NCBI GenBank assembly: GCA_016936255.1
Contig: JAFGYE010000114.1
Coordinates: forward strand, 1 to 64,000
Direction of reading: 5' to 3'
From: Marinifilaceae bacterium
GTDB lineage: Bacteria; Bacteroidota; Bacteroidia; Bacteroidales; Marinifilaceae
Length of the DNA: 64,000 bases
The translations under genes and the position numbers were made by a program. Every line of letters begins with the position of its first letter. Positions within the stretch are counted from its first letter, which is position 1. Positions 1 to 64,000 of this stretch are shown here, in pieces. Under the pieces are notes generated by a model that saw only the letters and a list, made by a program, of their open reading frames with translations, was not told where the DNA came from and made no database searches.

Positions 1-65
1 GCATAACTGGATAGTGCACTACGTTACGGCCGTAGAGGTTGGGGGTTCGAATCCCTCCGCGTTCA
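1..65 (+). tRNA. tRNA-Arg(ACG), 3' part
   Basis: Only the 3' portion is in the window; the 5' acceptor strand lies upstream. The anticodon stem is 19-23 paired with 31-35, and the 7-base loop at 24-30 carries anticodon ACG at 26-28. The T arm has stem 41-45/53-57 around loop TTCGAAT. The 3' acceptor strand is 58-64 with discriminator A65, and no CCA is encoded. An ACG anticodon, read as ICG, means arginine. The identity rests on the anticodon alone because the 5' half is missing. Confidence 0.9.
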
Positions 66-69
66 CAGA

Positions 70-101
70 AAACTCATCAGGAAATTGATGAGTTTTTTTT
101 T
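70..101 (+). terminator. Rho-independent terminator after tRNA-Arg
   Basis: A perfect 9-bp stem AACTCATCA/TGATGAGTT (71-79, 86-94) with a 6-base loop is followed directly by a run of T. It lies five bases past the tRNA end, so it ends the tRNA transcript. Confidence 0.85.
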
Positions 102-228
102 ATGCTCAAAATAAAAACATATTCCAAAAATGAGAGCCCGATTAGGGTTTGTAAAAGCTCGTAACACTTGCTCCTACGGATTCAAGACCAATATATTCGA
201 AAACAATAATGTATTTTAAGAAAGTTTG

Positions 229-1260
229 CTACCAATCTATTTTACCGCCCAAATCCCCTTTCATCAACTGTTCCACTTCTTCTACGCTAACATCATTCAC
301 ATCACCAGAAATTGTGTGTTTTAAAAATGAGGATGCAACAGCAAAATCAATTATTTTTTGAGAATTGTTGGGATAAGTAAGGAAACCATAAATTAATCCA
401 GCCATTAACGCATCCCCACCGCCTACACGATCGACAATATGAGTCATTTGATAAGTTAATGATTCCAACACCTGATTTCCATCAAACATTATTCCCACCC
501 AACTATTGTGATTTGCACTAATAGTTCCTCGTCGAGTAGTAATGATTTTTTCAAGTCGTGGGTACTTTTCCATCAAAAGTTTTGATACAGCACCAAAAGT
601 TTCATTTGAATACTCAGCATCTGCAGGCAAATTGGTCTGAATACCCAAAACCTTACCTGCATCAAACTCATTTCCTATCAGCACGTTCGTTTTAGCGATT
701 AAGTCAGGCATTACTTCTTCCACCTTATTGTCCTCTTTCCAAAGCTTGCTGCGGTAATTCACATCACAGGATACGCATATTCCCATTTCGTTTGCTTTCG
801 TTAGTGCTTCTACCAATACCTCAGTAGCACCTGAAGAAATAGCAGGCGTAATACCCGTCCAATGAAACCAACCCGCATCCTGAAATATATCACTCCAATC
901 AATCATGCCTTTTGTAAATCCAGTAAATGCCGAATTGGCGCGATCGTAAACCACTTTAGAACCTCTGGCCACAGCACCTGTTTCCAGAAAATAAATACCC
1001 AAACGTTCCCCGCCAAAAACAATATGACGCGTGTCCACACCAAATTCATTTAGCCTTTCTTTGCATGATTTTCCAATATCATTCTCAGGTAAACGGGTAA
1101 TATAGGCCGTTGGAATTCCAAAATTTGCTAATGACACAGATACATTCATCTCGCCACCACCATAAGTAGAATGAAATGTGTTGTTTTGTAAAAAACGTTT
1201 GTAATCAGGTGTTGCCAATCGTAACATGATTTCTCCAAAAGTGATTACTTTTTTATTCAT
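229..1260 (-). CDS. kdgK: 2-dehydro-3-deoxygluconokinase (KDG kinase), PfkB family
   Basis: This 343-aa cytoplasmic sugar kinase of the PfkB/ribokinase family is expected to phosphorylate 2-keto-3-deoxygluconate with ATP, feeding hexuronate breakdown into KDPG aldolase. The N-terminal sugar-binding signature (GGGEMNVSVSLANFG, about residues 34-48) is present. The C-terminal anion-hole and catalytic motif is DRVGGGDALMAG, with the catalytic Asp near residue 283; GGGD replaces the commoner GAGD, as is usual in this subgroup. It has an ATG start and normal length. It stands alone here, with no aldolase or isomerase beside it. A related ketose or ribokinase specificity is possible, but the overall sequence fits KdgK best. 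Confidence 0.85.
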   Translation of the reverse strand: MNKKVITFGEIMLRLATPDYKRFLQNNTFHSTYGGGEMNVSVSLANFGIPTAYITRLPENDIGKSCKERLNEFGVDTRHIVFGGERLGIYFLETGAVARGSKVVYDRANSAFTGFTKGMIDWSDIFQDAGWFHWTGITPAISSGATEVLVEALTKANEMGICVSCDVNYRSKLWKEDNKVEEVMPDLIAKTNVLIGNEFDAGKVLGIQTNLPADAEYSNETFGAVSKLLMEKYPRLEKIITTRRGTISANHNSWVGIMFDGNQVLESLTYQMTHIVDRVGGGDALMAGLIYGFLTYPNNSQKIIDFAVASSFLKHTISGDVNDVSVEEVEQLMKGDLGGKIDW

Positions 1261-2491
1261 AGCTAATTCCTATTATCATTAAATCCTAAACACAAAATTG
1301 TATATCTATAATCATCAAAACAGATTAACTTTTTGCTCTGTTTGATTAACAGGTATAAAAAGGGTTACTTCTTTCTCCGTGTGCGTTAACGGCACTAAAG
1401 TACAAAAAATATAAAATAACCATACTCCAAATACAAGAATCATTTTAAACAAAAGATCACAACTCTGATTGTCAGCACATTAACACAATAACAATAAAAT
1501 AAACAGCAATCAAAAAAAAAAACCGCAAACACTTAGCTTATAACGGTGGGGAATTAAAATTTAATAGACTAAACCTTAACCGGCAAAAACCCATCGGTCC
1601 AATCATTGCATCTTTTTTACCTATAGCAGAATCAAAAATTCCGGCAAGAGAATTCTCAGTTTCAAATATCAACCCATTTTTATAAATTAAAACCCGAACA
1701 GTAGCAATGATGTTACAATCCCTAAACAAGCTATTTTCCTTTTAACCTTAACTAAAGCTTCCTCAAAGCAGTAATGCTCAAATTTTATTACCTGCAAAAA
1801 TACCTTTCCCGGAATATTATATTTTATCACTTCCTGATGAATTTATTTAAGCACATATTTATTAAACGAATTAAGCTTGAACTCATCCATTAGTATATGA
1901 TCCCAAAACAGGAATTTTTTAAATTTTAAATATTTTACATCTTGTTGCAAAGCACCAAATTATGAGATGAGCCTTGAGATATTTAGCCTAAAAAAGGTTA
2001 AATAAATTAAAAAAAATATGGATAAAGATGTTATGATCATCTCCTTAAAATTTGCTATATTACACTAACAATCAAACAATTAAAAAATATAAGTAGCATT
2101 GTAAAATAATAAAAATACGGATCCACAAACAACAAATAGAAAATTTAACCAACAGTCAACTTACTTTTTTTAGTCAGGGATAAAGACCAAAAGCATCTGT
2201 AAGTATATTCCCAAAATGAATACAACTAACCAATAACTACTTTAGATTTTTATCAAAGCTTTAGCCACTATTTATCTAAATGAAGATCAAACACTTTCAA
2301 TATTGAAAGATAATCTCTCACAAAAAGGAAATAAAAGATCATCAAGTCTTTTAAATTCGTTTATTTAGCTTATTTTTATTGCGTCTAAATCCTAATTAAA
2401 ATAAGTGACCACTATTACAATGGTCTAATTGTGGTTTAAAGCAAATAACCTGCTTCCCTTTGAAGTAGAATAAATTAACCAAACAAAAAAC
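1261..2491. other. 1.2-kb AT-rich spacer without a convincing intact gene
   Basis: This stretch lies between the kdgK start and the acyl-CoA dehydrogenase start. It is strongly A+T-rich with many stops in all frames. Two overlapping short minus-strand ORFs at 1538-1830 look like one broken gene and are listed separately. A weak TA-poor match CAATTTTG upstream of kdgK (around 1295-1302, minus strand) could be its -7 element. I see no tRNA, ncRNA or repeat family here. Confidence 0.5.
1538..1830 (-). pseudogene. Possible frameshifted remnant of a small protein gene
   Basis: Two short minus-strand reading frames overlap. One runs from GTG at 1830 to a stop at 1687 (47 aa; it begins VIKYNIPGKVFLQ and has a Lys-rich stretch followed by a hydrophobic end). 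The other runs from ATG at 1729 to a stop at 1538 (63 aa; it contains VLIYKNGLIFETENSLAGIF). Both have more protein-like composition than the spacer around them, and joining them needs a single frameshift between about 1690 and 1729. I recognise neither. They could equally be chance ORFs. Confidence 0.25.
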
Positions 2492-3982
2492 ATGAGTACA
2501 AATTTTTCTGAATACATACAGGCTTTTGAAAAGACTCTTAAATCTGTATTTCACGAACGGGATGACATTGATAAATTTAGTTCGCAACGCGGTTTGCCCC
2601 CCTTGGTAATGAGGGAGATTATGTCTGGAAATCCTTTCTCGGTAGCAATTCCTGAAAGCTATGGTGGACGTGGCATTAAAGTAAAAGAATGTCTTGGCAT
2701 ATTAGCCTCTGCAGCATATGAATCTCTTCCTTTATCGCTAACCTTTGGAATTAATATAGGTCTCTTTCTGGAACCTGTAGCCAAATATGCAAATGAGATC
2801 GTAAAAAAAGATATTTTTCAACGCTTCCTTACCAAACAAAATATGGGAGGTTTAATGATTACTGAACCTGAACATGGCAGTGGTGCTTTAAATATGCAAA
2901 CTTCATACACTGAGAAGGACGATCGTTTTCATATTAAAGGAACGAAACATTGGCAAGGACTTACCGGTTTGGCCGATTATTGGCTGATTACATCCCGTCA
3001 TCAAAAGCAGGATGGACAACTGGGCAGAGATATCGATTTTTTTATTTGCGATGTGACTCAAAAAAACCAACAAGTTGTTGTTGAGGAATACTACGACAAC
3101 CTCGGCCTATACATGATTCCTTATGGAAAAAACAAGCTGGATTTAGAAATACCTAAAAATTTCAAATTAAATCCTGAAACTACAGGAATTAAAATGATGC
3201 TTGATATTTTGCACCGGAGCAGAATGCAATTCCCAGGTATGGGACTCGGTTTTATAAAAAGAATGATGGATGAAGCTTTGGATCAATGTAAAAACAGAAT
3301 AGTTGCCGGCAAGAGCTTAATCTCTTACGATCAGGTACAATTTCAAATTTCTAAAATCCAAAGTGCCTTCACCATATGCTCGGCATTTTGTTCCAGAAGC
3401 AGCACAAAAAGCAGCATAGAAAATGATCTTTCTGCCGATGGAATTGAGGCCAATAGTGTGAAAACCATTGTGACTGATTTAATGCAGGAATCTGCTCAAA
3501 CACTTGTTCAACTTTCAGGAGCAAAAGGCTATCGCCTCAGTCATATTGGTGGCAGAGGAATTGTAGATAGTCGCCCATTTCAAATTTTTGAAGGAGCAAA
3601 TGAAATGCTCTACACTCAAATCTCAGAAATGGTAATCAAACTAATGAAGAAGAAAAAAGAATTCAACTTGTTTCAATTTCTAAAAAACTTCGACTTGACA
3701 AGCAAAGCATCCGAATTCTTTAAAAAGCAAACGGATTTTTCATTAAACACCGACTTGCCACAACGCAAATTAGTTGATTTAGGAAGAACTATAGGTAGAA
3801 TTATATCGGCAGGATTAGTAATTGATCTTGCTGAAAAAGGATTCAGAAAAGACTTAATTGAAAACTGTTTGTCTTCTCTTCAGCAAGACATTAACAACCT
3901 GATCTATTCTTACCACAACAATTGTTCAATTTCAAGTGTTGATGAATATCAAGACGGAAGTTCATGGTTGGAATTTTCATAA
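2492..3982 (+). CDS. Acyl-CoA dehydrogenase family protein
   Basis: This 496-aa flavoprotein of the acyl-CoA dehydrogenase superfamily is expected to oxidise an acyl-CoA at the alpha-beta bond using FAD, passing electrons to ETF. The N-terminal helical domain contains IPESYGGRG (about residues 53-61). The middle beta domain has the flavin/substrate motif MITEPEHGSGALNMQ. The C-terminal helical domain ends with FQIFEGANEM, where the Glu of FEG is the usual catalytic base position. The length exceeds the ordinary 380-aa enzymes because of a C-terminal extension of about 100 residues. The gene is single, starts at ATG and is followed by a hairpin. The substrate cannot be told from sequence. Confidence 0.85.
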   Translation: MSTNFSEYIQAFEKTLKSVFHERDDIDKFSSQRGLPPLVMREIMSGNPFSVAIPESYGGRGIKVKECLGILASAAYESLPLSLTFGINIGLFLEPVAKYANEIVKKDIFQRFLTKQNMGGLMITEPEHGSGALNMQTSYTEKDDRFHIKGTKHWQGLTGLADYWLITSRHQKQDGQLGRDIDFFICDVTQKNQQVVVEEYYDNLGLYMIPYGKNKLDLEIPKNFKLNPETTGIKMMLDILHRSRMQFPGMGLGFIKRMMDEALDQCKNRIVAGKSLISYDQVQFQISKIQSAFTICSAFCSRSSTKSSIENDLSADGIEANSVKTIVTDLMQESAQTLVQLSGAKGYRLSHIGGRGIVDSRPFQIFEGANEMLYTQISEMVIKLMKKKKEFNLFQFLKNFDLTSKASEFFKKQTDFSLNTDLPQRKLVDLGRTIGRIISAGLVIDLAEKGFRKDLIENCLSSLQQDINNLIYSYHNNCSISSVDEYQDGSSWLEFS

Positions 3983-4016
3983 TTCTCTACCTTCAACAAG
4001 TCAAATTTAACTAATA

Positions 4017-4050
4017 ATGGCCATCTGAAACAGATGGCCATTTATATTTT
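4017..4050. terminator. Terminator after the acyl-CoA dehydrogenase gene
   Basis: An 11-bp perfect stem ATGGCCATCTG/CAGATGGCCAT (4017-4027, 4031-4041) with an AAA loop is followed by TTATATTTT. It is symmetric and could also stop transcripts coming from the minus-strand small ORF at 4065-4193. Confidence 0.8.
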
Positions 4051-4064
4051 CAAGCAACAGCTAA

Positions 4065-4193
4065 CTATCTTATATCACCGTAATTCCGTATATCAGATCT
4101 TGTATTTGTTTTCTTCAAAACAGTAACGAGTATATCGTGATCATACTCATCCAATTCCCCGATTGCCTTTAATCCCTCATCATTATTTTTCAT
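4065..4193 (-). CDS. Small hypothetical ORF, 42 aa
   Basis: ATG at 4193 to TAG at 4065 encodes an acidic 42-residue peptide beginning MKNNDEGLKAIGELDEYDHD and ending NYGDIR. It is too short to assign. It lies between a terminator and a decayed LytTR fragment, so it may itself be the tail of a lost gene (the helical composition would suit a HEAT-like repeat). No ribosome binding site is evident. Reality as an expressed gene is doubtful. Confidence 0.3.
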   Translation of the reverse strand: MKNNDEGLKAIGELDEYDHDILVTVLKKTNTRSDIRNYGDIR

Positions 4194-4198
4194 TTAAA

Positions 4199-4309
4199 CA
4201 AAACCGAATCATCTTTAATGATGTTTACATTGCAATAAGTGATCGGTACAAAGAAAAATTTCAAAATTTTATTGATGAAAATTATCTAGTTGAAACGTTC
4301 AAGAAATAA
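4199..4309 (+). pseudogene. Decayed C-terminus of a LytTR-type response regulator
   Basis: Reading 4199-4309 in one frame gives about 36 residues with the core RIIFNDVYIAISDRYKEKF and a TAA stop at 4307-4309. This matches the end of the LytTR domain in the intact regulator at 5188-5904, which reads RIIFGKTYIPVSDMYKERF. No start codon or upstream LytTR or receiver sequence is present in front of it, so this is a stub left by deletion or recombination. It overlaps the stop end of the convergent gene at 4299. It is on the opposite strand to the intact copy. Confidence 0.7.
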
Positions 4310-4613
4310 ATTCCAGCTCCAACTCTTCCTGGCTCCCCTCCTTTTGCTTCATTTGAAACCTCCCCTTCGATTTAATTTCAAGCTTTTTAATAAGAGCCAG
4401 TCCTTTCATTTTCTCCTCCAAATCGGTGGTAACAGCATCGTTCATACTTTCATTAAAAAATGCAAAAAAGGAATCTTTCTTCAAATCGTTAAACTGAATC
4501 AAAATGGCATTACTGTCTACAAATAACAAATCATCATAAGGATAAGAGATTGTAAACCCCAGCTCTTCTATCAACTCTTTTATTTTTGTTAATTCCCGAT
4601 ATATCGCACTCAT
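4299..4613 (-). CDS. Hypothetical protein, 104 aa, second gene of an orphan pair
   Basis: I do not recognise this protein. The ATG at 4613 (MSAIYRELTKIKELIEELG) is preferred; the in-frame TTG at 4637 would overlap the upstream gene's end. The N-terminal 20 residues are predicted helical. A mixed alpha/beta middle (FTISYPYDDLLFVDSNAILIQFN) follows, and the end is charged and Lys/Glu-rich. There is no signal peptide or membrane segment, so it is cytoplasmic. It follows the gene at 4621 by 7 bases and is probably co-translated with it. Its end overlaps the decayed LytTR stub. Confidence 0.55.
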   Translation of the reverse strand: MSAIYRELTKIKELIEELGFTISYPYDDLLFVDSNAILIQFNDLKKDSFFAFFNESMNDAVTTDLEEKMKGLALIKKLEIKSKGRFQMKQKEGSQEELELEFIS

Positions 4614-4620
4614 AGATGTA

Positions 4621-4971
4621 TTATTTTGTATGACCAATAATTAATTCAAATAAATGTTTCAGATTAAAAAGATTATCTGCCTGTTCAGCAAACTGGCATT
4701 CAGAATGCAAATGATTAAAAGCCTCTTCAAATTCGGCATCCGAAAACTCCAAATCCTCTGCAATCTGAAACTCTTTAAATTCCGTAATTCCATTTAATTT
4801 GTACAGCGATTTCCGAAAACTGGAATCGAAATCCGAATTTTTTATGAATTTTATTGCATTTCCTATCGACATGTGCTGTGATTTTACATTTTTGTTGCTA
4901 TTCTCCAACTCAATCCAACATTTATGTAGGACAAAGCCCCTTTCACCACTGACTTTAACTCCAGTAAACAA
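4621..4971 (-). CDS. Hypothetical protein, first gene of an orphan pair
   Basis: This is an unrecognised soluble acidic protein. The open frame begins at a TTG (4971) only two codons after an in-frame stop; the first ATG is at 4872 and would give 83 aa starting MSIGNAIKFIKNS. Residues before that ATG (GFVLHKCWIELEN) look protein-like, so either TTG is used or the 5' end has been lost. The C-terminal half is helical and Glu/Phe-rich. It is followed after 7 bases by the gene at 4299-4613. The pair has no diagnostic toxin, antitoxin or immunity motif that I can name. Confidence 0.5.
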   Translation of the reverse strand: MFTGVKVSGERGFVLHKCWIELENSNKNVKSQHMSIGNAIKFIKNSDFDSSFRKSLYKLNGITEFKEFQIAEDLEFSDAEFEEAFNHLHSECQFAEQADNLFNLKHLFELIIGHTK

Positions 4972-5187
4972 GAGGAATTAAGGAAAATCAGTTCTATTTT
5001 TATAGAATAACCGCAATTCATATGCCAATGAATTCCGACACTACTCATATAAGTTCGATTAGCAATTCACTGATCAACAAAAACTCTTTCATTTAAAACA
5101 GAAATAAAAGCCATCTGCAAGCATCTTTAATTTGTTGATTTGGACATTAAATTTGGAAATAAAATAGTCAGGCAGTTTTATAGCGTA

Positions 5188-5904
5188 TTATAAAAAATTC
5201 TTATCCAAATATTCCTGAAATCTCTCTTTATACATATCACTCACCGGTATGTATGTCTTTCCAAAAATAATACGGCTGCGCTCTATAGTGTCAATTTTAT
5301 CAAGATTAACAATATACGACCGGTGAACACGCATAAATCTGTTTTTCGGCAATTTTTGTTCAAGTGACTTCATTGAATTGAGCGATAAAATTGGTTTCTC
5401 ATTTTCTATCGTATGAACTTTAATGTAATCTTTTAACCCCTCGATGAATAAAATATCATTAAAATTAATCCGACGGATTTTATATTCCGACTTAAGGAAC
5501 AAAAACTGACTGTTGGATTGAATGATTGGTTGTGCATCCATTTCCAATTCAGATTGTTTATGCGCTTTTCTGGCCGCTTTAAGAAATTCTTCATAGCTAA
5601 ACGGCTTCAGTAGATAATCAAGCGCATTTAATTTAAAACCTTCAAGAGCGTACTTCTCGTAAGCAGTTGTAAAAATAATTTTATGCGCACCTTCAAGACT
5701 TCGTGTAAATTCAATCCCTGTCAAATCAGGCATTTGTATGTCAACAAAAATTAAATCGACCGGTTGCGACGATAAAAAATCAATCGCATCCAGCGGATGA
5801 TCAAATTCACCAACCAATTCCAGAAAAGGTGTTTTCTTAATGTATTCGCTCACTAAACTAAGGGCAAGCGGTTCATCGTCGATAACAATAGCTCTCAATT
5901 TCAT
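5188..5904 (-). CDS. LytTR-family response regulator
   Basis: This 238-aa DNA-binding response regulator has a receiver domain at residues 1-120 with the acidic pair D9/D10, phosphoacceptor D55 in FVDIQMPD, and K100 in LLKPF. A LytTR DNA-binding domain occupies about 140-235 (KSEYKIRRINFNDILFIEG, RVHRSYIVNLDKI). It starts with ATG overlapping the last bases of the upstream histidine kinase gene, so the two are translationally coupled and are partners. Context places it at the end of the efflux operon, whose expression it probably controls. The target genes are inferred, not shown. Confidence 0.93.
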   Translation of the reverse strand: MKLRAIVIDDEPLALSLVSEYIKKTPFLELVGEFDHPLDAIDFLSSQPVDLIFVDIQMPDLTGIEFTRSLEGAHKIIFTTAYEKYALEGFKLNALDYLLKPFSYEEFLKAARKAHKQSELEMDAQPIIQSNSQFLFLKSEYKIRRINFNDILFIEGLKDYIKVHTIENEKPILSLNSMKSLEQKLPKNRFMRVHRSYIVNLDKIDTIERSRIIFGKTYIPVSDMYKERFQEYLDKNFL

Positions 5905-6989
5905 GTTGTCAATTTTTTAATGTGCAGATCGACCTTGAAAGTTGGTTCATTGTTGCTGATTTTTAAATCGTATTGATCGGGAAATAGAAGATTCAGCCTC
6001 TTTTTTACATTTTCAAGACCTATACCCGAGTATTGCAAATCATCCACCCGACCTCTTTGCCCAACACTGTTTTCACAATAAAAATGAATCTGGTCATCCT
6101 CAATTTCCATTCCAATAGTAATGAATGAACGGTCGCGGTAACTCAATCCATGCTTAAAAGCATTCTCGACAAATGGAACAAAAAGTAATGGTGGGATCGA
6201 AAAATCAGTATAGTCTTTCGGGAATTCGATCTGTAATTCCACTCTGGAACTCAGCCTAAGCTTCATCAGATCGATGTAATTGCTCATAAAATCTATTTCG
6301 TGACTCATTAGCGTTTCGCCATGTTCCGATTCGTAAAGCAGATATCGCATCAATTTCGAAAGTTTCAGCACCGATTCCTGTGCCGTTGACCCGTCAATAC
6401 CAATTAGCGAGTAAATATTATTTAGGGTATTGAAGAAAAAGTGCGGACTAACCTGATTTTTCAGGAAGGCCAGTTCCGAGTTTAGTTTTTCCTTTTCAAG
6501 CTCCTTTTGTTTTTCTTCATTCTGTTTCAATTTTTTCATCACACCAAGCCCCATTGCAAAACCCGAAATCAGAAACGAAACCAGAATGTGGTTATAAATC
6601 CCGAAAGCCTTCATCGGAGGCCGTATATTATTGTCTTCGGTCAATTTTTTCATGACTTCCTGAAATTTGGCATTCTGAACCGAATCAAAAAGAATCGTAT
6701 CATTAATATAGGAAGTCAAAAAGTAGGTCCCCAGAATCAATCCGGAAAGGATAACAAGATAACTTACTTTTCTATCCTGAAGAAAAAAACTTGGTATCAA
6801 CCAAAGATAGCTAACATAAAAAATAAATCCTGCAGAAAGAGTATGCACATAAAATTGATACAAATGATGCCTGTCACTTGAGTCAAAAGCACTATTTAAA
6901 TAGAATGGAATACTGATAATTATAATCCAGGCAATAACATGCAATCCTACGCTGATTTTTTTATCAGATATGCTTAAAATTTTAGCCAT
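5901..6989 (-). CDS. LytS-like sensor histidine kinase (His_kinase family)
   Basis: This inner-membrane sensor kinase pairs with the LytTR regulator at 5188. ATG at 6989 (MAKILSISDKKISVG) gives 362 aa and is preferred over the upstream TTG at 7007, which overlaps a -7 promoter element at 7005-7012. Four hydrophobic segments fill the first 150 residues. A short coiled linker follows, then the phosphoacceptor motif QVSPHFFFNTLNN (His about 183) of the LytS/YehU type. The ATPase region has FVENAFKHG as N box and GIGLENVKKRL as G box. There is no extracytoplasmic sensor domain, so the stimulus is probably sensed within the membrane. Confidence 0.92.
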   Translation of the reverse strand: MAKILSISDKKISVGLHVIAWIIIISIPFYLNSAFDSSDRHHLYQFYVHTLSAGFIFYVSYLWLIPSFFLQDRKVSYLVILSGLILGTYFLTSYINDTILFDSVQNAKFQEVMKKLTEDNNIRPPMKAFGIYNHILVSFLISGFAMGLGVMKKLKQNEEKQKELEKEKLNSELAFLKNQVSPHFFFNTLNNIYSLIGIDGSTAQESVLKLSKLMRYLLYESEHGETLMSHEIDFMSNYIDLMKLRLSSRVELQIEFPKDYTDFSIPPLLFVPFVENAFKHGLSYRDRSFITIGMEIEDDQIHFYCENSVGQRGRVDDLQYSGIGLENVKKRLNLLFPDQYDLKISNNEPTFKVDLHIKKLTT

Positions 6990-7004
6990 TGATTTTATTT
7001 TTAC

Positions 7005-7012
7005 CAAAGATA
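7005..7012 (-). promoter_or_regulatory. Possible internal promoter (-7) for the LytS/LytTR pair
   Basis: On the minus strand this reads TATCTTTG, a perfect match to the Bacteroidota -7 consensus TAnnTTTG, 15 bases before the ATG at 6989. No TTG lies at the expected -33 distance, so strength is uncertain. It would let the regulators be made apart from the efflux genes. Confidence 0.45.
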
Positions 7013-7120
7013 ATTAACCGCTACTCTAAAAAAAATGATTTGAACAGATTTTAATATCCCATTCAGACGACTAGAATATTCACTTTATCTCCTTCCTTCC
7101 ATCCGCTCAAACGGCTGGTA

Positions 7121-8338
7121 TTATTCGTATCTCAAAGCATCAATCGGGTTTAGGCTGGCAGCTTTACGGGCAGGGTACCATCCGAAAAAAATACCAATGG
7201 CAGAACAAACCAGAAATGACATAATCACCGAAAGAGGAGAAATAACTACCGGCCAGTTCATAACCGACGCCGTAATCTGAGTAGCCAATATTCCTAAAGT
7301 AATTCCAATAACCCCTCCAAATGCACTTAACAAAATAGATTCAATCAGGAATTGCATCAGGATATCATTACCGCGACCACCAACCGAAAGCCGAAGACCA
7401 ATTTCACGGGTACGTTCGGTAACCGAAACATACATAATATTCATAATGCCGATACCACCTACCAAGAGCGATATTCCTGAGATCGCACCCAACAAGGCAG
7501 TCATCACATCACTAATAGAGCTAAACATCTGAACCATTTCAGCTTGAGATCTCACCTGAAAATCATCTTCCTCACCCTCTTTTAGTTTATGACTGGTGCG
7601 TAACGATTCTGTAATCTGACTGATGGCTGCATCATTCAATTCCTCATTAACTGCTGATGCAGCAATACTCTGAATATGAGTAATAGCCAAAATTCTTTTC
7701 TGAACCGTTGTGTAAGGAGACATAATCAGGTCATCCTGATCCTGTCCCATCCCATTTTCTCCTTTTTCACTCAAAACTCCTATGATGAGAAGAGGAATGT
7801 TTCCAAAACGAATTGTTTGACCAATAGGGTCTTTATCAGAAAATAAATTTTCGATTATAGTTTTTCCGACCAAACAAACTTTAGAATAACATTGAATTTC
7901 TTTATCCGTAAAACTCCGTCCGGATTCAATGGCATATTTACGAATACTAAAATATTTATTATTTACTCCATAAATAGTTGTTGGCCAATTTTGATTGCCA
8001 ACAACTGCCTGACCACTCGAACGAACTTCTGGTGAAATATCACTGATAGCAGGACAATTCTTCTCAACAAACTCTAGATCAGACAGCTTAAGATTTTGCG
8101 CATCACTATTACCCATGCGAACACCCCCTTTTTGCTCTCCTCCAGGCATCACGAAAATAAGATTAGTTCCCATATCCGACATTTGTGCCTGAATACTCAT
8201 CTTAGAACCCTGCCCAATAGCCAGCATAACAATTACCGAAGCCACACCAATAATGATGCCTAACATAGTTAAGAATGCTCTGAATTTGTTTCGTCTTAAG
8301 GCACTTAATGCAATTTTCACTGAATTGGTATAATTCAT
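7121..8338 (-). CDS. MacB-type ABC transporter permease
   Basis: This 405-aa inner-membrane permease of the MacB/FtsX fold moves energy from the ATPase to the tripartite pump rather than forming a channel itself. An N-terminal membrane segment with the conserved GIIIGVASVIVMLAIGQG (about residues 27-44) is followed by the large periplasmic MacB core domain (about 50-245). Three C-terminal membrane segments include VGGIGIMNIMYVSVTERTRE and a final GWYPARKAASLNPIDALRYE. It is separate from its ATPase, unlike the fused E. coli MacB. It sits 18 bases after the ATPase gene in one operon with the adaptor and TolC-like genes. Confidence 0.93.
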   Translation of the reverse strand: MNYTNSVKIALSALRRNKFRAFLTMLGIIIGVASVIVMLAIGQGSKMSIQAQMSDMGTNLIFVMPGGEQKGGVRMGNSDAQNLKLSDLEFVEKNCPAISDISPEVRSSGQAVVGNQNWPTTIYGVNNKYFSIRKYAIESGRSFTDKEIQCYSKVCLVGKTIIENLFSDKDPIGQTIRFGNIPLLIIGVLSEKGENGMGQDQDDLIMSPYTTVQKRILAITHIQSIAASAVNEELNDAAISQITESLRTSHKLKEGEEDDFQVRSQAEMVQMFSSISDVMTALLGAISGISLLVGGIGIMNIMYVSVTERTREIGLRLSVGGRGNDILMQFLIESILLSAFGGVIGITLGILATQITASVMNWPVVISPLSVIMSFLVCSAIGIFFGWYPARKAASLNPIDALRYE

Positions 8339-8356
8339 ATCTATGTATTTTTACAG

Positions 8357-9100
8357 TTAACAGAGCTCTTCCTCAGGAAGTGCATTAAGCAATTCAACAG
8401 CATTATTTTGTTTGGTAACAATTTCTTCACGAATAATGTGTCCATCACGAAAAACAACCTGACGGGTCATAAATTTAGCGATATCGGGCTCATGCGTAAC
8501 AAATGCAATTGTTTTCCCTTTTGAATTTAAATCCTGAAATAATGCCATAATTTCGTAGGAAGTTCGGGTATCCAAATTACCTGTAGCTTCGTCAGCAAGA
8601 ATAACAACAGGATCGTTTACCAGTGAACGGGCTATAGCCACACGTTGTTGCTGCCCTCCCGAAAGTTGATTTGGCATGTGATGCATGCGATCGCTCAATC
8701 CAACTGATTCAAGAGCAGCTTCAGCACGTTCGCGACGTTCTTTTGGTTTAATTTTCGAGTTATAAAAAAGAGGAAGTTCAACATTTTCAAGTGCCGTAGT
8801 CCGCGACAAAAGATTATACGACTGAAAAACAAATCCGAGTTTGTGGTTGCGCAAGACTGCCAGTTCATTATTCGAAAGCTCTCCCATACTTATTCCATCC
8901 AAAAGATAAGCTCCTGAAGTTGGTTTATCCAAACAACCTAAAATATTTAGCATGGTTGATTTTCCCGATCCACTGGTTCCCATAATAGCCACAAATTCAC
9001 CCTGTTTAATTTCAAGGTTTATACCTTTCAAAGCCCGCACTGTAATTTCACCAACGTAAAAATCCTTTTTCAGATCTTTAACTTCTATTATTGTTTTCAT
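8357..9100 (-). CDS. MacB/LolD-type ABC transporter ATP-binding protein
   Basis: This 247-aa cytoplasmic ATPase powers the neighbouring permease. It shows Walker [10 protein letters not shown] (41-49), the Q loop, signature LSGGQ (146-150), Walker B VVILADE (165-171), the D loop GNLD and the switch His in VTHEPD. It belongs to the MacB/LolD branch by its ALKGINLEI and [10 protein letters not shown] sequences. It is preceded by the adaptor gene and followed within 18 bases by the permease. The substrate of the pump is unknown; members of the class export macrolides, peptides, toxins or lipids. Confidence 0.95.
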
Positions 9101-9188
9101 CTGTTTATATTTTTCATGTTATGGTCAGATGGAACTTACCATGATTAAGTAGTCAATAATCATTTAATCATGAACGTTTCATATCCGT

Positions 9189-10445
9189 TTACTTATTGGA
9201 TTTTTTATTGCCATCTGGTCTTTTAGGCATAAATGGACTCTGGCTGGCTACTGGTGCTGAACCGGATTGAACTACAGATTCAGTATTCATTGAAACCACA
9301 ACTTCGTCTCCCTCTTTTAACCCAGATACAACTTCGTAATTAATTTCATCAGTAACGCCTAATGTGACATTTTGTGGATGAATGATATCACCCTGTTTAA
9401 CCCAAACAACTTGCCTTTTCTCGTCTGATTTCTGAAATTTAGGAGCTCCTGATTCCATGCGGGGCTCTGACCGTTCACCAATCTGTTTATTTCCTGCCAA
9501 AACAGACTCATTGTAACTTTCTAATGCTGCAGAATCGGGTTTAAAACGAATTGCTTTTGCCGGTACCAGTAAAATATTTTTAGCTTCAGTAACAAAAAAA
9601 GTTGCATTAGCAGTCATTCCAGGCATTAGTATTTTCTCAGGATTTGGAGCATTAATAATTACAGTGTAGGTAATAACATTAGATGATTCAACCGGCTGCA
9701 ATCTGATTTCGGTAACCAAACCTGAGAATTTTTTCAAGGGAAACGCATCAACAGTAAATTCAACTCGTTGATTATTACAAACTTGTCCTATATCAGCCTC
9801 ATCAATATTAGCTTCCACACGCATTTGAGTCAAATCATTTGCAATCGTAAACAAAGTTGGAGTACTAAAACTTGCAGCTACCGTCTGACCTTCGTCAACA
9901 GCCCGTTCAAGAATAATCCCATCAATTGGTGAATAAATTCTGGCATACGACAAGTTAATTTTATTTTTGTCGTATACTGATTTTGCATTATTCAGACCCG
10001 CTGCGGCATTGCTATAATTGTATTCAGCCAAATCAAAATCCGATTGCGCAATCAATTTTTTAACAATCAGTGCTTTGTAACGCTCAAAGGTTGCTTTCTG
10101 ATATTTCACCTGTGCTTCAGCCTGATCAACCGAAGATTTACTCTGTTCCAACTGCGCCAACAAAGGTGTTTCATCCAACAGAGCTAACAACTGTCCTCTT
10201 TTTACCTGCGAATTAAAATCAACAAATATTTTCTCGATAACACCTGAAACCTGAGTACCCACCTCAACAGTTTTAACAGCCTCAAGTGTTCCTGTTGCAG
10301 TAATTGTATTACTAATTGTTCCCTTTTCAATTTTTGAAGTTTCAACTGTTATAGCTGTTTTATTACCCGCAAAATATCTGTATACAAAAAAAACTATGGC
10401 AAGAACGACCACAACTGATCCAATATATATAAATTTCTTTTTCAT
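9189..10445 (-). CDS. Efflux periplasmic adaptor (HlyD/MacA family)
   Basis: This 418-aa membrane-fusion protein has an N-terminal anchor (residues about 4-24). A barrel-sandwich lipoyl half (TGTLEAVKTVEVGTQVSG) follows, then an alpha-helical hairpin (about 85-165; ALLDETPLLAQLEQSKSSVDQ to LSYARI), the second lipoyl half (YSPIDGIILERAVDEGQ) and the beta-barrel and membrane-proximal domains. An insertion with charged residues (about 305-345) and a Ser/Pro/Lys tail are unusual but common in Bacteroidota. It bridges the MacB-type pump in the inner membrane and the TolC-like channel, and is the second gene of the operon. Confidence 0.93.
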   Translation of the reverse strand: MKKKFIYIGSVVVVLAIVFFVYRYFAGNKTAITVETSKIEKGTISNTITATGTLEAVKTVEVGTQVSGVIEKIFVDFNSQVKRGQLLALLDETPLLAQLEQSKSSVDQAEAQVKYQKATFERYKALIVKKLIAQSDFDLAEYNYSNAAAGLNNAKSVYDKNKINLSYARIYSPIDGIILERAVDEGQTVAASFSTPTLFTIANDLTQMRVEANIDEADIGQVCNNQRVEFTVDAFPLKKFSGLVTEIRLQPVESSNVITYTVIINAPNPEKILMPGMTANATFFVTEAKNILLVPAKAIRFKPDSAALESYNESVLAGNKQIGERSEPRMESGAPKFQKSDEKRQVVWVKQGDIIHPQNVTLGVTDEINYEVVSGLKEGDEVVVSMNTESVVQSGSAPVASQSPFMPKRPDGNKKSNK

Positions 10446-10486
10446 GATGATGTATTTATTTTGTTTCTGTTTTTACTCAATAACGA

Positions 10487-11824
10487 TTAAAGTGTCAATG
10501 GAATTCCTTTATAAAAATCGAGTAGCTTATAACTAAAAATCACATTGAATTTTGATTGCAGCAATTCGCTTTCAGAAGTAATCAGATTGGTTTTTTGAAC
10601 CAAAAAATCCACCGAGTTAAGCAACCCTAATTTGTATTTTTCGTTCGTCACATCATACGATTCCTGAGTCGATTTATTTTGTTCCAGACTAGCTATATAA
10701 CGGCTTTGAGCCACGACCACATCAGCGCAAGCTTGTTCAATGCATTTACGCAGTTCGTTTTTGGTATTCACAAGATCCAGCTCTGCTTCAAATACTGATA
10801 TGCTTGCAACTGCCACATTTGTTTTAATTTGTTTCTTCTGAAATATTGGAATAGATAGTGAAAATCCAACTGATGGATTTATTTTATCATTTAACTGACT
10901 AAAATATCCCGAACCTGCTGTTAAGCTGGAATAAGCTGAAGACAAACCAGCATTCATTGAAAGACTTGGAAGTACATCCGCTTTGGCAATTTTGATGCCA
11001 AGCATAGCACTTTCTTTACTAAGTTCAGCATATTTAATTTGTGGTTTAATACCCAATGCCAGACTATAAATTTCTTGTACCTCTGGCTGACCGGAATCAA
11101 GCAACATGCTGTTCAAATCAGGAGAACTTATCTCAAAACTAATATCTACAGAAAATTCCATCAACTGCATGAGTGAAACTTTACTCATATACAATTCGCT
11201 TTTTGCATTGGCTAAAGTTGATTTTTCGGTTGCAAGTTCAGACTTTATCTGCAGATAATCCAACATCGAAATCACCCCTAGATCGACCCTTTCTTTAGCC
11301 AAATCCAACTGCTCTGTCGTTGATTCAATTTGTTTTTGAGCATTACTAACGCTTTCTTTTGCATACAAAACTTGGAGATAAGCATTAAGGATATTTAAAC
11401 CTATTGATTCTTTTACCTCTTCCGAATAAAAATGCCCACTCTCTAAATCAAGTTTTGCCGATTTAATCTGATTCGTTAGTTTATTGCCGTTAAAAAGGGA
11501 TACATTTGAATTCACGGAATAACTGGTGCTATTTGCACCTTTACTACTTCCATATTCTCCAGTTGTTGAATCGAATCCTTTGTACCAGTTAAAATTTTGG
11601 TTCGCCGATGCATTCAGTGAAGGCAATCGGTTGGCTTTTGCCTGTTTGGAATAAAGCTCATTTTTGTTATTTAACAAATCAGCTTTCTGAACTGTAATAT
11701 TATTAGTCAAAGCATAATTAATACAATCCTCCAAAGTCCATATTTTGTTTTGGGCTTTACCTGTAATACCTGAAGTGAGAATCAAAAATCCGGCAATCAG
11801 TAAACTTGTTTTTATTTTTTCCAT
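10487..11824 (-). CDS. TolC-like outer membrane efflux protein
   Basis: This 445-aa OEP/TolC-family channel has a signal peptide (residues 1-25, ending about GKA-Q). It begins KIWTLEDCINYALTNN, the typical OEP start, and contains two repeats, each with long coiled helices (for example ALYKEN-like stretches around 130-220 and 330-430) and short strand pairs. It is the first gene of the five-component set tolC-like/adaptor/ATPase/permease/LytSR on the minus strand. It would be the outer membrane exit of the pump. No antibiotic specificity can be inferred. Confidence 0.93.
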   Translation of the reverse strand: MEKIKTSLLIAGFLILTSGITGKAQNKIWTLEDCINYALTNNITVQKADLLNNKNELYSKQAKANRLPSLNASANQNFNWYKGFDSTTGEYGSSKGANSTSYSVNSNVSLFNGNKLTNQIKSAKLDLESGHFYSEEVKESIGLNILNAYLQVLYAKESVSNAQKQIESTTEQLDLAKERVDLGVISMLDYLQIKSELATEKSTLANAKSELYMSKVSLMQLMEFSVDISFEISSPDLNSMLLDSGQPEVQEIYSLALGIKPQIKYAELSKESAMLGIKIAKADVLPSLSMNAGLSSAYSSLTAGSGYFSQLNDKINPSVGFSLSIPIFQKKQIKTNVAVASISVFEAELDLVNTKNELRKCIEQACADVVVAQSRYIASLEQNKSTQESYDVTNEKYKLGLLNSVDFLVQKTNLITSESELLQSKFNVIFSYKLLDFYKGIPLTL

Positions 11825-11895
11825 ACCTATATTGCTATTTTAACCTAAAACTACTGTTACAGCTTATTTTGAAGGCATTAAATAGACAATTGGCA

Positions 11896-11940
11896 GATTT
11901 TCACCGACGTTTAGGTGATTTTTGAGTTTGGTGAAAAATC
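11896..11940. promoter_or_regulatory. Inverted repeat upstream of the efflux operon, candidate operator
   Basis: GATTTTCACC (11896-11905) and GGTGAAAAATC (11930-11940) are inverted arms about 25 bases apart, 72 bases before the TolC-like gene and 130 before aguB. Between them GACGTTTAG (11906-11914) and TGAGTTTGG (11923-11931) each differ at one position from the LytTR half-site pattern WMMGTTNRK. Their spacing is shorter than the usual two-turn arrangement, so LytTR binding is only a suggestion. Confidence 0.35.
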
Positions 11941-12069
11941 CGTAATCTAAGAATAAACTAATTTCATTAACTCAAAAAGCTAAAATTTGAATTCCTTTTA
12001 TAAATTTCAGCTTGTTTTTCACCAGTGATTTATAAAAAGAACTATTTTTATGCCGAAATAGTAAAGACG

Positions 12070-12954
12070 ATGAAAAGAAAATATAAAGTATCGGTTATTC
12101 AGCTTAACCTAAACGACATACCAGAAAACAACCTTAAAAAATGTTTAAACTGGGTAAGAGAGGCAGCAAAAAAAGGAGCAGAGGTAATATCATTACCTGA
12201 ACTATACAGCAGTCATTATTTCTGCCAAAGTGAAGATGTTGACAATTTTGCTTTAGCCGAACCTTTGTACAGCACATCATTTACAGCTTTTAGTGCTTTA
12301 GCAAAAGAACTGGGAGTCGTGATTATTGTTCCGTTTTTTGAAAAAAGAATGCCAGGTATCTATCACAACAGCGCATACATCATTGATACTGATGGATCGG
12401 AAGCTGGTTTGTACCGAAAAATGCACATCCCGGATGATCCTCATTTTTACGAAAAATTCTATTTTACCCCAGGAGATTTAGGCTTTAAAAGCATAAATAC
12501 TCAAAAAGGCAAAATAGGAACCTTAATTTGCTGGGATCAATGGTATCCTGAAGCCGCAAGATTAACTGCGCTGAAAGGAGCTGAAATATTATTTTACCCT
12601 ACTGCTATTGGTTGGGCTCCTCACGAAGTTGAGGAGTATGGAGAAAAACAATACGGTGCATGGATGAATGTAATGAAAGGTCATGCTGTTGCAAATGGAA
12701 TTTATGTTGCTGCAGCAAACCGAATAGGATTAGAAAAATATGTTCCTGACACAAATGGAATTATCTTTTGGGGAGGTTCATTTATTGCCGGCCCGCAAGG
12801 TGAAATACTAGCTCAGGCCTCTCACGATAAAGAAGAAATATTAATTGCTGAAGTCGACTTGGATTTACAAGAGAATGTTCGCCAAAACTGGCCATTTTTC
12901 AGAGACCGAAGAATTGATGCATTCAGCGAAATTACCAAAAGAGCAATTGATTAA
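12070..12954 (+). CDS. aguB: N-carbamoylputrescine amidase
   Basis: This 294-aa nitrilase-superfamily amidase hydrolyses N-carbamoylputrescine to putrescine, CO2 and ammonia in the cytoplasm. The catalytic triad is visible: Glu in SLPELY, Lys in LYRKMHIPDDP, and Cys in LICWDQWYPEAARL, the last being diagnostic of AguB. The ATG at 12070 (MKRKYKVSVIQLN) starts exactly where the family starts; the longer frame begins only at a GTG (12025) and adds 15 unrelated residues. The stop is followed two bases later by aguA, so the two form an operon for agmatine to putrescine conversion. Confidence 0.95.
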   Translation: MKRKYKVSVIQLNLNDIPENNLKKCLNWVREAAKKGAEVISLPELYSSHYFCQSEDVDNFALAEPLYSTSFTAFSALAKELGVVIIVPFFEKRMPGIYHNSAYIIDTDGSEAGLYRKMHIPDDPHFYEKFYFTPGDLGFKSINTQKGKIGTLICWDQWYPEAARLTALKGAEILFYPTAIGWAPHEVEEYGEKQYGAWMNVMKGHAVANGIYVAAANRIGLEKYVPDTNGIIFWGGSFIAGPQGEILAQASHDKEEILIAEVDLDLQENVRQNWPFFRDRRIDAFSEITKRAID

Positions 12955-12956
12955 GT

Positions 12957-14000
12957 ATGAGCGCACAAAATAGAAGATTCCCTGCTGAATGGGAGAAGCA
13001 ACAAGGTATTATTCTTTGCTTTCCTCACAACGGGAACGATTGGCCAGGAAAATATCAGGCGATACAATGGGCATTTGTTGAATTTATCAAGAAAATTGCC
13101 GGTATTGAGCAGGTAGTACTTGTTGTTGCCAATGAAAAAATAAAACAAAAAGTAAGTGACATGCTTGCAACGGCTCATGTGAATCTTGAGAATATCGATT
13201 ACTTAATACATAAAACGAATCGAAGTTGGATGCGCGATTCTGGACCTATTATTGTAAAAAATGGAACTGAATCGAGAGAGGCATTGAACTTTAACTTTAA
13301 TGGTTGGGCGAAATATAAAAATTTCCAATTAGACAAACCCGTACCTGAGAAATTAGCTGCCTTTCTAAAAATCCCTGTAACACAAGCAATTTACAAAGGA
13401 AAACCTGTTGTATTGGAAGGTGGAGCTATTGATACCAACGGGAAAGGAACGCTTTTAACTTCCGAAGAATGTTTACTGGATCCCAAAATTCAGGTTCGAA
13501 ATCCAGAATTTACAAAATCAGATTACGAAGCCGTTTTTAAAGAATATTTGGGAATTACAAACACCATTTGGTTAGGCAATGGAATTAGCGGAGACGATAC
13601 ACATGGACACATCGATGATTTGTGCCGGTTTGTTAACCAAAACACCATTATTACGGTTGTTGAATCGAACAAAGAGGATACAAATTACTTGCCTTTGCAG
13701 GATAATTTAGCCAGATTAAAAAATGCCAGACTAGAAGATGGTACACAGCCTAATATTGTAGAATTACCAATGCCGGGTAAATTAGAATTCGATGGAATTC
13801 GAATACCTGCCAGCTATGCCAATTTTTTAATTCTAAATAAGTGCGTTCTTGTTCCTACATTCAACGACAGTAAAGACCGTATTGCCTTACAAACCATAGC
13901 CGATTGTTTTCCTGACAGAGAAATAATAGGCATCAGTGCTATTGATTTAATTTGGGGTTTTGGAACATTGCACTGTTTAAGCCAACAAATTCCTGAATAA
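12957..14000 (+). CDS. aguA: Agmatine deiminase
   Basis: This 347-aa Porphyromonas-type peptidyl-arginine/agmatine deiminase converts agmatine to N-carbamoylputrescine and ammonia. Family motifs are intact: RFPAEWEKQQGIILCFPHN at the start, WMRDSGPI, NFNGWAKY, LEGGAID, GDDTHGHIDD and the catalytic Cys in GTLHCLSQQ near the C-terminus. It lacks a signal peptide, so it acts in the cytoplasm. It lies two bases after aguB. The agmatine source, arginine decarboxylase, is not in the window. A hairpin follows. Confidence 0.95.
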   Translation: MSAQNRRFPAEWEKQQGIILCFPHNGNDWPGKYQAIQWAFVEFIKKIAGIEQVVLVVANEKIKQKVSDMLATAHVNLENIDYLIHKTNRSWMRDSGPIIVKNGTESREALNFNFNGWAKYKNFQLDKPVPEKLAAFLKIPVTQAIYKGKPVVLEGGAIDTNGKGTLLTSEECLLDPKIQVRNPEFTKSDYEAVFKEYLGITNTIWLGNGISGDDTHGHIDDLCRFVNQNTIITVVESNKEDTNYLPLQDNLARLKNARLEDGTQPNIVELPMPGKLEFDGIRIPASYANFLILNKCVLVPTFNDSKDRIALQTIADCFPDREIIGISAIDLIWGFGTLHCLSQQIPE

Positions 14001-14041
14001 ATCAGAATCCTTATTACAGACTCAAATAGAAATAATATTAG

Positions 14042-14076
14042 AAAGGTGCAATTCAAAACACTGCACCTTTTTACTT
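14042..14076 (+). terminator. Terminator of the aguB-aguA operon
   Basis: A 9-bp stem AAAGGTGCA/TGCACCTTT (14042-14050, 14062-14070) is followed by TTTACTTTTC, 41 bases after the aguA stop. Confidence 0.75.
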
Positions 14077-14230
14077 TTCTTATTTTGTCTCGTCCTAAAA
14101 TAGCCTTATCCAAAAAAACATCGGAATTAGCATCCATTTTCGCAAAATTTGTTCTTGTGCATTCACTTGAGTAAAAAAATAAGCTTTACGTTAAGACTCA
14201 GCTACATTTTGCAACAAAAAAATTAGATTT

Positions 14231-15760
14231 CTAGAAATCATAACGAATTCCTGTGAAGATACCAATTGAATACGGCTTGTAATCATACTGACTACTGGTA
14301 TTTATGGAATTCAGATAATATTTAACCGAAGGTTCCAATCCAATTTGAAGTTTTGAATTCAGCCTGTATTCCAATCCAAAACTAAATTGAGAACTAAAAT
14401 TAGTTGCTCGTATTCCTTCAATCTCCCCAATTTTCTTATTTCCTCCATTTGATTGATCATACACTCCATTTCCAACAATCATGTTAGCACTTAAACCACC
14501 CGAAACAAACATCCCAACTCTTTTTTGAATGAGATTATACCGCATCAAAAAAGGTATTTCGATGGCTTTAAAACTTTGAATTAAATCTGCTGATGATGAA
14601 TACGAATTGGTACTAAGAAATGCTTCTCCAGAAGGCGTAGACTGTGGCAAACTACTACCACCACTCAACCGTATTGGCCCTGCAGAAGTTACCGAAGGAT
14701 AGGAAACCTCTCTAATTAACGATTTATCTTCCGGAATTAGATTTACATCAGAATTCGTAGTTGCATCAGCATACATTAAATCACGATGGCCTCCACCAGA
14801 ATTCAAATCCTGTCCAAAACGATTGTATACAATTCCAGTCTGAAAAGCAAATTTGTCATTCATTGCAAAATTCACTTTCGCTCCTCCTCCTACGCTCCAA
14901 ATCCCAGATTCAATATTACTTCCTTTGTTATCACCTGAATAGGAAGAGTAGCTTGAAGATACTTGACCGATAATCGACCATTTATTTTCTTTAATTTTAT
15001 CTCTCCCCAATTGCTCAATTGCCAAAATATTTTTTCGAATTTGCATTTCGTCCGCCAACAGTACTAAATCCTGTTGTTTAAATAATTGACTCGTATTGGG
15101 GAGCAACTGACTAGGAAGATCGTTCTTAAAATTCGAAAGTTTTTCTTCCAATGTACGATTCATCAATAGATTTACAAATTCGCTATCTAAAAAGGTCAAA
15201 TCCTTTTCTTTTGATAGAAAAACCATATCCGGATCCGATCTTCTAATTTTGGCACTATTAGAATCTGAAAACTTGTTAAACTTACTGTTCAAATTTCCCG
15301 TGACAAAAATTTCCAGCGAATTAGTCTCATTTAAATTCGCTTTGATAGATGATGAATTTGCAAGAATTATGTTATCTTGCTTATTTTCAAATACATATGA
15401 TTCATTTGTAATGTTCGCATTGTTGGTCAACTCTTTTTTTGTTGAACTATTTGCTTTAGAATCTATATCCTGATTTAATTCCGACTCAAAATTGTTTTGA
15501 AGCGATGTCCTATTTTCAGAAACAGTATTTAATTGCATTTTGTAATTTGGCTGACTGATAAAATACTGATTACCTATTGCTAACAGTAAAAGTATCGACG
15601 CTGCGATGCCAGTCCATATGTAAATAGCAATCCTCCGCTTTTTCTTTGCCGCCATTAATTGACTGTTTATTCCTTCCCACACTTTAGAATTCGGTGGAAC
15701 AGACAGATTTTTTAATCCATCAGCAAAAAGACTGTCAATATGTTTGTTGTCCTTTAGCAT
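14231..15760 (-). CDS. Putative anti-sigma factor with C-terminal outer-membrane beta-barrel
   Basis: This 509-aa protein of mixed architecture has an N-terminal cytoplasmic segment (residues 1-41) containing LSVPPNSKVWEGI, which resembles the start of Bacteroidota sigma-associated regulators. One membrane helix (43-66) is followed by a long Ser/Asn-rich periplasmic linker (70-270). A C-terminal domain (about 280-509) has alternating strands and ends in GIRYDF with a terminal Phe, as in porin-family barrels. It has no cleavable signal. It overlaps the ECF sigma gene by 7 bases, which strongly suggests co-regulation, probably as its anti-sigma partner. That role is inferred from context. Confidence 0.65.
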   Translation of the reverse strand: MLKDNKHIDSLFADGLKNLSVPPNSKVWEGINSQLMAAKKKRRIAIYIWTGIAASILLLLAIGNQYFISQPNYKMQLNTVSENRTSLQNNFESELNQDIDSKANSSTKKELTNNANITNESYVFENKQDNIILANSSSIKANLNETNSLEIFVTGNLNSKFNKFSDSNSAKIRRSDPDMVFLSKEKDLTFLDSEFVNLLMNRTLEEKLSNFKNDLPSQLLPNTSQLFKQQDLVLLADEMQIRKNILAIEQLGRDKIKENKWSIIGQVSSSYSSYSGDNKGSNIESGIWSVGGGAKVNFAMNDKFAFQTGIVYNRFGQDLNSGGGHRDLMYADATTNSDVNLIPEDKSLIREVSYPSVTSAGPIRLSGGSSLPQSTPSGEAFLSTNSYSSSADLIQSFKAIEIPFLMRYNLIQKRVGMFVSGGLSANMIVGNGVYDQSNGGNKKIGEIEGIRATNFSSQFSFGLEYRLNSKLQIGLEPSVKYYLNSINTSSQYDYKPYSIGIFTGIRYDF

Positions 15761-16317
15761 ACTCTCAAATTATTCTCTTTTACCTTCAAATAATCACTCA
15801 CTTTTTGCTTTAAAATAGCTCTTCCCCGAGCCAAATTAGATTTTGATGTTCCAACAGTAATATTCATCACTTCAGCAATTTCATTGTGCGGGTATCCATC
15901 AAGTACATACAGACTAAACACCATACGATAGCGATCTGGTAATTCCTGTACCATTTTAAGTAAAATATCTATGGAAATATCCGATTCGGAATAATTGACA
16001 TCACCCTCATCTGCTGTGTCAATAGCTTCTTCTACCAACTGAATTTTCTTAGCTTTCCGAAATTTTTCCAGTGCTGTATTAACCATTATTCTCCTCATCC
16101 ATCCTTCAAACGAACCTTTAAACTGATAGGATTTAACATTCTGAAAAATTTTAATGAACCCATCCTGCAAAGTATCCTCAGCCTCAGCCAAATCTTTAGA
16201 ATAGCGCAAACATACCCCCAACATTTTAGAGGCAAATTCTACATAGAGAAATTCTTGTGCTTTCGATTTTCCCTTAATGCAATCCTTTATTATTTGATCC
16301 AACTTATGGTTTTCCAA
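15754..16317 (-). CDS. ECF-type RNA polymerase sigma factor
   Basis: This 187-aa sigma-70 family factor of the extracytoplasmic-function class directs RNA polymerase to a dedicated regulon. Region 2 is at about residues 20-92 (DTLQDGFIKIFQNV, GSFEGWMRRIMVNTALEKFRK). Region 4 is at about 118-172 (LPDRYRMVFSLYVLDGYPHNEIAEVMNITVGT). The C-terminus overlaps the start of the membrane/barrel protein at 14231, giving the usual sigma plus membrane regulator arrangement. It is transcribed from a region containing the palindrome at 16341. Confidence 0.93.
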   Translation of the reverse strand: MENHKLDQIIKDCIKGKSKAQEFLYVEFASKMLGVCLRYSKDLAEAEDTLQDGFIKIFQNVKSYQFKGSFEGWMRRIMVNTALEKFRKAKKIQLVEEAIDTADEGDVNYSESDISIDILLKMVQELPDRYRMVFSLYVLDGYPHNEIAEVMNITVGTSKSNLARGRAILKQKVSDYLKVKENNLRVC

Positions 16318-16340
16318 CTTCTTTTTTGGTTTAGAGCAAA

Positions 16341-16354
16341 ACAGATTTATCTGT
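16341..16354. promoter_or_regulatory. Palindrome upstream of the ECF sigma gene
   Basis: ACAGATTTATCTGT is a perfect 6-bp inverted repeat with a 2-base centre, 24 bases before the sigma start codon. It could be an operator or part of the promoter. No consensus TAnnTTTG element is seen for this gene, so it may be read by the ECF factor itself. Confidence 0.3.
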
Positions 16355-16542
16355 TAGTTACAGTAATTACAAATGGGTTGCGTTAAAATTACGCTTTTTT
16401 TTTAAAAGGTATTCCATTCTTATCTCCCCTCCATGGAACTTCAAAATTAAATTTAAAAAATAACAGCTCCCAAAGCAACCAATCTCCTTTTTACTCATCA
16501 AAAAGATAAATCAACAGAAATATTAATTTATTATTTATAAAA

Positions 16543-17256
16543 ATGAAAAGTTTAAAATTTAGCCTTTTACTATTGGTTTCAATATCGATATTGCCTTCTT
16601 GCGACACAAATGAGTATCAGGAACCAGAACTTGATGGTATTGGTGATGTGTTTGTTCGTTGTATTAAAGTAGGTGATGAAACACATTTCGCTCCATTTTT
16701 TTATGCTTACTCGAATAAAAATTTATCAGAAGTATTGGTGGAAAGTCCTATAAATGATGCGCCGGACTATGTATTAGGTGATTATATGACAAATAAAAAA
16801 GTATTTAGACTTCTACCTAAAGTAACAGACTATAGCTCAACAGATATTGCTAATGGTTTTTACAAATTTGAGATGGTTTCGATAGGACAAGAAACAATTA
16901 AAGTTCAAGATAAATTGTTAGATTCTAGAATCGAGCCTATAGAAATTACTGATTTCATCTATACAACAGATGGACATAAGTTTAATATTTCCTGGAATGA
17001 ATTGGATAATGCAGACATCTATGTTGTAAAATTTATGTCTGAGAAAGATGGTAAGGTTCTTTATGTTTCGAATCAATTATCAACAACAGAATATGAGTTT
17101 AATGAAAACTCAAAGAATTGGGACTCGAATACTCAATTAACTGCTGGCACTACATATTTCGTGGGTGTATTTGCATACGAATTTGAAAGTGCAACAGCCA
17201 ACAATGGATTTGATATCAATAGTGAAACAGTAGAATACAAAGAAATAGTTTGGTAA
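16543..17256 (+). CDS. Hypothetical lipoprotein with an FN3-like domain
   Basis: This 237-aa secreted lipoprotein has signal peptide 1-19 ending LPSC with the lipid-bearing Cys20, followed by DTNEYQEPE. An acidic residue at +2 is consistent with surface or outer-membrane placement in Bacteroidota. The C-terminal part (about 137-235) has strand pattern and motifs such as HKFNISWNELDNADIYVVKF and LTAGTTYFVGVFAYEFES, typical of a fibronectin type III fold. The N-terminal domain is unrecognised. The gene is single and divergent from the sigma gene, so it may be a regulon member. A strong hairpin follows. Confidence 0.75.
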   Translation: MKSLKFSLLLLVSISILPSCDTNEYQEPELDGIGDVFVRCIKVGDETHFAPFFYAYSNKNLSEVLVESPINDAPDYVLGDYMTNKKVFRLLPKVTDYSSTDIANGFYKFEMVSIGQETIKVQDKLLDSRIEPIEITDFIYTTDGHKFNISWNELDNADIYVVKFMSEKDGKVLYVSNQLSTTEYEFNENSKNWDSNTQLTAGTTYFVGVFAYEFESATANNGFDINSETVEYKEIVW

Positions 17257-17260
17257 TACA

Positions 17261-17294
17261 AAAAATCCCGCCTTCCAAAAAGAGGCGGGATTTT
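17261..17294. terminator. Bidirectional terminator between the lipoprotein and porin genes
   Basis: AAATCCCGCCT (17263-17273) pairs with AGGCGGGATTT (17283-17293), with A and T runs outside, directly after the lipoprotein stop. The minus-strand porin gene ends 72 bases further on. Confidence 0.8.
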
Positions 17295-17365
17295 AATGTT
17301 GATCGTTAATTAATTTTCGAACCTATATTAAATCAGAAAGCAGTATTCTGACTAATTGTTCCAAT

Positions 17366-18088
17366 TTAGAAACCGATACCTAAAATAAGGTTAGCAGTTT
17401 CAGCTTGTGGGTTAACACCAATTTTAGCCCAGGCATTTAAAGAAAAGCTATCGGTAATTTTGATTTCTCTTGTTGCTGAAGCTCCAATATTAACGAAACC
17501 AAAACTCTCTCCGTAAACTTGATTTTCAAATGGATTAAGGCCTGCAAATAATGAAACAGTTTCTCCACCTATTTTAACTGGGTAACCAAACTCAACATAA
17601 GTTGAATAATTCTGATTTCCTTCTGCATCTAAATCACGTCCGTAAAGCATGGTAGCTACGCTAAGACTTAAAGGAAACTGCTCAGTAAAATAAAAATTGA
17701 AACTTGCATCAATCAAGTGATTGGTTGTACTTTTATCTAAGTCAAGATAATTGTAATCGTCGATAGAAGCTCTATCTCTGTTTGCGAATAAATCCCAAAC
17801 TGCAACATTAAAATGATCACTAAACTTGTATCCTACGTGGAAATCAAACTCTGAATAAGTATTATCGAATGCATATCCACCCCAAGCTCCAAATGTGAAG
17901 TTATTGTTCGTGTAAGCAAGATCCATTTCGAAGTTAGCAGTATTACTTACCATGATACCTCTCCAGTAATGACGAGTAGTTACCGATGGGCTAACTGATA
18001 CTTTTCCTTGTGCGTTAACAGTAAGGTTTGAAGCCATTATTATTACCAGAACCAATAGTGCCGATATTTTAAATGTAATTTTTTTCAT
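17366..18088 (-). CDS. Outer membrane beta-barrel protein, TorF-like porin
   Basis: This 240-aa protein has signal peptide 1-26 (ending VNA-Q) and then a beta-rich sequence with aromatic-capped alternating strands and the motif SVSPSVTTRHYWRGIMVSN near the N-terminus. It ends in NLILGIGF with a terminal Phe, as expected for BAM-assembled barrels. About 10-12 strands fit the length. Its place directly downstream of glpF and glpK suggests that it helps glycerol or a related solute cross the outer membrane. This is an inference from position; the family itself is poorly characterised. Confidence 0.7.
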   Translation of the reverse strand: MKKITFKISALLVLVIIMASNLTVNAQGKVSVSPSVTTRHYWRGIMVSNTANFEMDLAYTNNNFTFGAWGGYAFDNTYSEFDFHVGYKFSDHFNVAVWDLFANRDRASIDDYNYLDLDKSTTNHLIDASFNFYFTEQFPLSLSVATMLYGRDLDAEGNQNYSTYVEFGYPVKIGGETVSLFAGLNPFENQVYGESFGFVNIGASATREIKITDSFSLNAWAKIGVNPQAETANLILGIGF

Positions 18089-18113
18089 ATTAATATTGAA
18101 TTAGATTCTGATA

Positions 18114-18142
18114 AGATTTGGAATACATGGTAATCCAAATCT
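18114..18142. repeat. Perfect inverted repeat between glpF and the porin gene
   Basis: AGATTTGGA (18114-18122) and TCCAAATCT (18134-18142) form a 9-bp stem with an 11-base loop. No T-run follows on either strand, so it is not a normal terminator. In the minus-strand transcript it lies 26 bases before the porin start codon and could be a processing or stability hairpin, or an operator. Confidence 0.5.
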
Positions 18143-18178
18143 CAATAGATAGGTTAATTTTTGTAGTGGTTAATTTTA

Positions 18179-18913
18179 TTATAAGAACATGAAAAGGGTT
18201 GCAGCTATTGCAGCACCTAAAACAGGTGCAACAACTGGTACTAAAGCATATCCCCAGTCACTTGTTCCTTTATTGTCCATTGGAAGAACTGCATGCATAA
18301 TTCTTGGTCCCAAATCTCTTGCTGGATTAATTGCATAACCAGTAGTTCCTCCAAGTGAAAGACCAATAGCAACAACCAATAAAGCAACCGGTAAAGCTCC
18401 CAATGTTCCCAATCCTATCTTAGCACCTTCCATTCCTGCCGCTTGCAATGATGGACCTGCCAAATAAAAGATCACAAACACCAATACAAAAGTTCCAATT
18501 ATTTCGCTAATTACATTACTAGTCAGGTTTCTGATAGCTGGACCGGTAGAAAAACAAGCTAATTTCGATCCGCCATCCTCTGTAGCATTAAAGTAATCGC
18601 GGTACATTAACCAAACAAGAAATGCTCCCATAGCCGCACCCAGCATTTGAGCTGCAATAAAAAGACCAACTTTCGACCATGCAAACATACCAGCAATAGC
18701 TAAACCAATAGTAACCGCAGGGTTAAGATGTGCTCCAGAAACAGGACCTGCAACTGCAACTCCGGTAAATACAGCTAATCCCCAACCCAAAGTGATAACT
18801 ATCCAACCACTGTTATTTCCTTTTGTCTTATTTAATACCACATTAGCCACTACTCCATTACCTAGTAAAATTAGTAGCATTGTTCCTAAAAATTCTGCAA
18901 TAAATTCGCTCAT
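18179..18913 (-). CDS. glpF: Glycerol uptake facilitator (aquaglyceroporin)
   Basis: This 244-aa MIP-family channel conducts glycerol across the inner membrane. Six hydrophobic helices are visible, with the two half-helix signatures SGAHLNPAVT (NPA, about residue 66) and GYAINPARDLGPR (NPA, about 197). The Asp after the second NPAR is characteristic of glycerol-conducting members rather than water-only aquaporins. It is preceded by glpK on the same strand; the intervening 114 bases carry a hairpin that can attenuate read-through. Confidence 0.95.
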   Translation of the reverse strand: MSEFIAEFLGTMLLILLGNGVVANVVLNKTKGNNSGWIVITLGWGLAVFTGVAVAGPVSGAHLNPAVTIGLAIAGMFAWSKVGLFIAAQMLGAAMGAFLVWLMYRDYFNATEDGGSKLACFSTGPAIRNLTSNVISEIIGTFVLVFVIFYLAGPSLQAAGMEGAKIGLGTLGALPVALLVVAIGLSLGGTTGYAINPARDLGPRIMHAVLPMDNKGTSDWGYALVPVVAPVLGAAIAATLFMFL

Positions 18914-18941
18914 AATATAAAATATTAAACGGTTTTGTTAT

Positions 18942-19003
18942 TAAAAAAATAAAATGCCAGATTGTTTCTACATCACAGATCGGTCCTTCACAAATCTGGC
19001 ATT
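18942..19003 (-). terminator. Hairpin with U-run between glpK and glpF
   Basis: AATGCCAGATT (18953-18963) and AATCTGGCATT (18993-19003) form an 11-bp stem around a 29-base loop. On the minus strand the stem is followed by TTATTTTTTTAA. It lies 25 bases after the glpK stop and 29 before the glpF start, so it should lower glpF expression relative to glpK unless it is bypassed. Confidence 0.65.
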
Positions 19004-19027
19004 CATTCAAATAGTTTTTGTTTAAAC

Positions 19028-20527
19028 TTACGCTTCGATATCCCAATTCTTAGAACGTCCTAAAGCTTTATTCCAACCAGAAATAAGTCTCTTAGATTCG
19101 TCTTTAGCCATTGTTGGTTCGAATTTCTGATCCATCTGCCACTGATTTTTAATATCATCAATACCCTCCCAATATCCAACTGCTAAACCAGCTAAGTAAG
19201 CTGCTCCCAAAGCTGTTGTTTCAAGAGTCTTAGGACGGTAAACCGGAGCATCTAACATATCCGACTGGAATTGCATTAACAAGTTGTTAATTGCTGCACC
19301 ACCATCAACACGTAATTCTCTAATTTCGATTCCAGCATCAGCTTCCATAGACTTCAAAACATCCATTACCTGAAAAGCGATTCCTTCCAGAGCAGCTCGT
19401 GCAATGTGAGCAGCTGTTGAACCTCTTGTAAGACCTACAATTGTTCCTCTGGCATACTGATCCCAATGTGGAGCACCTAAACCTGTAAGAGCTGGAACCA
19501 TGAACACACCACCGTTATCTTTTACTGAAGTAGCTAATGCCTCAACATCTGAAGATGACTTAATGATACCTAATCCATCGCGCAGCCACTGAACAATAGC
19601 TCCACCCATGAAGATACTTCCTTCCAAACAGTATGTAGTTTCACCATTAATTTTCCAACCAATAGTTGTAAGCAAGTTATTTTTAGATTTTACTGGTTTA
19701 TTACCTGTATTACAAAGCATGAAACAACCTGTACCATAAGTATTCTTAACAGAACCCGGCTCAATACACATTTGTCCGAAAGTTGCAGCCTGCTGGTCAC
19801 CAGCGATACCTGCTATAGGTACTTTATGAGCAAATAATGTAGAAGTTGTATATCCATATACTTCAGAAGAAGACTTCACCTCTGGCAACATACTTCCTGG
19901 AATGTTTAGTAACTCCAACATTTCAGTATCCCACTCAAGAGTGTTAATGTTATAAAGTAAAGTTCTACTTGCGTTAGATACGTCAGTTACATGAACTTCA
20001 CCTTTTGTTAATTTCCAGATTAACCAGCTATCAATAGTTCCAAAAGCTAATTTTCCTGCCTCTGCTTTTTCACGAGCACCTTCAACATTGTCAAGAATCC
20101 ACTTTACTTTAGTTCCTGAAAAATAGGAATCAATAATCAATCCTGTCTTATCCTGAATCATATCAGCATGTCCGGCCACTCTTAATTCATCACAATATTT
20201 TGAAGTTCTTCTATCTTGCCAAACGATTGCATTATAAATCGGCTCACTAGTTTCACGATCCCAAACTACTGTTGTCTCCCTCTGATTTGTAATACCAATA
20301 CTGGCAATGCTTTTTCCGTCAACACCTGCATGTGTGATTGCTTCTGCTGCTACACCAGCTTGAGTAAACCAAATTTCGTTTGCATCATGCTCCACCCATC
20401 CTGGCTGAGGGAAAATTTGTGTAAACTCTTTTTGTGCAGTACTAATCATTTCGCCTTTTTTGTTGAAAACGATCGCACGAGAACTAGTCGTTCCTTGATC
20501 AAGCGCTAAAATAAACTTGTCTTTCAT
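19028..20527 (-). CDS. glpK: Glycerol kinase
   Basis: This 499-aa FGGY-family kinase converts glycerol and ATP to sn-glycerol-3-phosphate. All usual pocket features are present: LDQGTTSSR phosphate loop, NQRETT (Arg/Glu glycerol contacts), YFSGTK with the glycerol-binding Tyr, [10 protein letters not shown] with the catalytic Asp, YGTGCF adenosine loop and VDGGAAINN. It lies between glpD upstream and glpF downstream. It is the canonical member of two glpK copies in this window; compare the copy at 23012. Confidence 0.97.
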
Positions 20528-20903
20528 ATTAATTCTAATTTTGGGTTATTGTGTTATTTGGTTTTCTAATCTGCAAATATCTCATCTCCTCATTGTCCCT
20601 TAATCGAATTTGTAATCGATTGCGAAGATGCGAAAAAAAACTTTTTTTAAGATCTCACCTACATCAACATGAATTATCTACTGGAAAAATAAAATTTCCA
20701 TGTTTTTTTTGAGGATGGAAGATTGGCAATTGTAAAGTAACCGCCATCTTTCTGGTGCAAAGTTTAAGTGGATTTGCGCTGAGTTAATTTTGTGCCAAAA
20801 ACTAACTGATTAATATTATTATAACTAACAATTATAACAGTACCTATTAAATTCCCGAAGTACTGCTAACTTCTCATCGCAAATCCACTTCCTCAAGTAC
20901 TAA
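20528..20903. other. Spacer between glpD and glpK, holding a structured element
   Basis: This 376-base stretch has no gene. Its distal part, 20766-20890, is bounded by inverted repeats and is listed separately. The part nearest glpK (20528-20760) contains homopolymer runs around 20634-20650 and would carry the glpK promoter. The best -7 candidate there is GATATTTG on the minus strand (20573-20580), one base off consensus. Confidence 0.5.
20766..20890. repeat. 125-bp element with terminal inverted repeats between glpD and glpK
   Basis: AAGTGGATTTGCG (20766-20778) and CGCAAATCCACTT (20878-20890) are perfect 13-bp inverted ends, and the match continues as TGAG/CTCA after one mismatch. Inside, CAGTAC (20837-20842) and GTACTG (20859-20864) make a second stem, and TTATAA occurs twice. 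It could fold as a branched RNA in the glpD-glpK transcript or be a MITE-like insertion. No clear target duplication is seen at the edges. Confidence 0.5.
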
Positions 20904-22466
20904 CTATTGTAATATATATCGAGATGCTAACTCACTATATTCTTTAATTTGATTTTCTTCCCATTGTTTGTCATACCCTAATTCTTTGGCTAGCAATTCA
21001 GCAACCTTAGGAGCGATCAGAATACTTTCTTTTGCATCCAAGAGTAAACATCTTGTTCTTCGTGATAAAATATCTTCAACTGTTCTGGCCATCTCATGTC
21101 TTGCTCCCCAAACCACCTGAGCATTAATCACCTTCAACTTTTTGCTCAAATAGTCTCCCAAACCATCTTCTTTTTTGGCTAGATCTAAAATATTTTTTTC
21201 GTCGGAACCGTAGAAATGCAATGGATTCTTTAAGTCTATACCGTTCTTATAACCATGTATTTTTAAATTACGGGTAATCGATTTCTTTTCCGGAAGGTTA
21301 CCTGTTTTTGAAACTGTATTAACAACATCCTCTGCCATTTGACGGTAAGTAGTCCATTTACCACCAGTAATTGTAACCATTCCTGATTTTGAAACTACAA
21401 TTTTATGTCCTCTCGAAATCTCTTTGGTTTTTTTACCCTCACCACTTGGTGCTGCCAAAGGTCTTAATCCTGCAAATACACTTCTTACGTCTGACCTTTT
21501 GGGAGGTTTTGTTAAGAATCTTCCTGCGGTTTCTAAAATGAAGTTAACCTCTTCTTCCAAAGCTCTTGGTTCCAACTCTGCCGAATCCTTATGCACATCA
21601 GTTGTACCAACTACAACCTTATTATGCCAAGGTACTGCAAAAAGAACACGTCCATCATCTGTTTTTGGAATCATAATCGCGTAATCTCCTGGAACAAATT
21701 CTTTATCCAAAACCAAATGAACTCCTTGACTAACCTTTACTATATCTCTAGCTTTTGGCTCATCCATTTTAATGATTTCATCAACAAATACACCAGTAGC
21801 ATTTAGAATAACCTTCGCTTTTAATGTATATTTGGAGCCGCTTTCCATATCTGTTACCAATACAGCATTAACTTTCCCGTTGGATTTCTTTAATCCATCT
21901 ACCTTCATGTAGTTTAGGGCAACACCACCATTTTCTACAAATGTTTGGCACATATTAATCGCCAACCGAGCGTCATCAAACTGACCATCATGATAAACAA
22001 CACCACCACAAAGGTTTTTCTCTTGTAAGGTTGGAATATATTTTAACGTGCGTTTTTTTGAAAAAGGCAAAGAACGTCCATAACTTAATTTTCCAGCCAT
22101 CAAATCATACAAGGTAAGTCCCAATGTATAGTAAGGAGTTCCCCACCAAGTATAATTAGGAATAATAAAGGATTGATCTTTCACTAAATGCGGAGCATTT
22201 TGCTTCATTAAACCTCTCTCCCGAAGTGCTTCCAACACAAGAGAAATATTTCCTTGTGCCAAATAACGAACTCCTCCATGCACCAACTTTGTACTCCTGC
22301 TCGATGTGCCTTTAGCGAAATCATCTTGTTCCAAAAGTAAGGTTTTATATCCTCTTGTAGCCGATTCAATGGCGGCTCCTAAACCTGAAGCACCTCCACC
22401 AACAATGATAACATCCCACTTCTGATCCAATTTTTCAATTTCCCTAATCATCCTATCTCTTTCCAT
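20904..22466 (-). CDS. glpD: Glycerol-3-phosphate dehydrogenase, FAD-dependent
   Basis: This 520-aa enzyme of the GlpD/GlpA family oxidises sn-glycerol-3-phosphate to dihydroxyacetone phosphate and passes electrons to the quinone pool or an electron-transfer chain at the membrane. The N-terminal Rossmann FAD motif DVIIVGGGASGLGAAIESATRG (written in part: VGGGASGLGAA, about residues 20-30) is followed by TSSRSTKLVHGGVRYL, typical of the family. The middle DVHKDSAELEP and KWTTYRQMAEDV segments and a C-terminal DAO_C domain are present. It uses either of two ATGs (22466 or 22451). Glycerol kinase follows it on the same strand. Confidence 0.96.
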   Translation of the reverse strand: MERDRMIREIEKLDQKWDVIIVGGGASGLGAAIESATRGYKTLLLEQDDFAKGTSSRSTKLVHGGVRYLAQGNISLVLEALRERGLMKQNAPHLVKDQSFIIPNYTWWGTPYYTLGLTLYDLMAGKLSYGRSLPFSKKRTLKYIPTLQEKNLCGGVVYHDGQFDDARLAINMCQTFVENGGVALNYMKVDGLKKSNGKVNAVLVTDMESGSKYTLKAKVILNATGVFVDEIIKMDEPKARDIVKVSQGVHLVLDKEFVPGDYAIMIPKTDDGRVLFAVPWHNKVVVGTTDVHKDSAELEPRALEEEVNFILETAGRFLTKPPKRSDVRSVFAGLRPLAAPSGEGKKTKEISRGHKIVVSKSGMVTITGGKWTTYRQMAEDVVNTVSKTGNLPEKKSITRNLKIHGYKNGIDLKNPLHFYGSDEKNILDLAKKEDGLGDYLSKKLKVINAQVVWGARHEMARTVEDILSRRTRCLLLDAKESILIAPKVAELLAKELGYDKQWEENQIKEYSELASRYILQ

Positions 22467-22503
22467 AACAGTTCAATAAACAGTTTATTCCTAATCTGAA
22501 CTA

Positions 22504-22650
22504 TTAAAGTTCTTTTTCCCAAAACTCCCAAATACTTCCATAAACATTTTCCTCATCGCGAACACAGTTGTTTTTTTGCAGCACCAAAATGTCGAGGAAA
22601 AAGTCGTAAAGGCGATCGCCTACTTCTAAATTAAATCTCTGATCTTCCAT
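22504..22650 (-). CDS. Small acidic ORF, 48 aa, upstream of glpD
   Basis: ATG at 22650 to TAA at 22504 gives 48 residues beginning MEDQRFNLEVGDRLYDFF and ending GSIWEFWEKEL. It is acidic, aromatic-rich and without a signal sequence. It lies 37 bases ahead of glpD on the same strand, so the two are probably in one mRNA. Codon use looks normal for the window. I know of no family. It may be a small regulatory protein, a leader peptide, or a conserved glpD companion. Confidence 0.5.
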   Translation of the reverse strand: MEDQRFNLEVGDRLYDFFLDILVLQKNNCVRDEENVYGSIWEFWEKEL

Positions 22651-23011
22651 TGCTAAATAATTTTCATTTAAAAATTAAATCTGTATACACAGTACATAGT
22701 ATAACTATGTTTCTTGTGAAAAAAATTGGAAGTATTACTTCCTTCGGTTTATTATTTAGATTTTTCTAAAGCCTTTAATAAATCCTTCCTTACAAAGCTA
22801 AATAAAATACTTAGCTTTGCAAGGTATGTGGTATTATAATCGTTAATTTTTATTTAATCTAAATTTCACCATACACTAATAGGTTGCTATTAATCAGTCA
22901 CTTAATGTTAAAAATAAGTGTTGTAATTCTTTAAAATAAAGAAACAAACTTCTATAAACAAGAAAGCCAAACTTAAATAAGTTTGGCTTTCTTTATAAAA
23001 AATAGATTTTT
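22651..23011. promoter_or_regulatory. Palindrome-rich upstream region of the 48-aa ORF and glpD
   Basis: This 361-base gene-free stretch holds four inverted repeats in 130 bases: ACATAGT-ATA-ACTATGT (22694-22710), GGAAGTATTACTTCC (22728-22742), TTTAGA-TTTT-TCTAAA (22755-22770) and CAAAGCTAA/TTAGCTTTG (22793-22801, 22811-22819, extendable to 13 bp with a G-T pair). The first contains CATAGTAT, also found next to the padR promoter. The rest of the spacer ends with the terminator of the second glpK. Confidence 0.55.
22961..22992. terminator. Terminator of the second glpK
   Basis: AGAAAGCCAAACTT (22961-22974) pairs perfectly with AAGTTTGGCTTTCT (22979-22992) over a 4-base loop. It lies 20 bases past the stop of the minus-strand gene at 23012. 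Confidence 0.8.
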
Positions 23012-24508
23012 TTATTCATCAGAATCGATCCAATTTAAGGAACGACTTACTGCCTTGTCCCAATATTTTTTATGATGAGCTACAGTGTCTTTTTCCATTA
23101 AAACATTAAATTCCTTTGCTATCTTCCAATGTTCTCTTATTTCATCTGTATCTTTCCAGAAGCCAACTCCCAATCCTGCCAAATAGGCAGCTCCCAATGC
23201 TGCAATCTCCTTAATTCTAGATTGAACCACAGGAATATCATAAAAATCAGCCTGATATTGAAGTAAGGTATTATTCACCATAGTCCCTCCTGCTCTGAGT
23301 TGTTTAAATTTCATCCCCGAGTCAGCTTCCATTGCTTTCAATACATCTGATGATCTGTGAGCAATCGATTCTAATGAAGCCCGGGCAATATGACCAATAC
23401 TAGTTCCCATATTCAATCCCCAAAATGTTCCTCTGGCGTATTGATCCCAATAAGGTGCTCCTAATCCAGTAAAAGCAGGTACAATATACACCCCACCATT
23501 ATCCTTTTCGGTAAGAGCAAGAATTTCAATTTCCTCGGTGGAGTGAATTAAACCCAAACCATCGCGGAGCCACTGAACCACCGCACCACCAATAAATACA
23601 CTTCCTTCAAGTGCATAAGTAACCTTGTCTCCAATACTCCAGGCAATTGTCGTAATCAGGTCGTTTTTTGATTCAACCGGCTGATCTCCGGTATTCATTA
23701 AAATAAAACAACCCGTATTGTATGTATTTTTCACCATTCCCTTCTCAAAACAAACCTGTCCAAACAAAGCAGCCTGCTGATCTCCACAAATTCCGGAGAT
23801 TGGTATATCAGTCCCAAACATCGATCTTTTTGTACTTCCGTACACTTCACTGGATGAGCATACTTTTGGCAGTAGTGATGCTGGAATGTTCATGATATCC
23901 AAAATCTCCTGATCCCATTCCAATTTATGGATATTATAAAGCATTGTACGACTTGCATTAGACACATCTGTAACATGCTTTTCTCCTTTTGTAAGCTTCC
24001 AAATTAACCAACTATCTACGGTACCAAAAGCCAGTTCACCTCTTTCTGCTCTTTCTCTTGCTCCTTCAACATTATCAAGAAGCCATTTTATTTTTGTTGC
24101 GGAAAAGAAAGCATCAAGAATTAAACCCGTCTTTGCTTTTATCAAGGAAGCGTAACCTCGTTTCTTCAATTCATCACAAATATGAGAAGTACGTTTATCC
24201 TGCCAAACAATAGCATTGTAAATAGGCTGACCAGTTTCCTTATCCCAAATAATAGTAGTTTCCCTTTGGTTCGTAATACCTATACCTGCAATATCTGCTC
24301 CGGTCAGGCCCGCTTTTTCCAAAACCTCTTCTGCAACTGATGCCTGAGAATACCAAATCTCCTTGGCATCCTGTTCAATCCAGCCGGGCTTAGGATAGTA
24401 TTGTTCATATTCTTTTTGAACCAAAGAAACAATTTCTCCATCCTTATTAAATATTATTGCTTTCGACACTGAGGTTCCTTGATCCAAGGACAAAATATAC
24501 TTCTTCAT
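23012..24508 (-). CDS. Divergent glycerol kinase paralogue (FGGY family)
   Basis: This 498-aa FGGY kinase is clearly a relative of the GlpK at 19028, colinear from LDQGT to the C-terminus. NQRETT and ICGDQQAA with its catalytic Asp are kept. Three conserved spots differ: the glycerol-contacting Tyr of DSYFSGTK is Phe (DAFFSATK, about residue 134), the adenosine-loop YGTGCF is YNTGCF, and VDGGAAINN is RAGGTMVNN, losing the Asp. The length is normal with no frame damage, so it is probably functional with altered substrate or kinetics. The start is the ATG at 24508; a GTG sits just before it. It is 31 bases after the PadR gene, in one operon. Confidence 0.85.
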   Translation of the reverse strand: MKKYILSLDQGTSVSKAIIFNKDGEIVSLVQKEYEQYYPKPGWIEQDAKEIWYSQASVAEEVLEKAGLTGADIAGIGITNQRETTIIWDKETGQPIYNAIVWQDKRTSHICDELKKRGYASLIKAKTGLILDAFFSATKIKWLLDNVEGARERAERGELAFGTVDSWLIWKLTKGEKHVTDVSNASRTMLYNIHKLEWDQEILDIMNIPASLLPKVCSSSEVYGSTKRSMFGTDIPISGICGDQQAALFGQVCFEKGMVKNTYNTGCFILMNTGDQPVESKNDLITTIAWSIGDKVTYALEGSVFIGGAVVQWLRDGLGLIHSTEEIEILALTEKDNGGVYIVPAFTGLGAPYWDQYARGTFWGLNMGTSIGHIARASLESIAHRSSDVLKAMEADSGMKFKQLRAGGTMVNNTLLQYQADFYDIPVVQSRIKEIAALGAAYLAGLGVGFWKDTDEIREHWKIAKEFNVLMEKDTVAHHKKYWDKAVSRSLNWIDSDE

Positions 24509-24539
24509 CACCTACTAATTATATGATTTCTCTGGTTAT

Positions 24540-24893
24540 TTAAACACTTTCTTTGATCCTCTCAATCGAAAGGTTTAAAGCATCAACATATTCTCTCATC
24601 ACCATTAGATGAGCAGTTCCTTCTTCGGTAAGTTTATAATACTTTCGTGGAATACCTGTATCCATTTCGGCCCATTCAGAGGTAACCAATTTTTCTTTCT
24701 TCAATCGATTCAAAAGGGGATAAATAGTTCCCTCAGCAATTTCGAGTGATGTAAATTGATTCATCTCACTAATCAGCTCGTATCCATAACATGGCCTAGA
24801 CCTTAATAGCAGCAAAATAATATATTCCAGAAGTCCCTTTTTAAATTGAGACTTCCACTTCGTTATAAAATATAAATTTATTTCTTCATTCAT
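24540..24893 (-). CDS. PadR-family transcriptional regulator
   Basis: This 117-aa winged-helix repressor of the PadR family contains QFKKGLLEYIILLLLRSRPCYGYELISEM (helix-turn-helix, about residues 15-43; quoted in part: LEYIILLLL, CYGYELI), EGTIYPLLNRLKKEKLV (recognition helix and wing) and ITDEG-like KYYKLTEEG. The short C-terminal helix suits the small PadR-s1/s2 type, which dimerises. It is the first gene of an operon with the divergent glpK, which it very likely controls together with itself. The inducer is unknown. Confidence 0.9.
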   Translation of the reverse strand: MNEEINLYFITKWKSQFKKGLLEYIILLLLRSRPCYGYELISEMNQFTSLEIAEGTIYPLLNRLKKEKLVTSEWAEMDTGIPRKYYKLTEEGTAHLMVMREYVDALNLSIERIKESV

Positions 24894-24900
24894 GGTTTAA

Positions 24901-24931
24901 CAAACATATAAAAAAACACCTGGTTTTACAA
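24901..24931 (-). promoter_or_regulatory. Promoter of the padR-glpK2 operon
   Basis: On the minus strand TTG (24931-24929), 20 bases and then TATGTTTG (24908-24901) match the Bacteroidota TTG-N19..21-TAnnTTTG promoter. It ends 8 bases before the padR ATG. ATACTATG at 24933-24940, touching the -33 element, is the reverse complement of the CATAGTAT inside the palindrome at 22694-22710 and is a candidate operator half-site. Confidence 0.75.
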
Positions 24932-24968
24932 GATACTATGCATCAGGATTATTATTCGTATTAAATTT

Positions 24969-27164
24969 TTATTGTAACGAGACTTCAATTCGAAAATTTG
25001 GAGAACGTTGTTCCTCAGACAAATTTCTTAAATCAGCTTTTTTCATTTCAAATGAGTTAACACCTACCAATAAGCTATTTATCAGGTAATCTGAAACCAT
25101 ATTATTTCTTTTATCATAAAGCTTCTCGAATAAAATGCTTATTTCCTGTTCTCCAATTACAGCAACACAATTGTCTTGAATTGATTGTTCCGCATTCGAC
25201 CGATCCTGATTAAAAATATAAGTTCTAAATTCCGGACTGTTATTTGCCCATTCCATTAATTGAAGATTCGGTATAATCATCTCCTCCATAGCTGCTGATT
25301 GAAAAAAACGATCTGCACATTCTCTTACGGCAAGCAGAATCTTTTCTTCACCAATATTTGTTTCCTGTGAAAATAGAAATTTTAAATCCGATTTTTTCTT
25401 CAGTATGCCTGCAATTGTTTCCAATGTATTTTTTTGTGCAATATCCAAACTATCCTGTAAAAAATGAAATGGTATTTTTTCAATACTCTCAGGATTTGCT
25501 CCAACTAAATTACCCAATAACCCAAAAGGTTTACCAGCAGTTTTCACCAAAAAATTCATGAATGTCTTCCATATAATTTTCCCTATTCTAAATTCCGGAT
25601 CTTTTGGATTTCCCGATACAGGCAAATCGAATTTAATAAGATCATCTTTATCCTTTAATAGATACAAAGCCAAACGAACAGGAGCTTTAATTGTATTTGG
25701 ATCACTGGTTTTATTCCCAAATTCAAATTCGGAAATTTTTATTTTATTCAAATTATCCAATGCAATTGCCGTCAAATCAATATTACAAGTGTAATTAAGC
25801 TCTCCCTGAGTAATTGGCCTGGCAATATAAAACTCTGTATAGGGCGAAAAACTCATTAAATCAAGCCTTTCAATCTTTCCACGTAAGTTAAATTTATAAA
25901 CGTCTTTCAAACTAAAAGATGCCAAGCCTGAAGATCTTCCTCCGCCATTCAAGTTCAATGAATAAACTACTGGTATTTTTAAACTTTCAGGATTAACTGT
26001 CCCTATATCCATCTGGATATCATTCAAATCGTAAACAAATTTTCGATTTAGTGTATGATCTGCAAATCTCACGACTCCTCTGCTAAGAGAAATTGTGTCA
26101 ATCTGATAAAACAAAACAGATGCTGCATCTTCTTTAATTAGGTTATTTTCAGAAATTGAATCAGAGACCAACATAGGCTGAAAAATTTTTTCAAAACTAC
26201 TGACCTCAGGATAGAGAGAGGCATACATCACCATAGAATCAATATCCACTGATCCTATTTTGTAATAAGCTGATCCAATATGAAGAGAATCTAAACTAAC
26301 TTTAGTCGATTTTGCTGCAATAAAAGGGTTTCCGTCTGCATCACTTACCGAAAAATCATTTAATGTCGTATTTCCTTTAATGCATACATCCATGAAATCA
26401 TTCATACTACCATCGATAACAATTTGAGTATCTAGATCTCCTTCCAATTTTGAAACAAGCATATAGTCTTTTAAATAGGCAACAAAAGGAGTAACATCAA
26501 GTGATTTTACTCCTAAATTAATAACGTATCGTTGGCTGGAATGGTCAACATCTGCATTAATATGTACATCACCAGTTTTTCCCATTGAAAAATTAACACC
26601 CATCTCTGATTTGTCATTATTCCATGCGATTAAAGGCAACTCAATATTAATATCCTTAAGATCAATATTGTTGTCTTTTTCAAAGTCAAGGTAATTGACG
26701 TGCCCGTTTTTAATTTTAATATTACGAATTTCAAACTTTACAAGCTCCTTGTCCTCTTTTGTATTAGTGCTATCAATAGCATGCAAACTATCTTCTTTTA
26801 TCAGATCATCAAAATTAAATTCTTCTAATTTTTTTATTACCGATACATTCAATCCATCTAAATAGATTTCACTCACAGCATACTCTCCAGACAATAATTT
26901 CCATGGGTTAATGTTCACATACAACTCTTCGAAAGAAACAAAATTGCTATTTCCATCCAATTCGTATAATTTAAATCCTTTTACCCGTGCCGAAACCTTG
27001 GCATAATTAAAATGGAGTTCTGAAATTTCAATTTTACGACCAATCACTTCCTCCGAATTCTTATTCACCCAATATTTAACAATTGCAGACAGCATTAAAA
27101 AGATAAAAAACAGCACAAAAACAATTGTGCATATTATTATTTTGCCTTTTGTAAGTTTCATCAT
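24969..27164 (-). CDS. DUF748 / AsmA-like envelope protein
   Basis: This 731-aa protein has one N-terminal membrane anchor (residues about 7-29, IIICTIVFVLFFIFLMLSAI) and a long periplasmic part. The repetitive beta-rich segments (for example EIRNIKIKNGHVNYLDFEK and IDTISLSRGVVRFADHTLNR) are of the AsmA/DUF748 type. Such proteins span part of the periplasm and, in the AsmA/TamB group, are linked to lipid transport or outer-membrane integrity. The conserved DUF748 end (FDLPVSGNPKDPEFRIGKIIWKTF, in part FDLPVSGNPKDPEF) is present, followed by a charged C-terminal region. It is transcribed toward padR but has its own promoter. Confidence 0.75.
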   Translation of the reverse strand: MMKLTKGKIIICTIVFVLFFIFLMLSAIVKYWVNKNSEEVIGRKIEISELHFNYAKVSARVKGFKLYELDGNSNFVSFEELYVNINPWKLLSGEYAVSEIYLDGLNVSVIKKLEEFNFDDLIKEDSLHAIDSTNTKEDKELVKFEIRNIKIKNGHVNYLDFEKDNNIDLKDINIELPLIAWNNDKSEMGVNFSMGKTGDVHINADVDHSSQRYVINLGVKSLDVTPFVAYLKDYMLVSKLEGDLDTQIVIDGSMNDFMDVCIKGNTTLNDFSVSDADGNPFIAAKSTKVSLDSLHIGSAYYKIGSVDIDSMVMYASLYPEVSSFEKIFQPMLVSDSISENNLIKEDAASVLFYQIDTISLSRGVVRFADHTLNRKFVYDLNDIQMDIGTVNPESLKIPVVYSLNLNGGGRSSGLASFSLKDVYKFNLRGKIERLDLMSFSPYTEFYIARPITQGELNYTCNIDLTAIALDNLNKIKISEFEFGNKTSDPNTIKAPVRLALYLLKDKDDLIKFDLPVSGNPKDPEFRIGKIIWKTFMNFLVKTAGKPFGLLGNLVGANPESIEKIPFHFLQDSLDIAQKNTLETIAGILKKKSDLKFLFSQETNIGEEKILLAVRECADRFFQSAAMEEMIIPNLQLMEWANNSPEFRTYIFNQDRSNAEQSIQDNCVAVIGEQEISILFEKLYDKRNNMVSDYLINSLLVGVNSFEMKKADLRNLSEEQRSPNFRIEVSLQ

Positions 27165-27186
27165 AATAATTTTAAAATTTCCAAAA

Positions 27187-27194
27187 CAAAAATA
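27187..27194 (-). promoter_or_regulatory. -7 element upstream of the DUF748 gene
   Basis: The minus strand reads TATTTTTG, a consensus match, 23 bases before the start codon. The nearest TTG is 25 bases further upstream, longer than usual. Confidence 0.4.
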
Positions 27195-27249
27195 GAAAAT
27201 ACATTTCGTGTTATTACATCAATTCCTACTTATCTGATATCGGTTAATA

Positions 27250-27281
27250 AAAAAAGGGAGGCAAAAACCTCCCTTTTTTGT
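27250..27281. terminator. Terminator of the mscS gene
   Basis: AAAAAAGGGAGG (27250-27261) and CCTCCCTTTTTT (27268-27279) form a 12-bp stem with a 6-base loop, 17 bases after the stop of the minus-strand mscS gene. A and T runs flank it on both sides. Confidence 0.85.
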
Positions 27282-27296
27282 GTCATTTTTAATTTT

Positions 27297-28118
27297 TTAA
27301 TGATTATACACGTGAATATCCCTTTGTGGAAAAGGAATTCCTACATTATTTTTGTCGAATTCCTTCTTTACCGTTTCTTGCATATAAAAGAAAACTGTCC
27401 AGTAATCAGCTGCATTTACCCATGCTCTTACGGTAAAATTAACAGAACTGTCTGCCAACTCCGAAACTGCGATAAAATGAGCCGGATCTTTAAGTACACA
27501 TTCATGATTAGCCAACAATCCGTTAAGAATCTCTTTTGCCTTATCAATATCGTCAGAATAACCAATTCCAAATTTCATATCAACTCTTCGAGTTGCTTGA
27601 GTGGAATAATTAATCATAGAACCAGTAGATAAACCTCCGTTTGGAATAATAATGGTTTTATTATCAAAAGAAAGCATTATTGTATTAAAAAGTTGAATTT
27701 CCTGAACAACTCCAGCGTACCCCTGAGCTTCCAACACATCACCAACCTTAAATGGCTTGAAAATTAAAATCATTACTCCACCTGCAAAATTCTGTAAAGT
27801 ACCTGATAAAGCCATACCAACCGCCAAACCTGCAGCTCCTAAAATTGCAATAAATGAGGTCATCTGAACACCAACCATTCCCACTACGGAAATAAACAAC
27901 ATAACTTTCAGAAGGACTCCAAATAAACTTACAATAAAAGGTTTCAAAGTAGCATCCATATCCCTCTTGTCCATCACCTTAGCAATGCCTTTTACAATTG
28001 CTTTAATAATCCATAATCCAATTACTAAAGTTACTAAAGCCAATAATAATTTCGGGGCGTACTCCATTGCCATCGTAAACAATTGATCCGATTTACCAAA
28101 TACAACATCCATATCCAT
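27297..28118 (-). CDS. mscS: Small-conductance mechanosensitive channel (MscS family)
   Basis: This 273-aa inner-membrane channel releases solutes on hypo-osmotic shock. Three membrane helices occupy about residues 15-110. The pore helix carries ILGAAGLAVGMALSGTLQNFAGGVMIL, here seen as GLAVGMALSG and LQNFAGGVMI, typical of TM3. The following beta domain has FKVGDVLEAQGYAGVVQEI and IIIPNG, then the alpha/beta C-terminal domain. Length equals E. coli MscS (286). It is a single gene between a decayed OmpA tail and its own terminator. Confidence 0.95.
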   Translation of the reverse strand: MDMDVVFGKSDQLFTMAMEYAPKLLLALVTLVIGLWIIKAIVKGIAKVMDKRDMDATLKPFIVSLFGVLLKVMLFISVVGMVGVQMTSFIAILGAAGLAVGMALSGTLQNFAGGVMILIFKPFKVGDVLEAQGYAGVVQEIQLFNTIMLSFDNKTIIIPNGGLSTGSMINYSTQATRRVDMKFGIGYSDDIDKAKEILNGLLANHECVLKDPAHFIAVSELADSSVNFTVRAWVNAADYWTVFFYMQETVKKEFDKNNVGIPFPQRDIHVYNH

Positions 28119-28138
28119 TTTCTAAATATATTAAGTGA

Positions 28139-28283
28139 TTATTTAATTCCCAATTCAAATTGTACAATTCTGTTTAAAGCTCTTCCTTCAGCTACGGCAT
28201 CTGTTATTGTAAATTTAAAACCTCCAGCCGGAATTCACTCAACCAAGATGCCTTTTCCGGTTAAAAATCTCTTGCTTGTATTG
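28139..28283 (-). pseudogene. Decayed C-terminal tail of an OmpA-family protein
   Basis: On the minus strand 28234-28139 reads through 31 codons to TAA with the core ITDAVAEGRALNRIVQFEL, the typical end of an OmpA peptidoglycan-binding domain (EGRxxNRRVEF). An in-frame TGA sits at 28235-28237. Before it the same frame reads TSKRFLTGKGILVE, which would suit the preceding helix and loop of the domain. No start or upstream domain remains, so this is a gene relic directly in front of mscS. Confidence 0.65.
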
Positions 28284-28483
28284 TTTTCATTTTTTAAGAC
28301 AATACACAAGCTTACTATAATACATTGTGTAAAACAGTTTAATTCGAATAAAATTAAATAAAATTAACAGAATATAAAATACATATTTGATCAAAACATT
28401 GCCTTTTTATTTATACTTGAGGTTAAATATTTTAATAAGATTCATATTTAAAATCCCTGCCCAAAAAATTAACTGCAAAAAAA

Positions 28484-28504
28484 AAGGAAGCTTACGCTTC
28501 CCTT
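28484..28504 (-). terminator. Terminator overlapping the helicase stop codon
   Basis: On the minus strand GGAAGC-GTAA-GCTTCC (28501-28486) is followed by TTTTTTTTT. The TAA stop of the helicase gene (28494-28492) straddles the loop and the following stem strand, so termination signal and stop codon are the same sequence. Confidence 0.75.
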
Positions 28505-30291
28505 TTTTTTCTTTCCGAATATCTCGGACTATCATTTGTTTTCCTTTTTCTATCTCTAAAAGATTCTTTTTTGTTTCCACCGCGATCGGATCCTCCACGA
28601 CTTCTATCAGAACCAGATCTGTCAGATCTCTCTCCTCTTGGTCTGCCTTTTCTATGACTATCACTACCACCACTCATTGGTCGGTCTCCTGATACTTCAA
28701 TACGGATACTTCTACCCCCCACAACAGCTCCGGCAAAACCTTTTACAATATCATTAGTAAACTCTTTTTCCACATCAAAGAAAGAGAACACACCTTTTAA
28801 ATCTACTCTACCAATATTTTTCCCTCTAACACCACATTGTTTGTGAATTAAAGTTAATAAACGAGGAACATCAATTCCATCTTTTATACCAATATTAATA
28901 AACATGCGATCTTCATTGCTATCACTACTCTCACTTGCTCTTTGAGCTCTTTTTTGAGTAGATGATTTCATATTCAAATCAGGAGTATTTTTATAATAAT
29001 CCATAAAACGGTTAAACTCCAGAGATACAAATTTCTTAATGATATCTTCTCTGCTTAATTCGCTTAATTCACCGTTAATAGCTTCAAAATATGTTTCGAT
29101 ATTATTCTCTTCAATATCTACCTCTTTAATACGATTCATAAAGTGAAGCAATTGTCTTTCGCAAACCTCTTCACCAACAGGAACCTTCACCTGAGCAAAT
29201 TCGACATTTAATTTTTTGGAAAGATCTCTTACTTTTCTCTCATCGCGAGGAGTAATTAAGGCAATTGAAATTCCTGATCTACCTGCTCTGGCCGTACGTC
29301 CACTTCTATGCGTGTAAAATTCCAACTCATCAGGTAAGTTGTAATGAATTACATGAGTAAGATCATCAACATCAATACCTCGGGCAGCAACATCAGTTGC
29401 CACTAAAAGCTGAAGAGTTTTATTTTTAAAGCTTCTCATCACTTTATCGCGTTGAACCTGCGAAAGATCACCATGCAAAGCGTCAGCTGAATATCCGTCT
29501 TTCATTAATAATTCGGCCACTTCCTGTGTTTCCTTTCGGGTACGACAAAAAATAATTCCGAATATATCCGGGTAATAATCAACTACTCTTTTCAAAACGT
29601 TATATCGATCACGATTATTCAATAAATAATACTGATGCTCAATATTTACATTCGAAGTGTTCGCTTTCCCTACTGTAACTTCAACAGGGTCTGTCATGTA
29701 GTTTTTAGCAATTCGTCGAACTTCTGCAGGCATAGTTGCTGAAAACAACCATGTTAACTTGTCTTCTGAAGTAGAAGATAGAATTACGTCAATATCCTCT
29801 TTAAATCCCATGTTAAGCATTTCATCTGCTTCATCAAGAATTAAGTATTCAATTTTAGATAGATCTACTGCTTTACGTCTAATCATATCAAGTAGACGGC
29901 CAGGAGTAGCAACAATAACATGTGCTCCTCTTCTTAATTTCCGGATTTGATCATCAATGCTGGCACCGCCATAAACGTTTACAACATTAAGATTCAAAAT
30001 ATTTTTAGAAAATAATCTTAAATCGTCTGCAATTTGGATTCCCAATTCCCTTGTAGGGGATAGAATCAAAGCTTGTGGTAGTTTTACGTCTTGTTCGATT
30101 AGTTCGAGCAAAGGTAAACCATAAGCCGCCGTTTTCCCAGTTCCAGTTTGAGCCAAACCAACAAAATCCGATCTTCCTTCCAATAGTACAGGAATTGCCT
30201 TTTCTTGGATAGGTGTTGGATTTACGAAGCCTAACTCTTTGATAGCTCCTAGGATAGCCTCAGAAAGGCCAAGATTTTCAAATGAATTCAT
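28492..30291 (-). CDS. deaD: DEAD-box ATP-dependent RNA helicase (DeaD/CsdA type)
   Basis: This 599-aa RNA helicase acts in ribosome assembly or mRNA turnover, often at low temperature. Core motifs in order: Q motif FVNPTPIQEKAIP, motif I AQTGTGKTAAYGLP, Ia PTRELGIQ, II DEAD, III SAT, V VATDVAARGID, VI HRSGRTARAG. After the two RecA domains come a helical dimerisation-like region and a DbpA-type RNA-binding domain (about 465-540, MFINIGIKDGI to RSIRIEVSGD). The Ser/Arg/Gly-rich basic tail ends KKREA. Single-gene unit with consensus -7 element CAAAGGTA/TACCTTTG at 30312-30319. Confidence 0.95.
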   Translation of the reverse strand: MNSFENLGLSEAILGAIKELGFVNPTPIQEKAIPVLLEGRSDFVGLAQTGTGKTAAYGLPLLELIEQDVKLPQALILSPTRELGIQIADDLRLFSKNILNLNVVNVYGGASIDDQIRKLRRGAHVIVATPGRLLDMIRRKAVDLSKIEYLILDEADEMLNMGFKEDIDVILSSTSEDKLTWLFSATMPAEVRRIAKNYMTDPVEVTVGKANTSNVNIEHQYYLLNNRDRYNVLKRVVDYYPDIFGIIFCRTRKETQEVAELLMKDGYSADALHGDLSQVQRDKVMRSFKNKTLQLLVATDVAARGIDVDDLTHVIHYNLPDELEFYTHRSGRTARAGRSGISIALITPRDERKVRDLSKKLNVEFAQVKVPVGEEVCERQLLHFMNRIKEVDIEENNIETYFEAINGELSELSREDIIKKFVSLEFNRFMDYYKNTPDLNMKSSTQKRAQRASESSDSNEDRMFINIGIKDGIDVPRLLTLIHKQCGVRGKNIGRVDLKGVFSFFDVEKEFTNDIVKGFAGAVVGGRSIRIEVSGDRPMSGGSDSHRKGRPRGERSDRSGSDRSRGGSDRGGNKKESFRDRKRKTNDSPRYSERKKREA

Positions 30292-30311
30292 TCTATAAAA
30301 TTTATGAGCCG

Positions 30312-30319
30312 CAAAGGTA
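30312..30319 (-). promoter_or_regulatory. -7 element of deaD
   Basis: The minus strand reads TACCTTTG, matching TAnnTTTG, 20 bases before the deaD start. No TTG lies at the expected -33 position. Confidence 0.45.
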
Positions 30320-30464
30320 CGAATTTAATAATGAACTAAGCCATCTTTTTTAGTATTATCTACAGGAGAAAATAATAGCAGGCAAACTGGAAAGGAATAA
30401 CTTGGTTTGTAGTGAAAACCAAAATCTTAAAAAAGCAGATAACTCAAAATTTTCAGCATTACTT

Positions 30465-30863
30465 TCAATTTCTTACAAGCATAAAAACCACTTCTGATTT
30501 TATTATTGAAGGAAGTTGTATTTTTCTGAGCTCTAAACTTCTTAGCCAACCTTCCATTTCGTTCTCTTTTAAGCTATAAAGAACCTCACGAAACTCATCA
30601 ATTTGGTCGTCGTTAAAATCATTCTCTTCAAAGCTCTTATATGCGTCTAATTCTTCGTCCTCGTAATAGATAATTTCCTCAGACATCCTGTTGATCAAAT
30701 CGGTTTCGCAAATCTCATGAGCGCCACAACACTCTTCTATTGGCTCTACAGAAATTTCACGATTCTCATCCCCATCATTTTTCGATTTCCAACGCTGTCC
30801 TAAATAGGTGGTTAAAAATGCAATTCCTGCAATCCCCAAAAGTGCTATCAATAAAACTTCCAT
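30465..30863 (-). CDS. Small membrane-anchored protein with a CCGxHxxC motif
   Basis: This 132-aa protein has an N-terminal membrane helix (residues 3-22, LLIALLGIAGIAFLTTYLG), then a basic turn and an acidic cytoplasmic part. Residues about 44-53 read EECCGAHEIC, with three Cys and a His close enough to bind a metal or cluster. The following segment is very rich in Asp/Glu/Tyr. The C-terminus (SLELRKIQLPSIIKSEVVFMLV) is better ordered. I recall no named function; similar small proteins occur in Bacteroidota. Its promoter at 30869-30899 predicts a leaderless mRNA. Confidence 0.7.
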   Translation of the reverse strand: MEVLLIALLGIAGIAFLTTYLGQRWKSKNDGDENREISVEPIEECCGAHEICETDLINRMSEEIIYYEDEELDAYKSFEENDFNDDQIDEFREVLYSLKENEMEGWLRSLELRKIQLPSIIKSEVVFMLVRN

Positions 30864-30868
30864 GAGTG

Positions 30869-30899
30869 CAAAGCTAAATATTCACAGTTAATTAATCAA
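30869..30899 (-). promoter_or_regulatory. Promoter predicting a leaderless transcript
   Basis: On the minus strand TTG (30899-30897), 20 bases and then TAGCTTTG (30876-30869) match the consensus fully. Only CACTC separates the -7 element from the ATG at 30863, so transcription should start at or within a base or two of the start codon. Confidence 0.75.
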
Positions 30900-30904
30900 G
30901 ATAT

Positions 30905-31507
30905 CTAGATATTCTTTTTATTTCCAAGAAATCGTACCACCATTGCCTTCCCATTGTGCAAATTGCCTTCTGAAAGATCGATTTCAACCTCCTCCAAAAG
31001 GAGGATATCAAATTCTTCAAAATCCCTTTTAATTTCTGATAAATCATAGAGTAGATCTTCATTTTGCGGTCCGCCTGATTTTCGTCCCAACTGATTTTTC
31101 GAAAAAACCTCCATTAGAACCATCCCACCCGGTTTCACTGAATCAGCAACAAAACGATGAGCCCCAGTTCTTTCCCGCGAGGACAAATGCAAATAAAGAA
31201 GAGCTGCAACATCATATTTTTGCTCAATTGAAGGATGATCTAAAATACTTTCGGTATAGATATTCACATCGACCTTTTGCTCTTCAAAAAATCTTATGGC
31301 GTTATCCACAGCTTCCTTACTGTAATCAAAAGCATCAACCTTCCATCCTATACGAGAAGCATAAGCAGCATTCCGCCCCTCTCCTTCACCTGGCAATAAT
31401 AACCTGCCGGAACTAAGAAGAGACAATTGTGCTGCGAAAAATAAGTTTGCCTTTTCGCCATAAATATATTTAGATTCGGCATAACGTTTGTCCCACATCT
31501 CCTTCAT
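30905..31507 (-). CDS. SAM-dependent methyltransferase (TehB-like)
   Basis: This 200-aa cytoplasmic class I methyltransferase starts MKEMWDKRYAESKYIYGEKAN, the usual beginning of the TehB/thiopurine-like subgroup. SAM motif I is unusual, LLLPGEGEGRNAAYAS (about residues 37-52). Motif II is WKVDAFDYSKEAVDNA, and AALLYLHLSSRERTG is motif IV/post-IV. The substrate is unknown; tellurite, halide or thiol methylation has been proposed for relatives. It is followed by the small membrane protein gene and preceded by the coiled-coil lipoprotein gene with short gaps. Confidence 0.85.
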   Translation of the reverse strand: MKEMWDKRYAESKYIYGEKANLFFAAQLSLLSSGRLLLPGEGEGRNAAYASRIGWKVDAFDYSKEAVDNAIRFFEEQKVDVNIYTESILDHPSIEQKYDVAALLYLHLSSRERTGAHRFVADSVKPGGMVLMEVFSKNQLGRKSGGPQNEDLLYDLSEIKRDFEEFDILLLEEVEIDLSEGNLHNGKAMVVRFLGNKKNI

Positions 31508-31529
31508 AAGTAGTTTATTTTAAAAAAGC

Positions 31530-32216
31530 TTATTTAGCAATTGCTTTCTCGTATTCTTTCTTATACAATTTAACTTGATTGGTCAATTTTTCAATTTCGG
31601 CTTCATTCTCACTTTTAAGCTTTCTTAACCAGCTCAGCTTTCCATCCTTCTCAACAATTTCTGCCTTTAAGGTTTCAATTTCCTTATTTTTTATTACAAT
31701 CAAATCACTGTTCTTTTGTATTTCATTTGAAAGCTTCTTCTTTTCCCAATCAGCATCTATTCCTGCCTTTTTCAAATCTTGATTCAACTTACCTGATTCT
31801 AATTTTAACTCATCAATTTGCTTTAACAAACCAGAAATCTTCACATTATTTTCTTCATTCAGATTCAGAGTAGAATTGTATTTATCCAATGTTTCCATCA
31901 AACGAACCTTAAGCTCTGTAGTGTCAGAAGCAAGTCCCATTAATTCGGTACTTAAATCATCAATTTCCGTATTTTTCATGGCATTACTCTCCGACATACT
32001 ATTCTTCATTTCATTGTACTCAGCCAAGGTTTGATCTAACTTTGAGTTTAGTTCAGTAATACACTTGCCTTTTTTTGAATTTTCATTATCAAGAGCAACA
32101 ACTTTGGCATCACTTCGACGTTTTGCATATTCTAATTCTTCATATTTTTTCTTAGAGACAACGCAGGATAAAAGAAAAAATGGAAGCATCGACAGGACAA
32201 AAAATTGTTTTTTCAT
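31530..32216 (-). CDS. Coiled-coil lipoprotein, OmpA-like N-terminus without OmpA domain
   Basis: This 228-aa lipoprotein has signal peptide 1-17 ending LLSC, lipidated Cys18, then VVSKKKYEELEYAKRRSDAK. That opening is the usual start of Bacteroidota OmpA-type lipoproteins. From about residue 25 to the end the sequence is almost wholly heptad-patterned coiled coil (Leu/Ile with Lys/Glu). No C-terminal peptidoglycan-binding domain follows; it stops at KEYEKAIAK. It could be a periplasmic spacer or scaffolding protein. A relic of an OmpA tail lies 3.3 kb downstream on the same strand. Confidence 0.75.
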   Translation of the reverse strand: MKKQFFVLSMLPFFLLSCVVSKKKYEELEYAKRRSDAKVVALDNENSKKGKCITELNSKLDQTLAEYNEMKNSMSESNAMKNTEIDDLSTELMGLASDTTELKVRLMETLDKYNSTLNLNEENNVKISGLLKQIDELKLESGKLNQDLKKAGIDADWEKKKLSNEIQKNSDLIVIKNKEIETLKAEIVEKDGKLSWLRKLKSENEAEIEKLTNQVKLYKKEYEKAIAK

Positions 32217-32534
32217 AGGATCACTATTTGTTAATTGATTTAGTGTACCAAAACCAAATTGGTCAGGTCATAATATTAGTATAAATGTAAACGAAGATAT
32301 TTCTAATTCGACAAAAATTAAACTCATATCATAAAAATTAACATTTTTTATCATGAAAACCAGCTCTTTTTCTTTTCTAAATCTATCATAAACATATCTT
32401 TGTAATAATTATCAATTCTTATTTGAATAAATAAGTGAAAATATTATCAACAATTCCTTTTGTGGCAAGAGAATTGATAGCTTTCTTGTGACTTAAATTT
32501 TTATTTATCTAAAATCAGCAAACCCATTTTACTT
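32217..32534. other. Divergent promoter region with a long-range stem
   Basis: This gene-free 318-base region separates divergent genes. TATCTTTG at 32395-32402 is a consensus -7 element for the plus-strand gene at 32535 and leaves a leader of about 125 bases. In that leader TATCAATTCT (32410-32419) and AGAATTGATA (32470-32479) are perfect 10-bp inverted arms with a 50-base interval. Nothing else stands out. Confidence 0.5.
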
Positions 32535-33752
32535 ATGCAAAAATACATTATACTTCTCATGACTCTCTTTACCCTGTCTTTTTCCACAATAGCACAGAAA
32601 GATAACAATGAAGAAAAGTTAATCCGGATTGTAGGCAAATTAACTAATGACATGAACAATGAACCAATTCCTTTTGCTAACATTGGAGTTCTCGGTTCAT
32701 ATATAGGTGCCGCATCTAACATGAATGGCGTTTTCGAACTTAAAATACCCGGCAGTTTAGCCGACAAAACCTTACAGGCTTCTGCCGTTGGTTATTCCAC
32801 ATTTTCAAATAGCGTGAGGAATTGTATACAAGAAGATACATTGCTGATAAAATTAACACCTAAAAATTATAGCATTGCCGAAGTTGAGGTAACTGCACAG
32901 TCATTAGTTCTGAAAAAAAGAATCAAAACTGCGATTGAAAGAATTCCGGAAAATTATCTGCAAACACCTTTCAATTACGATGTTTATTATCGCTCCGAAA
33001 AATTTGAAAACAGCCAATTAAATCGTCTTCGTGAAGCGGCAATTCGTATTTACGACGACAAAGGGTATCAACGTGCAGATGCCTATCAGGTATTTAAAGA
33101 GCGTGGCTATAAGTTTTTACAAGTACGAAAGAATTTTGAGACTTCATCGCTTGCCGACGGGTCGACCTATTTAGACGAATTATTGGAAATGGACATTGTA
33201 CGTGGCCGAGGAAATATACTAAACGGCAATCATTTAGATTTTTACGATTTAAATCTCGAACAAATTACGGAATACGAAAATGACTCAATCTGGGTGATCG
33301 CTTACAAGAGCAAACGGCCAATACTTAGCAATACTGGTGATTACTATGCCAAAGAATATTCGGGTAAAATTTACATTAAAATAAAGGACTTCGCTGTAAT
33401 TAAAAATGAAACTCATGTTGTTGCCAGCAATTACTCGCCACAGGGGAGAAACTTTTACGTTAATGAAGAACGACAAAATTGGAAACCTCTGCGTATAGAA
33501 TATGATTTTAGTGTTACCTACAAGAAACATTTGGATAGATATTACTTAAGCTATGTGAATTACAAACGTCATCACAAAGTGGAAGACAAAAAATCTAAAA
33601 AAACTACAACAATAGATATCAACACTGAGATGCTGATAACCCAAATTAATACCGATAAACCAGAAATAATAGAGAAAAGAGCCTATTATGAGAATATGCC
33701 TTACGATAAAAGATTCTGGGAAAGTTACAACATCATTTTTGATGGGAAATAA
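32535..33752 (+). CDS. Carboxypeptidase-regulatory-like (CarboxypepD_reg) surface protein
   Basis: This 405-aa secreted protein has signal peptide 1-20 (ending STIA-Q). A beta-sandwich CarboxypepD_reg-like domain at about 29-108 has the family hallmarks GKLTNDMNNEPIPFANIGV, GAASNMNGVFELKIPG and LQASAVGYST. The remaining 290 residues resemble the N-terminal part of DUF5686-type proteins (AIERIPENYLQTPFNYDVYYRSE) with strand-rich sequence. It does not continue into a TonB-dependent barrel, so it is a stand-alone periplasmic or outer-membrane-associated protein. Function is unknown. Confidence 0.75.
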   Translation: MQKYIILLMTLFTLSFSTIAQKDNNEEKLIRIVGKLTNDMNNEPIPFANIGVLGSYIGAASNMNGVFELKIPGSLADKTLQASAVGYSTFSNSVRNCIQEDTLLIKLTPKNYSIAEVEVTAQSLVLKKRIKTAIERIPENYLQTPFNYDVYYRSEKFENSQLNRLREAAIRIYDDKGYQRADAYQVFKERGYKFLQVRKNFETSSLADGSTYLDELLEMDIVRGRGNILNGNHLDFYDLNLEQITEYENDSIWVIAYKSKRPILSNTGDYYAKEYSGKIYIKIKDFAVIKNETHVVASNYSPQGRNFYVNEERQNWKPLRIEYDFSVTYKKHLDRYYLSYVNYKRHHKVEDKKSKKTTTIDINTEMLITQINTDKPEIIEKRAYYENMPYDKRFWESYNIIFDGK

Positions 33753-33780
33753 AAAAGAGGCTTAGGCCTCTTTCTTTTTT
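33751..33780. terminator. Bidirectional terminator between convergent genes
   Basis: AAAGAGGC-TTAG-GCCTCTTT (33754-33773), flanked by A6 and T6 runs, lies between the stop at 33752 and the minus-strand stop at 33780. Confidence 0.8.
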
Positions 33781-34313
33781 TATCTTCGAACTATGGCAAA
33801 AATCAATTGATCCAAATAATTGCCTTTCTTATAAACAGCACTCTTTAAAACAGCTTCCTGCACAAAACCAGCTTTTTCTAAAACTTTTACTGATCCTATA
33901 TTCCCTTCAAAAACATTTGCATATAATCTCACAATATCCATGTTCAAAAATGCATAATTTACGGTTTCTTTTACCACCTGTGTCATGATCCCTTTGTTCC
34001 AATATTTTTGTCCAATCCAATAACCCAGCTCTGCCGATTTACAAAAGACATCTTCCTGTTGCTCCACACCAACACAACCAACCACTTCTTTATTCACTTC
34101 AATTGCCATAAAATATCCTTTAGCTCCATGATTTACAAAATGAATCCATTGTTGAGCATCCCTAAGGGTATAAGGATATGGAAAGCTGTCCTTTAAGAAA
34201 CGGGATACATCCAAATCATTTGCATATTTTACAAGATCCTCTTCATCTCCAAATTTCCATTTTCTTAAAAAAACACAACTTTTATCAATTTCTGCTGCCA
34301 TATAAACCTCCAT
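33780..34313 (-). CDS. GNAT acetyltransferase (RimJ/RimL-like)
   Basis: This 177-aa N-acetyltransferase uses acetyl-CoA to modify an amine on a protein or small molecule. The fold's conserved parts are visible: CVFLRKWKFGDEEDLVKYAND at the start, VGCVGVEQ, the acetyl-CoA loop ELGYWIGQKYWNKGIMTQVV (in part GYWIGQKYWNKGIMT) and NIGSVKVLEKAGFVQEA. The start is the ATG at 34313; a second ATG at 34301 is equally possible, and the longer frame begins only at a TTG. Acceptor unknown. Confidence 0.88.
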   Translation of the reverse strand: MEVYMAAEIDKSCVFLRKWKFGDEEDLVKYANDLDVSRFLKDSFPYPYTLRDAQQWIHFVNHGAKGYFMAIEVNKEVVGCVGVEQQEDVFCKSAELGYWIGQKYWNKGIMTQVVKETVNYAFLNMDIVRLYANVFEGNIGSVKVLEKAGFVQEAVLKSAVYKKGNYLDQLIFAIVRR

Positions 34314-34376
34314 TTTCGATGTCAACTTACAAGTTCGTTAAAAAACCTTTGCTGAGCATTAAATACGAGCAAAAAA

Positions 34377-34402
34377 AAACTGCCCATTAAATGGACAGTT
34401 TC
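34377..34402 (-). terminator. Terminator of the DUF5606 gene
   Basis: AACTG-C-CCAT-TAA-ATGG-A-CAGTT (34378-34400) forms a stem with one internal mismatch, followed on the minus strand by about ten T. It is 20 bases after the stop at 34422. Confidence 0.75.
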
Positions 34403-34421
34403 TTAAATAACATAGAAGATT

Positions 34422-34835
34422 TTACTCTTCCTCTTTAATTTCCTCTACTGTTTCTTCAATATCCAATAAATTATTTTCTTGTAGAATATTGTACCACTGA
34501 AAAACTTTTTTCATGTCAGAAACATATACACGATCTTCATCGTAATTCGGCAACACCTCAGCCATGTAAGCTTTCAATTCATTTCCTGAAGCTTTGTGAC
34601 TTATAGCCTGCCCACCATTTTCTTTATCCTTAATACTTTTAAAAACAACAGCTAATTGAACATCTCCTTCATCTGTAAAAATAGCAATATCTTCTAAAGC
34701 ACTAATTTTAGAAGACGCATAAGCTGCCATACGCTTTTTATCAATCAAAGACTCAACAATCAGAGCATTCTTTGAGTTAGATACCATTTTAAAAAGACCT
34801 GAATGTCCTGCAATGGCCAATATTCCTTTCAACAT
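34422..34835 (-). CDS. DUF5606 domain protein
   Basis: This 137-aa cytoplasmic protein is conserved across Bacteroidota. It begins MLKGILAIAGHSGLFKMVS, characteristic of DUF5606, and has SRKSQ-like ISALEDIAIFTDEGDVQLAVVF (seen as ALEDIAIFTDEGDVQL) followed by a helical segment ending in an acidic EEE-rich tail. The function is unknown. The -7 element TAAATTTG is at 34861-34868 on the minus strand, 25 bases ahead of the start. Confidence 0.85.
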   Translation of the reverse strand: MLKGILAIAGHSGLFKMVSNSKNALIVESLIDKKRMAAYASSKISALEDIAIFTDEGDVQLAVVFKSIKDKENGGQAISHKASGNELKAYMAEVLPNYDEDRVYVSDMKKVFQWYNILQENNLLDIEETVEEIKEEE

Positions 34836-34860
34836 ATTTTCGTTTTTATATTTGGAAGCA

Positions 34861-34868
34861 CAAATTTA
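34861..34868 (-). promoter_or_regulatory. -7 element of the DUF5606 gene
   Basis: The minus strand reads TAAATTTG, a full consensus match, 25 bases before the start codon; no TTG at the expected -33 spacing. Confidence 0.45.
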
Positions 34869-34927
34869 TAATTCAATTGTAGTAAAAAAAATAATTTTGC
34901 AAAAAAACACCTTAGAATTAATCCAGA

Positions 34928-35647
34928 TTACGCAAAGCCTCTTTCTTTTTTGATCTTTTCAAATGCTTCACTCAACTTCTGAAACTTCTCTTTTGCAGCC
35001 TCCTGCACATCCTCACCCAAGTAACTCACTTTATCAGGATGGTATTTAGTTGCCATTTTTCGATAAGCCTTCTTAACCTCGGCATCAGAAGCATCCCGTG
35101 TTAAATCGAGTATCTTATAACTTGATTCAGTGGATTGAAAAAACATAGACTTAATTGAGTTATAATCACCCGGCTGAATACCCAAATAGTAAGATATTTT
35201 ATCAATAATATTTAATTCTGATTCAGAAACAGTTCCATCAGCCCGAGCAATTCCGAACAGGAAATGCATTAGCTGCAATCTGGAGGAATAATCAAGATTG
35301 TGATGAATTTGCTGACAAACCTCTTCTATCGGTATACTTTGTTTTAGAATGTCACGGAGCACGGTAATTGCTTCACCAGCTCTGCCAGCACCAAAACTTT
35401 TTACTAAATATCCTTTTACGTAATCTAATTCTACCTTTAATACTTTTCCATCTGCTTTCATTACAGCAGCAACCAAAATAAGTAAGCTCATTAAAAAATC
35501 ACCTTGCCTTGTAGCTCCTCTTACATGACCTTTCTCAATTTCAACTGTATCGATTGCCGATCCCAACATAAATCCCAATACTCCACCAATCGGTCCTAAA
35601 AAGGCCCAACCCAATCCGCCAGCAATCCATCTTCCGTATTTTCCCAT
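34928..35647 (-). CDS. TerB and DnaJ domain protein (DjlA-like co-chaperone)
   Basis: This 239-aa protein has a Gly-rich hydrophobic N-terminus (GGLGWAFLGPIGGVLGFMLGS, here WAFLGPIGGVLGFMLG, about residues 11-26) that may insert in the membrane. A TerB helical domain follows (about 45-150; ADGKVLKVELDYVKGYL, ARADGTVSESELNII), then a C-terminal J domain (about 170-237) with the HPD tripeptide in TKYHPDKVSY. The J domain should stimulate a DnaK ATPase. The ATG at 35647 is chosen; the TTG at 35659 lies inside the -7 promoter element. Confidence 0.9.
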   Translation of the reverse strand: MGKYGRWIAGGLGWAFLGPIGGVLGFMLGSAIDTVEIEKGHVRGATRQGDFLMSLLILVAAVMKADGKVLKVELDYVKGYLVKSFGAGRAGEAITVLRDILKQSIPIEEVCQQIHHNLDYSSRLQLMHFLFGIARADGTVSESELNIIDKISYYLGIQPGDYNSIKSMFFQSTESSYKILDLTRDASDAEVKKAYRKMATKYHPDKVSYLGEDVQEAAKEKFQKLSEAFEKIKKERGFA

Positions 35648-35656
35648 TTTTTGGTA

Positions 35657-35689
35657 CAAAATTATTTTACAATCCTAGTTTTCTTCAAA
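35657..35689 (-). promoter_or_regulatory. Promoter with near-zero leader for the TerB-DnaJ gene
   Basis: On the minus strand TTTG (35689-35686), 21 bases and TAATTTTG (35664-35657) match the consensus. The ATG is only 9 bases beyond, so the 5' leader should be at most a few bases. Confidence 0.7.
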
Positions 35690-35765
35690 CAAAGAAAACA
35701 AAAGATCACTTAATTAGAAATCGCACTTCTAAAAAAGCGATTCTATTAACAAAGTTTAACAAAAT

Positions 35766-36359
35766 TTATTTCGTGACTAAAGACCTTATTTGTTTGTCTA
35801 TCCGATCAATCTGAGGAAGAATTAACTCTGTATTGTTGTAAATTACAAAATCAGCTTTTTCAATTCTTATCGATTCCGGGAGCTGACTTCTCATTCTCTC
35901 CATAATCAGCTCTCTACTGATCAAATCTCGTTGGATGACTCTTTGAATCCTGATTTCCTCTTCTGCTGCAACTGTAATTATCTTATCAAAACTCTTGTAT
36001 AAACCACTATCAAAAATGATAGCCGATTCTTGTATTACATAGGGCTTTTTAGAATATTGTTCACACCATCTTATAAAATCGTTTCTTACAGCAGGATGAA
36101 CAATCGAATTAATATCTTTTAATGCTTCAGAATCATTAAATATAATTTCCGCAAGTAATTTTCGGTTCAAATTAAAATTGGAATCGTAAATCTGATCCCC
36201 AAAACGTGAAACCAATGAACTTCGAAGCCCTGCATCTGAGATCATTAATTTTTTTGCCTCTACATCAGCAATGTAAACAGGCACTCCCATCATTTCAAAT
36301 GCCCTTCCAACAATTGATTTTCCAGATCCGATTCCTCCTGTTAAGCCAATCTTTAACAT
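35766..36359 (-). CDS. coaE: Dephospho-CoA kinase
   Basis: This 197-aa kinase carries out the last step of coenzyme A synthesis, phosphorylating the 3'-OH of dephospho-CoA. P-loop GLTGGIGSGKSIVG (about residues 5-18), DVEAKKLM, the lid region QRVIQRDLISRELIMERM and FVIYNN near the end are all typical. Length is normal. It follows ybbR by 43 bases on the minus strand, as part of the nusB-DUF1573-yajC-ybbR-coaE order common in Bacteroidota. Confidence 0.95.
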   Translation of the reverse strand: MLKIGLTGGIGSGKSIVGRAFEMMGVPVYIADVEAKKLMISDAGLRSSLVSRFGDQIYDSNFNLNRKLLAEIIFNDSEALKDINSIVHPAVRNDFIRWCEQYSKKPYVIQESAIIFDSGLYKSFDKIITVAAEEEIRIQRVIQRDLISRELIMERMRSQLPESIRIEKADFVIYNNTELILPQIDRIDKQIRSLVTK

Positions 36360-36402
36360 TATTGAAACATTTTTATAATTCTTTTTTTTAAGATCAACTG
36401 TT

Positions 36403-37413
36403 TTATTGGAATGATTTCTTCTCTTTCAAATAAGTAACTTCCTGTGGATAAAAACGAACATTTGTTACAAAGCCTGGACTGCGCAATAACTGTATCTTTA
36501 ACTTGTTGCTTCCCTCATCTGAAGTATGATTATAATCCACTCTCACATCAAATAAATCAACAGAAACCTTATCATGCTTTTTAAATCCAACAAAATAAGA
36601 CACAGTAACATCTCCAGGAAACAACCTAAGCAATAAAGAATCAGGAAGATTATTCACTTTGATAGGAACAGTAACTTTCTCTTCCGTAAATTGTTCGACA
36701 GGAACCGTGATTTCAATTTTCCTTTGATCAAACTCAAGACCTTCAATCTGTTTTAAACTAACGTTCTTTTTAACTGTTTTATTCAGATTAGTTAAAATGA
36801 GCTTCTCTGTCTCTACAAAATAAATACTATCCAAAATTGAATTAGGCCCTTTCACAACCATACTGTCATATTCCAGAGAAATTTCTCCATCCAACATATA
36901 TTGCTGTTCAAAGCTACTCGACACATTACTTTTAATTGGAACCTTCTTTTCTACAATCGGAGAAAACTCAAATCGAATTGTATCAGGCGAAATACTTATC
37001 AATTTAATACTTGAAGAAAGATCTTTCTCAAATCGATTCATAATTTGCGAAGTTGCAAGAGACAAACTTTGAAGAGTACTGTTTTTTAGTCGATTGTCGG
37101 TATAAAAGCCAACATCGAATGGATTGGAAAGAAAAGCTGAACTTAGTTCATAACGAATCAAATCGAAGCCCTTCGCATTCACTTTTAAAGAAAATTGCCC
37201 GGGCAGTTTATTGGTAAGAACCTTATTTTGGGGCAAGTTAATGTATCGTACCGGGTAATTTACCTCGGTAGTATATTCCTTATTCAGAGCATTTAAAAAC
37301 CAAAATATTGTAGCAATCCCAACAAAAAAAACATACACGAGCAGTTTTTTGTTCGAAGCAATTTTTTCTGTATTAAAAAGCTCCTTTATCCTTTTAAGAT
37401 CTGGAATACCCAA
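36403..37413 (-). CDS. YbbR-like (CdaR-type) domain protein
   Basis: This 336-aa membrane-anchored protein has an N-terminal cytoplasmic stretch, one helix (residues about 24-43, LLVYVFFVGIATIFWFLNAL) and then a series of YbbR-type beta repeats in the periplasm (for example LDSIYFVETEKLILTNL and ITVPVEQFTEEKVTVPIKV). In Firmicutes, YbbR proteins regulate the diadenylate cyclase; here that link is not shown. The only usable start near the frame's beginning is TTG at 37413, just after an in-frame stop. A terminator-like hairpin separates it from yajC. Confidence 0.85.
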   Translation of the reverse strand: MGIPDLKRIKELFNTEKIASNKKLLVYVFFVGIATIFWFLNALNKEYTTEVNYPVRYINLPQNKVLTNKLPGQFSLKVNAKGFDLIRYELSSAFLSNPFDVGFYTDNRLKNSTLQSLSLATSQIMNRFEKDLSSSIKLISISPDTIRFEFSPIVEKKVPIKSNVSSSFEQQYMLDGEISLEYDSMVVKGPNSILDSIYFVETEKLILTNLNKTVKKNVSLKQIEGLEFDQRKIEITVPVEQFTEEKVTVPIKVNNLPDSLLLRLFPGDVTVSYFVGFKKHDKVSVDLFDVRVDYNHTSDEGSNKLKIQLLRSPGFVTNVRFYPQEVTYLKEKKSFQ

Positions 37414-37428
37414 TGTCTGGAAAATTTA

Positions 37429-37458
37429 GAAAAAGACTGTGCTCATAGAGCACAGTCT
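37429..37458 (-). terminator. Hairpin with U-run between yajC and ybbR
   Basis: AGACTGTGCTC (37434-37444) and GAGCACAGTCT (37448-37458) form a perfect 11-bp stem, followed on the minus strand by TTTTT. It sits 7 bases after the yajC stop and 21 before the ybbR TTG. Confidence 0.8.
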
Positions 37459-37464
37459 AAACTA

Positions 37465-37785
37465 TTATTTTTGAGCAACGTCACTCATATCTTTAACTAC
37501 TGCAGCTTTGTCAATTTTCAACCGGTTTTGTCCTTCAACTTCCATAATAATTACAGTTTCCTGAATTTCAAGAACTTTACCATAAATACCACCTGTTGTT
37601 ACAACCTTATCTCCTTTTTTCAAATCATCACGAAACTTTTTCAATTCCTTCTGCTTTTTCATTTGCGGACGGATCATGAAAAAATAGAATACCACTACAA
37701 TTAGAACTAGAGGTACAAATTGCATGATAGGGTTTTGTCCCTCTTGAGGTTGTGTCATCAATAAGATGTTCAATAAATTATCCAT
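37465..37785 (-). CDS. yajC: Preprotein translocase subunit YajC
   Basis: This 106-aa accessory subunit of the SecDF-YajC complex in the inner membrane has one helix, [20 protein letters not shown], seen as [20 protein letters not shown] (about residues 20-40). The cytoplasmic part has the conserved [25 protein letters not shown]. The ATG at 37785 ([12 protein letters not shown]) is used; the longer frame starts only at a TTG. It lies between DUF1573 and ybbR genes. Confidence 0.93.
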
Positions 37786-37841
37786 TTCAATCCTGAATTT
37801 TAAGGCCAAAGGCCATATTAATTATACAAATACTAATTATT

Positions 37842-38315
37842 CTATTCCACTTGTGCTGTGATAATTAACTCTTTTGTTCCAGATAAAGTATTACAAAAAA
37901 CAGTAATCACCTTGTATTGTTTTCCGTATCTTCCCTCTGAATTGAACTCCACAGTTATATGTGACTCTTCACCGACTTTCACCGGCTTTTTCTCCCATCT
38001 CACTGCAGTACAGCCACAACTTGTTTCAACATTCTTAATTACTAAATCTTTCGACCCAATATTCTTGAAAAAGAAATCACAAACAACGATTTCGCCTTCT
38101 GAAATCACTCCAAATTTATGTATTTCTTTAGTAAACTCAAACTTAGGAAAACCATTCGGCGGAATAATTTTCTCAGAAGCTTTTCCTTCAATCAATTTAC
38201 CATCAAATTTACCTGTTTTATTTGAAGTGCATTGTATTAAAAATGGAAACAGCATCACCACAAACAGTATATTATAAAGAAATTTGATGGTTTGAGAATG
38301 AGTTTTTTTATTCAT
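37842..38315 (-). CDS. DUF1573 lipoprotein
   Basis: This 157-aa protein has a signal peptide ending FLIQC with a lipid-type Cys about 29, followed by a single DUF1573 (Ig-like, MSP/ASPM-Hydin-type) domain. Its hallmarks are HKFGVISEGEIVVCDFFFKNIGSKDLVI and VETSCGCTAVRWEKKPVKVG (in part SCGCTAVRWEKKPV), then GKQYKVITVF. Such proteins are abundant in Bacteroidota with unknown function. It lies between nusB and yajC, each gap carrying little but a hairpin on the nusB side. Confidence 0.9.
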   Translation of the reverse strand: MNKKTHSQTIKFLYNILFVVMLFPFLIQCTSNKTGKFDGKLIEGKASEKIIPPNGFPKFEFTKEIHKFGVISEGEIVVCDFFFKNIGSKDLVIKNVETSCGCTAVRWEKKPVKVGEESHITVEFNSEGRYGKQYKVITVFCNTLSGTKELIITAQVE

Positions 38316-38390
38316 TAATTGTTCAAACGTTTTGGTTCCCGAATGTAGTGAATTTTAATGGAAGTATATTTGCTTCTCTTAATAAATAAA

Positions 38391-38421
38391 AAATGCGCAT
38401 TGCCAAAAGGCGAGCGCATTT
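38391..38421 (-). terminator. Terminator after nusB
   Basis: AAATGCGC (38391-38398) and GCGCATTT (38414-38421) form an 8-bp stem with a loop that can itself pair (GCC/GGC), followed on the minus strand by TTTTATTTATT. It is 23 bases after the nusB stop. Confidence 0.75.
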
Positions 38422-38443
38422 CAAATTATATTCTTTGGGATGA

Positions 38444-39391
38444 TTACCCCTCTATTAAACCCCTGCCCGCTTTTTTAACAGTTCCATTTGATTTCAGCTC
38501 CTGAACCATTTTATCCAGAATTCCATTAATGAAATTACTGCTGTTTGCAGTACTGTAAAACTTGGCAATCTCAAGATATTCGTTAAAACTCACTTTAACC
38601 GGAACACTTGTGAACTCCTTTATTTCTGTAAGGGCCAGCTCCATGATCAAAATATCCATATATGCTATACGCTCCAAATCCCAATTTTTGGTATTTGCCT
38701 TTATCAATTCCAGATGTTCAGTATGATTGATAATCGCCTTACGGAACAATGTTTTCATAAAATCCTCATCATCGCGATCCTTATACAAAGACATTAAAGA
38801 AGTATAAGTATCATCAGTTTCAGAAAATCCTTTTATTGTTCTCACAACCATACTGATAATAAACTCAATTTCATCATTCCAATAGATGCTTTTCTCTTCC
38901 ATTACGCTGTAAAAATCCTCATCTGCAGCAATAATATGAGTAAAAAACTTCTCCACAAATTTCTTATCAGAAGCATAAGTGCTCTCTGGGAAAGACATAT
39001 ACTCACGGTACAAATCTGAATTAATCAATTTGTCATGTAAAATTCGAACGTAATCCTCTTGATCGCTCCAATTTACGGTGTGCGAATTAGAATAACTATT
39101 CAACTGAATATTATCTGCCAACTGCCTGATTACGGCATTATTAATAAATTTTGTGTTGGGATTTAAATCCTCATGAGATGGAATAATTTTGCCTCTTGAA
39201 TTTTCAATTTTCTTTTCAGAAATAAAAGCAACATCCACAATAAGTAGAAGTAAATAATGATACAAATCGTAAGCTTTTCCGACACTAAAGAATAATTCCT
39301 TTTCGGCCTTAGCTATTGTGCGATCTTGATTTTTATAATAGGCATACAAAATTTGTAATACCTTAACACGAAGCAATCTTCTACTAATCAT
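38444..39391 (-). CDS. nusB: Transcription antitermination factor NusB, long Bacteroidota form
   Basis: This 315-aa protein is twice the length of E. coli NusB. The N-terminus MISRRLLRVKVLQILYAYYK and the C-terminal NusB fold (AIINHTEHLELIKANTKNWDLERIAYMDILIMELALTEI, seen as WDLERIAYMDILIMELAL; then VSFNEYLEIAKFYSTANSSNFINGILD, seen as FINGILDKM) are the family parts. A 150-residue helical insertion between them is normal for this phylum. NusB with NusE binds boxA in rRNA operons. A full promoter stands 38 bases upstream. Confidence 0.93.
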   Translation of the reverse strand: MISRRLLRVKVLQILYAYYKNQDRTIAKAEKELFFSVGKAYDLYHYLLLLIVDVAFISEKKIENSRGKIIPSHEDLNPNTKFINNAVIRQLADNIQLNSYSNSHTVNWSDQEDYVRILHDKLINSDLYREYMSFPESTYASDKKFVEKFFTHIIAADEDFYSVMEEKSIYWNDEIEFIISMVVRTIKGFSETDDTYTSLMSLYKDRDDEDFMKTLFRKAIINHTEHLELIKANTKNWDLERIAYMDILIMELALTEIKEFTSVPVKVSFNEYLEIAKFYSTANSSNFINGILDKMVQELKSNGTVKKAGRGLIEG

Positions 39392-39428
39392 ACGTTTAAA
39401 GAACTTGTCAATTACATTAATTCGGCTG

Positions 39429-39458
39429 CAAAAATAGGCTTTTTTTACTTGTTAACAA
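39429..39458 (-). promoter_or_regulatory. Promoter of nusB
   Basis: On the minus strand TTG (39458-39456), 19 bases and TATTTTTG (39436-39429) match the Bacteroidota consensus at ideal spacing, 37 bases before the ATG. Confidence 0.75.
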
Positions 39459-39630
39459 GAAAAAACCAACAAATAAGATAAAATAATTAAACCTCCCAAC
39501 AAAATAACTTTACATATTAAAAATATGTAAAAAAGCACACATCCCCTGAAAAGGTTTGCATACTCATTTTAAATAACCACATTTTCCTCAATAAAATACA
39601 TATTCATAATAAATAGTAAGTATATTTTTT

Positions 39631-39638
39631 TATTTTTG
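39631..39638 (+). promoter_or_regulatory. -7 element of the PUR/DUF3276 gene
   Basis: TATTTTTG, a consensus match, 38 bases before the start at 39677. The surrounding sequence is very AT-rich and lacks a TTG at -33, so this is moderate evidence. Confidence 0.35.
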
Positions 39639-39676
39639 AGTGTATAAAATCAAAATAAATAACAAATTATTTTCAG

Positions 39677-40072
39677 ATGGAAGGTTACGATAAAAAGGAA
39701 GGATTTGAAAAACATAATCGAGACGAAATTTATTCTAATGCGGTAAGAGCGGGGAAAAGAACTTATTTTTTTGATGTTAAAGCAACAAAGAAAAACGACT
39801 ATTACTTAACAATCACCGAAAGTAAAAAACGTTATGACAAAGAAGGAAATTTCACCTTCGAAAAGCATAAAATATTTTTATACAAAGAAGATTTCGATAA
39901 ATTTGCAGATGGACTTTTAGAGGCAATTGATTTTATCAGATCGTCAAATGTGGAAAATGAAACTGACGAAGAAACTTATTCCCATTCACAATACCATGAA
40001 CCAGCAACAGTTCTTGAAGGATTTGAGTCAGAATCCTTTACCAATATAGAATTTGAAGATTTAACGGAATAA
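39677..40072 (+). CDS. PUR family nucleic-acid-binding protein (DUF3276)
   Basis: This 131-aa cytoplasmic protein of the bacterial PUR-alpha group binds single-stranded DNA or RNA in tested relatives. The domain is at about residues 15-95: YSNAVRAGKRTYFFDVKATKKNDYYLTITESKK, seen as AGKRTYFFDVKATKKNDYYL, and FEKHKIFLYKEDFDKFADGL. The acidic tail after residue 100 is typical. Conserved through Bacteroidota and often highly expressed. Single gene with its own terminator. Confidence 0.92.
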   Translation: MEGYDKKEGFEKHNRDEIYSNAVRAGKRTYFFDVKATKKNDYYLTITESKKRYDKEGNFTFEKHKIFLYKEDFDKFADGLLEAIDFIRSSNVENETDEETYSHSQYHEPATVLEGFESESFTNIEFEDLTE

Positions 40073-40094
40073 TAGTTGCATATATGTTATTTGT

Positions 40095-40125
40095 AAAAGC
40101 TGTCCTTTCTGACAGCTTTTTTTTT
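40095..40125 (+). terminator. Terminator of the PUR/DUF3276 gene
   Basis: AAAAGCTGTC-CTTTCT-GACAGCTTTT (40095-40120) followed by T-run; 22 bases after the stop. Confidence 0.9.
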
Positions 40126-40292
40126 GCTCTTATTCAATTCCCAGTGATACAAAAGCAAGTCAAAAAATCTCTGTTTCTCCAAAACATTTACTTTTGCTTA
40201 AATTTATATTTAATTTTGCCGATATGATTAATTATTACACATCCCAATTAAAGACAGTGAATTAAAAAGTTTAAAATACCTACTATTAGGGA

Positions 40293-40323
40293 TTGCAAGT
40301 CACCTATTTTTCCTATACGTTTG
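40293..40323 (+). promoter_or_regulatory. Promoter of feoAB
   Basis: TTG (40293-40295), 20 bases, TACGTTTG (40316-40323): a full match in sequence and spacing. Start of transcription is expected near 40329, giving a leader of about 80 bases. Confidence 0.8.
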
Positions 40324-40376
40324 ACATGCTATTAATTAAGCACAAGAATTAAATTACAATCAAGTTGCAATGATCA

Positions 40377-40392
40377 GATGCCAAATGGCATC
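40377..40392 (+). promoter_or_regulatory. Palindrome GATGCCAAATGGCATC in the feoAB leader
   Basis: A perfect 6-bp inverted repeat with AAAT centre, 18 bases before the feoAB ATG and well downstream of the predicted start site. Flanking TGAT/ATCA-like bases extend it imperfectly. It may be a metal-regulator operator acting as roadblock or a leader hairpin covering the translation start region. It does not match the classical Fur box. Confidence 0.45.
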
Positions 40393-40410
40393 ATCCATTA
40401 ATAAATAAGA

Positions 40411-42924
40411 ATGAAGCTTTCCGAATTATCTGATAGTCAAGAAGGAATTATAATAAAAGTTCAGGGTCACGGTGCCTTTCGAAAGAGAATTACCGAAATG
40501 GGCTTTGTAAAGGGCAAGAAGGTTACCGTTATCAAAAATGCTCCTTTAAAAGATCCTGTGGAATATCAAATAATGGGTTATGAAGTTTCCCTTAGAAGAA
40601 GTGAAGCATCTTTAATTGAAGTGATCACAAAAGAAGAGGCTAAAAACATTAAGGCAAATGGATTTGAAGGAACTATTAGTGATGACATTCTAAAAACTTC
40701 CGCAAAAGAAAAAGGAAAAAAAATCCACATTGCTTTGGTTGGAAATCCAAACTCGGGTAAAACCACTCTGTTCAATTATGCCTCCGGATCAAAAGAGCAC
40801 GTTGGTAATTACAGCGGAGTAACCGTAGACGCCAAACAAGCCAAAGTAAAACAAAATGGCTACCATTTTAACATTACTGATCTTCCGGGAACCTATTCAT
40901 TAACGGCCTACTCTCCCGAAGAATTATTTGTTCGCAAATACATTATGAATGAAAAACCAGATGTGGTAATTAACGTTGTTGACGCATCAAATCTGGAAAG
41001 AAACTTATACCTAACTACGCAGTTAATTGACATGGATATAAAGGTGATTATTGCCTTAAACATGTATGATGAACTGGAAAAAAAAGGTGCTGTTCTTAAT
41101 TTCAAATCTCTTGCGAAAATGCTTGGCATTCCAATTATTCCAACCGTTAGCCCAAAAGGAACTGGCATAAAAGAGCTTTTCAACAAGGTAATTAATGTGT
41201 ACGAAGACAAAGATCCAATTGTACGTCACATTCATGTAAACTATGGTAAATCGGTTGAAAGATCAATCGCTAAAATACAACATGAAATAAAAAAGGATCC
41301 TAAAATCTGCACAAAAGCCTCTCCTAGATTCCTGGCTATTAAACTTTTGGAAGGTGATAAAAGTGCTCGTCACCTGGTGCAAGATAGTGACCAGCATTTC
41401 AATATCAAGAACATCGCAAAAAACGAAATTCAAAAAATTGAAAAAGAATTTTGCGAAGTTTGTGAAACCGTAATTACCGATTCAAAGTATGGATTTATTG
41501 ATGGTGCACTAAAGGAAACGTACAAAGAGAGTCCAATTAAACGAAGACGGAAAACCACAATAATAGATACGTTTATCACTCATAAACTTTTTAGTTTTCC
41601 CATTTTTTTCGTATTCATGTTTTTGACATTTTACGCCACCTTCAATTTGGGTGAATACCCCATGCAATGGATTGATATGGGCGTAAATGCCTTTGCAGGA
41701 TTAATTGAACAATTTATGCCCGAAGGTCCGTTAAAGGATTTATTTATAGACGGAATAATTGGTGGTGTTGGTGGTGTTATTGTATTTCTACCAAATATTC
41801 TGATTTTATTCTTCTTTATATCCTTTATGGAAGACACCGGATATATGGCTAGAGCGGCCTTTATTATGGATAAATTAATGCATAAAATTGGCTTACATGG
41901 AAAATCATTTATTCCATTAATAATGGGATTTGGATGTAATGTACCAGCGTTAATGGCAACCAGAACCCTTGAAAACAGAAATGACAGGATACTAACCATG
42001 CTGATTACCCCGTTCATGTCATGCAGTGCAAGGCTTCCTATTTATATTTTAATAATCGGAACATTTTTCCCTGAACATGCAACTTTGGTTCTATTCGGAA
42101 TTTATACTTTTGGTATAACTCTTGCGATTTTCTTTGCTAAAGTATTTAAAGCGAGCTTTTTCAAATCCAAAGAGGCTCCCTTTGTTATGGAATTACCTCC
42201 TTATCGTCTGCCAACTCTTAAATCGACCATAATTCACATGTGGCATAAAGGAGCTCAATACCTACAAAAAATGGGAGGCGTGATTCTTTTAGCTTCTATT
42301 CTGATTTGGGCTTTAGGGTATTTTCCCAGAGAAGTCAATTTCTCGAAAGATTACGATAAAATGATTGTGGAAACATCTCGAAATTTTGACACTCAGATTA
42401 ACAACATTCAAAAATACAGTGAAAATGACACAAAAAAGCTACGATCAGAAAAAGAAATAGAAATTCAAAAAATTCAGAACCTTAAATTGGAGGAGAAGCA
42501 ACAAAAATCTTACATCGGTCAAATCGGCCAATTTGTTGCTCCGGCATTACACCCTTTAGGATTCGATTGGAAAATGACCGTAAGCATTTTAACCGGCATC
42601 GCAGCTAAAGAAGTGGTGGTAAGCACAATGGGGGTTCTGTATCAGGAAGGAGAAGGTGCAAGCGAAACCAGTGAAGGATTAAGAACAAAATTGAAGGAAC
42701 AAAAATTTGTTGGCAGTTATCGAACAGGCGAGAATGTTTTTTCCAGTTTATCGGCTCTATCATTCCTTATATTTATTCTGATCTATTTTCCATGTATAGC
42801 TGTAATCGTAACTATCGTTAAAGAAGCCAATTGGAAATGGGCAGCTTTTGTTGTGTTTTACACCACAGGATTAGCTTGGTTGGTTTCCTTTATTATTTAC
42901 CAAACCGGCAATTTAATACTTTAA
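40411..42924 (+). CDS. feoB: Fused FeoA-FeoB ferrous iron transporter
   Basis: This 837-aa inner-membrane Fe(II) importer has an N-terminal FeoA SH3-like domain (residues 1-73, MGFVKGKKVTVIKNAPLKDPVEYQI). The cytosolic G domain begins at G1 GNPNSGKTTLFN (111-122), with G3 DLPGTYSL and G4 NMYD, then the helical GDI region. The membrane part starts at about 390 and has two Gate motifs (GYMARAAFIMD; GIAAKEVVVSTMG). A charged coiled insertion (about 650-700, QKIQNLKLEEKQQK) sits between gate regions. The FeoA-FeoB fusion is common in Bacteroidota. Followed four bases later by a Cys-rich partner. Confidence 0.97.
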   Translation: MKLSELSDSQEGIIIKVQGHGAFRKRITEMGFVKGKKVTVIKNAPLKDPVEYQIMGYEVSLRRSEASLIEVITKEEAKNIKANGFEGTISDDILKTSAKEKGKKIHIALVGNPNSGKTTLFNYASGSKEHVGNYSGVTVDAKQAKVKQNGYHFNITDLPGTYSLTAYSPEELFVRKYIMNEKPDVVINVVDASNLERNLYLTTQLIDMDIKVIIALNMYDELEKKGAVLNFKSLAKMLGIPIIPTVSPKGTGIKELFNKVINVYEDKDPIVRHIHVNYGKSVERSIAKIQHEIKKDPKICTKASPRFLAIKLLEGDKSARHLVQDSDQHFNIKNIAKNEIQKIEKEFCEVCETVITDSKYGFIDGALKETYKESPIKRRRKTTIIDTFITHKLFSFPIFFVFMFLTFYATFNLGEYPMQWIDMGVNAFAGLIEQFMPEGPLKDLFIDGIIGGVGGVIVFLPNILILFFFISFMEDTGYMARAAFIMDKLMHKIGLHGKSFIPLIMGFGCNVPALMATRTLENRNDRILTMLITPFMSCSARLPIYILIIGTFFPEHATLVLFGIYTFGITLAIFFAKVFKASFFKSKEAPFVMELPPYRLPTLKSTIIHMWHKGAQYLQKMGGVILLASILIWALGYFPREVNFSKDYDKMIVETSRNFDTQINNIQKYSENDTKKLRSEKEIEIQKIQNLKLEEKQQKSYIGQIGQFVAPALHPLGFDWKMTVSILTGIAAKEVVVSTMGVLYQEGEGASETSEGLRTKLKEQKFVGSYRTGENVFSSLSALSFLIFILIYFPCIAVIVTIVKEANWKWAAFVVFYTTGLAWLVSFIIYQTGNLIL

Positions 42925-42928
42925 AATT

Positions 42929-43135
42929 ATGAGCTTTCAATTAATATCAACTTATGCAATTGTGATTTTCGCATCGGGATATACTATATATCAGTTTGTG
43001 CGTTTATTCATAAAACAGAAATCGAGTTGTGGAGGCAGTTGTGGAGGCTGCAGTTTTAAAAATGAGCTAAAAAAACGTGGCATTTCGGGGAATCCAATTC
43101 TTAAAAACAAAAACTTTACATATATTAAAAATTAA
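42929..43135 (+). CDS. FeoB-associated Cys-rich membrane protein
   Basis: This 68-aa protein has one N-terminal membrane helix (residues about 5-27, IYAIVIFASGYTIYQFVRLF-type) followed by KSSCGGSCGGCSFKNELKKRG with three Cys in CxxxCxxC spacing. This is the FeoB-associated Cys-rich family, thought to take the place of FeoC. It starts four bases after the feoB stop and must be co-transcribed. The Cys cluster may bind iron or an Fe-S cluster. Confidence 0.9.
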   Translation: MSFQLISTYAIVIFASGYTIYQFVRLFIKQKSSCGGSCGGCSFKNELKKRGISGNPILKNKNFTYIKN

Positions 43136-43198
43136 CAAATACAGAATGCCTTTATTTTAAACAAAAACAATACACATAAGAAAACATAACAACAAATA

Positions 43199-43226
43199 AA
43201 AAGGGTAGTCAAACAACTACCCTTTT
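43199..43226. terminator. Bidirectional terminator between the feo and arcB genes
   Basis: AAAAGGGTAGT (43199-43209) pairs with ACTACCCTTTT (43216-43226) over a 6-base loop; T-run on the plus side, A-run on the other. It serves both convergent units. Confidence 0.85.
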
Positions 43227-43247
43227 CTTTTTATCTAAAAAGCTCAA

Positions 43248-44249
43248 TTATGCTCCTAAAGTGGCAACCATTACTGCTTTAATTGTGTGCAAACGATTCT
43301 CAGCTTCATCAAATACAATAGATGCAGGAGATTCAAAAACCTCTTCTGTAACCTCAACACCATCCATACCAAACTTTTGGAAAACCTCTTCACCAACTTT
43401 TGTTTGTCTGTTGTGATATGCTGGTAAACAATGCATAAATTTACACTTATCGTTTCCAGTAGCTGCCATCAAATCAGCATTAATCTGATATGGCTTTAGA
43501 ATACCAATTCTTTCTTCCCATACCTTATCGGGCTCACCCATCGATACCCAAACATCAGTATAAAGGAAATCACATCCTTTAACTCCCGCTTGTGCATCAT
43601 CAGTAATTGAAATAACTGCACCAGTTTCTTTAGCAATCTCCATGCATTGAGCCACCAATTCTTCTTCTGGTTGAAGATTAGCCGGACCAACGATTCTTAC
43701 ATCCATACCCATTTTAGCTGCACCAACCATTAAAGAATTAGCCATATTATTACGGGCATCGCCTAAATATGCAAATGAAATTTGACTAAGCGGCTTGTCT
43801 GAATGCTCCATCATAGTTAAAAAATCAGCTAGTATTTGAGTTGGATGAAATTCATCTGTCAAGCCATTCCAAACAGGAACCCCCGCAAATTTACCTAACT
43901 CCTCTACAACAGCCTGTCCGTATCCGCGGTACTCAATACCATCATACATACGTCCCAAAACGCGGGCTGTATCAGCCATTGACTCTTTAACACCAATCTG
44001 AGAACCAGAAGGACCTAAATAAGTAACGTGTGCACCTTGATCGTAAGCGGCTGTTTCAAATGCACAACGAGTACGGGTTGAAGATTTTTCAAATATCAAC
44101 GCAATATTCTTTCCCTTCATAGTCTGCACTTCTGTACCTGCATATTTTGCTCTCTTTAGATCTCTTGCAAGATCCAATAAATATTGCATTTCCTTTGGAG
44201 TAAAATCCAACAACTTCAAAAAGTTTCTGTTTCTTAAATTAAAAGCCAT
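43248..44249 (-). CDS. arcB: Ornithine carbamoyltransferase, catabolic context
   Basis: This 333-aa enzyme interconverts ornithine plus carbamoyl phosphate and citrulline. The carbamoyl-phosphate loop is [12 protein letters not shown] (about residues 52-63), with HPTQ in [11 protein letters not shown], the ornithine SMG loop DVWVSMGEP, and [11 protein letters not shown] with the active Cys. The SMG loop separates it from putrescine carbamoyltransferase. The pairing with carbamate kinase 64 bases upstream in the same operon points to the catabolic, ATP-yielding direction. No arginine deiminase gene is in the window. Confidence 0.93.
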
Positions 44250-44313
44250 GGTATGTATTTTTTAAAAATTACAATCACAAAAGTAATTATAATCTGATAT
44301 TAATAATAGTTAA

Positions 44314-45294
44314 TTAAAAATTATGCTCTACGTCGTTTATATCGTACTCCATTGTTATTTTGGTTCCGTAAGACTTATCTACCAATTTAGTTGCTTCAGT
44401 TATCACTGATTTACCTCCTCCATTTTCAATAAAACTTAAGCATGCACGGATCTTTGGAGCCATAGATCCTTCTGCGAAAGCACCATCTTCCATATATTTC
44501 ATTGTATCGGCATGATTCAAGAACTCAAGCTTTTTCTCATTTGGCCCCCTAAAGTCATGATAAACAAAAGAAACATCAGTAAGAATATAAAATTCATCAG
44601 CTTTAATTCGGGCTCCAATCAATGCCGAAGCAAGATCTTTATCAATTACAGCCTCAACCGGACAAAGGTTGCCATTTTCATCTTCAGAAACCGGAATACC
44701 ACCACCACCAACAGTAATTACGATATTTCCCTGACGAGCTAAGTTTTCAATTACATTTTCATTCAATACCCGAATTGGTTTTGGCGAAGGCACAACACGT
44801 CTCCATCCTCCATCTGTTTTCACCTCTTCCTTAAAAATCCATCCTTTCTCAGCACTTAATTCATCAGCCTGCGCTTTGGTATAAATTTTACCAACACGCT
44901 TTAAAGGATTTGCAAATGCCGGATCATTCCTATCAACAACAACCTGAGTCACCAAGGTCACCACATCTTTCTCGATACCATTTTGCTTTAATACATTACG
45001 CAAATTTCTCTCAATCATATAACCAATTCCGCCCTGAGAATCAGCCACATCAATATCTAAAGGCATCTGGGGAATATTGTAAAGCTGCTCACCGGCATCG
45101 TTTCTCATTAAGATATTACCTACCTGAGGGCCATTACCATGAGCAATAATAACATCATACCCTTCCTTTACAAGAAAAATAAGATTTTCAAGAGTATCAA
45201 TTGTATTCTGAGTCTGCTCCTCAACAGTCCCTTTTTGATTCCCCCTCAACAAGGCATTTCCACCTAATGCTATAACTGCTAATTTATTTTTCAT
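44314..45294 (-). CDS. arcC: Carbamate kinase
   Basis: This 326-aa kinase makes ATP from ADP and carbamoyl phosphate. The family motifs are VIALGGNALLRGNQKGT at the start, IAHGNGPQVGNILMRND, VVDRNDPAFANPLKRVGKIYT (in part DPAFANPLKRVGKIYT), ITVGGGGIPV, AVIDKDLASALIGARI and GSMAPKIRACLSFI. The ATG at 45294 is the start; the longer frame's TTG at 45330 lies inside the promoter. First gene of the arcC-arcB operon. Confidence 0.95.
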   Translation of the reverse strand: MKNKLAVIALGGNALLRGNQKGTVEEQTQNTIDTLENLIFLVKEGYDVIIAHGNGPQVGNILMRNDAGEQLYNIPQMPLDIDVADSQGGIGYMIERNLRNVLKQNGIEKDVVTLVTQVVVDRNDPAFANPLKRVGKIYTKAQADELSAEKGWIFKEEVKTDGGWRRVVPSPKPIRVLNENVIENLARQGNIVITVGGGGIPVSEDENGNLCPVEAVIDKDLASALIGARIKADEFYILTDVSFVYHDFRGPNEKKLEFLNHADTMKYMEDGAFAEGSMAPKIRACLSFIENGGGKSVITEATKLVDKSYGTKITMEYDINDVEHNF

Positions 45295-45327
45295 TACTTT
45301 TCCATTTATGTTTTTCTTTTCACAGTG

Positions 45328-45356
45328 CAAATCTAGAAAAAATTACAATAAAACAA
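45328..45356 (-). promoter_or_regulatory. Promoter of arcC-arcB
   Basis: Minus strand TTG (45356-45354), 18 bases, TAGATTTG (45335-45328). The -7 match is complete and the spacing is one base short of the usual range; it ends 33 bases before the arcC ATG. Confidence 0.65.
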
Positions 45357-45854
45357 TGAAATACCTTTTCATTTATAATATTTTTCAATCCCTGTTTTTC
45401 AACACATTACACCGCTTGTAAATTTACTGTTTAGTAATAAATTCTGTAAATACATGAAATTCAAAACGAACAATCTTAAAAAATACACTCGTTTGCAAAA
45501 GTCAATCTATTATTGTAGTTATGATAATTTAAATCCTCCCCCCTTCATTTTATCACAAATTTCCTGCCCAAATCTGTTTTGTGTAATAGTAAGGATTGCA
45601 ACAGTCTTACTTATTTTTTAGTACAACCCCAATCAATTATTTGCGTATTACCCAAAAGTGGAATTTAATAGGCCCGAAATGTGATTTTCGTAAAAATATC
45701 CTGCAATTTCGTGTAAGATGCCAAAATTTAATATTGGATTCTCTAATGTTTTCATACTTTTAGAAAACTATTTATTGTATTCATGGATAGCTTTTAATTG
45801 TTGTGGCAACACATATCTGTTTCAATAAATATAAACTAACCAAAACATTATCCT
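45331..45854. other. 524-base intergenic region upstream of arcC and a lipoprotein gene
   Basis: Apart from the arcC promoter at its left end I see no gene, repeat or structured RNA. Stops are frequent in all frames. It separates divergent genes, so it should also hold the promoter of the gene at 45855; no consensus element is evident there. Confidence 0.5.
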
Positions 45855-46535
45855 ATGAAGCAAGGATTATCAGTAATTCTAATTTTATTATTGACTTGGG
45901 GATGCAAAACAAAATCAGAAACTGAGAATAAAATTAGTGAAGGGATAATTACCTATAATGTTAGTTATTTTTCCTCGGAAAAAGACAACCCAATAATTGC
46001 TCTTTTACCAAATAAAGTAGAATTGCGCTTTAAGGATAATAATATATGTCTAATATCTGAAGGCTATCTTGGCTTTTTCAGCACAAAATTTCTTTCTAAA
46101 TACAACAACCCAAACAGTAATATTTTACTAAAGGTATTGAGCAATAAGCTTAACTATGAATTTCCTAAAGATGAAGTTGCATTTGTATACAATCAACTAC
46201 CTCCGGCAAAAATAGAATACAATGATTCCGCAAAGCTAATAGCTGGTTATGAATGTAAAAAAGCAACGGTTTTCATGGCCGATCAATCAAAAACTCAAAT
46301 CAATCTTTACTACACTTCGGAAATTGGCCTAAAAGATCCCAACCGTAACACTCCATTGTACCAAATCCCGGGAGTACTTATGGAATTTGAAACTACTATG
46401 AATCAAGTAAAAGCAAAATTTACAGCACAATCAGTAAATCTAATTGCTGTTAGTGAAGACGATTTCAATATTCCTGAAGAATATGTCCTTTCTGATTTAA
46501 AGACATTAAAAAAATACATTGTCGATTTCAATTAA
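45855..46535 (+). CDS. Hypothetical lipoprotein, GLPGLI/DUF4412-like
   Basis: This 226-aa lipoprotein has a signal peptide ending LTWGC (Cys17). The body is beta-rich, with EGIITYNVSYFSSE near the start, a mid-part IAGYECKKATVFMAD followed by INLYYTSEIGLKDP, and QIPGVLMEFETTMNQVKAKF. This order (lipid or ligand-like half-barrel, YxCKKA, YTxEI, then PGVLMEF) resembles the GLPGLI and DUF4412 groups of Bacteroidota secreted proteins. Function unknown. Single gene ahead of ftsK. Confidence 0.65.
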   Translation: MKQGLSVILILLLTWGCKTKSETENKISEGIITYNVSYFSSEKDNPIIALLPNKVELRFKDNNICLISEGYLGFFSTKFLSKYNNPNSNILLKVLSNKLNYEFPKDEVAFVYNQLPPAKIEYNDSAKLIAGYECKKATVFMADQSKTQINLYYTSEIGLKDPNRNTPLYQIPGVLMEFETTMNQVKAKFTAQSVNLIAVSEDDFNIPEEYVLSDLKTLKKYIVDFN

Positions 46536-46661
46536 TTAACATCTCGTTTTAAACTTATCTTTTCAGAAGCCGATATTCATGTGGTTTTAAATGCCATTTT
46601 TATTACTTTTACATAAATTCGTACACAATGCGGATGTTGTGAAAAAATGAAAAAATAGTTA

Positions 46662-49058
46662 ATGGCTAAAAAGAAAAAAACAAACAATACAAAAGCTAAA
46701 TTGCGCTTCTCAGCCCCAAAGTTTCTTAGTGACGAAAGAACCAAATTCCTTTTTGGCATTGCTCTTTCACTGTTCACTATTTATATTGGATTGGCATTCG
46801 TCTCCTTCTTTTTTACAGGAGGAGCTGATCAAAGTAAATTAGATATTAAATGGCTCGAATTAATCACAGACTCAAAAGTACGTGTTGAAAACTGGACGGG
46901 GAAAACCGGGGCTTACATTTCCAATTTGTTTATAAACAAAGGATTTGGAATCGCATCATTCTCATTCCTTTATTTACTCGTAGTCCTTTCGCTTCGAATT
47001 TGGGGAGTAAAAATACAATCATTACGAAAAACAATTATATACACCTTATTATTCTGCATTTGGTTTTCGGTTTTCATGTCGTTTGCATTTGTTCAATCAA
47101 CATCGCATTCGTTTTTATTCTTGGGAGGAATTCATGGCTACTTTATAAGTGAATGGCTTGTATCCTTGATAGGTAATGTTGGCACTCTGTTTCTAATTGT
47201 TCTTAGCTTTTTAACCTTTATTACCTTTGCCTTTCAAAACTCAATTTCTTTTTTCAAAAAAATATTTAGTCCAAAATCTAAAACAGACCGAAAAGAAAGT
47301 CAAGACCTCTCCAAATCTGATGATGATGAAACAGAATCATTAACTTCTTCAATACACCTAAATGATGAACAAGAGGATGAAGAAGGTGAAGATGAATTAA
47401 TTATTAATTCTGAGATTTTTCCTGAGGAAGAAATTATTTTGGAACAGGAAGTAAACAATCCTAAAACAGCAGATGACGATTTGGAGCTAAAGATTGAGAC
47501 AGTATCCAAACAAGAAGAAATCGTAAGCATTCAGCGCAGACCTATGGAGGATTTCGATCCTACGCTTGATCTTTCAAACTACAAATACCCTCCAATCGAA
47601 TTATTAGAAGCGCATCATGCCAGTAATTCGAGTGTAAGTAAAGAAGAACTTGAATCAAATAAAGATAAAATTGTAGAGACACTGCGTCATTACAAAATTG
47701 AAATTACTCAGATAAAAGCTACAATTGGTCCTACTATTACGCTGTATGAAATTGTGCCCGCTCCTGGAGTACGCATTTCCAAAATAAAGAATCTGGAAGA
47801 CGATATTGCACTTAGTCTATCCGCCTTAGGAATTAGGATTATAGCTCCGATTCCGGGTAAGGGAACTATTGGTATTGAAGTTCCGAACCGTACACCTGAA
47901 ATCGTGTCAATGAAGAACATTATTTCATCTAAAAAATTCCAGGAATCAACACATGCACTTCCTGTTGCACTTGGAAAAACAATATCGAATGAAACCTATA
48001 CTCTTGATTTAACCAAAATGCCTCACTTATTGGTGGCCGGAGCAACAGGGCAAGGAAAATCGGTTGGTTTGAATGCAATTATTACATCGCTTTTATATAA
48101 GATGCATCCTTCCCAGCTTAAATTTGTCCTTATCGATCCTAAGAAGGTTGAACTAAGCATTTACTCAACTATCGAGAAACATTTTCTGGCAAAACTTCCG
48201 GGAGAAGAAGAACCCATAATTACTGATATCCATAAGGTTATTGCAACATTAAACTCCTTATGTATTGAAATGGATTCCAGATATGATTTGTTGAAAAAGG
48301 CACATGCCAGAAATATAAAGGAATACAATACCAAGTTTGTAAAACGTAATTTAAATCCGGAAAACGGTCATCGCTACCTACCCTATATTGTAGTAATTAT
48401 TGATGAGTTTGCTGATTTAATTATGACAGCGGGAAAGGAAGTTGAGACTCCAATTGCTCGTATCGCCCAATTAGCCAGAGCTATTGGAATACATATGATT
48501 ATTGCAACACAACGACCTTCAACAAATATTATTACAGGAGTTATCAAAGCTAATTTCCCGGCACGAATTGCCTTTAAAGTAGCATCTATGATTGATTCAC
48601 GAACGATACTTGATAGTCCTGGAGCAAATCAGTTGATTGGTCGTGGGGATATGCTTATTTCATTAACCAGTGAATTGGTAAGGGTACAATGTGCTTTTGT
48701 TGATACTCCGGAAGTGGAAGCTGTTACAGAATTCATACAAAAGCAGCAATCCTACCCTACAGCAATGTTTTTGCCGGAATATGTGGGTGAATCTTCAGAA
48801 AATTCAGCAATGGATATTGATTTGCAAAAAAGAGATGCTCTTTTTGAAGACGCTGCCCGATTGGTTGTTTCATCTCAGCAAGGATCAACTTCAGGAATTC
48901 AGAGAAGATTTTCTATCGGCTACAACAGAGCAGGCAGAATTGTAGATCAATTAGAGGCTGCTGGAATCGTTGGTCCTTTTGAAGGAAGTAAAGCCAGGCA
49001 AGTGTTAATTCAGGATGAATATTCGCTGGAAAAACTATTAAGTGATGTGTTACTATAA
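46662..49058 (+). CDS. ftsK: DNA translocase FtsK
   Basis: This 798-aa protein pumps chromosome DNA through the septum and activates dif recombination. Four to five membrane helices occupy about residues 25-185, then a very acidic linker (190-300, ETESL to EEIVSIQRR), the alpha domain (VETLRHYKIEITQIKATIGPTI) and the RecA-like motor with Walker A GATGQGKSVGLN and Walker B VVIIDEFADLIM. The C-terminal winged gamma domain (SGIQRRFSIGYNRAGRIVDQLE, in part FSIGYNRAGRIVDQLE) recognises KOPS. The xerD partner is in the same window at 56882. Confidence 0.96.
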   Translation: MAKKKKTNNTKAKLRFSAPKFLSDERTKFLFGIALSLFTIYIGLAFVSFFFTGGADQSKLDIKWLELITDSKVRVENWTGKTGAYISNLFINKGFGIASFSFLYLLVVLSLRIWGVKIQSLRKTIIYTLLFCIWFSVFMSFAFVQSTSHSFLFLGGIHGYFISEWLVSLIGNVGTLFLIVLSFLTFITFAFQNSISFFKKIFSPKSKTDRKESQDLSKSDDDETESLTSSIHLNDEQEDEEGEDELIINSEIFPEEEIILEQEVNNPKTADDDLELKIETVSKQEEIVSIQRRPMEDFDPTLDLSNYKYPPIELLEAHHASNSSVSKEELESNKDKIVETLRHYKIEITQIKATIGPTITLYEIVPAPGVRISKIKNLEDDIALSLSALGIRIIAPIPGKGTIGIEVPNRTPEIVSMKNIISSKKFQESTHALPVALGKTISNETYTLDLTKMPHLLVAGATGQGKSVGLNAIITSLLYKMHPSQLKFVLIDPKKVELSIYSTIEKHFLAKLPGEEEPIITDIHKVIATLNSLCIEMDSRYDLLKKAHARNIKEYNTKFVKRNLNPENGHRYLPYIVVIIDEFADLIMTAGKEVETPIARIAQLARAIGIHMIIATQRPSTNIITGVIKANFPARIAFKVASMIDSRTILDSPGANQLIGRGDMLISLTSELVRVQCAFVDTPEVEAVTEFIQKQQSYPTAMFLPEYVGESSENSAMDIDLQKRDALFEDAARLVVSSQQGSTSGIQRRFSIGYNRAGRIVDQLEAAGIVGPFEGSKARQVLIQDEYSLEKLLSDVLL

Positions 49059-49113
49059 AGGCGTGGCACAGTTATTGACTAAGAATAATTGAATATTTTA
49101 AAAATCAGCTAAA

Positions 49114-49755
49114 ATGAAAAAAATCTTTTGTTTCCTTCTTTTTGGGGCTATTTGTTTAAACCTGTCGGCTCAGGATATTAAAGCCAAAACCATTCTGGAT
49201 AAAGTTTCTGCAAAAAATAAGGAATTTAAAAGTATAAGTGCAGAATTTACTTTTTCTATGGATAATGCAGAAGAAGACATTCATGAGGTATCGGAAGGAA
49301 ATATAACTCTTGTAGGTAATAAATATCGTCTTAAACTTATGGGTGTTGATACCTATTTTGATGGAACAACCATGTTTTCTCACATCATCGATGTTCGTGA
49401 AGTAAACATTACAGAACCGGAAGAAAATGAAGAAGAAGGATTAAATCCAGCCCAAATTTTTTCCATTTATGAAAAAGGATACAACTGCAAATATATTAAA
49501 GAGGAAACCGTCAATTCTTCTACCTATCATGTAATAGACCTCATTCCTTTAAATTCTGAACGGGAATTCACCTCAATACAATTGAGAATCAATAAAGCTA
49601 ACAATCAAATTGAGTCGTTAAAAACAATTGGGAAAGATGCAAATAACGTAAGTATTACACTTAAAAAGCTAACTCCTAATCTCAAATTTGCTGATTCTTA
49701 TTTTGTTTTTGATCCAAAATCAAATCCAGATGTGGAAGTGAACGATATGCGATAA
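49114..49755 (+). CDS. LolA-like outer-membrane lipoprotein carrier
   Basis: This 213-aa periplasmic protein has signal peptide 1-18 (ending NLSA-Q). The LolA-type half-barrel starts AKTILDKVSAKNKEFKSISAEFTFSM and continues with GNITLVGNKYRLKL, TYFDGTTMFSHIID and a later ITLKKLTPNLKFADSYFVFDP. LolA shuttles lipoproteins from LolCDE to the outer membrane. It lies 55 bases after ftsK, a gene order common in many bacteria. Its terminator lies within the end of the convergent kinase gene. Confidence 0.88.
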   Translation: MKKIFCFLLFGAICLNLSAQDIKAKTILDKVSAKNKEFKSISAEFTFSMDNAEEDIHEVSEGNITLVGNKYRLKLMGVDTYFDGTTMFSHIIDVREVNITEPEENEEEGLNPAQIFSIYEKGYNCKYIKEETVNSSTYHVIDLIPLNSEREFTSIQLRINKANNQIESLKTIGKDANNVSITLKKLTPNLKFADSYFVFDPKSNPDVEVNDMR

Positions 49756-49759
49756 ATTA

Positions 49760-51838
49760 TCAAGCCATACATTCCTCCTCTACTCTTTCAAGAGTAGAGG
49801 ATTTTTTTTCTATTTCATTAAGATGCAACGGAAGAGTAAACCAAAATTTGCTTCCTACTCCTTCCTGACTTTCCACTCCTATTTCGCCACCATTCTTTTC
49901 TACAAAATCTTTACACAATATTAAGCCCAATCCCGTTCCTTTTTCATTCGAAGTTCCTGGCCTTGAATAATTCGAATCAAGATTAAATAATTTCATTTTA
50001 TCCTCAGGCCTGATCCCAACACCATTGTCTTCAATACCTATAATTGCTTTACCTTCTTCAACTTTTACCGAAAAAATAATTCTTCCTCTCTCCTTAGTGA
50101 ATTTAATTGAGTTATTCCCTAAATTCCGAATAACAGTTCGAATCATATCCGAATCAGCATAAACCAATGAAGCATCAATTTCATTCAACTCAAGTGAAAT
50201 GCCTTTTGCATATGCTTTTTCCTCAAGGACTTCCATTTCTTCTTCTATTAGCTGGCTTGCGTTAATAATGATAGGATTATACTCCATCACCCCCATCTGC
50301 GATCTCGACCATGTTAGCAATGTATCAAGCAATAAAGAGCCATGAAGAGCCGATTTATGAACAATTTCAATATACTCCTGCCTCATTGAATCCTCAAGCT
50401 CATCATATCGGTCAATTAACAAATCGGTAAACCCCAGCACTGCATTAAACGGATTTTTCAGATCGTGTGCGACAATAGATAAAAACTTATCCTTGGTAGC
50501 ATTCAAACTTGTCAGGCTTTTATTCCTATCAGAAATAATTTTATTTTTTTCCGTTAAAAGTTTATTGTGTTTCTTCCTGAATCGACTAATGTATACTGAA
50601 TATATAAAAAGAGATAAAATCAAAACACCCAAACTAAACAAGAACAAATCTATAGTCTTTTGCTTGTCTATTTCCAATCTTTGAATAGTATTCCGTTGTT
50701 TTAGAATCTCATTTTCGGTATCGATTTTTTCCAATTGAAATCTCGCCTGAATTTCCGCAATTTCTTTACTATTATTCTCTCTACTAATCTTCGCTCTTAT
50801 TTTATCGTACATTCTGAAATATTGGATACTCTTCTCAAAATTATTTTTCTTCTCGTATAATTCTGACATGTAATAGTAACAGTCCAATTCTATTCTCGCA
50901 ACACCTATTTCTTTTGCTTTCACTAAAGACTCTTCAAACAAACTCAGAGATGTATTATAATCTCCATTCCTTAAATGCGCGATTGCCAAAGATGACTTAA
51001 CACTCGCTATGGAAATTTTATCCCCTTTTCGCTCAGACTCAATCAAAGCTCTGTGATAGTAAACCATGCACTTATTTATATCACCACAATCCAGATACAA
51101 CTGACCAATATTTTCAAGTAAAATTGGCTTCCAATCAATAGTATTTTCAAATTCAATGATATCCAACGCTTTCAGATAGGATGACAAAGCCTTAAGATTA
51201 TCATTCTGTTTATGATATACATTACCAATATTATTGTACATGATTGCGATGCCCTGCAAATTGTTGGCATTTTCCTTTAAAACCAAAGATTGATTATAAT
51301 AGTCTAGTGCTTGAGAATATTCCTGCATCTGAAAATAAACATTCCCAATATTATTTAAGGAAGAAGAAATCAACAAGCTGTCTTTTAATCCATTTCGAAT
51401 ATTTAAACTTGTAAAATAGGCACTCAGAGAAAGTTTATATTTATCGATTTCTATTAACGAATTACCCAAAACATTAAAACAATCAGCTTTTTCTTTTTCA
51501 TGATCTTTAACACAACAGGCAATTGCTTCCTCAATATATTTGATAGAATTTGAATAATTACTACTCCTATAAGATGCTTTCCCTTTTAAGTAGTTCGCCT
51601 TCATTCTAAAAACTGAATCAAAAGATAAATTTGCAAACTTCAGAATTTGATCCGCATAATAAATTGCCGAATCCGGATAGTCGGTAACATAATCCTCTCC
51701 CAACTGATACAGCACATCACAATTTAGCGAATCCAAGGGAGCGCTGATAAGCTTTTTTAGACTATCACGCTTTAAATTCGACGAGTAGACAAAGAAAAAT
51801 TGGAGAATAAATAGAATAACGAAAAGAAACCTTCTCAT
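49760..51838 (-). CDS. TPR-containing sensor histidine kinase
   Basis: This 692-aa hybrid-free kinase has signal peptide about 1-20. Tetratricopeptide repeats at about 75-375 include SLNNIGNVYFQMQEYSQALDYYNQ-type repeats (seen as NIGNVYFQMQEYSQALDYY). One membrane helix (about 393-416) is followed by a coiled segment. HisKA has SIVAHDLKNPFNAVLGF with the phosphoacceptor His, and HATPase_c has NSIKFTKERG, DNGVGIRPED and GTGLGLILCKDFV. No receiver or DNA-binding part follows, so a separate regulator is needed; none is adjacent. The stimulus is unknown. Confidence 0.92.
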   Translation of the reverse strand: MRRFLFVILFILQFFFVYSSNLKRDSLKKLISAPLDSLNCDVLYQLGEDYVTDYPDSAIYYADQILKFANLSFDSVFRMKANYLKGKASYRSSNYSNSIKYIEEAIACCVKDHEKEKADCFNVLGNSLIEIDKYKLSLSAYFTSLNIRNGLKDSLLISSSLNNIGNVYFQMQEYSQALDYYNQSLVLKENANNLQGIAIMYNNIGNVYHKQNDNLKALSSYLKALDIIEFENTIDWKPILLENIGQLYLDCGDINKCMVYYHRALIESERKGDKISIASVKSSLAIAHLRNGDYNTSLSLFEESLVKAKEIGVARIELDCYYYMSELYEKKNNFEKSIQYFRMYDKIRAKISRENNSKEIAEIQARFQLEKIDTENEILKQRNTIQRLEIDKQKTIDLFLFSLGVLILSLFIYSVYISRFRKKHNKLLTEKNKIISDRNKSLTSLNATKDKFLSIVAHDLKNPFNAVLGFTDLLIDRYDELEDSMRQEYIEIVHKSALHGSLLLDTLLTWSRSQMGVMEYNPIIINASQLIEEEMEVLEEKAYAKGISLELNEIDASLVYADSDMIRTVIRNLGNNSIKFTKERGRIIFSVKVEEGKAIIGIEDNGVGIRPEDKMKLFNLDSNYSRPGTSNEKGTGLGLILCKDFVEKNGGEIGVESQEGVGSKFWFTLPLHLNEIEKKSSTLERVEEECMA
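49777..49810 (+). terminator. Terminator of ftsK-lolA inside the 3' end of the kinase gene
   Basis: CCTCTACTCT-TTCA-AGAGTAGAGG (49777-49800) is followed by ATTTTTTTT. It begins 22 bases after the lolA stop and lies wholly within the last 17 codons of the minus-strand histidine kinase, coding for its tail KKSSTLERVEEE. Confidence 0.85.
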
Positions 51839-52155
51839 TTAATTGGGATTAGATTAGTTTAAATTGCCAGATAAAGATGTTAAATAATCTTAAGTTTAAT
51901 AAACACTTTTCTTTTTTTTTGACGAAAGAACTAAAATTACAGCCCAGAAACTATCCGGTTTAAATCACTACTCAACAACACATTAATAAATTAATACTTG
52001 TCATATAAATAAGTGGTAATTCATCAGTCAACCAAACCAGATCATGTGACTTTTATTTGTAATAATAATCTGCTCTATTTTCTATATTTTATAAAATTGA
52101 AAGCATTCGGAATATTCATAAAATACTTATCTTCGAAGGGTAAACATTTACTATT
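51839..52155. other. 317-base divergent intergenic region
   Basis: It separates the histidine kinase from the DUF4105 gene. AAGATGTTAAATAATCTT (51874-51891) contains 5-bp inverted ends near the kinase start. TATCTTCG at 52128-52135, 20 bases before the gene at 52156, is a one-base variant of TAnnTTTG. No gene is seen. Confidence 0.45.
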
Positions 52156-53352
52156 ATGGCATTAAAAACAACCTCTTTCCGTATCTTATTGATTCTATTT
52201 TTGTTGCTGCCAATTGGCAATCATATATCAGGACAAAATTTATCAAAGAATGCAGAAATCAGTCTTCTCACCTGTTCTCCGGGAGATGAACTATATTCAC
52301 AATTTGGTCATTCTGCATTACGAATAAAAGATGAAGAAAAAAAAATAGATTTGGTTTTTGGTTACGGTACTTTCAATTTCAACACCCCTAATTTTTATCC
52401 GAAATTCGCAAGAGGCAAATTAGACTATATGTTATCCTACACAACGTTTGATCGTTTTAAAAACGGATACATTTATGAGAAAAGAGGGATTGTTGAGCAG
52501 AAACTAAATCTTGATAGTATTGAGAAGCAGAAACTGTTTACCGCTTTATTAAAAAATTACCAACCTGAAAACAGATATTACAGATACGATTTTCTTTTTG
52601 ACAATTGCTCTACACGAATTCGGGATATTGTTAGTGAAAACACATCAGGCACAATTCTTTTCGACACAATTTCGGATCAACCGAAATCCTTTTGGAATCT
52701 ATTAGATCCATTCATGCAAAAAAGTCGTTGGATATTTTTAGGAATCCATTTAGCTCTAGGAATACCTTGTGATGCTGAGGCGACTCCTTACCAATATATG
52801 TTCTTACCAGACAACATGATGCTGGGCTTCGAAAATGCCAAAATCAGTACAAACGGGACAATTAAACCCTTGGTAAAATCTACCAATGTGATCTTAAAAC
52901 CAGCCCTCGATTTCAAAATAACTATTTGGTATCAAAGACCAGCTTTTGTTTTTGGTATGTTAGCTTTAATTGGACTAATATTTAGTCTTGTATATCTAAA
53001 AAAAGACAAAGATCTCTTCATTTTTGATATTTTTATATTTGGCATTTGCGGATTGCTGGGCTGGATTATTATTTTCTTATGGTTTTTTACAGATCATCAG
53101 GCCACCGGACCTAATTGGAATATTATTTGGGCCTTCCCTCTTCACTTCCCAATGGTTTTTGCATTACTCCGAAAAAAATCCTCTTTGCTAGCTTATTATT
53201 ACTTTTTACTGCATTCAATAATACTCATAGTGATATTGGGAAGCTGGGCATTTATACCGCAATCTTTTCCTAACGAAATATTACCCTTTGTAGTTCTTCT
53301 CCTTTTAAGATCACTATACATTGTAAAAAAAATCAGAACTCGTTTACTGTAA
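52156..53352 (+). CDS. DUF4105 (Lnb N-terminal) membrane protein
   Basis: This 398-aa protein has signal peptide about 1-26 (ending SG-Q). A DUF4105 domain (about 30-240) has SLLTCSPGDELYSQFGHSALRI, VFGYGTFNF and RYDFLFDNCSTRIRD, with the conserved His and Cys that suggest a papain-like or amidase fold. Four or more C-terminal membrane helices follow (about 262-390). It is the first gene of a three-gene run with 1-base overlap to the next. Activity is not known. Confidence 0.85.
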   Translation: MALKTTSFRILLILFLLLPIGNHISGQNLSKNAEISLLTCSPGDELYSQFGHSALRIKDEEKKIDLVFGYGTFNFNTPNFYPKFARGKLDYMLSYTTFDRFKNGYIYEKRGIVEQKLNLDSIEKQKLFTALLKNYQPENRYYRYDFLFDNCSTRIRDIVSENTSGTILFDTISDQPKSFWNLLDPFMQKSRWIFLGIHLALGIPCDAEATPYQYMFLPDNMMLGFENAKISTNGTIKPLVKSTNVILKPALDFKITIWYQRPAFVFGMLALIGLIFSLVYLKKDKDLFIFDIFIFGICGLLGWIIIFLWFFTDHQATGPNWNIIWAFPLHFPMVFALLRKKSSLLAYYYFLLHSIILIVILGSWAFIPQSFPNEILPFVVLLLLRSLYIVKKIRTRLL

Positions 53353-54101
53353 TGAATATATCAAACACCGACATAAGAAAATACCGAAAAACCTTCCGAA
53401 TTGGATCTTTTGATACAGACCTAAATGGAAGAGCAAAACTCACCAGTATCTGCAATTATTTTCAGGAAATTGCCGGATATCACGTAGATTTAATCAATCA
53501 AGGCATTGATGATTTAAAAGCCAATAATTTGGCTTGGATTTTATCAAGATTAAAAGTTCAAATTTTTACAACTCCCAAGTGGAAAGATAATATTGATATT
53601 GAAACCTGGTCGATTGGAGCGGATGGTTTGTTTGGAAATCGGGAATACCGGATTTATAACATGAAAGGAGATGTTATCGGTCAGGCGACCTCTTCGTGGC
53701 TGGTGCTTAATACGAAAACAAAAAGATTGATTAGACCACAAAAAATTGTTGCTAAAATGCCAGTCAACTCTGAAGATCCTATCTTTGAACATAGCCTAGG
53801 TAAATTACAACAACTTGAAGAAGGGAATTACGTAGAAGATCTGCACATTCACTATAGTGATCTGGATTTCTATCAGCATGTGAATAATGTAAAATATATA
53901 AAGTGGGCAATAGACTCTTGCCTTTCTGAAATCTTGTTGAATAAAACAATTCACGAATTGGAGATAAATTACTTGCACGAGGCCAAACTTGATCAGATTC
54001 TTGAGATATTCAACAAGAGTAGTGACAACACCTCAAAAATTGTAATCAAAACCAAAAACACGGACATTGAAAATTGTCGTGTAGTTATAAAATGGAAATA
54101 A
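53352..54101 (+). CDS. Acyl-ACP thioesterase
   Basis: This 249-aa double hot-dog enzyme hydrolyses acyl-ACP to free fatty acid. First half: AKLTSICNYFQEIAGYHVDLINQG and AWILSRLKVQIFTTPKW. Second half: HYSDLDFYQHVNNVKYIKWAID, where Asn and His of the HVNN motif are the active-site residues. It starts at the TAATG overlapping the DUF4105 stop. It is probably involved in membrane lipid adjustment; chain length is not deducible. Confidence 0.9.
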   Translation: MNISNTDIRKYRKTFRIGSFDTDLNGRAKLTSICNYFQEIAGYHVDLINQGIDDLKANNLAWILSRLKVQIFTTPKWKDNIDIETWSIGADGLFGNREYRIYNMKGDVIGQATSSWLVLNTKTKRLIRPQKIVAKMPVNSEDPIFEHSLGKLQQLEEGNYVEDLHIHYSDLDFYQHVNNVKYIKWAIDSCLSEILLNKTIHELEINYLHEAKLDQILEIFNKSSDNTSKIVIKTKNTDIENCRVVIKWK

Positions 54102-54108
54102 ACAAAAA

Positions 54109-54672
54109 ATGAACACTATACTATCAAGCTTTGAATCAGCATTTTATCATTTGATTTATTTTTCTTCATTCGAACCTTTTATGCTTTTGGTATTGTTCGG
54201 AATCACCTTTCAATTAAAAGACTGGAAAGCATATTTTTCACTTTTACTTGCCTTGGTTATTGGCTCAATTGCTGGACTCCTTCTTTGTAATTTTTCAATC
54301 ATAAACTTTTCCGGCAGAACCGTCAAATTGATTTTGGCCATCTCAATTCTAATGGTGGGAATTCAAAACCTGATTAGCGGTCAGGGTTCTGCTTCAACCA
54401 TAAAATATAATTTCTTTGCCTTGATTGGGATTGTTCTTGGAATTGGAATCAACTTACATTATAAAAATGTTTATGGAAGCTCATTCTCTTTATATCCATT
54501 TACAGGATATAATCTGGGAGCTTCAGTCTCCTATTTTTTAATTTCATTCTGCAGCCTGCTTTTATCATCATTGCTCATGTTGATTTTTAAAACAGATCGA
54601 AAAAGCTTCAATTTGGTAATTACAGGTATAGGTATTGGAATAGCCCTTGTTCTTATTTACTTACGCTATTAG
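54109..54672 (+). CDS. HupE/UreJ-like membrane protein
   Basis: This 187-aa polytopic inner-membrane protein has about six helices. The pattern FEPFMLLVLFGITFQLKDWKAYFSLLLALVIGSIA, quoted in part as VLFGITFQLKDWKAYFS, follows the HupE/UreJ fold. The His and Asp at the usual DHILFL site are missing: SFEPFMLL stands in their place, so metal binding is doubtful. Third gene of the run, 7 bases after the thioesterase; a terminator follows. Function unknown. Confidence 0.6.
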   Translation: MNTILSSFESAFYHLIYFSSFEPFMLLVLFGITFQLKDWKAYFSLLLALVIGSIAGLLLCNFSIINFSGRTVKLILAISILMVGIQNLISGQGSASTIKYNFFALIGIVLGIGINLHYKNVYGSSFSLYPFTGYNLGASVSYFLISFCSLLLSSLLMLIFKTDRKSFNLVITGIGIGIALVLIYLRY

Positions 54673-54709
54673 AAAAAAAATGCGAACCATAACGATTCGC
54701 ATTTTTTTT
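54673..54709. terminator. Bidirectional terminator between the HupE-like gene and pyk
   Basis: AAAATGCGAA (54677-54686) and TTCGCATTTT (54696-54705) with long A and T runs outside and a 9-base loop; it is between convergent stops at 54672 and 54723. Confidence 0.85.
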
Positions 54710-54722
54710 TCTGAATATATCT

Positions 54723-56138
54723 TTACACTTTATGAGTTAATTGATCAACAACACTGATCTCCATAAATGATACTCCTTTGGAAGGACCAAAACTACCACC
54801 TATAATAATAACCATATCCTCGCTTTTAAAACATCCCTGATCCATTAGGGAAAACATGGTTTGCTTTACATACTCATCACGACTAACAAGCAATTTACGA
54901 TAACTCGCTTCAACGCCATACGAAAGAGCTAATTCTCTCATTACACGCTTCGAATAGCACAATGCATAAACTGGAAGTGTTCCTCTATAAGCAGATAAAT
55001 ATCTTCCTGTCCGACCTGTTAGAGTATCGGTTACAATTGCTTTAACCGGTAATAATTGCGATGCTTTTACTGCAGATCGAGCTAGAATAGCTGAAAGTTC
55101 ATGATTACTTCTCACAAAATTCTGTTTTGTATCTGGATAAAGCTCCTTTTCAACTTCAATTGCTACCGATTTCATTACCCGAACCGCTTCAACAGGATAA
55201 TCTCCATAAGCAGTTTCACCACTTAACATGATAGCATCGGTTCTATTGTAAATGGCATTGGCAATATCACTAACTTCTGCTCTTGTTGGTCTTGGATTAT
55301 TAATCATTGAGTGAAGCATTTGTGTGGCAATAATTACAGGCTTCTTTCTCTCAATACATTTGCGAATAATTTTTCGTTGAATTACAGGAATTTTTTGGGC
55401 AGGAATCTCAATAGCTAAATCACCTCTGGCAACCATGATACCATATACATGTTCCAATATTTCATCAATATGGTCAACCCCTTCCTGATTTTCAATTTTT
55501 GCAATAATTTTGATCCCTGAATTTTGCTGATCAAGAATTCCTTGAATTTGAAGAACATCATGTTTGTTACGAACAAATGAATGAGCAATAAAATCAATAT
55601 CCTGAGCAATCGCAAAATGGATAAATTCAATATCCTTAGGACTCAAAGATGGCAAATTGATTGATACACCAGGAACATTTATACTCTTGCGATTTTTAAC
55701 GGGTCCTGCATTTTGTGCTTCCACGGTCAAAAATTGCTCATCCTTATCAACTACTAACAATTCTAATTCACCATCATCAATTAATATTTTCTTTCCAATT
55801 TCAAGATCTTTTACAAAATCCTCATAACTAACCTTTATGCACAACTCTGTGCAAGGAAGGTTGTCGTTCCCTTTCATCTTAATTAAATCGCCCTTTTTAA
55901 GGTGAATTTCATCATTAACATCAACAGTTCTAATCTCAGGTCCTTTAGTGTCTACGAGCAAAGCAATCCTATCAGATACTTTTCGTACATTCTCAATAAC
56001 CTTCATAGCATCATCATGAGTCTGATGAGCCGTGTTTAGTCGAACTACGTTCATTCCTTCTTCAAACAACTCTGTCAAAAATTCGACATCACATTTTTTG
56101 TCGGAAATAGTAGCAATAATTTTCGTGTGCTTCTTCAT
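54723..56138 (-). CDS. pyk: Pyruvate kinase
   Basis: This 471-aa glycolytic enzyme converts phosphoenolpyruvate and ADP to pyruvate and ATP. Sequence landmarks: HTKIIATISDK and NVVRLNTAHQTHD at the N-terminus, DTKGPEIRT, the B domain (about 70-160), KIENQEGVDHIDEI, MVARGDLAIEIP, QMLHSMINNPRPTRAEVSDIANA (seen as PTRAEVSDIANAI), IMLSGETAYGDYP and a complete C-terminal regulatory domain. Cofactor sites are intact. Upstream -7 element TATCTTTG at 56172-56179. Confidence 0.95.
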   Translation of the reverse strand: MKKHTKIIATISDKKCDVEFLTELFEEGMNVVRLNTAHQTHDDAMKVIENVRKVSDRIALLVDTKGPEIRTVDVNDEIHLKKGDLIKMKGNDNLPCTELCIKVSYEDFVKDLEIGKKILIDDGELELLVVDKDEQFLTVEAQNAGPVKNRKSINVPGVSINLPSLSPKDIEFIHFAIAQDIDFIAHSFVRNKHDVLQIQGILDQQNSGIKIIAKIENQEGVDHIDEILEHVYGIMVARGDLAIEIPAQKIPVIQRKIIRKCIERKKPVIIATQMLHSMINNPRPTRAEVSDIANAIYNRTDAIMLSGETAYGDYPVEAVRVMKSVAIEVEKELYPDTKQNFVRSNHELSAILARSAVKASQLLPVKAIVTDTLTGRTGRYLSAYRGTLPVYALCYSKRVMRELALSYGVEASYRKLLVSRDEYVKQTMFSLMDQGCFKSEDMVIIIGGSFGPSKGVSFMEISVVDQLTHKV

Positions 56139-56171
56139 CGAGTAACTCTTTCAATTTTAGTTTTGGCATGG

Positions 56172-56179
56172 CAAAGATA
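56172..56179 (-). promoter_or_regulatory. -7 element of pyk
   Basis: The minus strand reads TATCTTTG, 33 bases before the ATG; a TTG is 16 bases further up, closer than normal. Confidence 0.45.
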
Positions 56180-56266
56180 CTCAATTTCTCAAAACCAATT
56201 TAATAAGCCATCAACTACTTACCCATAATATAAAACATACAAAAAAAATCATTTATCAAAAAAATA

Positions 56267-56698
56267 TTACCTTTTGTCACAATAATTTAATAACCCCTCG
56301 ATTCCTAATCGATATGAATCCATTCCGAAACCTGAAATAGTACCTAAGCAAGCCTTCCCGATCATGGTAGAATGCCTTACACACTCTCTTTTATGTACAT
56401 TAGAAATATGAACTTCCACAACCGGCGTATTTACAGCAGATATAGCATCAGCAAGGGCAAGAGAGGTATGAGTGTATGCTCCTGCATTGAGAACAATTCC
56501 ATCATAACTAAAACCTACACGATGTATCTCATTTATCAATTCCCCCTCGATGTTAGACTGGTAATATTCGAGTTTAATTTTACTATATAACACCTGTAGC
56601 TGTTCAAAATAAGTTTCGAAGGAAACCTCTCCATATATAGATTTTTCACGGGTTCCGAGCAAATTTAAGTTGGGACCATTAATGATTAAAAAATTCAT
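56267..56698 (-). CDS. aroQ: 3-dehydroquinate dehydratase, type II
   Basis: This 143-aa shikimate-pathway enzyme dehydrates 3-dehydroquinate. NGPNLNLLGTREKSIYG carries the catalytic Tyr and flexible Arg loop; QSNIEGELINEIHRVG, NAGAYTHTSLALADAI with the active His region, and EVHISNVHKRECVRHSTMIG complete the signature. Length matches the family. It is divergent from xerD, an arrangement seen in other Bacteroidota. Confidence 0.95.
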   Translation of the reverse strand: MNFLIINGPNLNLLGTREKSIYGEVSFETYFEQLQVLYSKIKLEYYQSNIEGELINEIHRVGFSYDGIVLNAGAYTHTSLALADAISAVNTPVVEVHISNVHKRECVRHSTMIGKACLGTISGFGMDSYRLGIEGLLNYCDKR

Positions 56699-56881
56699 CT
56701 TGTCAAAGTATTTTAAGGTTAAACATAAAGAAGTGTAAAAAAAATTGTCAGCTTACGTAATATTTTTTTAAATTGCAGACAAGTTTTATCATAAAGAATT
56801 CGTATATTATTAGTACTTGAGTAAAACTAATAATAAAATGGTATTACTTACAACTAAACTACATACTAAAAACTGAATAAA

Positions 56882-57787
56882 ATGAAATGGACAACAACAA
56901 TTGAAAATTTTAAGACCTACCTAACTTTGGAGAAGAATCTTTCCAAGAACTCAGTAGATGCTTATATTAATGACATTACAAAACTGACAACCTTCTTTAG
57001 AGAAAAGAACATGGAGGTTGCTCCGGAAGAAGTTATTCTTCAACACTTGAAAGATTTTGTTGCCTGGATTAATGATGCAGGTACAAGTCCTAGAACTCAA
57101 GCTCGTGTTATTTCTGGTATTAAAGCATTTTTTAAATACTTATTACTGGAAGAAATTATTGAAAAGAATCCTACTGCATTGTTAGAGGCTCCAAAAATTG
57201 GCCGCAAACTACCTGACACCTTAACAACGGAAGAAATTGATGTTTTGGTTAAGGCTGTTGACATGAATAAAGCTGAAGGTCAAAGAAACAGAGCAATTCT
57301 TGAAACACTATATTCTTGTGGATTACGTGTATCAGAATTAATTGACTTGCGTGTATCTAACCTGCATTTTAGAATGGGTTTTATTAAAATTCATGGAAAA
57401 GGTAACAAAGAGCGTTTAATTCCAATCGGAAAAAAAGCGAAAAAAGAGATCAAAATCTATCTTAAGAGCTACCGTGGAAAATTAAATATCGATAAGGACA
57501 GTGAAGACATTCTTTTCTTGAACAGAAGAGGTCGTAAACTTTCTCGTGTTATGATTTTTACTATTATTAAAAATCTATCTAAAAAAGTTGGATTGAAGAA
57601 AAATGTTTCTCCTCACACATTCCGTCACTCTTTCGCTTCTCATTTAGTTGAAGGTGGAGCTGACTTAAGAGCTGTGCAAGAAATGTTAGGACACGAATCT
57701 ATTCTTACTACAGAAATCTATACTCATTTGGATAGAGAATACTTAAAGGAAACTATTAAAAATTTCCATCCTCGTTCAAAAGATTAA
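56882..57787 (+). CDS. xerD: Site-specific tyrosine recombinase XerD
   Basis: This 301-aa recombinase resolves chromosome dimers at dif. The N-terminal SAM-like DNA-binding domain (residues 5-95) is followed by the catalytic domain with the full set: R149 (CGLRVSELI), K173 (HGKGNKERLIP), H245 and R248 (HTFRHSFAS), H271 (LGHESIL) and the nucleophile Y280 (TEIYTHL). No integrase-type context or attachment site is near, so it is the housekeeping copy that works with FtsK. Confidence 0.93.
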   Translation: MKWTTTIENFKTYLTLEKNLSKNSVDAYINDITKLTTFFREKNMEVAPEEVILQHLKDFVAWINDAGTSPRTQARVISGIKAFFKYLLLEEIIEKNPTALLEAPKIGRKLPDTLTTEEIDVLVKAVDMNKAEGQRNRAILETLYSCGLRVSELIDLRVSNLHFRMGFIKIHGKGNKERLIPIGKKAKKEIKIYLKSYRGKLNIDKDSEDILFLNRRGRKLSRVMIFTIIKNLSKKVGLKKNVSPHTFRHSFASHLVEGGADLRAVQEMLGHESILTTEIYTHLDREYLKETIKNFHPRSKD

Positions 57788-57850
57788 TTTGTATTAAAAA
57801 TGACCATTATTGAAAATAATAACGGTTAAAATACAGTACGCATATTTTTA

Positions 57851-57888
57851 AAACCTTCAAAAGATTACTTTTGGAGGTTTTTTTTTCA
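57851..57888 (+). terminator. Terminator of xerD
   Basis: AAACCTTCAAAAG (57851-57863) pairs with CTTTTGGAGGTTT (57868-57880), including one G-T pair, and is followed by a T-run. Confidence 0.85.
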
Positions 57889-58175
57889 AAAAAAAAATCA
57901 GTTCTGTAATAATTTAATGAAAGGTTTGTCTGCATTATTCTAAAGATAAAAAAGAGTCTTGCTTATAATAATATTATCAATGCAAACGATTGTAATTCAG
58001 GCAGTGAAGATTTTCTTAATCAACAATATAAAGTAATAACCCTACTAAACCTACTGTTAATGAACATGTTCGAACCAATCTTCGCCACGGTAAAACTACA
58101 AAATCTTATTGAAAAATAATACAACAAAAATGCAAAAATAATATCTACATAGTAGGATTAATCTATATATAGTCA

Positions 58176-58183
58176 TACTTTTG
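58176..58183 (+). promoter_or_regulatory. -7 element of pckA
   Basis: TACTTTTG matches TAnnTTTG, 25 bases before the pckA ATG; no TTG at the expected -33 spacing. Confidence 0.5.
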
Positions 58184-58208
58184 AATACCAAACCTAAAAA
58201 AATGTTAC

Positions 58209-59867
58209 ATGAACACCATTGAAATTAGCATGATTGAAGATTTAAAAAAATCGTTAAAACTGCATTCCAACATTCAGGAAAATCTACCAAGAGAAGTTCT
58301 TATATCTTTAGCAGTAGATAACAAAGAGGCCGTTTTAACCAGAAATGGTGCATTGGCCACTTGGACTCCTTCGAATTCGACCGGAAGAAGTCCTAAGGAT
58401 ACTTACATTGTAAGAAATCCGGAAAGTGAGTTAAATATAGACTGGTCTTCGCCTAATAATATCGGCATGAATCCGCAAACGTTTGCGTTGATTTTTGAAG
58501 ATGCCTTAAAAGTAATAGGTAAGAAGAAAACTATATTTACAACAGACAGAATAATTGGTGCAGATTCTAAATATGCACTGCGTGTAAAAACAATTTGCGA
58601 TAAAGCACTAAGTCAGGTTTTTATTGACAATATGTTTAGACCAACTCCTGATGACATCAACCAATCAATTTTTGCTGATGAGCAATTCTTTTTGATTGCT
58701 CTGCCAAAAGACAAATTGGATAAAGATCGCTACAAAGGTTTGGTTCGTAACCAACCAAATGGAGAAACTTCCGACATCTGTGTAGTAGTGGACTTTGATA
58801 AGAAGATTGGCATTGTTTATGGTTCCTCTTATATGGGAAGTATGAAAAAGTTAATGTTTACAGTAATGAATTACTATCTTCCTTTTAAAGGAGTATTGCC
58901 TCTACATTGTTCAGCTAACGAAGGGGTAAATGGTGATTCAGCCCTATTATTAGGACTTTCAGGAACAGGAAAAACAACCTTATCTGCCGATCCGGAAAGA
59001 GCCTTACTAGGAGATGATGAGCATGGCTGGAGTGATGAAGGTATTTTCAATTTTGAAAATGGCTGTTATGCAAAAATGATCGATATCAAACCAGAAAATG
59101 AGCCTGAAATTTATGAAGCTGTAATGCATGAGGCTGATTACACTAAACATGGTGCAATCATTGAGAATGCAATGATTTACCCTGATGGAGAGATCGATTT
59201 TTTCGATGATAGATTCACTCCTAATTCAAGAGCAAGTTATCCTCTTTCATTCCTTAATAATATAAAGGAAAGCTCGAAAGCCGGCCATCCCAATACAATC
59301 TTGTTTTTAACTGCAGATGCGTATGGAGTAATTCCACCAATATCAAAACTAAGCAAGGAACAGGCAATGTTATGGTTCTTAATGGGATACACTTCAAAAC
59401 TAGCAGGTACTGAAACGGGAGTTACAGAACCTCAGGCAACCTTCTCGAGATTTTTTGGTCAGCCATTCATGCCGTGTAATCCTAACATTTATGCCGAAAT
59501 GCTTGGCGACAAGATGGATAAACACAATACCAACGTATTCCTGATTAATACAGGTTGGAGCGGAGGTTCATACGGCACCGGATCGAGGATAAAGCTAAAG
59601 TACACCAGAGCAATGGTTGATGCGGCTTTAAAAGGCAAATTAGATAAAGTAGACTTTATTGAGAATAAATTATTTCACTTAAACATTCCAACGGCTTGTG
59701 AAAATGTACCAAGCGAAATTCTTAACCCAATTAACACTTGGGAAAACAAAGACGAATATCAAAAAACAGCCGAAAATTTAGCAAATAAATTTTCTGCCAG
59801 TTTCGATAAATCATATGGTAACCAAGATCTGGATCCAGGAATTATTTCTCAATGTCCGGGAAAATAA
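58209..59867 (+). CDS. pckA: Phosphoenolpyruvate carboxykinase (ATP)
   Basis: This 552-aa enzyme interconverts oxaloacetate and phosphoenolpyruvate with ATP/ADP. In anaerobic Bacteroidota it often runs in the CO2-fixing direction toward succinate. The key sites are RSPKDTYIV (oxaloacetate Arg), LPLHCSANEGVNGDSALLLGLSGTGKTTLSADP (seen as LGLSGTGKTTLSADP, the kinase-1 loop), LLGDDEHGWSDEGIFNFENGCYAK (seen as DDEHGWSDEGIFNFE) and the TGSRIKLKYTRAM adenine region. ATG at 58209 or 58230 could be used. Single gene. Confidence 0.96.
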   Translation: MNTIEISMIEDLKKSLKLHSNIQENLPREVLISLAVDNKEAVLTRNGALATWTPSNSTGRSPKDTYIVRNPESELNIDWSSPNNIGMNPQTFALIFEDALKVIGKKKTIFTTDRIIGADSKYALRVKTICDKALSQVFIDNMFRPTPDDINQSIFADEQFFLIALPKDKLDKDRYKGLVRNQPNGETSDICVVVDFDKKIGIVYGSSYMGSMKKLMFTVMNYYLPFKGVLPLHCSANEGVNGDSALLLGLSGTGKTTLSADPERALLGDDEHGWSDEGIFNFENGCYAKMIDIKPENEPEIYEAVMHEADYTKHGAIIENAMIYPDGEIDFFDDRFTPNSRASYPLSFLNNIKESSKAGHPNTILFLTADAYGVIPPISKLSKEQAMLWFLMGYTSKLAGTETGVTEPQATFSRFFGQPFMPCNPNIYAEMLGDKMDKHNTNVFLINTGWSGGSYGTGSRIKLKYTRAMVDAALKGKLDKVDFIENKLFHLNIPTACENVPSEILNPINTWENKDEYQKTAENLANKFSASFDKSYGNQDLDPGIISQCPGK

Positions 59868-59875
59868 CTAAACTT

Positions 59876-59903
59876 AAAAAGAGCCTCAAATGAGGCTCTT
59901 TTT
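59876..59903. terminator. Bidirectional terminator between pckA and the NRDE gene
   Basis: AAAAAGAGCCTC (59876-59887) and GAGGCTCTTTTT (59892-59903) pair over a 4-base loop. It overlaps the last codons of the minus-strand gene that ends at 59886. Confidence 0.85.
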
Positions 59904-60614
59904 GCTAAAACAAACATATCGGGATTTATTCTTTTTTAAGTCATGGTGATGCATCGAAACAATCTTGTTCTCTCGCCGGATTTGTGTTATGCTAAGAGTT
60001 TTCACTTTCTCATTCCGATTCATCACTAATCCGTTAAAAGTATCATCTTTACCTGTTGTTTTATGAAAACTGAGTATTTCTTCACTTGAAAAATTATTAC
60101 ACTTGCCAAGCCAATTATCAAACCAGTGTTGACGCATTTCCCGAGCTTCTTTATTATACAAAGTAGAGGATGACCAAATGTTAGGCTTTGAGGAATTCAG
60201 CCTCCGATAGTGAAATGTTTCTCCATCCCAACGTATCTCTTCCAAACTTCGTGAGTCTTTATATTTTAAAACAAGTAAAGTGAATGGTTCCATCCCACTA
60301 AAATCGTAATATTTAAGAAAATCAATGGTTGATGCAAATTCTAAAAATTCGAGAACCATAACACCCCTACTCTTTTTATAAGGAGGTTTATATATGTGTT
60401 TTTCAAAGGCTCCATTCAACAAACAAAGCGCGAAATCATTTTCATGACACATCATCCAAGTTCCTTTAGCAGTTTTTTCTTTTGGATAAAGTACAAATGA
60501 CTCTCCAATAAGATATTCTTTAGGAAATTCGGCTTCTCTTTTTGGATTTTCATCTCTATTTGTAGTGAAGAAAAAATCATCCGGGCCAATAGGTATGTAG
60601 GTTAATGTGCACAT
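59886..60614 (-). CDS. NRDE (TANGO2-like) family protein
   Basis: This 242-aa protein begins MCTLTYIPIGPDDFFFTTNRDEN with the conserved Cys2 and NRDE motif that define the family. Further landmarks are YPKEKTAKGTWMM and LLNGAFEKH. The family's N-terminal Cys suggests an Ntn-hydrolase fold, but activity is unsettled; eukaryotic TANGO2 is linked to acyl-CoA or heme handling. Its start overlaps the end of the DinB-like gene by 13 bases. Confidence 0.88.
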   Translation of the reverse strand: MCTLTYIPIGPDDFFFTTNRDENPKREAEFPKEYLIGESFVLYPKEKTAKGTWMMCHENDFALCLLNGAFEKHIYKPPYKKSRGVMVLEFLEFASTIDFLKYYDFSGMEPFTLLVLKYKDSRSLEEIRWDGETFHYRRLNSSKPNIWSSSTLYNKEAREMRQHWFDNWLGKCNNFSSEEILSFHKTTGKDDTFNGLVMNRNEKVKTLSITQIRRENKIVSMHHHDLKKNKSRYVCFSKKSLI

Positions 60615-61117
60615 AGATCATCTCTAAATCTGATGGTAGAATAAGCTACTCCAAAGTGCTTGTCCAATTCAATATCAGGAAATTCCTGTTTTATCGCAAT
60701 TCGAATAATTGCCATGTGATGAATGGCATGTTCAATATTGTAGACCAATTCTCTTTGCAAACTGGTATCGATATCAAAACCTTCATTTGCAACCTTGTCG
60801 TAACTTACATTCAATTTAAGAATCAAATTTTCATCAATATCATTCAACCAATTCAGGACATCTTTAAATCTTTTTACAGCCACTTTTTTTTCTGTTTCAG
60901 TTCTACTGCAATGCTCTCTATTATCGTAACACAGAACAGAATCTGCGTTGCAACTATCCTTTAAAATATCGTAAAACTCTGCAATATGACGAATGTGTTT
61001 TCCTATCGAATTATTCATCAAAAGATGCAACGAAGCAGAATACTGTTTTGTAGAAAGTTTCTCACAAAGGTCAATTAGCTGATTGATTATGATTTTAGAG
61101 ACAGAGACTGTTTGCAT
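60602..61117 (-). CDS. DinB-like four-helix protein
   Basis: This 171-aa protein is of the DinB/YfiT type. Conserved His positions that would bind a metal are seen in IGKHIRHIAEFYDIL and NIEHAIHHMAIIRIAI. The rest is helical with a Lys/Glu-rich middle. DinB proteins are thiol transferases or of unknown role. The next gene, encoding the NRDE protein, overlaps its end, so the two are one unit. Confidence 0.8.
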   Translation of the reverse strand: MQTVSVSKIIINQLIDLCEKLSTKQYSASLHLLMNNSIGKHIRHIAEFYDILKDSCNADSVLCYDNREHCSRTETEKKVAVKRFKDVLNWLNDIDENLILKLNVSYDKVANEGFDIDTSLQRELVYNIEHAIHHMAIIRIAIKQEFPDIELDKHFGVAYSTIRFRDDLCAH

Positions 61118-61333
61118 AAAAATGAATTTCTGTAAATTATTGGATACTATGGAAAGATATCAAAATATGAAAATAATTCATAGAAAACAGTTTTATAAAT
61201 GAATCGATGTCGGATGAATTGCATAAATCTGTATTTTCAGTCTTAAATAAATGCTTTATCTACCCAATTAATTATCAATATTCTTAAGAGCATTAATTAG
61301 AACAAACTCTCACAAAAAAAAGATTTGCTGCGG

Positions 61334-62374
61334 ATGAAAATAAAACTACCCTTTTTCCTGTCAAAATGGTTTCATTTTGAATTCTGGCCTTTCTGGATGT
61401 TTTACTTTCCAGTATACGGATATGGAATTTATTTAGCAATAAAAGCTCATTCGTTTTCCTACTTCACAGCCGCCAACCCAAGCATGAAATTCGGGGGTGC
61501 TTTCGGAATGGATAAAATAAAAATGCTCAATTTTATTGACCCTAAATACATCCCCAAAGGGTTTCTTTCGATAAAGGGTGAAATTACAGAGACTGTTTAT
61601 GCGAGAATGATTGAACATGAATTTGATTTCCCAGTTGTTTGCAAACCTAATGTTGGAGAAAGAGGTATTGGTGTTGAAAAGATTGATAACAAACAAGATT
61701 TAAACCTGTTTTTACAAACTCAAAATGAGGATATTCTTGTTCAGGAATTTATTGACTTTCCGATTGAATTGGGTGTTTTTTATCATCGGTTCCCGATCTC
61801 TTCAAAAGATGGAATCACTTCAATAGTAAGAAAAGAATTCTTAAAAATCACAGGAAATGGAAAATCCAGATTTAGTGAATTACTAACTGAAAACGTTCGG
61901 GCTAAAAGCAGAATTTCCTATTTAAAAAAGAAATATCATTCGAAATGGAATCAAATTATTCCATCGGGTATTACCTACAAACTGGAGCCTATTGGAAATC
62001 ATAACCGAGGCACAAAATTTCTGGATGGAAATCATTTAGTTAATGACCGGCTGATTAACGTTTTTCGTGAAATTGCTCAGCCTCTTGATGGTTATTACTA
62101 TGGTCGGTTTGATTTGAAAGTAAACAGCCTGGAAGATCTTTACAATGGTAATAATATCAAGATAATTGAATTAAATGGGACAAACTCGGAACCTGCTCAT
62201 ATTTATGATCCTGATTATTCTCTTTTTAAGGCCTATCAGGAAATTATTAAACACATGAAATTGGTATTTGAGATTAGTCAGGAAAACAGAAAGCTTGGAG
62301 TGCAACCCGAACCATTTAAAGATGTATTGAAAGGATTATATAATCATTTATTTCCAAGTAAAACAAAAAAATAA
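61334..62374 (+). CDS. ATP-grasp domain protein (D-Ala-D-Ala ligase-like)
   Basis: This 346-aa protein has a hydrophobic aromatic N-terminus (about residues 8-40, FHFEFWPFWMFYFPVYGYGIYL, seen as FWPFWMFYFPVYGYGIYLAI) that may contact the membrane. An ATP-grasp region follows: FPVVCKPNVGERGIGVEKI, ILVQEFIDFPIELGVFY and a later YGRFDLKV and IKIIELNGTNSEPAHIYDP, where Asp, Glu and Asn are the usual Mg-ATP ligands. The substrate pair is unknown. ATG at 61334 is used; the frame upstream opens only with a TTG. Confidence 0.78.
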   Translation: MKIKLPFFLSKWFHFEFWPFWMFYFPVYGYGIYLAIKAHSFSYFTAANPSMKFGGAFGMDKIKMLNFIDPKYIPKGFLSIKGEITETVYARMIEHEFDFPVVCKPNVGERGIGVEKIDNKQDLNLFLQTQNEDILVQEFIDFPIELGVFYHRFPISSKDGITSIVRKEFLKITGNGKSRFSELLTENVRAKSRISYLKKKYHSKWNQIIPSGITYKLEPIGNHNRGTKFLDGNHLVNDRLINVFREIAQPLDGYYYGRFDLKVNSLEDLYNGNNIKIIELNGTNSEPAHIYDPDYSLFKAYQEIIKHMKLVFEISQENRKLGVQPEPFKDVLKGLYNHLFPSKTKK

Positions 62375-62405
62375 ATTCTCTTTTTGAACCCATATTAGAA
62401 CATTA

Positions 62406-62442
62406 AAAAAAAGAGGTTTCCGTGAAAGAAAACCTCTTTTTA
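62406..62442. terminator. Bidirectional terminator between the ATP-grasp and FadL-type genes
   Basis: AAAAAGAGGTTT (62408-62419) pairs with AAACCTCTTTTT (62430-62441), loop of 10; convergent stops lie on both sides. Confidence 0.85.
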
Positions 62443-62457
62443 CTTCAGTATGTAGTA

Positions 62458-63783
62458 TTAAAAAGTAAATGCAATCTCTACTTCGAATTGGTTCATTTCC
62501 AATTCAATTGTTTGATTAGGAATCATATTCCCTTGCATCGCTTGAGCAGCATCAAAATCCATAGGATTGAATCCTTTTACACTTGCAGGCAATGCATAAA
62601 CCAATGCCAAGTGAAGTGCTTTTCCTGAATCACCCAGAGTCTTTGAACAACCCAAAGTAATATGATCTTCGATAATTCCCGGAGCTAAAATATTGAACAT
62701 TACTTCCGTTTCAGGAACTGGTTGATCACAATGAGAATAACCTCCTCTTAAAGTCCATCCTTCAATGCCAGCATATTCTACACCAAATTTCCAAACATTT
62801 ATGTCTTGCCAACCAAAACCTGAACCTTTATCTGTTCCTAAAGGAGAGAATGCAGGATCCATTGGAGTGCGCATTTTATTTGAAACAGAAGCTACATCTG
62901 TATAATTGATCGCTTTATAGTCAATCATTACAGCCCAATCTTCGTTGATTTCATAAGCCAAACCAACAGTCCATGTAGATGGAATGTTAAAATCCCCCTG
63001 CTCTGCAAAAAGACCGGCATAATCATCAAATTCGCTCATGTACAACATGGTTTGGTAACTAGCTCCAAGGTGTAATCCTTTAGCCAACTCCCCAAGATAT
63101 CCGAACTTCACACCGTAACCAAATGCATTGTCATGCCCATTATCAGACAATTTTGTAGGATTGCTTGACATTTGTCCAAAAGCAGCAATACCTTTTGCTT
63201 CAAAATATTGGTAAGCCAATAAAGCGGTAATACCAAAACTATGCTTTTCTGCTATTTTTCTAGAGTACGTTAAACCTAAAAACATTTGCCCCAAATCTAC
63301 TCCTGTTTTACCATTACTACCAAAAGTTCCCATTTTACTACCATCAGGCATGGTTGTTGGTGCGTAGTTAGTGTTCATTCCACCATTTCCAAATAATGTA
63401 GCAGAGAAACTACTTTTCTCATTGATCATCCAATTGGCTCCCATACTGGGCATCAAAAATAATTTAGAATCACTTTCAACATTTCCTGGCAGTAAACCAA
63501 AAGTATTATCCATTCCAGAAGGATTTCCTGTAACTGTGTATTCACGATTTGGATTAAAAAAACCAACACCAACCTGATATTGTGTTCCCAAGAATACATG
63601 ACCAGCAGGATTACCACTAATTAAAGAATTTTGATACCATGCAATACCTGCACCAGCTAAACCTTTATTTTGAGCGCCGTAGCCAACGCCAAAATAACCA
63701 TCTGTTGCTTTAACAGGTTGAGTCGAAAAGATTCCAGCCATCACAATTAAAGCCGAAAAAATAATCTTAATACTATTTTTCAT
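62458..63783 (-). CDS. OmpP1/FadL/TodX family outer membrane transporter
   Basis: This 441-aa outer-membrane channel transports long-chain fatty acids or other hydrophobic compounds. Signal peptide about 1-26 (ending VKA) is followed by DGYFGVGYGAQNKGLAGAGIAWYQNSL, seen as GYGAQNKGLAGAGIAWYQN, which is the N-terminal hatch typical of FadL. The barrel follows with repeated aromatic strands, and the end is EIAFTF with terminal Phe. ATG at 63783 is preferred; an upstream ATG at 63852 would add 23 non-signal residues. The region ahead contains ATATATG/CATATAT (63851-63857, 63866-63872). Confidence 0.9.
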   Translation of the reverse strand: MKNSIKIIFSALIVMAGIFSTQPVKATDGYFGVGYGAQNKGLAGAGIAWYQNSLISGNPAGHVFLGTQYQVGVGFFNPNREYTVTGNPSGMDNTFGLLPGNVESDSKLFLMPSMGANWMINEKSSFSATLFGNGGMNTNYAPTTMPDGSKMGTFGSNGKTGVDLGQMFLGLTYSRKIAEKHSFGITALLAYQYFEAKGIAAFGQMSSNPTKLSDNGHDNAFGYGVKFGYLGELAKGLHLGASYQTMLYMSEFDDYAGLFAEQGDFNIPSTWTVGLAYEINEDWAVMIDYKAINYTDVASVSNKMRTPMDPAFSPLGTDKGSGFGWQDINVWKFGVEYAGIEGWTLRGGYSHCDQPVPETEVMFNILAPGIIEDHITLGCSKTLGDSGKALHLALVYALPASVKGFNPMDFDAAQAMQGNMIPNQTIELEMNQFEVEIAFTF

Positions 63784-64000
63784 TTTCTGTTTTTTATTTA
63801 GTTTGATATAATTAGGATTCCAGAACAAAATACAAACTCTATATTCATCCATATATGTTTTATATCATATATCTATATATCGAGCCTGACACATCTTAAA
63901 CTATCTAAATATTAGCAGTTTGCAAAGTTGTTTTTTTTTATCAACCTATTATTTTAACTGAATGTAAATAAGCAACATACAAACGTATTCACAAATCAAA
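63784..64000. other. Upstream region of the FadL-type gene, window edge
   Basis: This AT-rich sequence contains the inverted pair ATATATG-TTTTATAT-CATATAT (63851-63872) and TA repeats to 63885. No gene is visible; the minus strand near 63828-63836 reads TAGAGTTTG, which is one base long in the spacer of a -7 element. The neighbouring gene lies outside. Confidence 0.4.

Follow-up and report, generated by a model that had tools for sequence, protein, structure and literature searches.

A sigma factor gene and an overlapping gene for a predicted two-membrane barrel protein form a probable Dma-type pair in a Marinifilaceae bacterium

The overlapping genes and the predicted architecture of the 509-residue protein

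The window, which is the whole stretch of 64,000 nucleotides analysed from a Marinifilaceae bacterium, carries two overlapping genes on the minus strand. The upstream gene (15754..16317, -) starts with TTG and encodes a Das/EcfO-like sigma factor of 187 residues. Pfam searches matched it to Sigma70_r4_2 (E 1.2e-16) and Sigma70_r2 (E 2.7e-14), as expected of a clear ECF factor. The downstream gene (14231..15760, -) starts with ATG and encodes a protein of 509 residues. The two genes share 7 bp (15754..15760, -), which suggests translational coupling. The first-pass annotation had described an ECF sigma factor gene overlapping a membrane-protein gene, and both reading frames were found where it had placed them. 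Nearby, a carbon-nitrogen hydrolase gene is followed by a PAD_porph (agmatine-deiminase-type) gene (12025-14000, +), probably an ordinary polyamine pair. A secreted protein of 240 residues without a Pfam match is encoded at 17366-18088 (-); by placement and length, an open reading frame of 240-243 residues occupies this position in 12 of 14 Marinifilaceae loci that have sequence ahead of the sigma gene.

The structure of the 509-residue protein was predicted with AlphaFold2 from an alignment of 66 sequences, consisting of the window protein and 65 of 80 loci from a contig search after removal of near-duplicates and fragments. A smaller alignment combined the window protein with 19 loci out of the other 29 among the best 30 matches in a search of 96 genomes. 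The model contained helices at residues 6-17, 25-68 (a long helix enclosing the hydrophobic segment) and 233-254, and eight long strands at residues 260-508, mostly with high pLDDT. Because the pTM was 0.50 and the pLDDT was below 50 at 190 of the 509 residues, the placement of the head relative to the barrel lies outside what the model shows.

Residues 1-40 (15641..15760, -) were predicted to form a two-helix cytoplasmic head (residues 6-17 and from residue 25), and its conservation and its tandem duplication in relatives suggest that it may be a sigma-binding module. A conserved motif lies within the roughly 43 residues that come before the hydrophobic segment; across the 66 sequences, F12 was invariant, and D9, L16, P23 and W28 were each conserved in at least 90%. 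The sole hydrophobic segment begins at residue 44 with a mean hydropathy of 2.38 and was assigned as a single inner-membrane helix (residues 44-64; 15569..15631, -). The net charge was +5 in the 12 residues before the helix and +1 after it. The charge before the helix exceeded that after it in 65 of the 66 aligned proteins and equalled it in the remaining one, and this bias predicts an N-terminus inside the cell. Hydropathy, charge bias and the model are all in line with the cytoplasmic start and single inner-membrane helix that the first-pass annotation had suggested. Pfam searches at E up to 1 detected neither FecR nor any other known anti-sigma domain in the protein, and no class I anti-sigma family of the RseA/ZAS type; only about 40 residues precede the helix.

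The periplasmic tether (residues 69-259; 14984..15556, -) was predicted to be disordered, with pLDDT below 50 at residues 73-189 and 202-232, apart from the helix at residues 233-254. It comprises 191 residues in the window protein and 116-191 across the 66 sequences. An extended chain spans approximately 0.35 nm per residue, so that even 116 residues could reach about 40 nm, more than the usual width of the periplasm. This segment had been described as a Ser/Asn-rich linker of 200 residues. Its length and its richness in Asn (14.3% of residues 65-260) and Ser (11.2%) held, and Leu was also abundant (12.2%).

Residues 260-509 (14234..14983, -) were predicted to form an eight-stranded outer-membrane barrel ending in Phe, as the first-pass annotation had anticipated; the C-terminal residue was Phe in all 66 aligned proteins. 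Compared with solved structures, residues 254-509 resembled the OmpA/NspA/OmpW barrels at Z 16-17: NspA (1p4t; Z 16.6, rmsd 2.9, 152 aligned), OmpA (Z 16.4) and OmpW (2f1v_A; Z 16.0, rmsd 2.6, 167 aligned). Pfam matches to OMP_b-brl (E 2.8e-05) and OMP_b-brl_2 (E 8.9e-05) both lay below the curated cut-offs. The prediction gave an outer-membrane barrel and not a soluble periplasmic fold for the C-terminus, and together with the conservation in the family it supports a topology that spans both membranes. A phage origin was also considered and rejected, as PHROGs gave no match at E up to 0.01 for the 509-residue protein or for the neighbouring lipoprotein described below.

Distribution of the pair and repeated heads in relatives

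The 509-residue protein was matched in 59 of the 96 relatives' genomes at E up to 1e-3, and the other 37 gave no match. Its closest named relatives were Labilibaculum, Marinifilum and Ancylomarina, all Marinifilaceae. Within its own genome, a single-sequence search found this copy only, and a phylum profile search gave two matches. A sigma gene lay directly upstream on the same strand in all of the best 30 matches of the 96-genome search, the window's own included, and in all 77 contig-search loci with upstream sequence. The contig search had yielded 80 loci, of which three (L078, L108 and L110) were cut at contig ends and could not be used for sigma pairing; since a single peptide pattern in the barrel defined this search, the resulting set samples one branch. 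The sigma and barrel genes overlapped by 1 to 44 nt, with start codons as chosen, in 76 of the 77 loci, the exception (L082) having a gap of 38 nt. In the 30 loci, as in the 77 paired ones, a single protein carries both head and barrel. The first-pass annotation had called for a survey of the pair's distribution, and its outcome argues that the pairing is not due to chance; the upstream sigma factor would be the cognate partner of the 509-residue protein. One contig-search locus (L109:3488-8318, +) carries two sigma-Dma pairs on one contig approximately 1.8 kb apart, the second Dma being cut by the end of the locus.

The phylum profile search matched 129 of 395 genomes; many of the weaker matches among those listed covered the first 150-200 model positions in short open reading frames, and the barrel need not be present in them. 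Three such matches (G310:C4, G459:C19 and G207:C8) covered about 150-176 model positions, comprising head, helix and tether, in frames of only 260-265 codons, and are possibly anti-sigma factors with the same head and without a barrel. A separate sigma gene adjoined the barrel gene in 28 of 30 further loci (29 phylum-search loci and L208). The exceptions were L203, which has no sigma gene, and L207, in which a sigma fragment is fused in frame to a barrel fragment. The L207 frame (1498-2154, -) encodes 218 residues; the first 60 residues of a sigma factor are followed by the C-terminal portion of a Dma barrel, as would result from loss of the central part of the operon. A Dma model derived from the 30 loci recognised six homologues in five genomes of the same order (E 2e-15 to 4e-11). 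In the five of two-gene form, from four genomes, the head matched the head model of the window's branch weakly (E 0.003 to 0.79). The only full sigma-barrel fusion among the loci examined was L229:1463-3106 (-), a protein of 547 residues in which an ECF sigma factor (residues 2-179) runs directly onto a membrane helix, tether and barrel with no recognisable head. This natural fusion, like the head duplications described next, lends indirect support to the predicted contact between head and sigma factor.

Relatives with more than one head were also found. The L208 protein, from genome G064, has six head copies, spaced by 40-47 residues, ahead of one membrane helix, one tether and one barrel. 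Copies 2-5 share 79-94% DNA identity, and copies 1 and 6 have diverged, with 48-62% identity to the others. When the repeat region was searched in 393 genomes of the same order, 13 matched, with six heads in G064 (L208/L209), four in G670 (L210), four in G574 (L211), two in G825 (L212) and one in each of the other nine. G064, G574 and G670 are all three examined genomes of one family in the order, every one of them matching, and G825 belongs to another family. The last barrel strand of the G574 protein is not visible because its frame reaches the contig end. A single sigma gene immediately precedes each multi-head gene and overlaps it with the chosen start codons. A scan of the open reading frames of the contig-search and phylum-search loci revealed no second confident head in any other protein.

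The tandem copies support the head as an autonomous module, and we infer that each copy would bind a sigma factor. Such relatives would allow the stoichiometry and gain of signalling from the surface to transcription to be measured in natural variants. A bolder reading, which we hold tentatively and with slightly more doubt than belief, is that the 40-residue head is a sigma-holding cassette copied to set how many sigma factors are restrained per barrel (one in the window; two, four and six in relatives), so that the number of cassettes would tune the gain of a single-polypeptide line from the surface to RNA polymerase. We found no description of a tandem-head Dma variant in the literature covered, most subscription papers lying outside that coverage; the papers listed for tandem anti-sigma domains dealt with cell-surface signalling by other systems.

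Predicted promoters and candidate targets

A putative autoregulatory ECF promoter, CGCAACC-N15-TAACTA (16355..16382, -), lies 37 nt before the sigma start and was aligned with relatives; Labilibaculum, Marinifilum and Ancylomarina share a conserved region ahead of the sigma gene. In the contig-search set, a GCAAC box with other limits preceded 73 of 77 sigma genes, against 5.7 expected from mononucleotide shuffles. The strict pattern CGCAAC[CTA]-N13-17-C[AGT][TA]C, which was written after viewing this result on the same sequences, was found upstream of 75 of the 77 sigma genes (missing L086 and L109), compared with a mean of 0.05 and a maximum of 1 in dinucleotide shuffles. It preceded only one of 392 other open reading frames of the same loci, namely the divergent lipoprotein of L044. 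The window locus lies outside the 77-locus set; its promoter copy does not fit the strict pattern, as the -10 box begins with T. Among other relatives, the strict pattern occurred in 1 of 25 phylum-search loci, in none of the six same-order homologues (L229 included) and in none of the four multi-head loci. L209 has a CGCAACG box with CATC about 15 nt further on, some 220 nt upstream, which falls outside the strict pattern. On these pattern counts, the predicted CGCAACC-type promoter is largely confined to the branch and is not a feature of the whole family.

A second predicted promoter, GCAACC-N15-CATCAA (16475..16501, +), faces a lipoprotein gene on the opposite strand (16543..17256, +). A similar site was present in 15 of 15 loci, window included, under a looser pattern that was derived from the same 15 loci. 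The lipoprotein has 237 residues and two predicted beta-sandwich domains (model pLDDT 87.4). Where sequence is available at this divergent position, in 14 Labilibaculum, Marinifilum and Ancylomarina loci, a homologue is always encoded; the fifteenth (L034) is cut short. A structure search with the lipoprotein model showed weak resemblance to tandem Ig/FN3-like folds (best E 1.1e-4; TM below 0.4 among the matches listed). No Pfam family scored above its cut-off, and NigD was rejected as its identity, since a Pfam search at E up to 0.1 gave no NigD family. We regard this gene as the likeliest target of the sigma factor, and the sigma-barrel operon reads as a putatively autoregulated unit with a conserved divergent target.

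A genome-wide regulon could not be derived from the motif alone, which was dropped as unspecific, since matches with at most one mismatch numbered 84 in the own genome against 88 in the control. Exact matches numbered 8 against 1 in the own genome and 50 against 29 in nine genomes of the genus, the own one included. Many single matches are thus due to chance, and only conserved sites before genes carry weight. Of the eight exact sites in the own genome, three lie inside open frames (313, 473 and 568 codons) and one has no gene found downstream. The candidates retained were the sites close before envelope genes, comprising the two window sites, a divergent pair on contig C119 and a SIMPL-domain protein on contig C31, the last two being further candidate targets. 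On C119 (near 1433-1520), an LVIVD-repeat lipoprotein and a secreted protein of 259 residues are divergently encoded and have facing promoter-like sites, CGCAACC-N15-CATCAT and the same with CATCAA. Both sites lie in an open stretch of 303 codons on the strand of the 259-residue gene, which reads as that gene's frame continuing upstream of its start. Paired sites of this type were also found in five other genomes of the genus (G002, G004, G005, G007 and G096).

Proposed mechanism, alternatives and known systems

The architecture, gene pairing, orientation, promoter conservation and repeatable head, as read from sequence or prediction, make it highly probable that the window pair is a Dma-type cell-surface signalling unit, in which the 509-residue protein is held in both membranes and its head releases the sigma factor upon disturbance of the outer membrane. 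The barrel would lie in the outer membrane, the tether would cross the periplasm, and one inner-membrane helix would place the head in the cytoplasm, where its 40 residues are predicted to bind the ECF sigma factor and keep it inactive. A disturbance of the outer membrane or of barrel assembly would break this hold, by tension, conformational change or proteolysis. The freed sigma factor would then act on CGCAACC-N15-type promoters, transcribing the operon that encodes it and a few envelope genes, foremost the divergent lipoprotein. By analogy with published systems, the signal may be outer-membrane stress.

A narrower version of this mechanism is possible, although we consider it rather less probable, in which no ligand is sensed at all: upon BAM failure, the unassembled barrel would expose the tether to proteases, the helix would be cut and the sigma factor would be freed. 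Its appeal lies in the response of the corresponding pair of Phocaeicola vulgatus, which is induced by toxins perturbing the outer membrane, one of which apparently inhibits BamA. According to passages of PMC9308784 and PMC13114119, ecfO-reo was among the most upregulated genes under BcpT or Bd-A treatment. Bd-A is apparently bacteroidetocin A, described as inhibiting BamA in the literature covered, which includes PMC12596196, PMC8999054, PMC7406223 and PMC12045153. The invariant C-terminal Phe and the stronger conservation of the barrel strands (1.09-1.81 bits of entropy in the 66 sequences) relative to the predicted outer loops (2.18-2.81 bits) are consistent with such a role. However, the predicted periplasmic turns (2.17-2.26 bits) are as variable as outer loops L3 and L4, which means that the difference in entropy does not set the surface apart, and Pardue 2026 (PMC13088901) proposes an unknown glycan as the signal of Dma2. 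Cleavage soon after synthesis, with the head, helix and tether cut from the barrel to give two proteins acting in the manner of FecR, is improbable. The long, disordered and poorly conserved tether (mean entropy 2.92 bits in the 66 sequences) resembles a protease-accessible linker, but the Pfam searches revealed no FecR or known anti-sigma domain, and a single polypeptide holds head and barrel in both sets of loci. The curated Pfam matches at E below 0.01, which are to barrel families only and below cut-off, would suit a plain outer-membrane protein that has a long signal sequence and whose gene overlaps a sigma gene by chance, but we reject this very improbable explanation given the conserved motif ahead of the hydrophobic segment, the sigma pairing in 77 of 77 loci and the repetition of the head two to six times in relatives.

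These considerations favor the Dma-type reading, which can be compared with known systems. In the FecI-FecR-FecA system, an event at the outer membrane controls an ECF sigma factor, as is proposed for the window pair. The 509-residue protein differs in having no FecR domain, and one polypeptide would replace both FecR and the receptor. The first-pass annotation had presented this as a shortening of the FecA-FecR-FecI relay to one step; the single-polypeptide topology is indeed predicted here, but the idea is not new, having been published for Dma1/Das1 and EcfO/Reo, and activation may take more than one step if proteolysis intervenes.

As described by Pardue 2026 (PMC13088901), proteins of the Dma family consist of a sigma-binding domain, a membrane helix, a long disordered tether and a barrel, and are encoded beside ECF21 sigma factors in Bacteroidota. 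The same text describes the Dma1/Das1 and Dma2/Das2 pairs, with Dma1/Das1 acting through nigD1, and a Dma3 that carries its own N-terminal sigma domain. Later papers cite Pardue 2024 (PNAS) and Ndamukong 2013 as the earlier work behind these systems. The window pair resembles Dma1/Das1 in its predicted N-terminal sigma-binding head, single membrane helix, disordered tether, barrel and adjacent sigma gene. It differs in its predicted target, a lipoprotein that has two domains and matches no NigD family in Pfam, whereas Dma1/Das1 use nigD1. Dma3 likewise links a sigma factor physically to an outer-membrane barrel, and the L229 fusion resembles its description; the sigma factor is an N-terminal domain in Dma3 and a separate gene in the window.

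For EcfO/Reo of P. vulgatus and Bacteroides fragilis, the parts of PMC9308784 and PMC13114119 that treat this pair describe an anti-sigma factor extending from the cytoplasm to the surface, with the sigma gene upstream, as is predicted for the window pair. In P. vulgatus, the same sources present the anti-sigma factor as a likely sensor of outer-membrane stress, and loss of its gene switches on the sigma regulon. That regulon includes three nigD genes, whereas the window's lipoprotein has no NigD match.

As the single-polypeptide idea has already been published, the window pair mainly extends the recently named Dma family to a marine genus. What is added here is a promoter that predicts targets in one branch of the family, a conserved divergent lipoprotein as the probable output, and relatives in which one barrel protein bears two to six predicted sigma-holding heads. 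Placed by architecture and gene pairing, and compared with the named members by description only, the window pair appears to be a new and divergent member of the Dma type.
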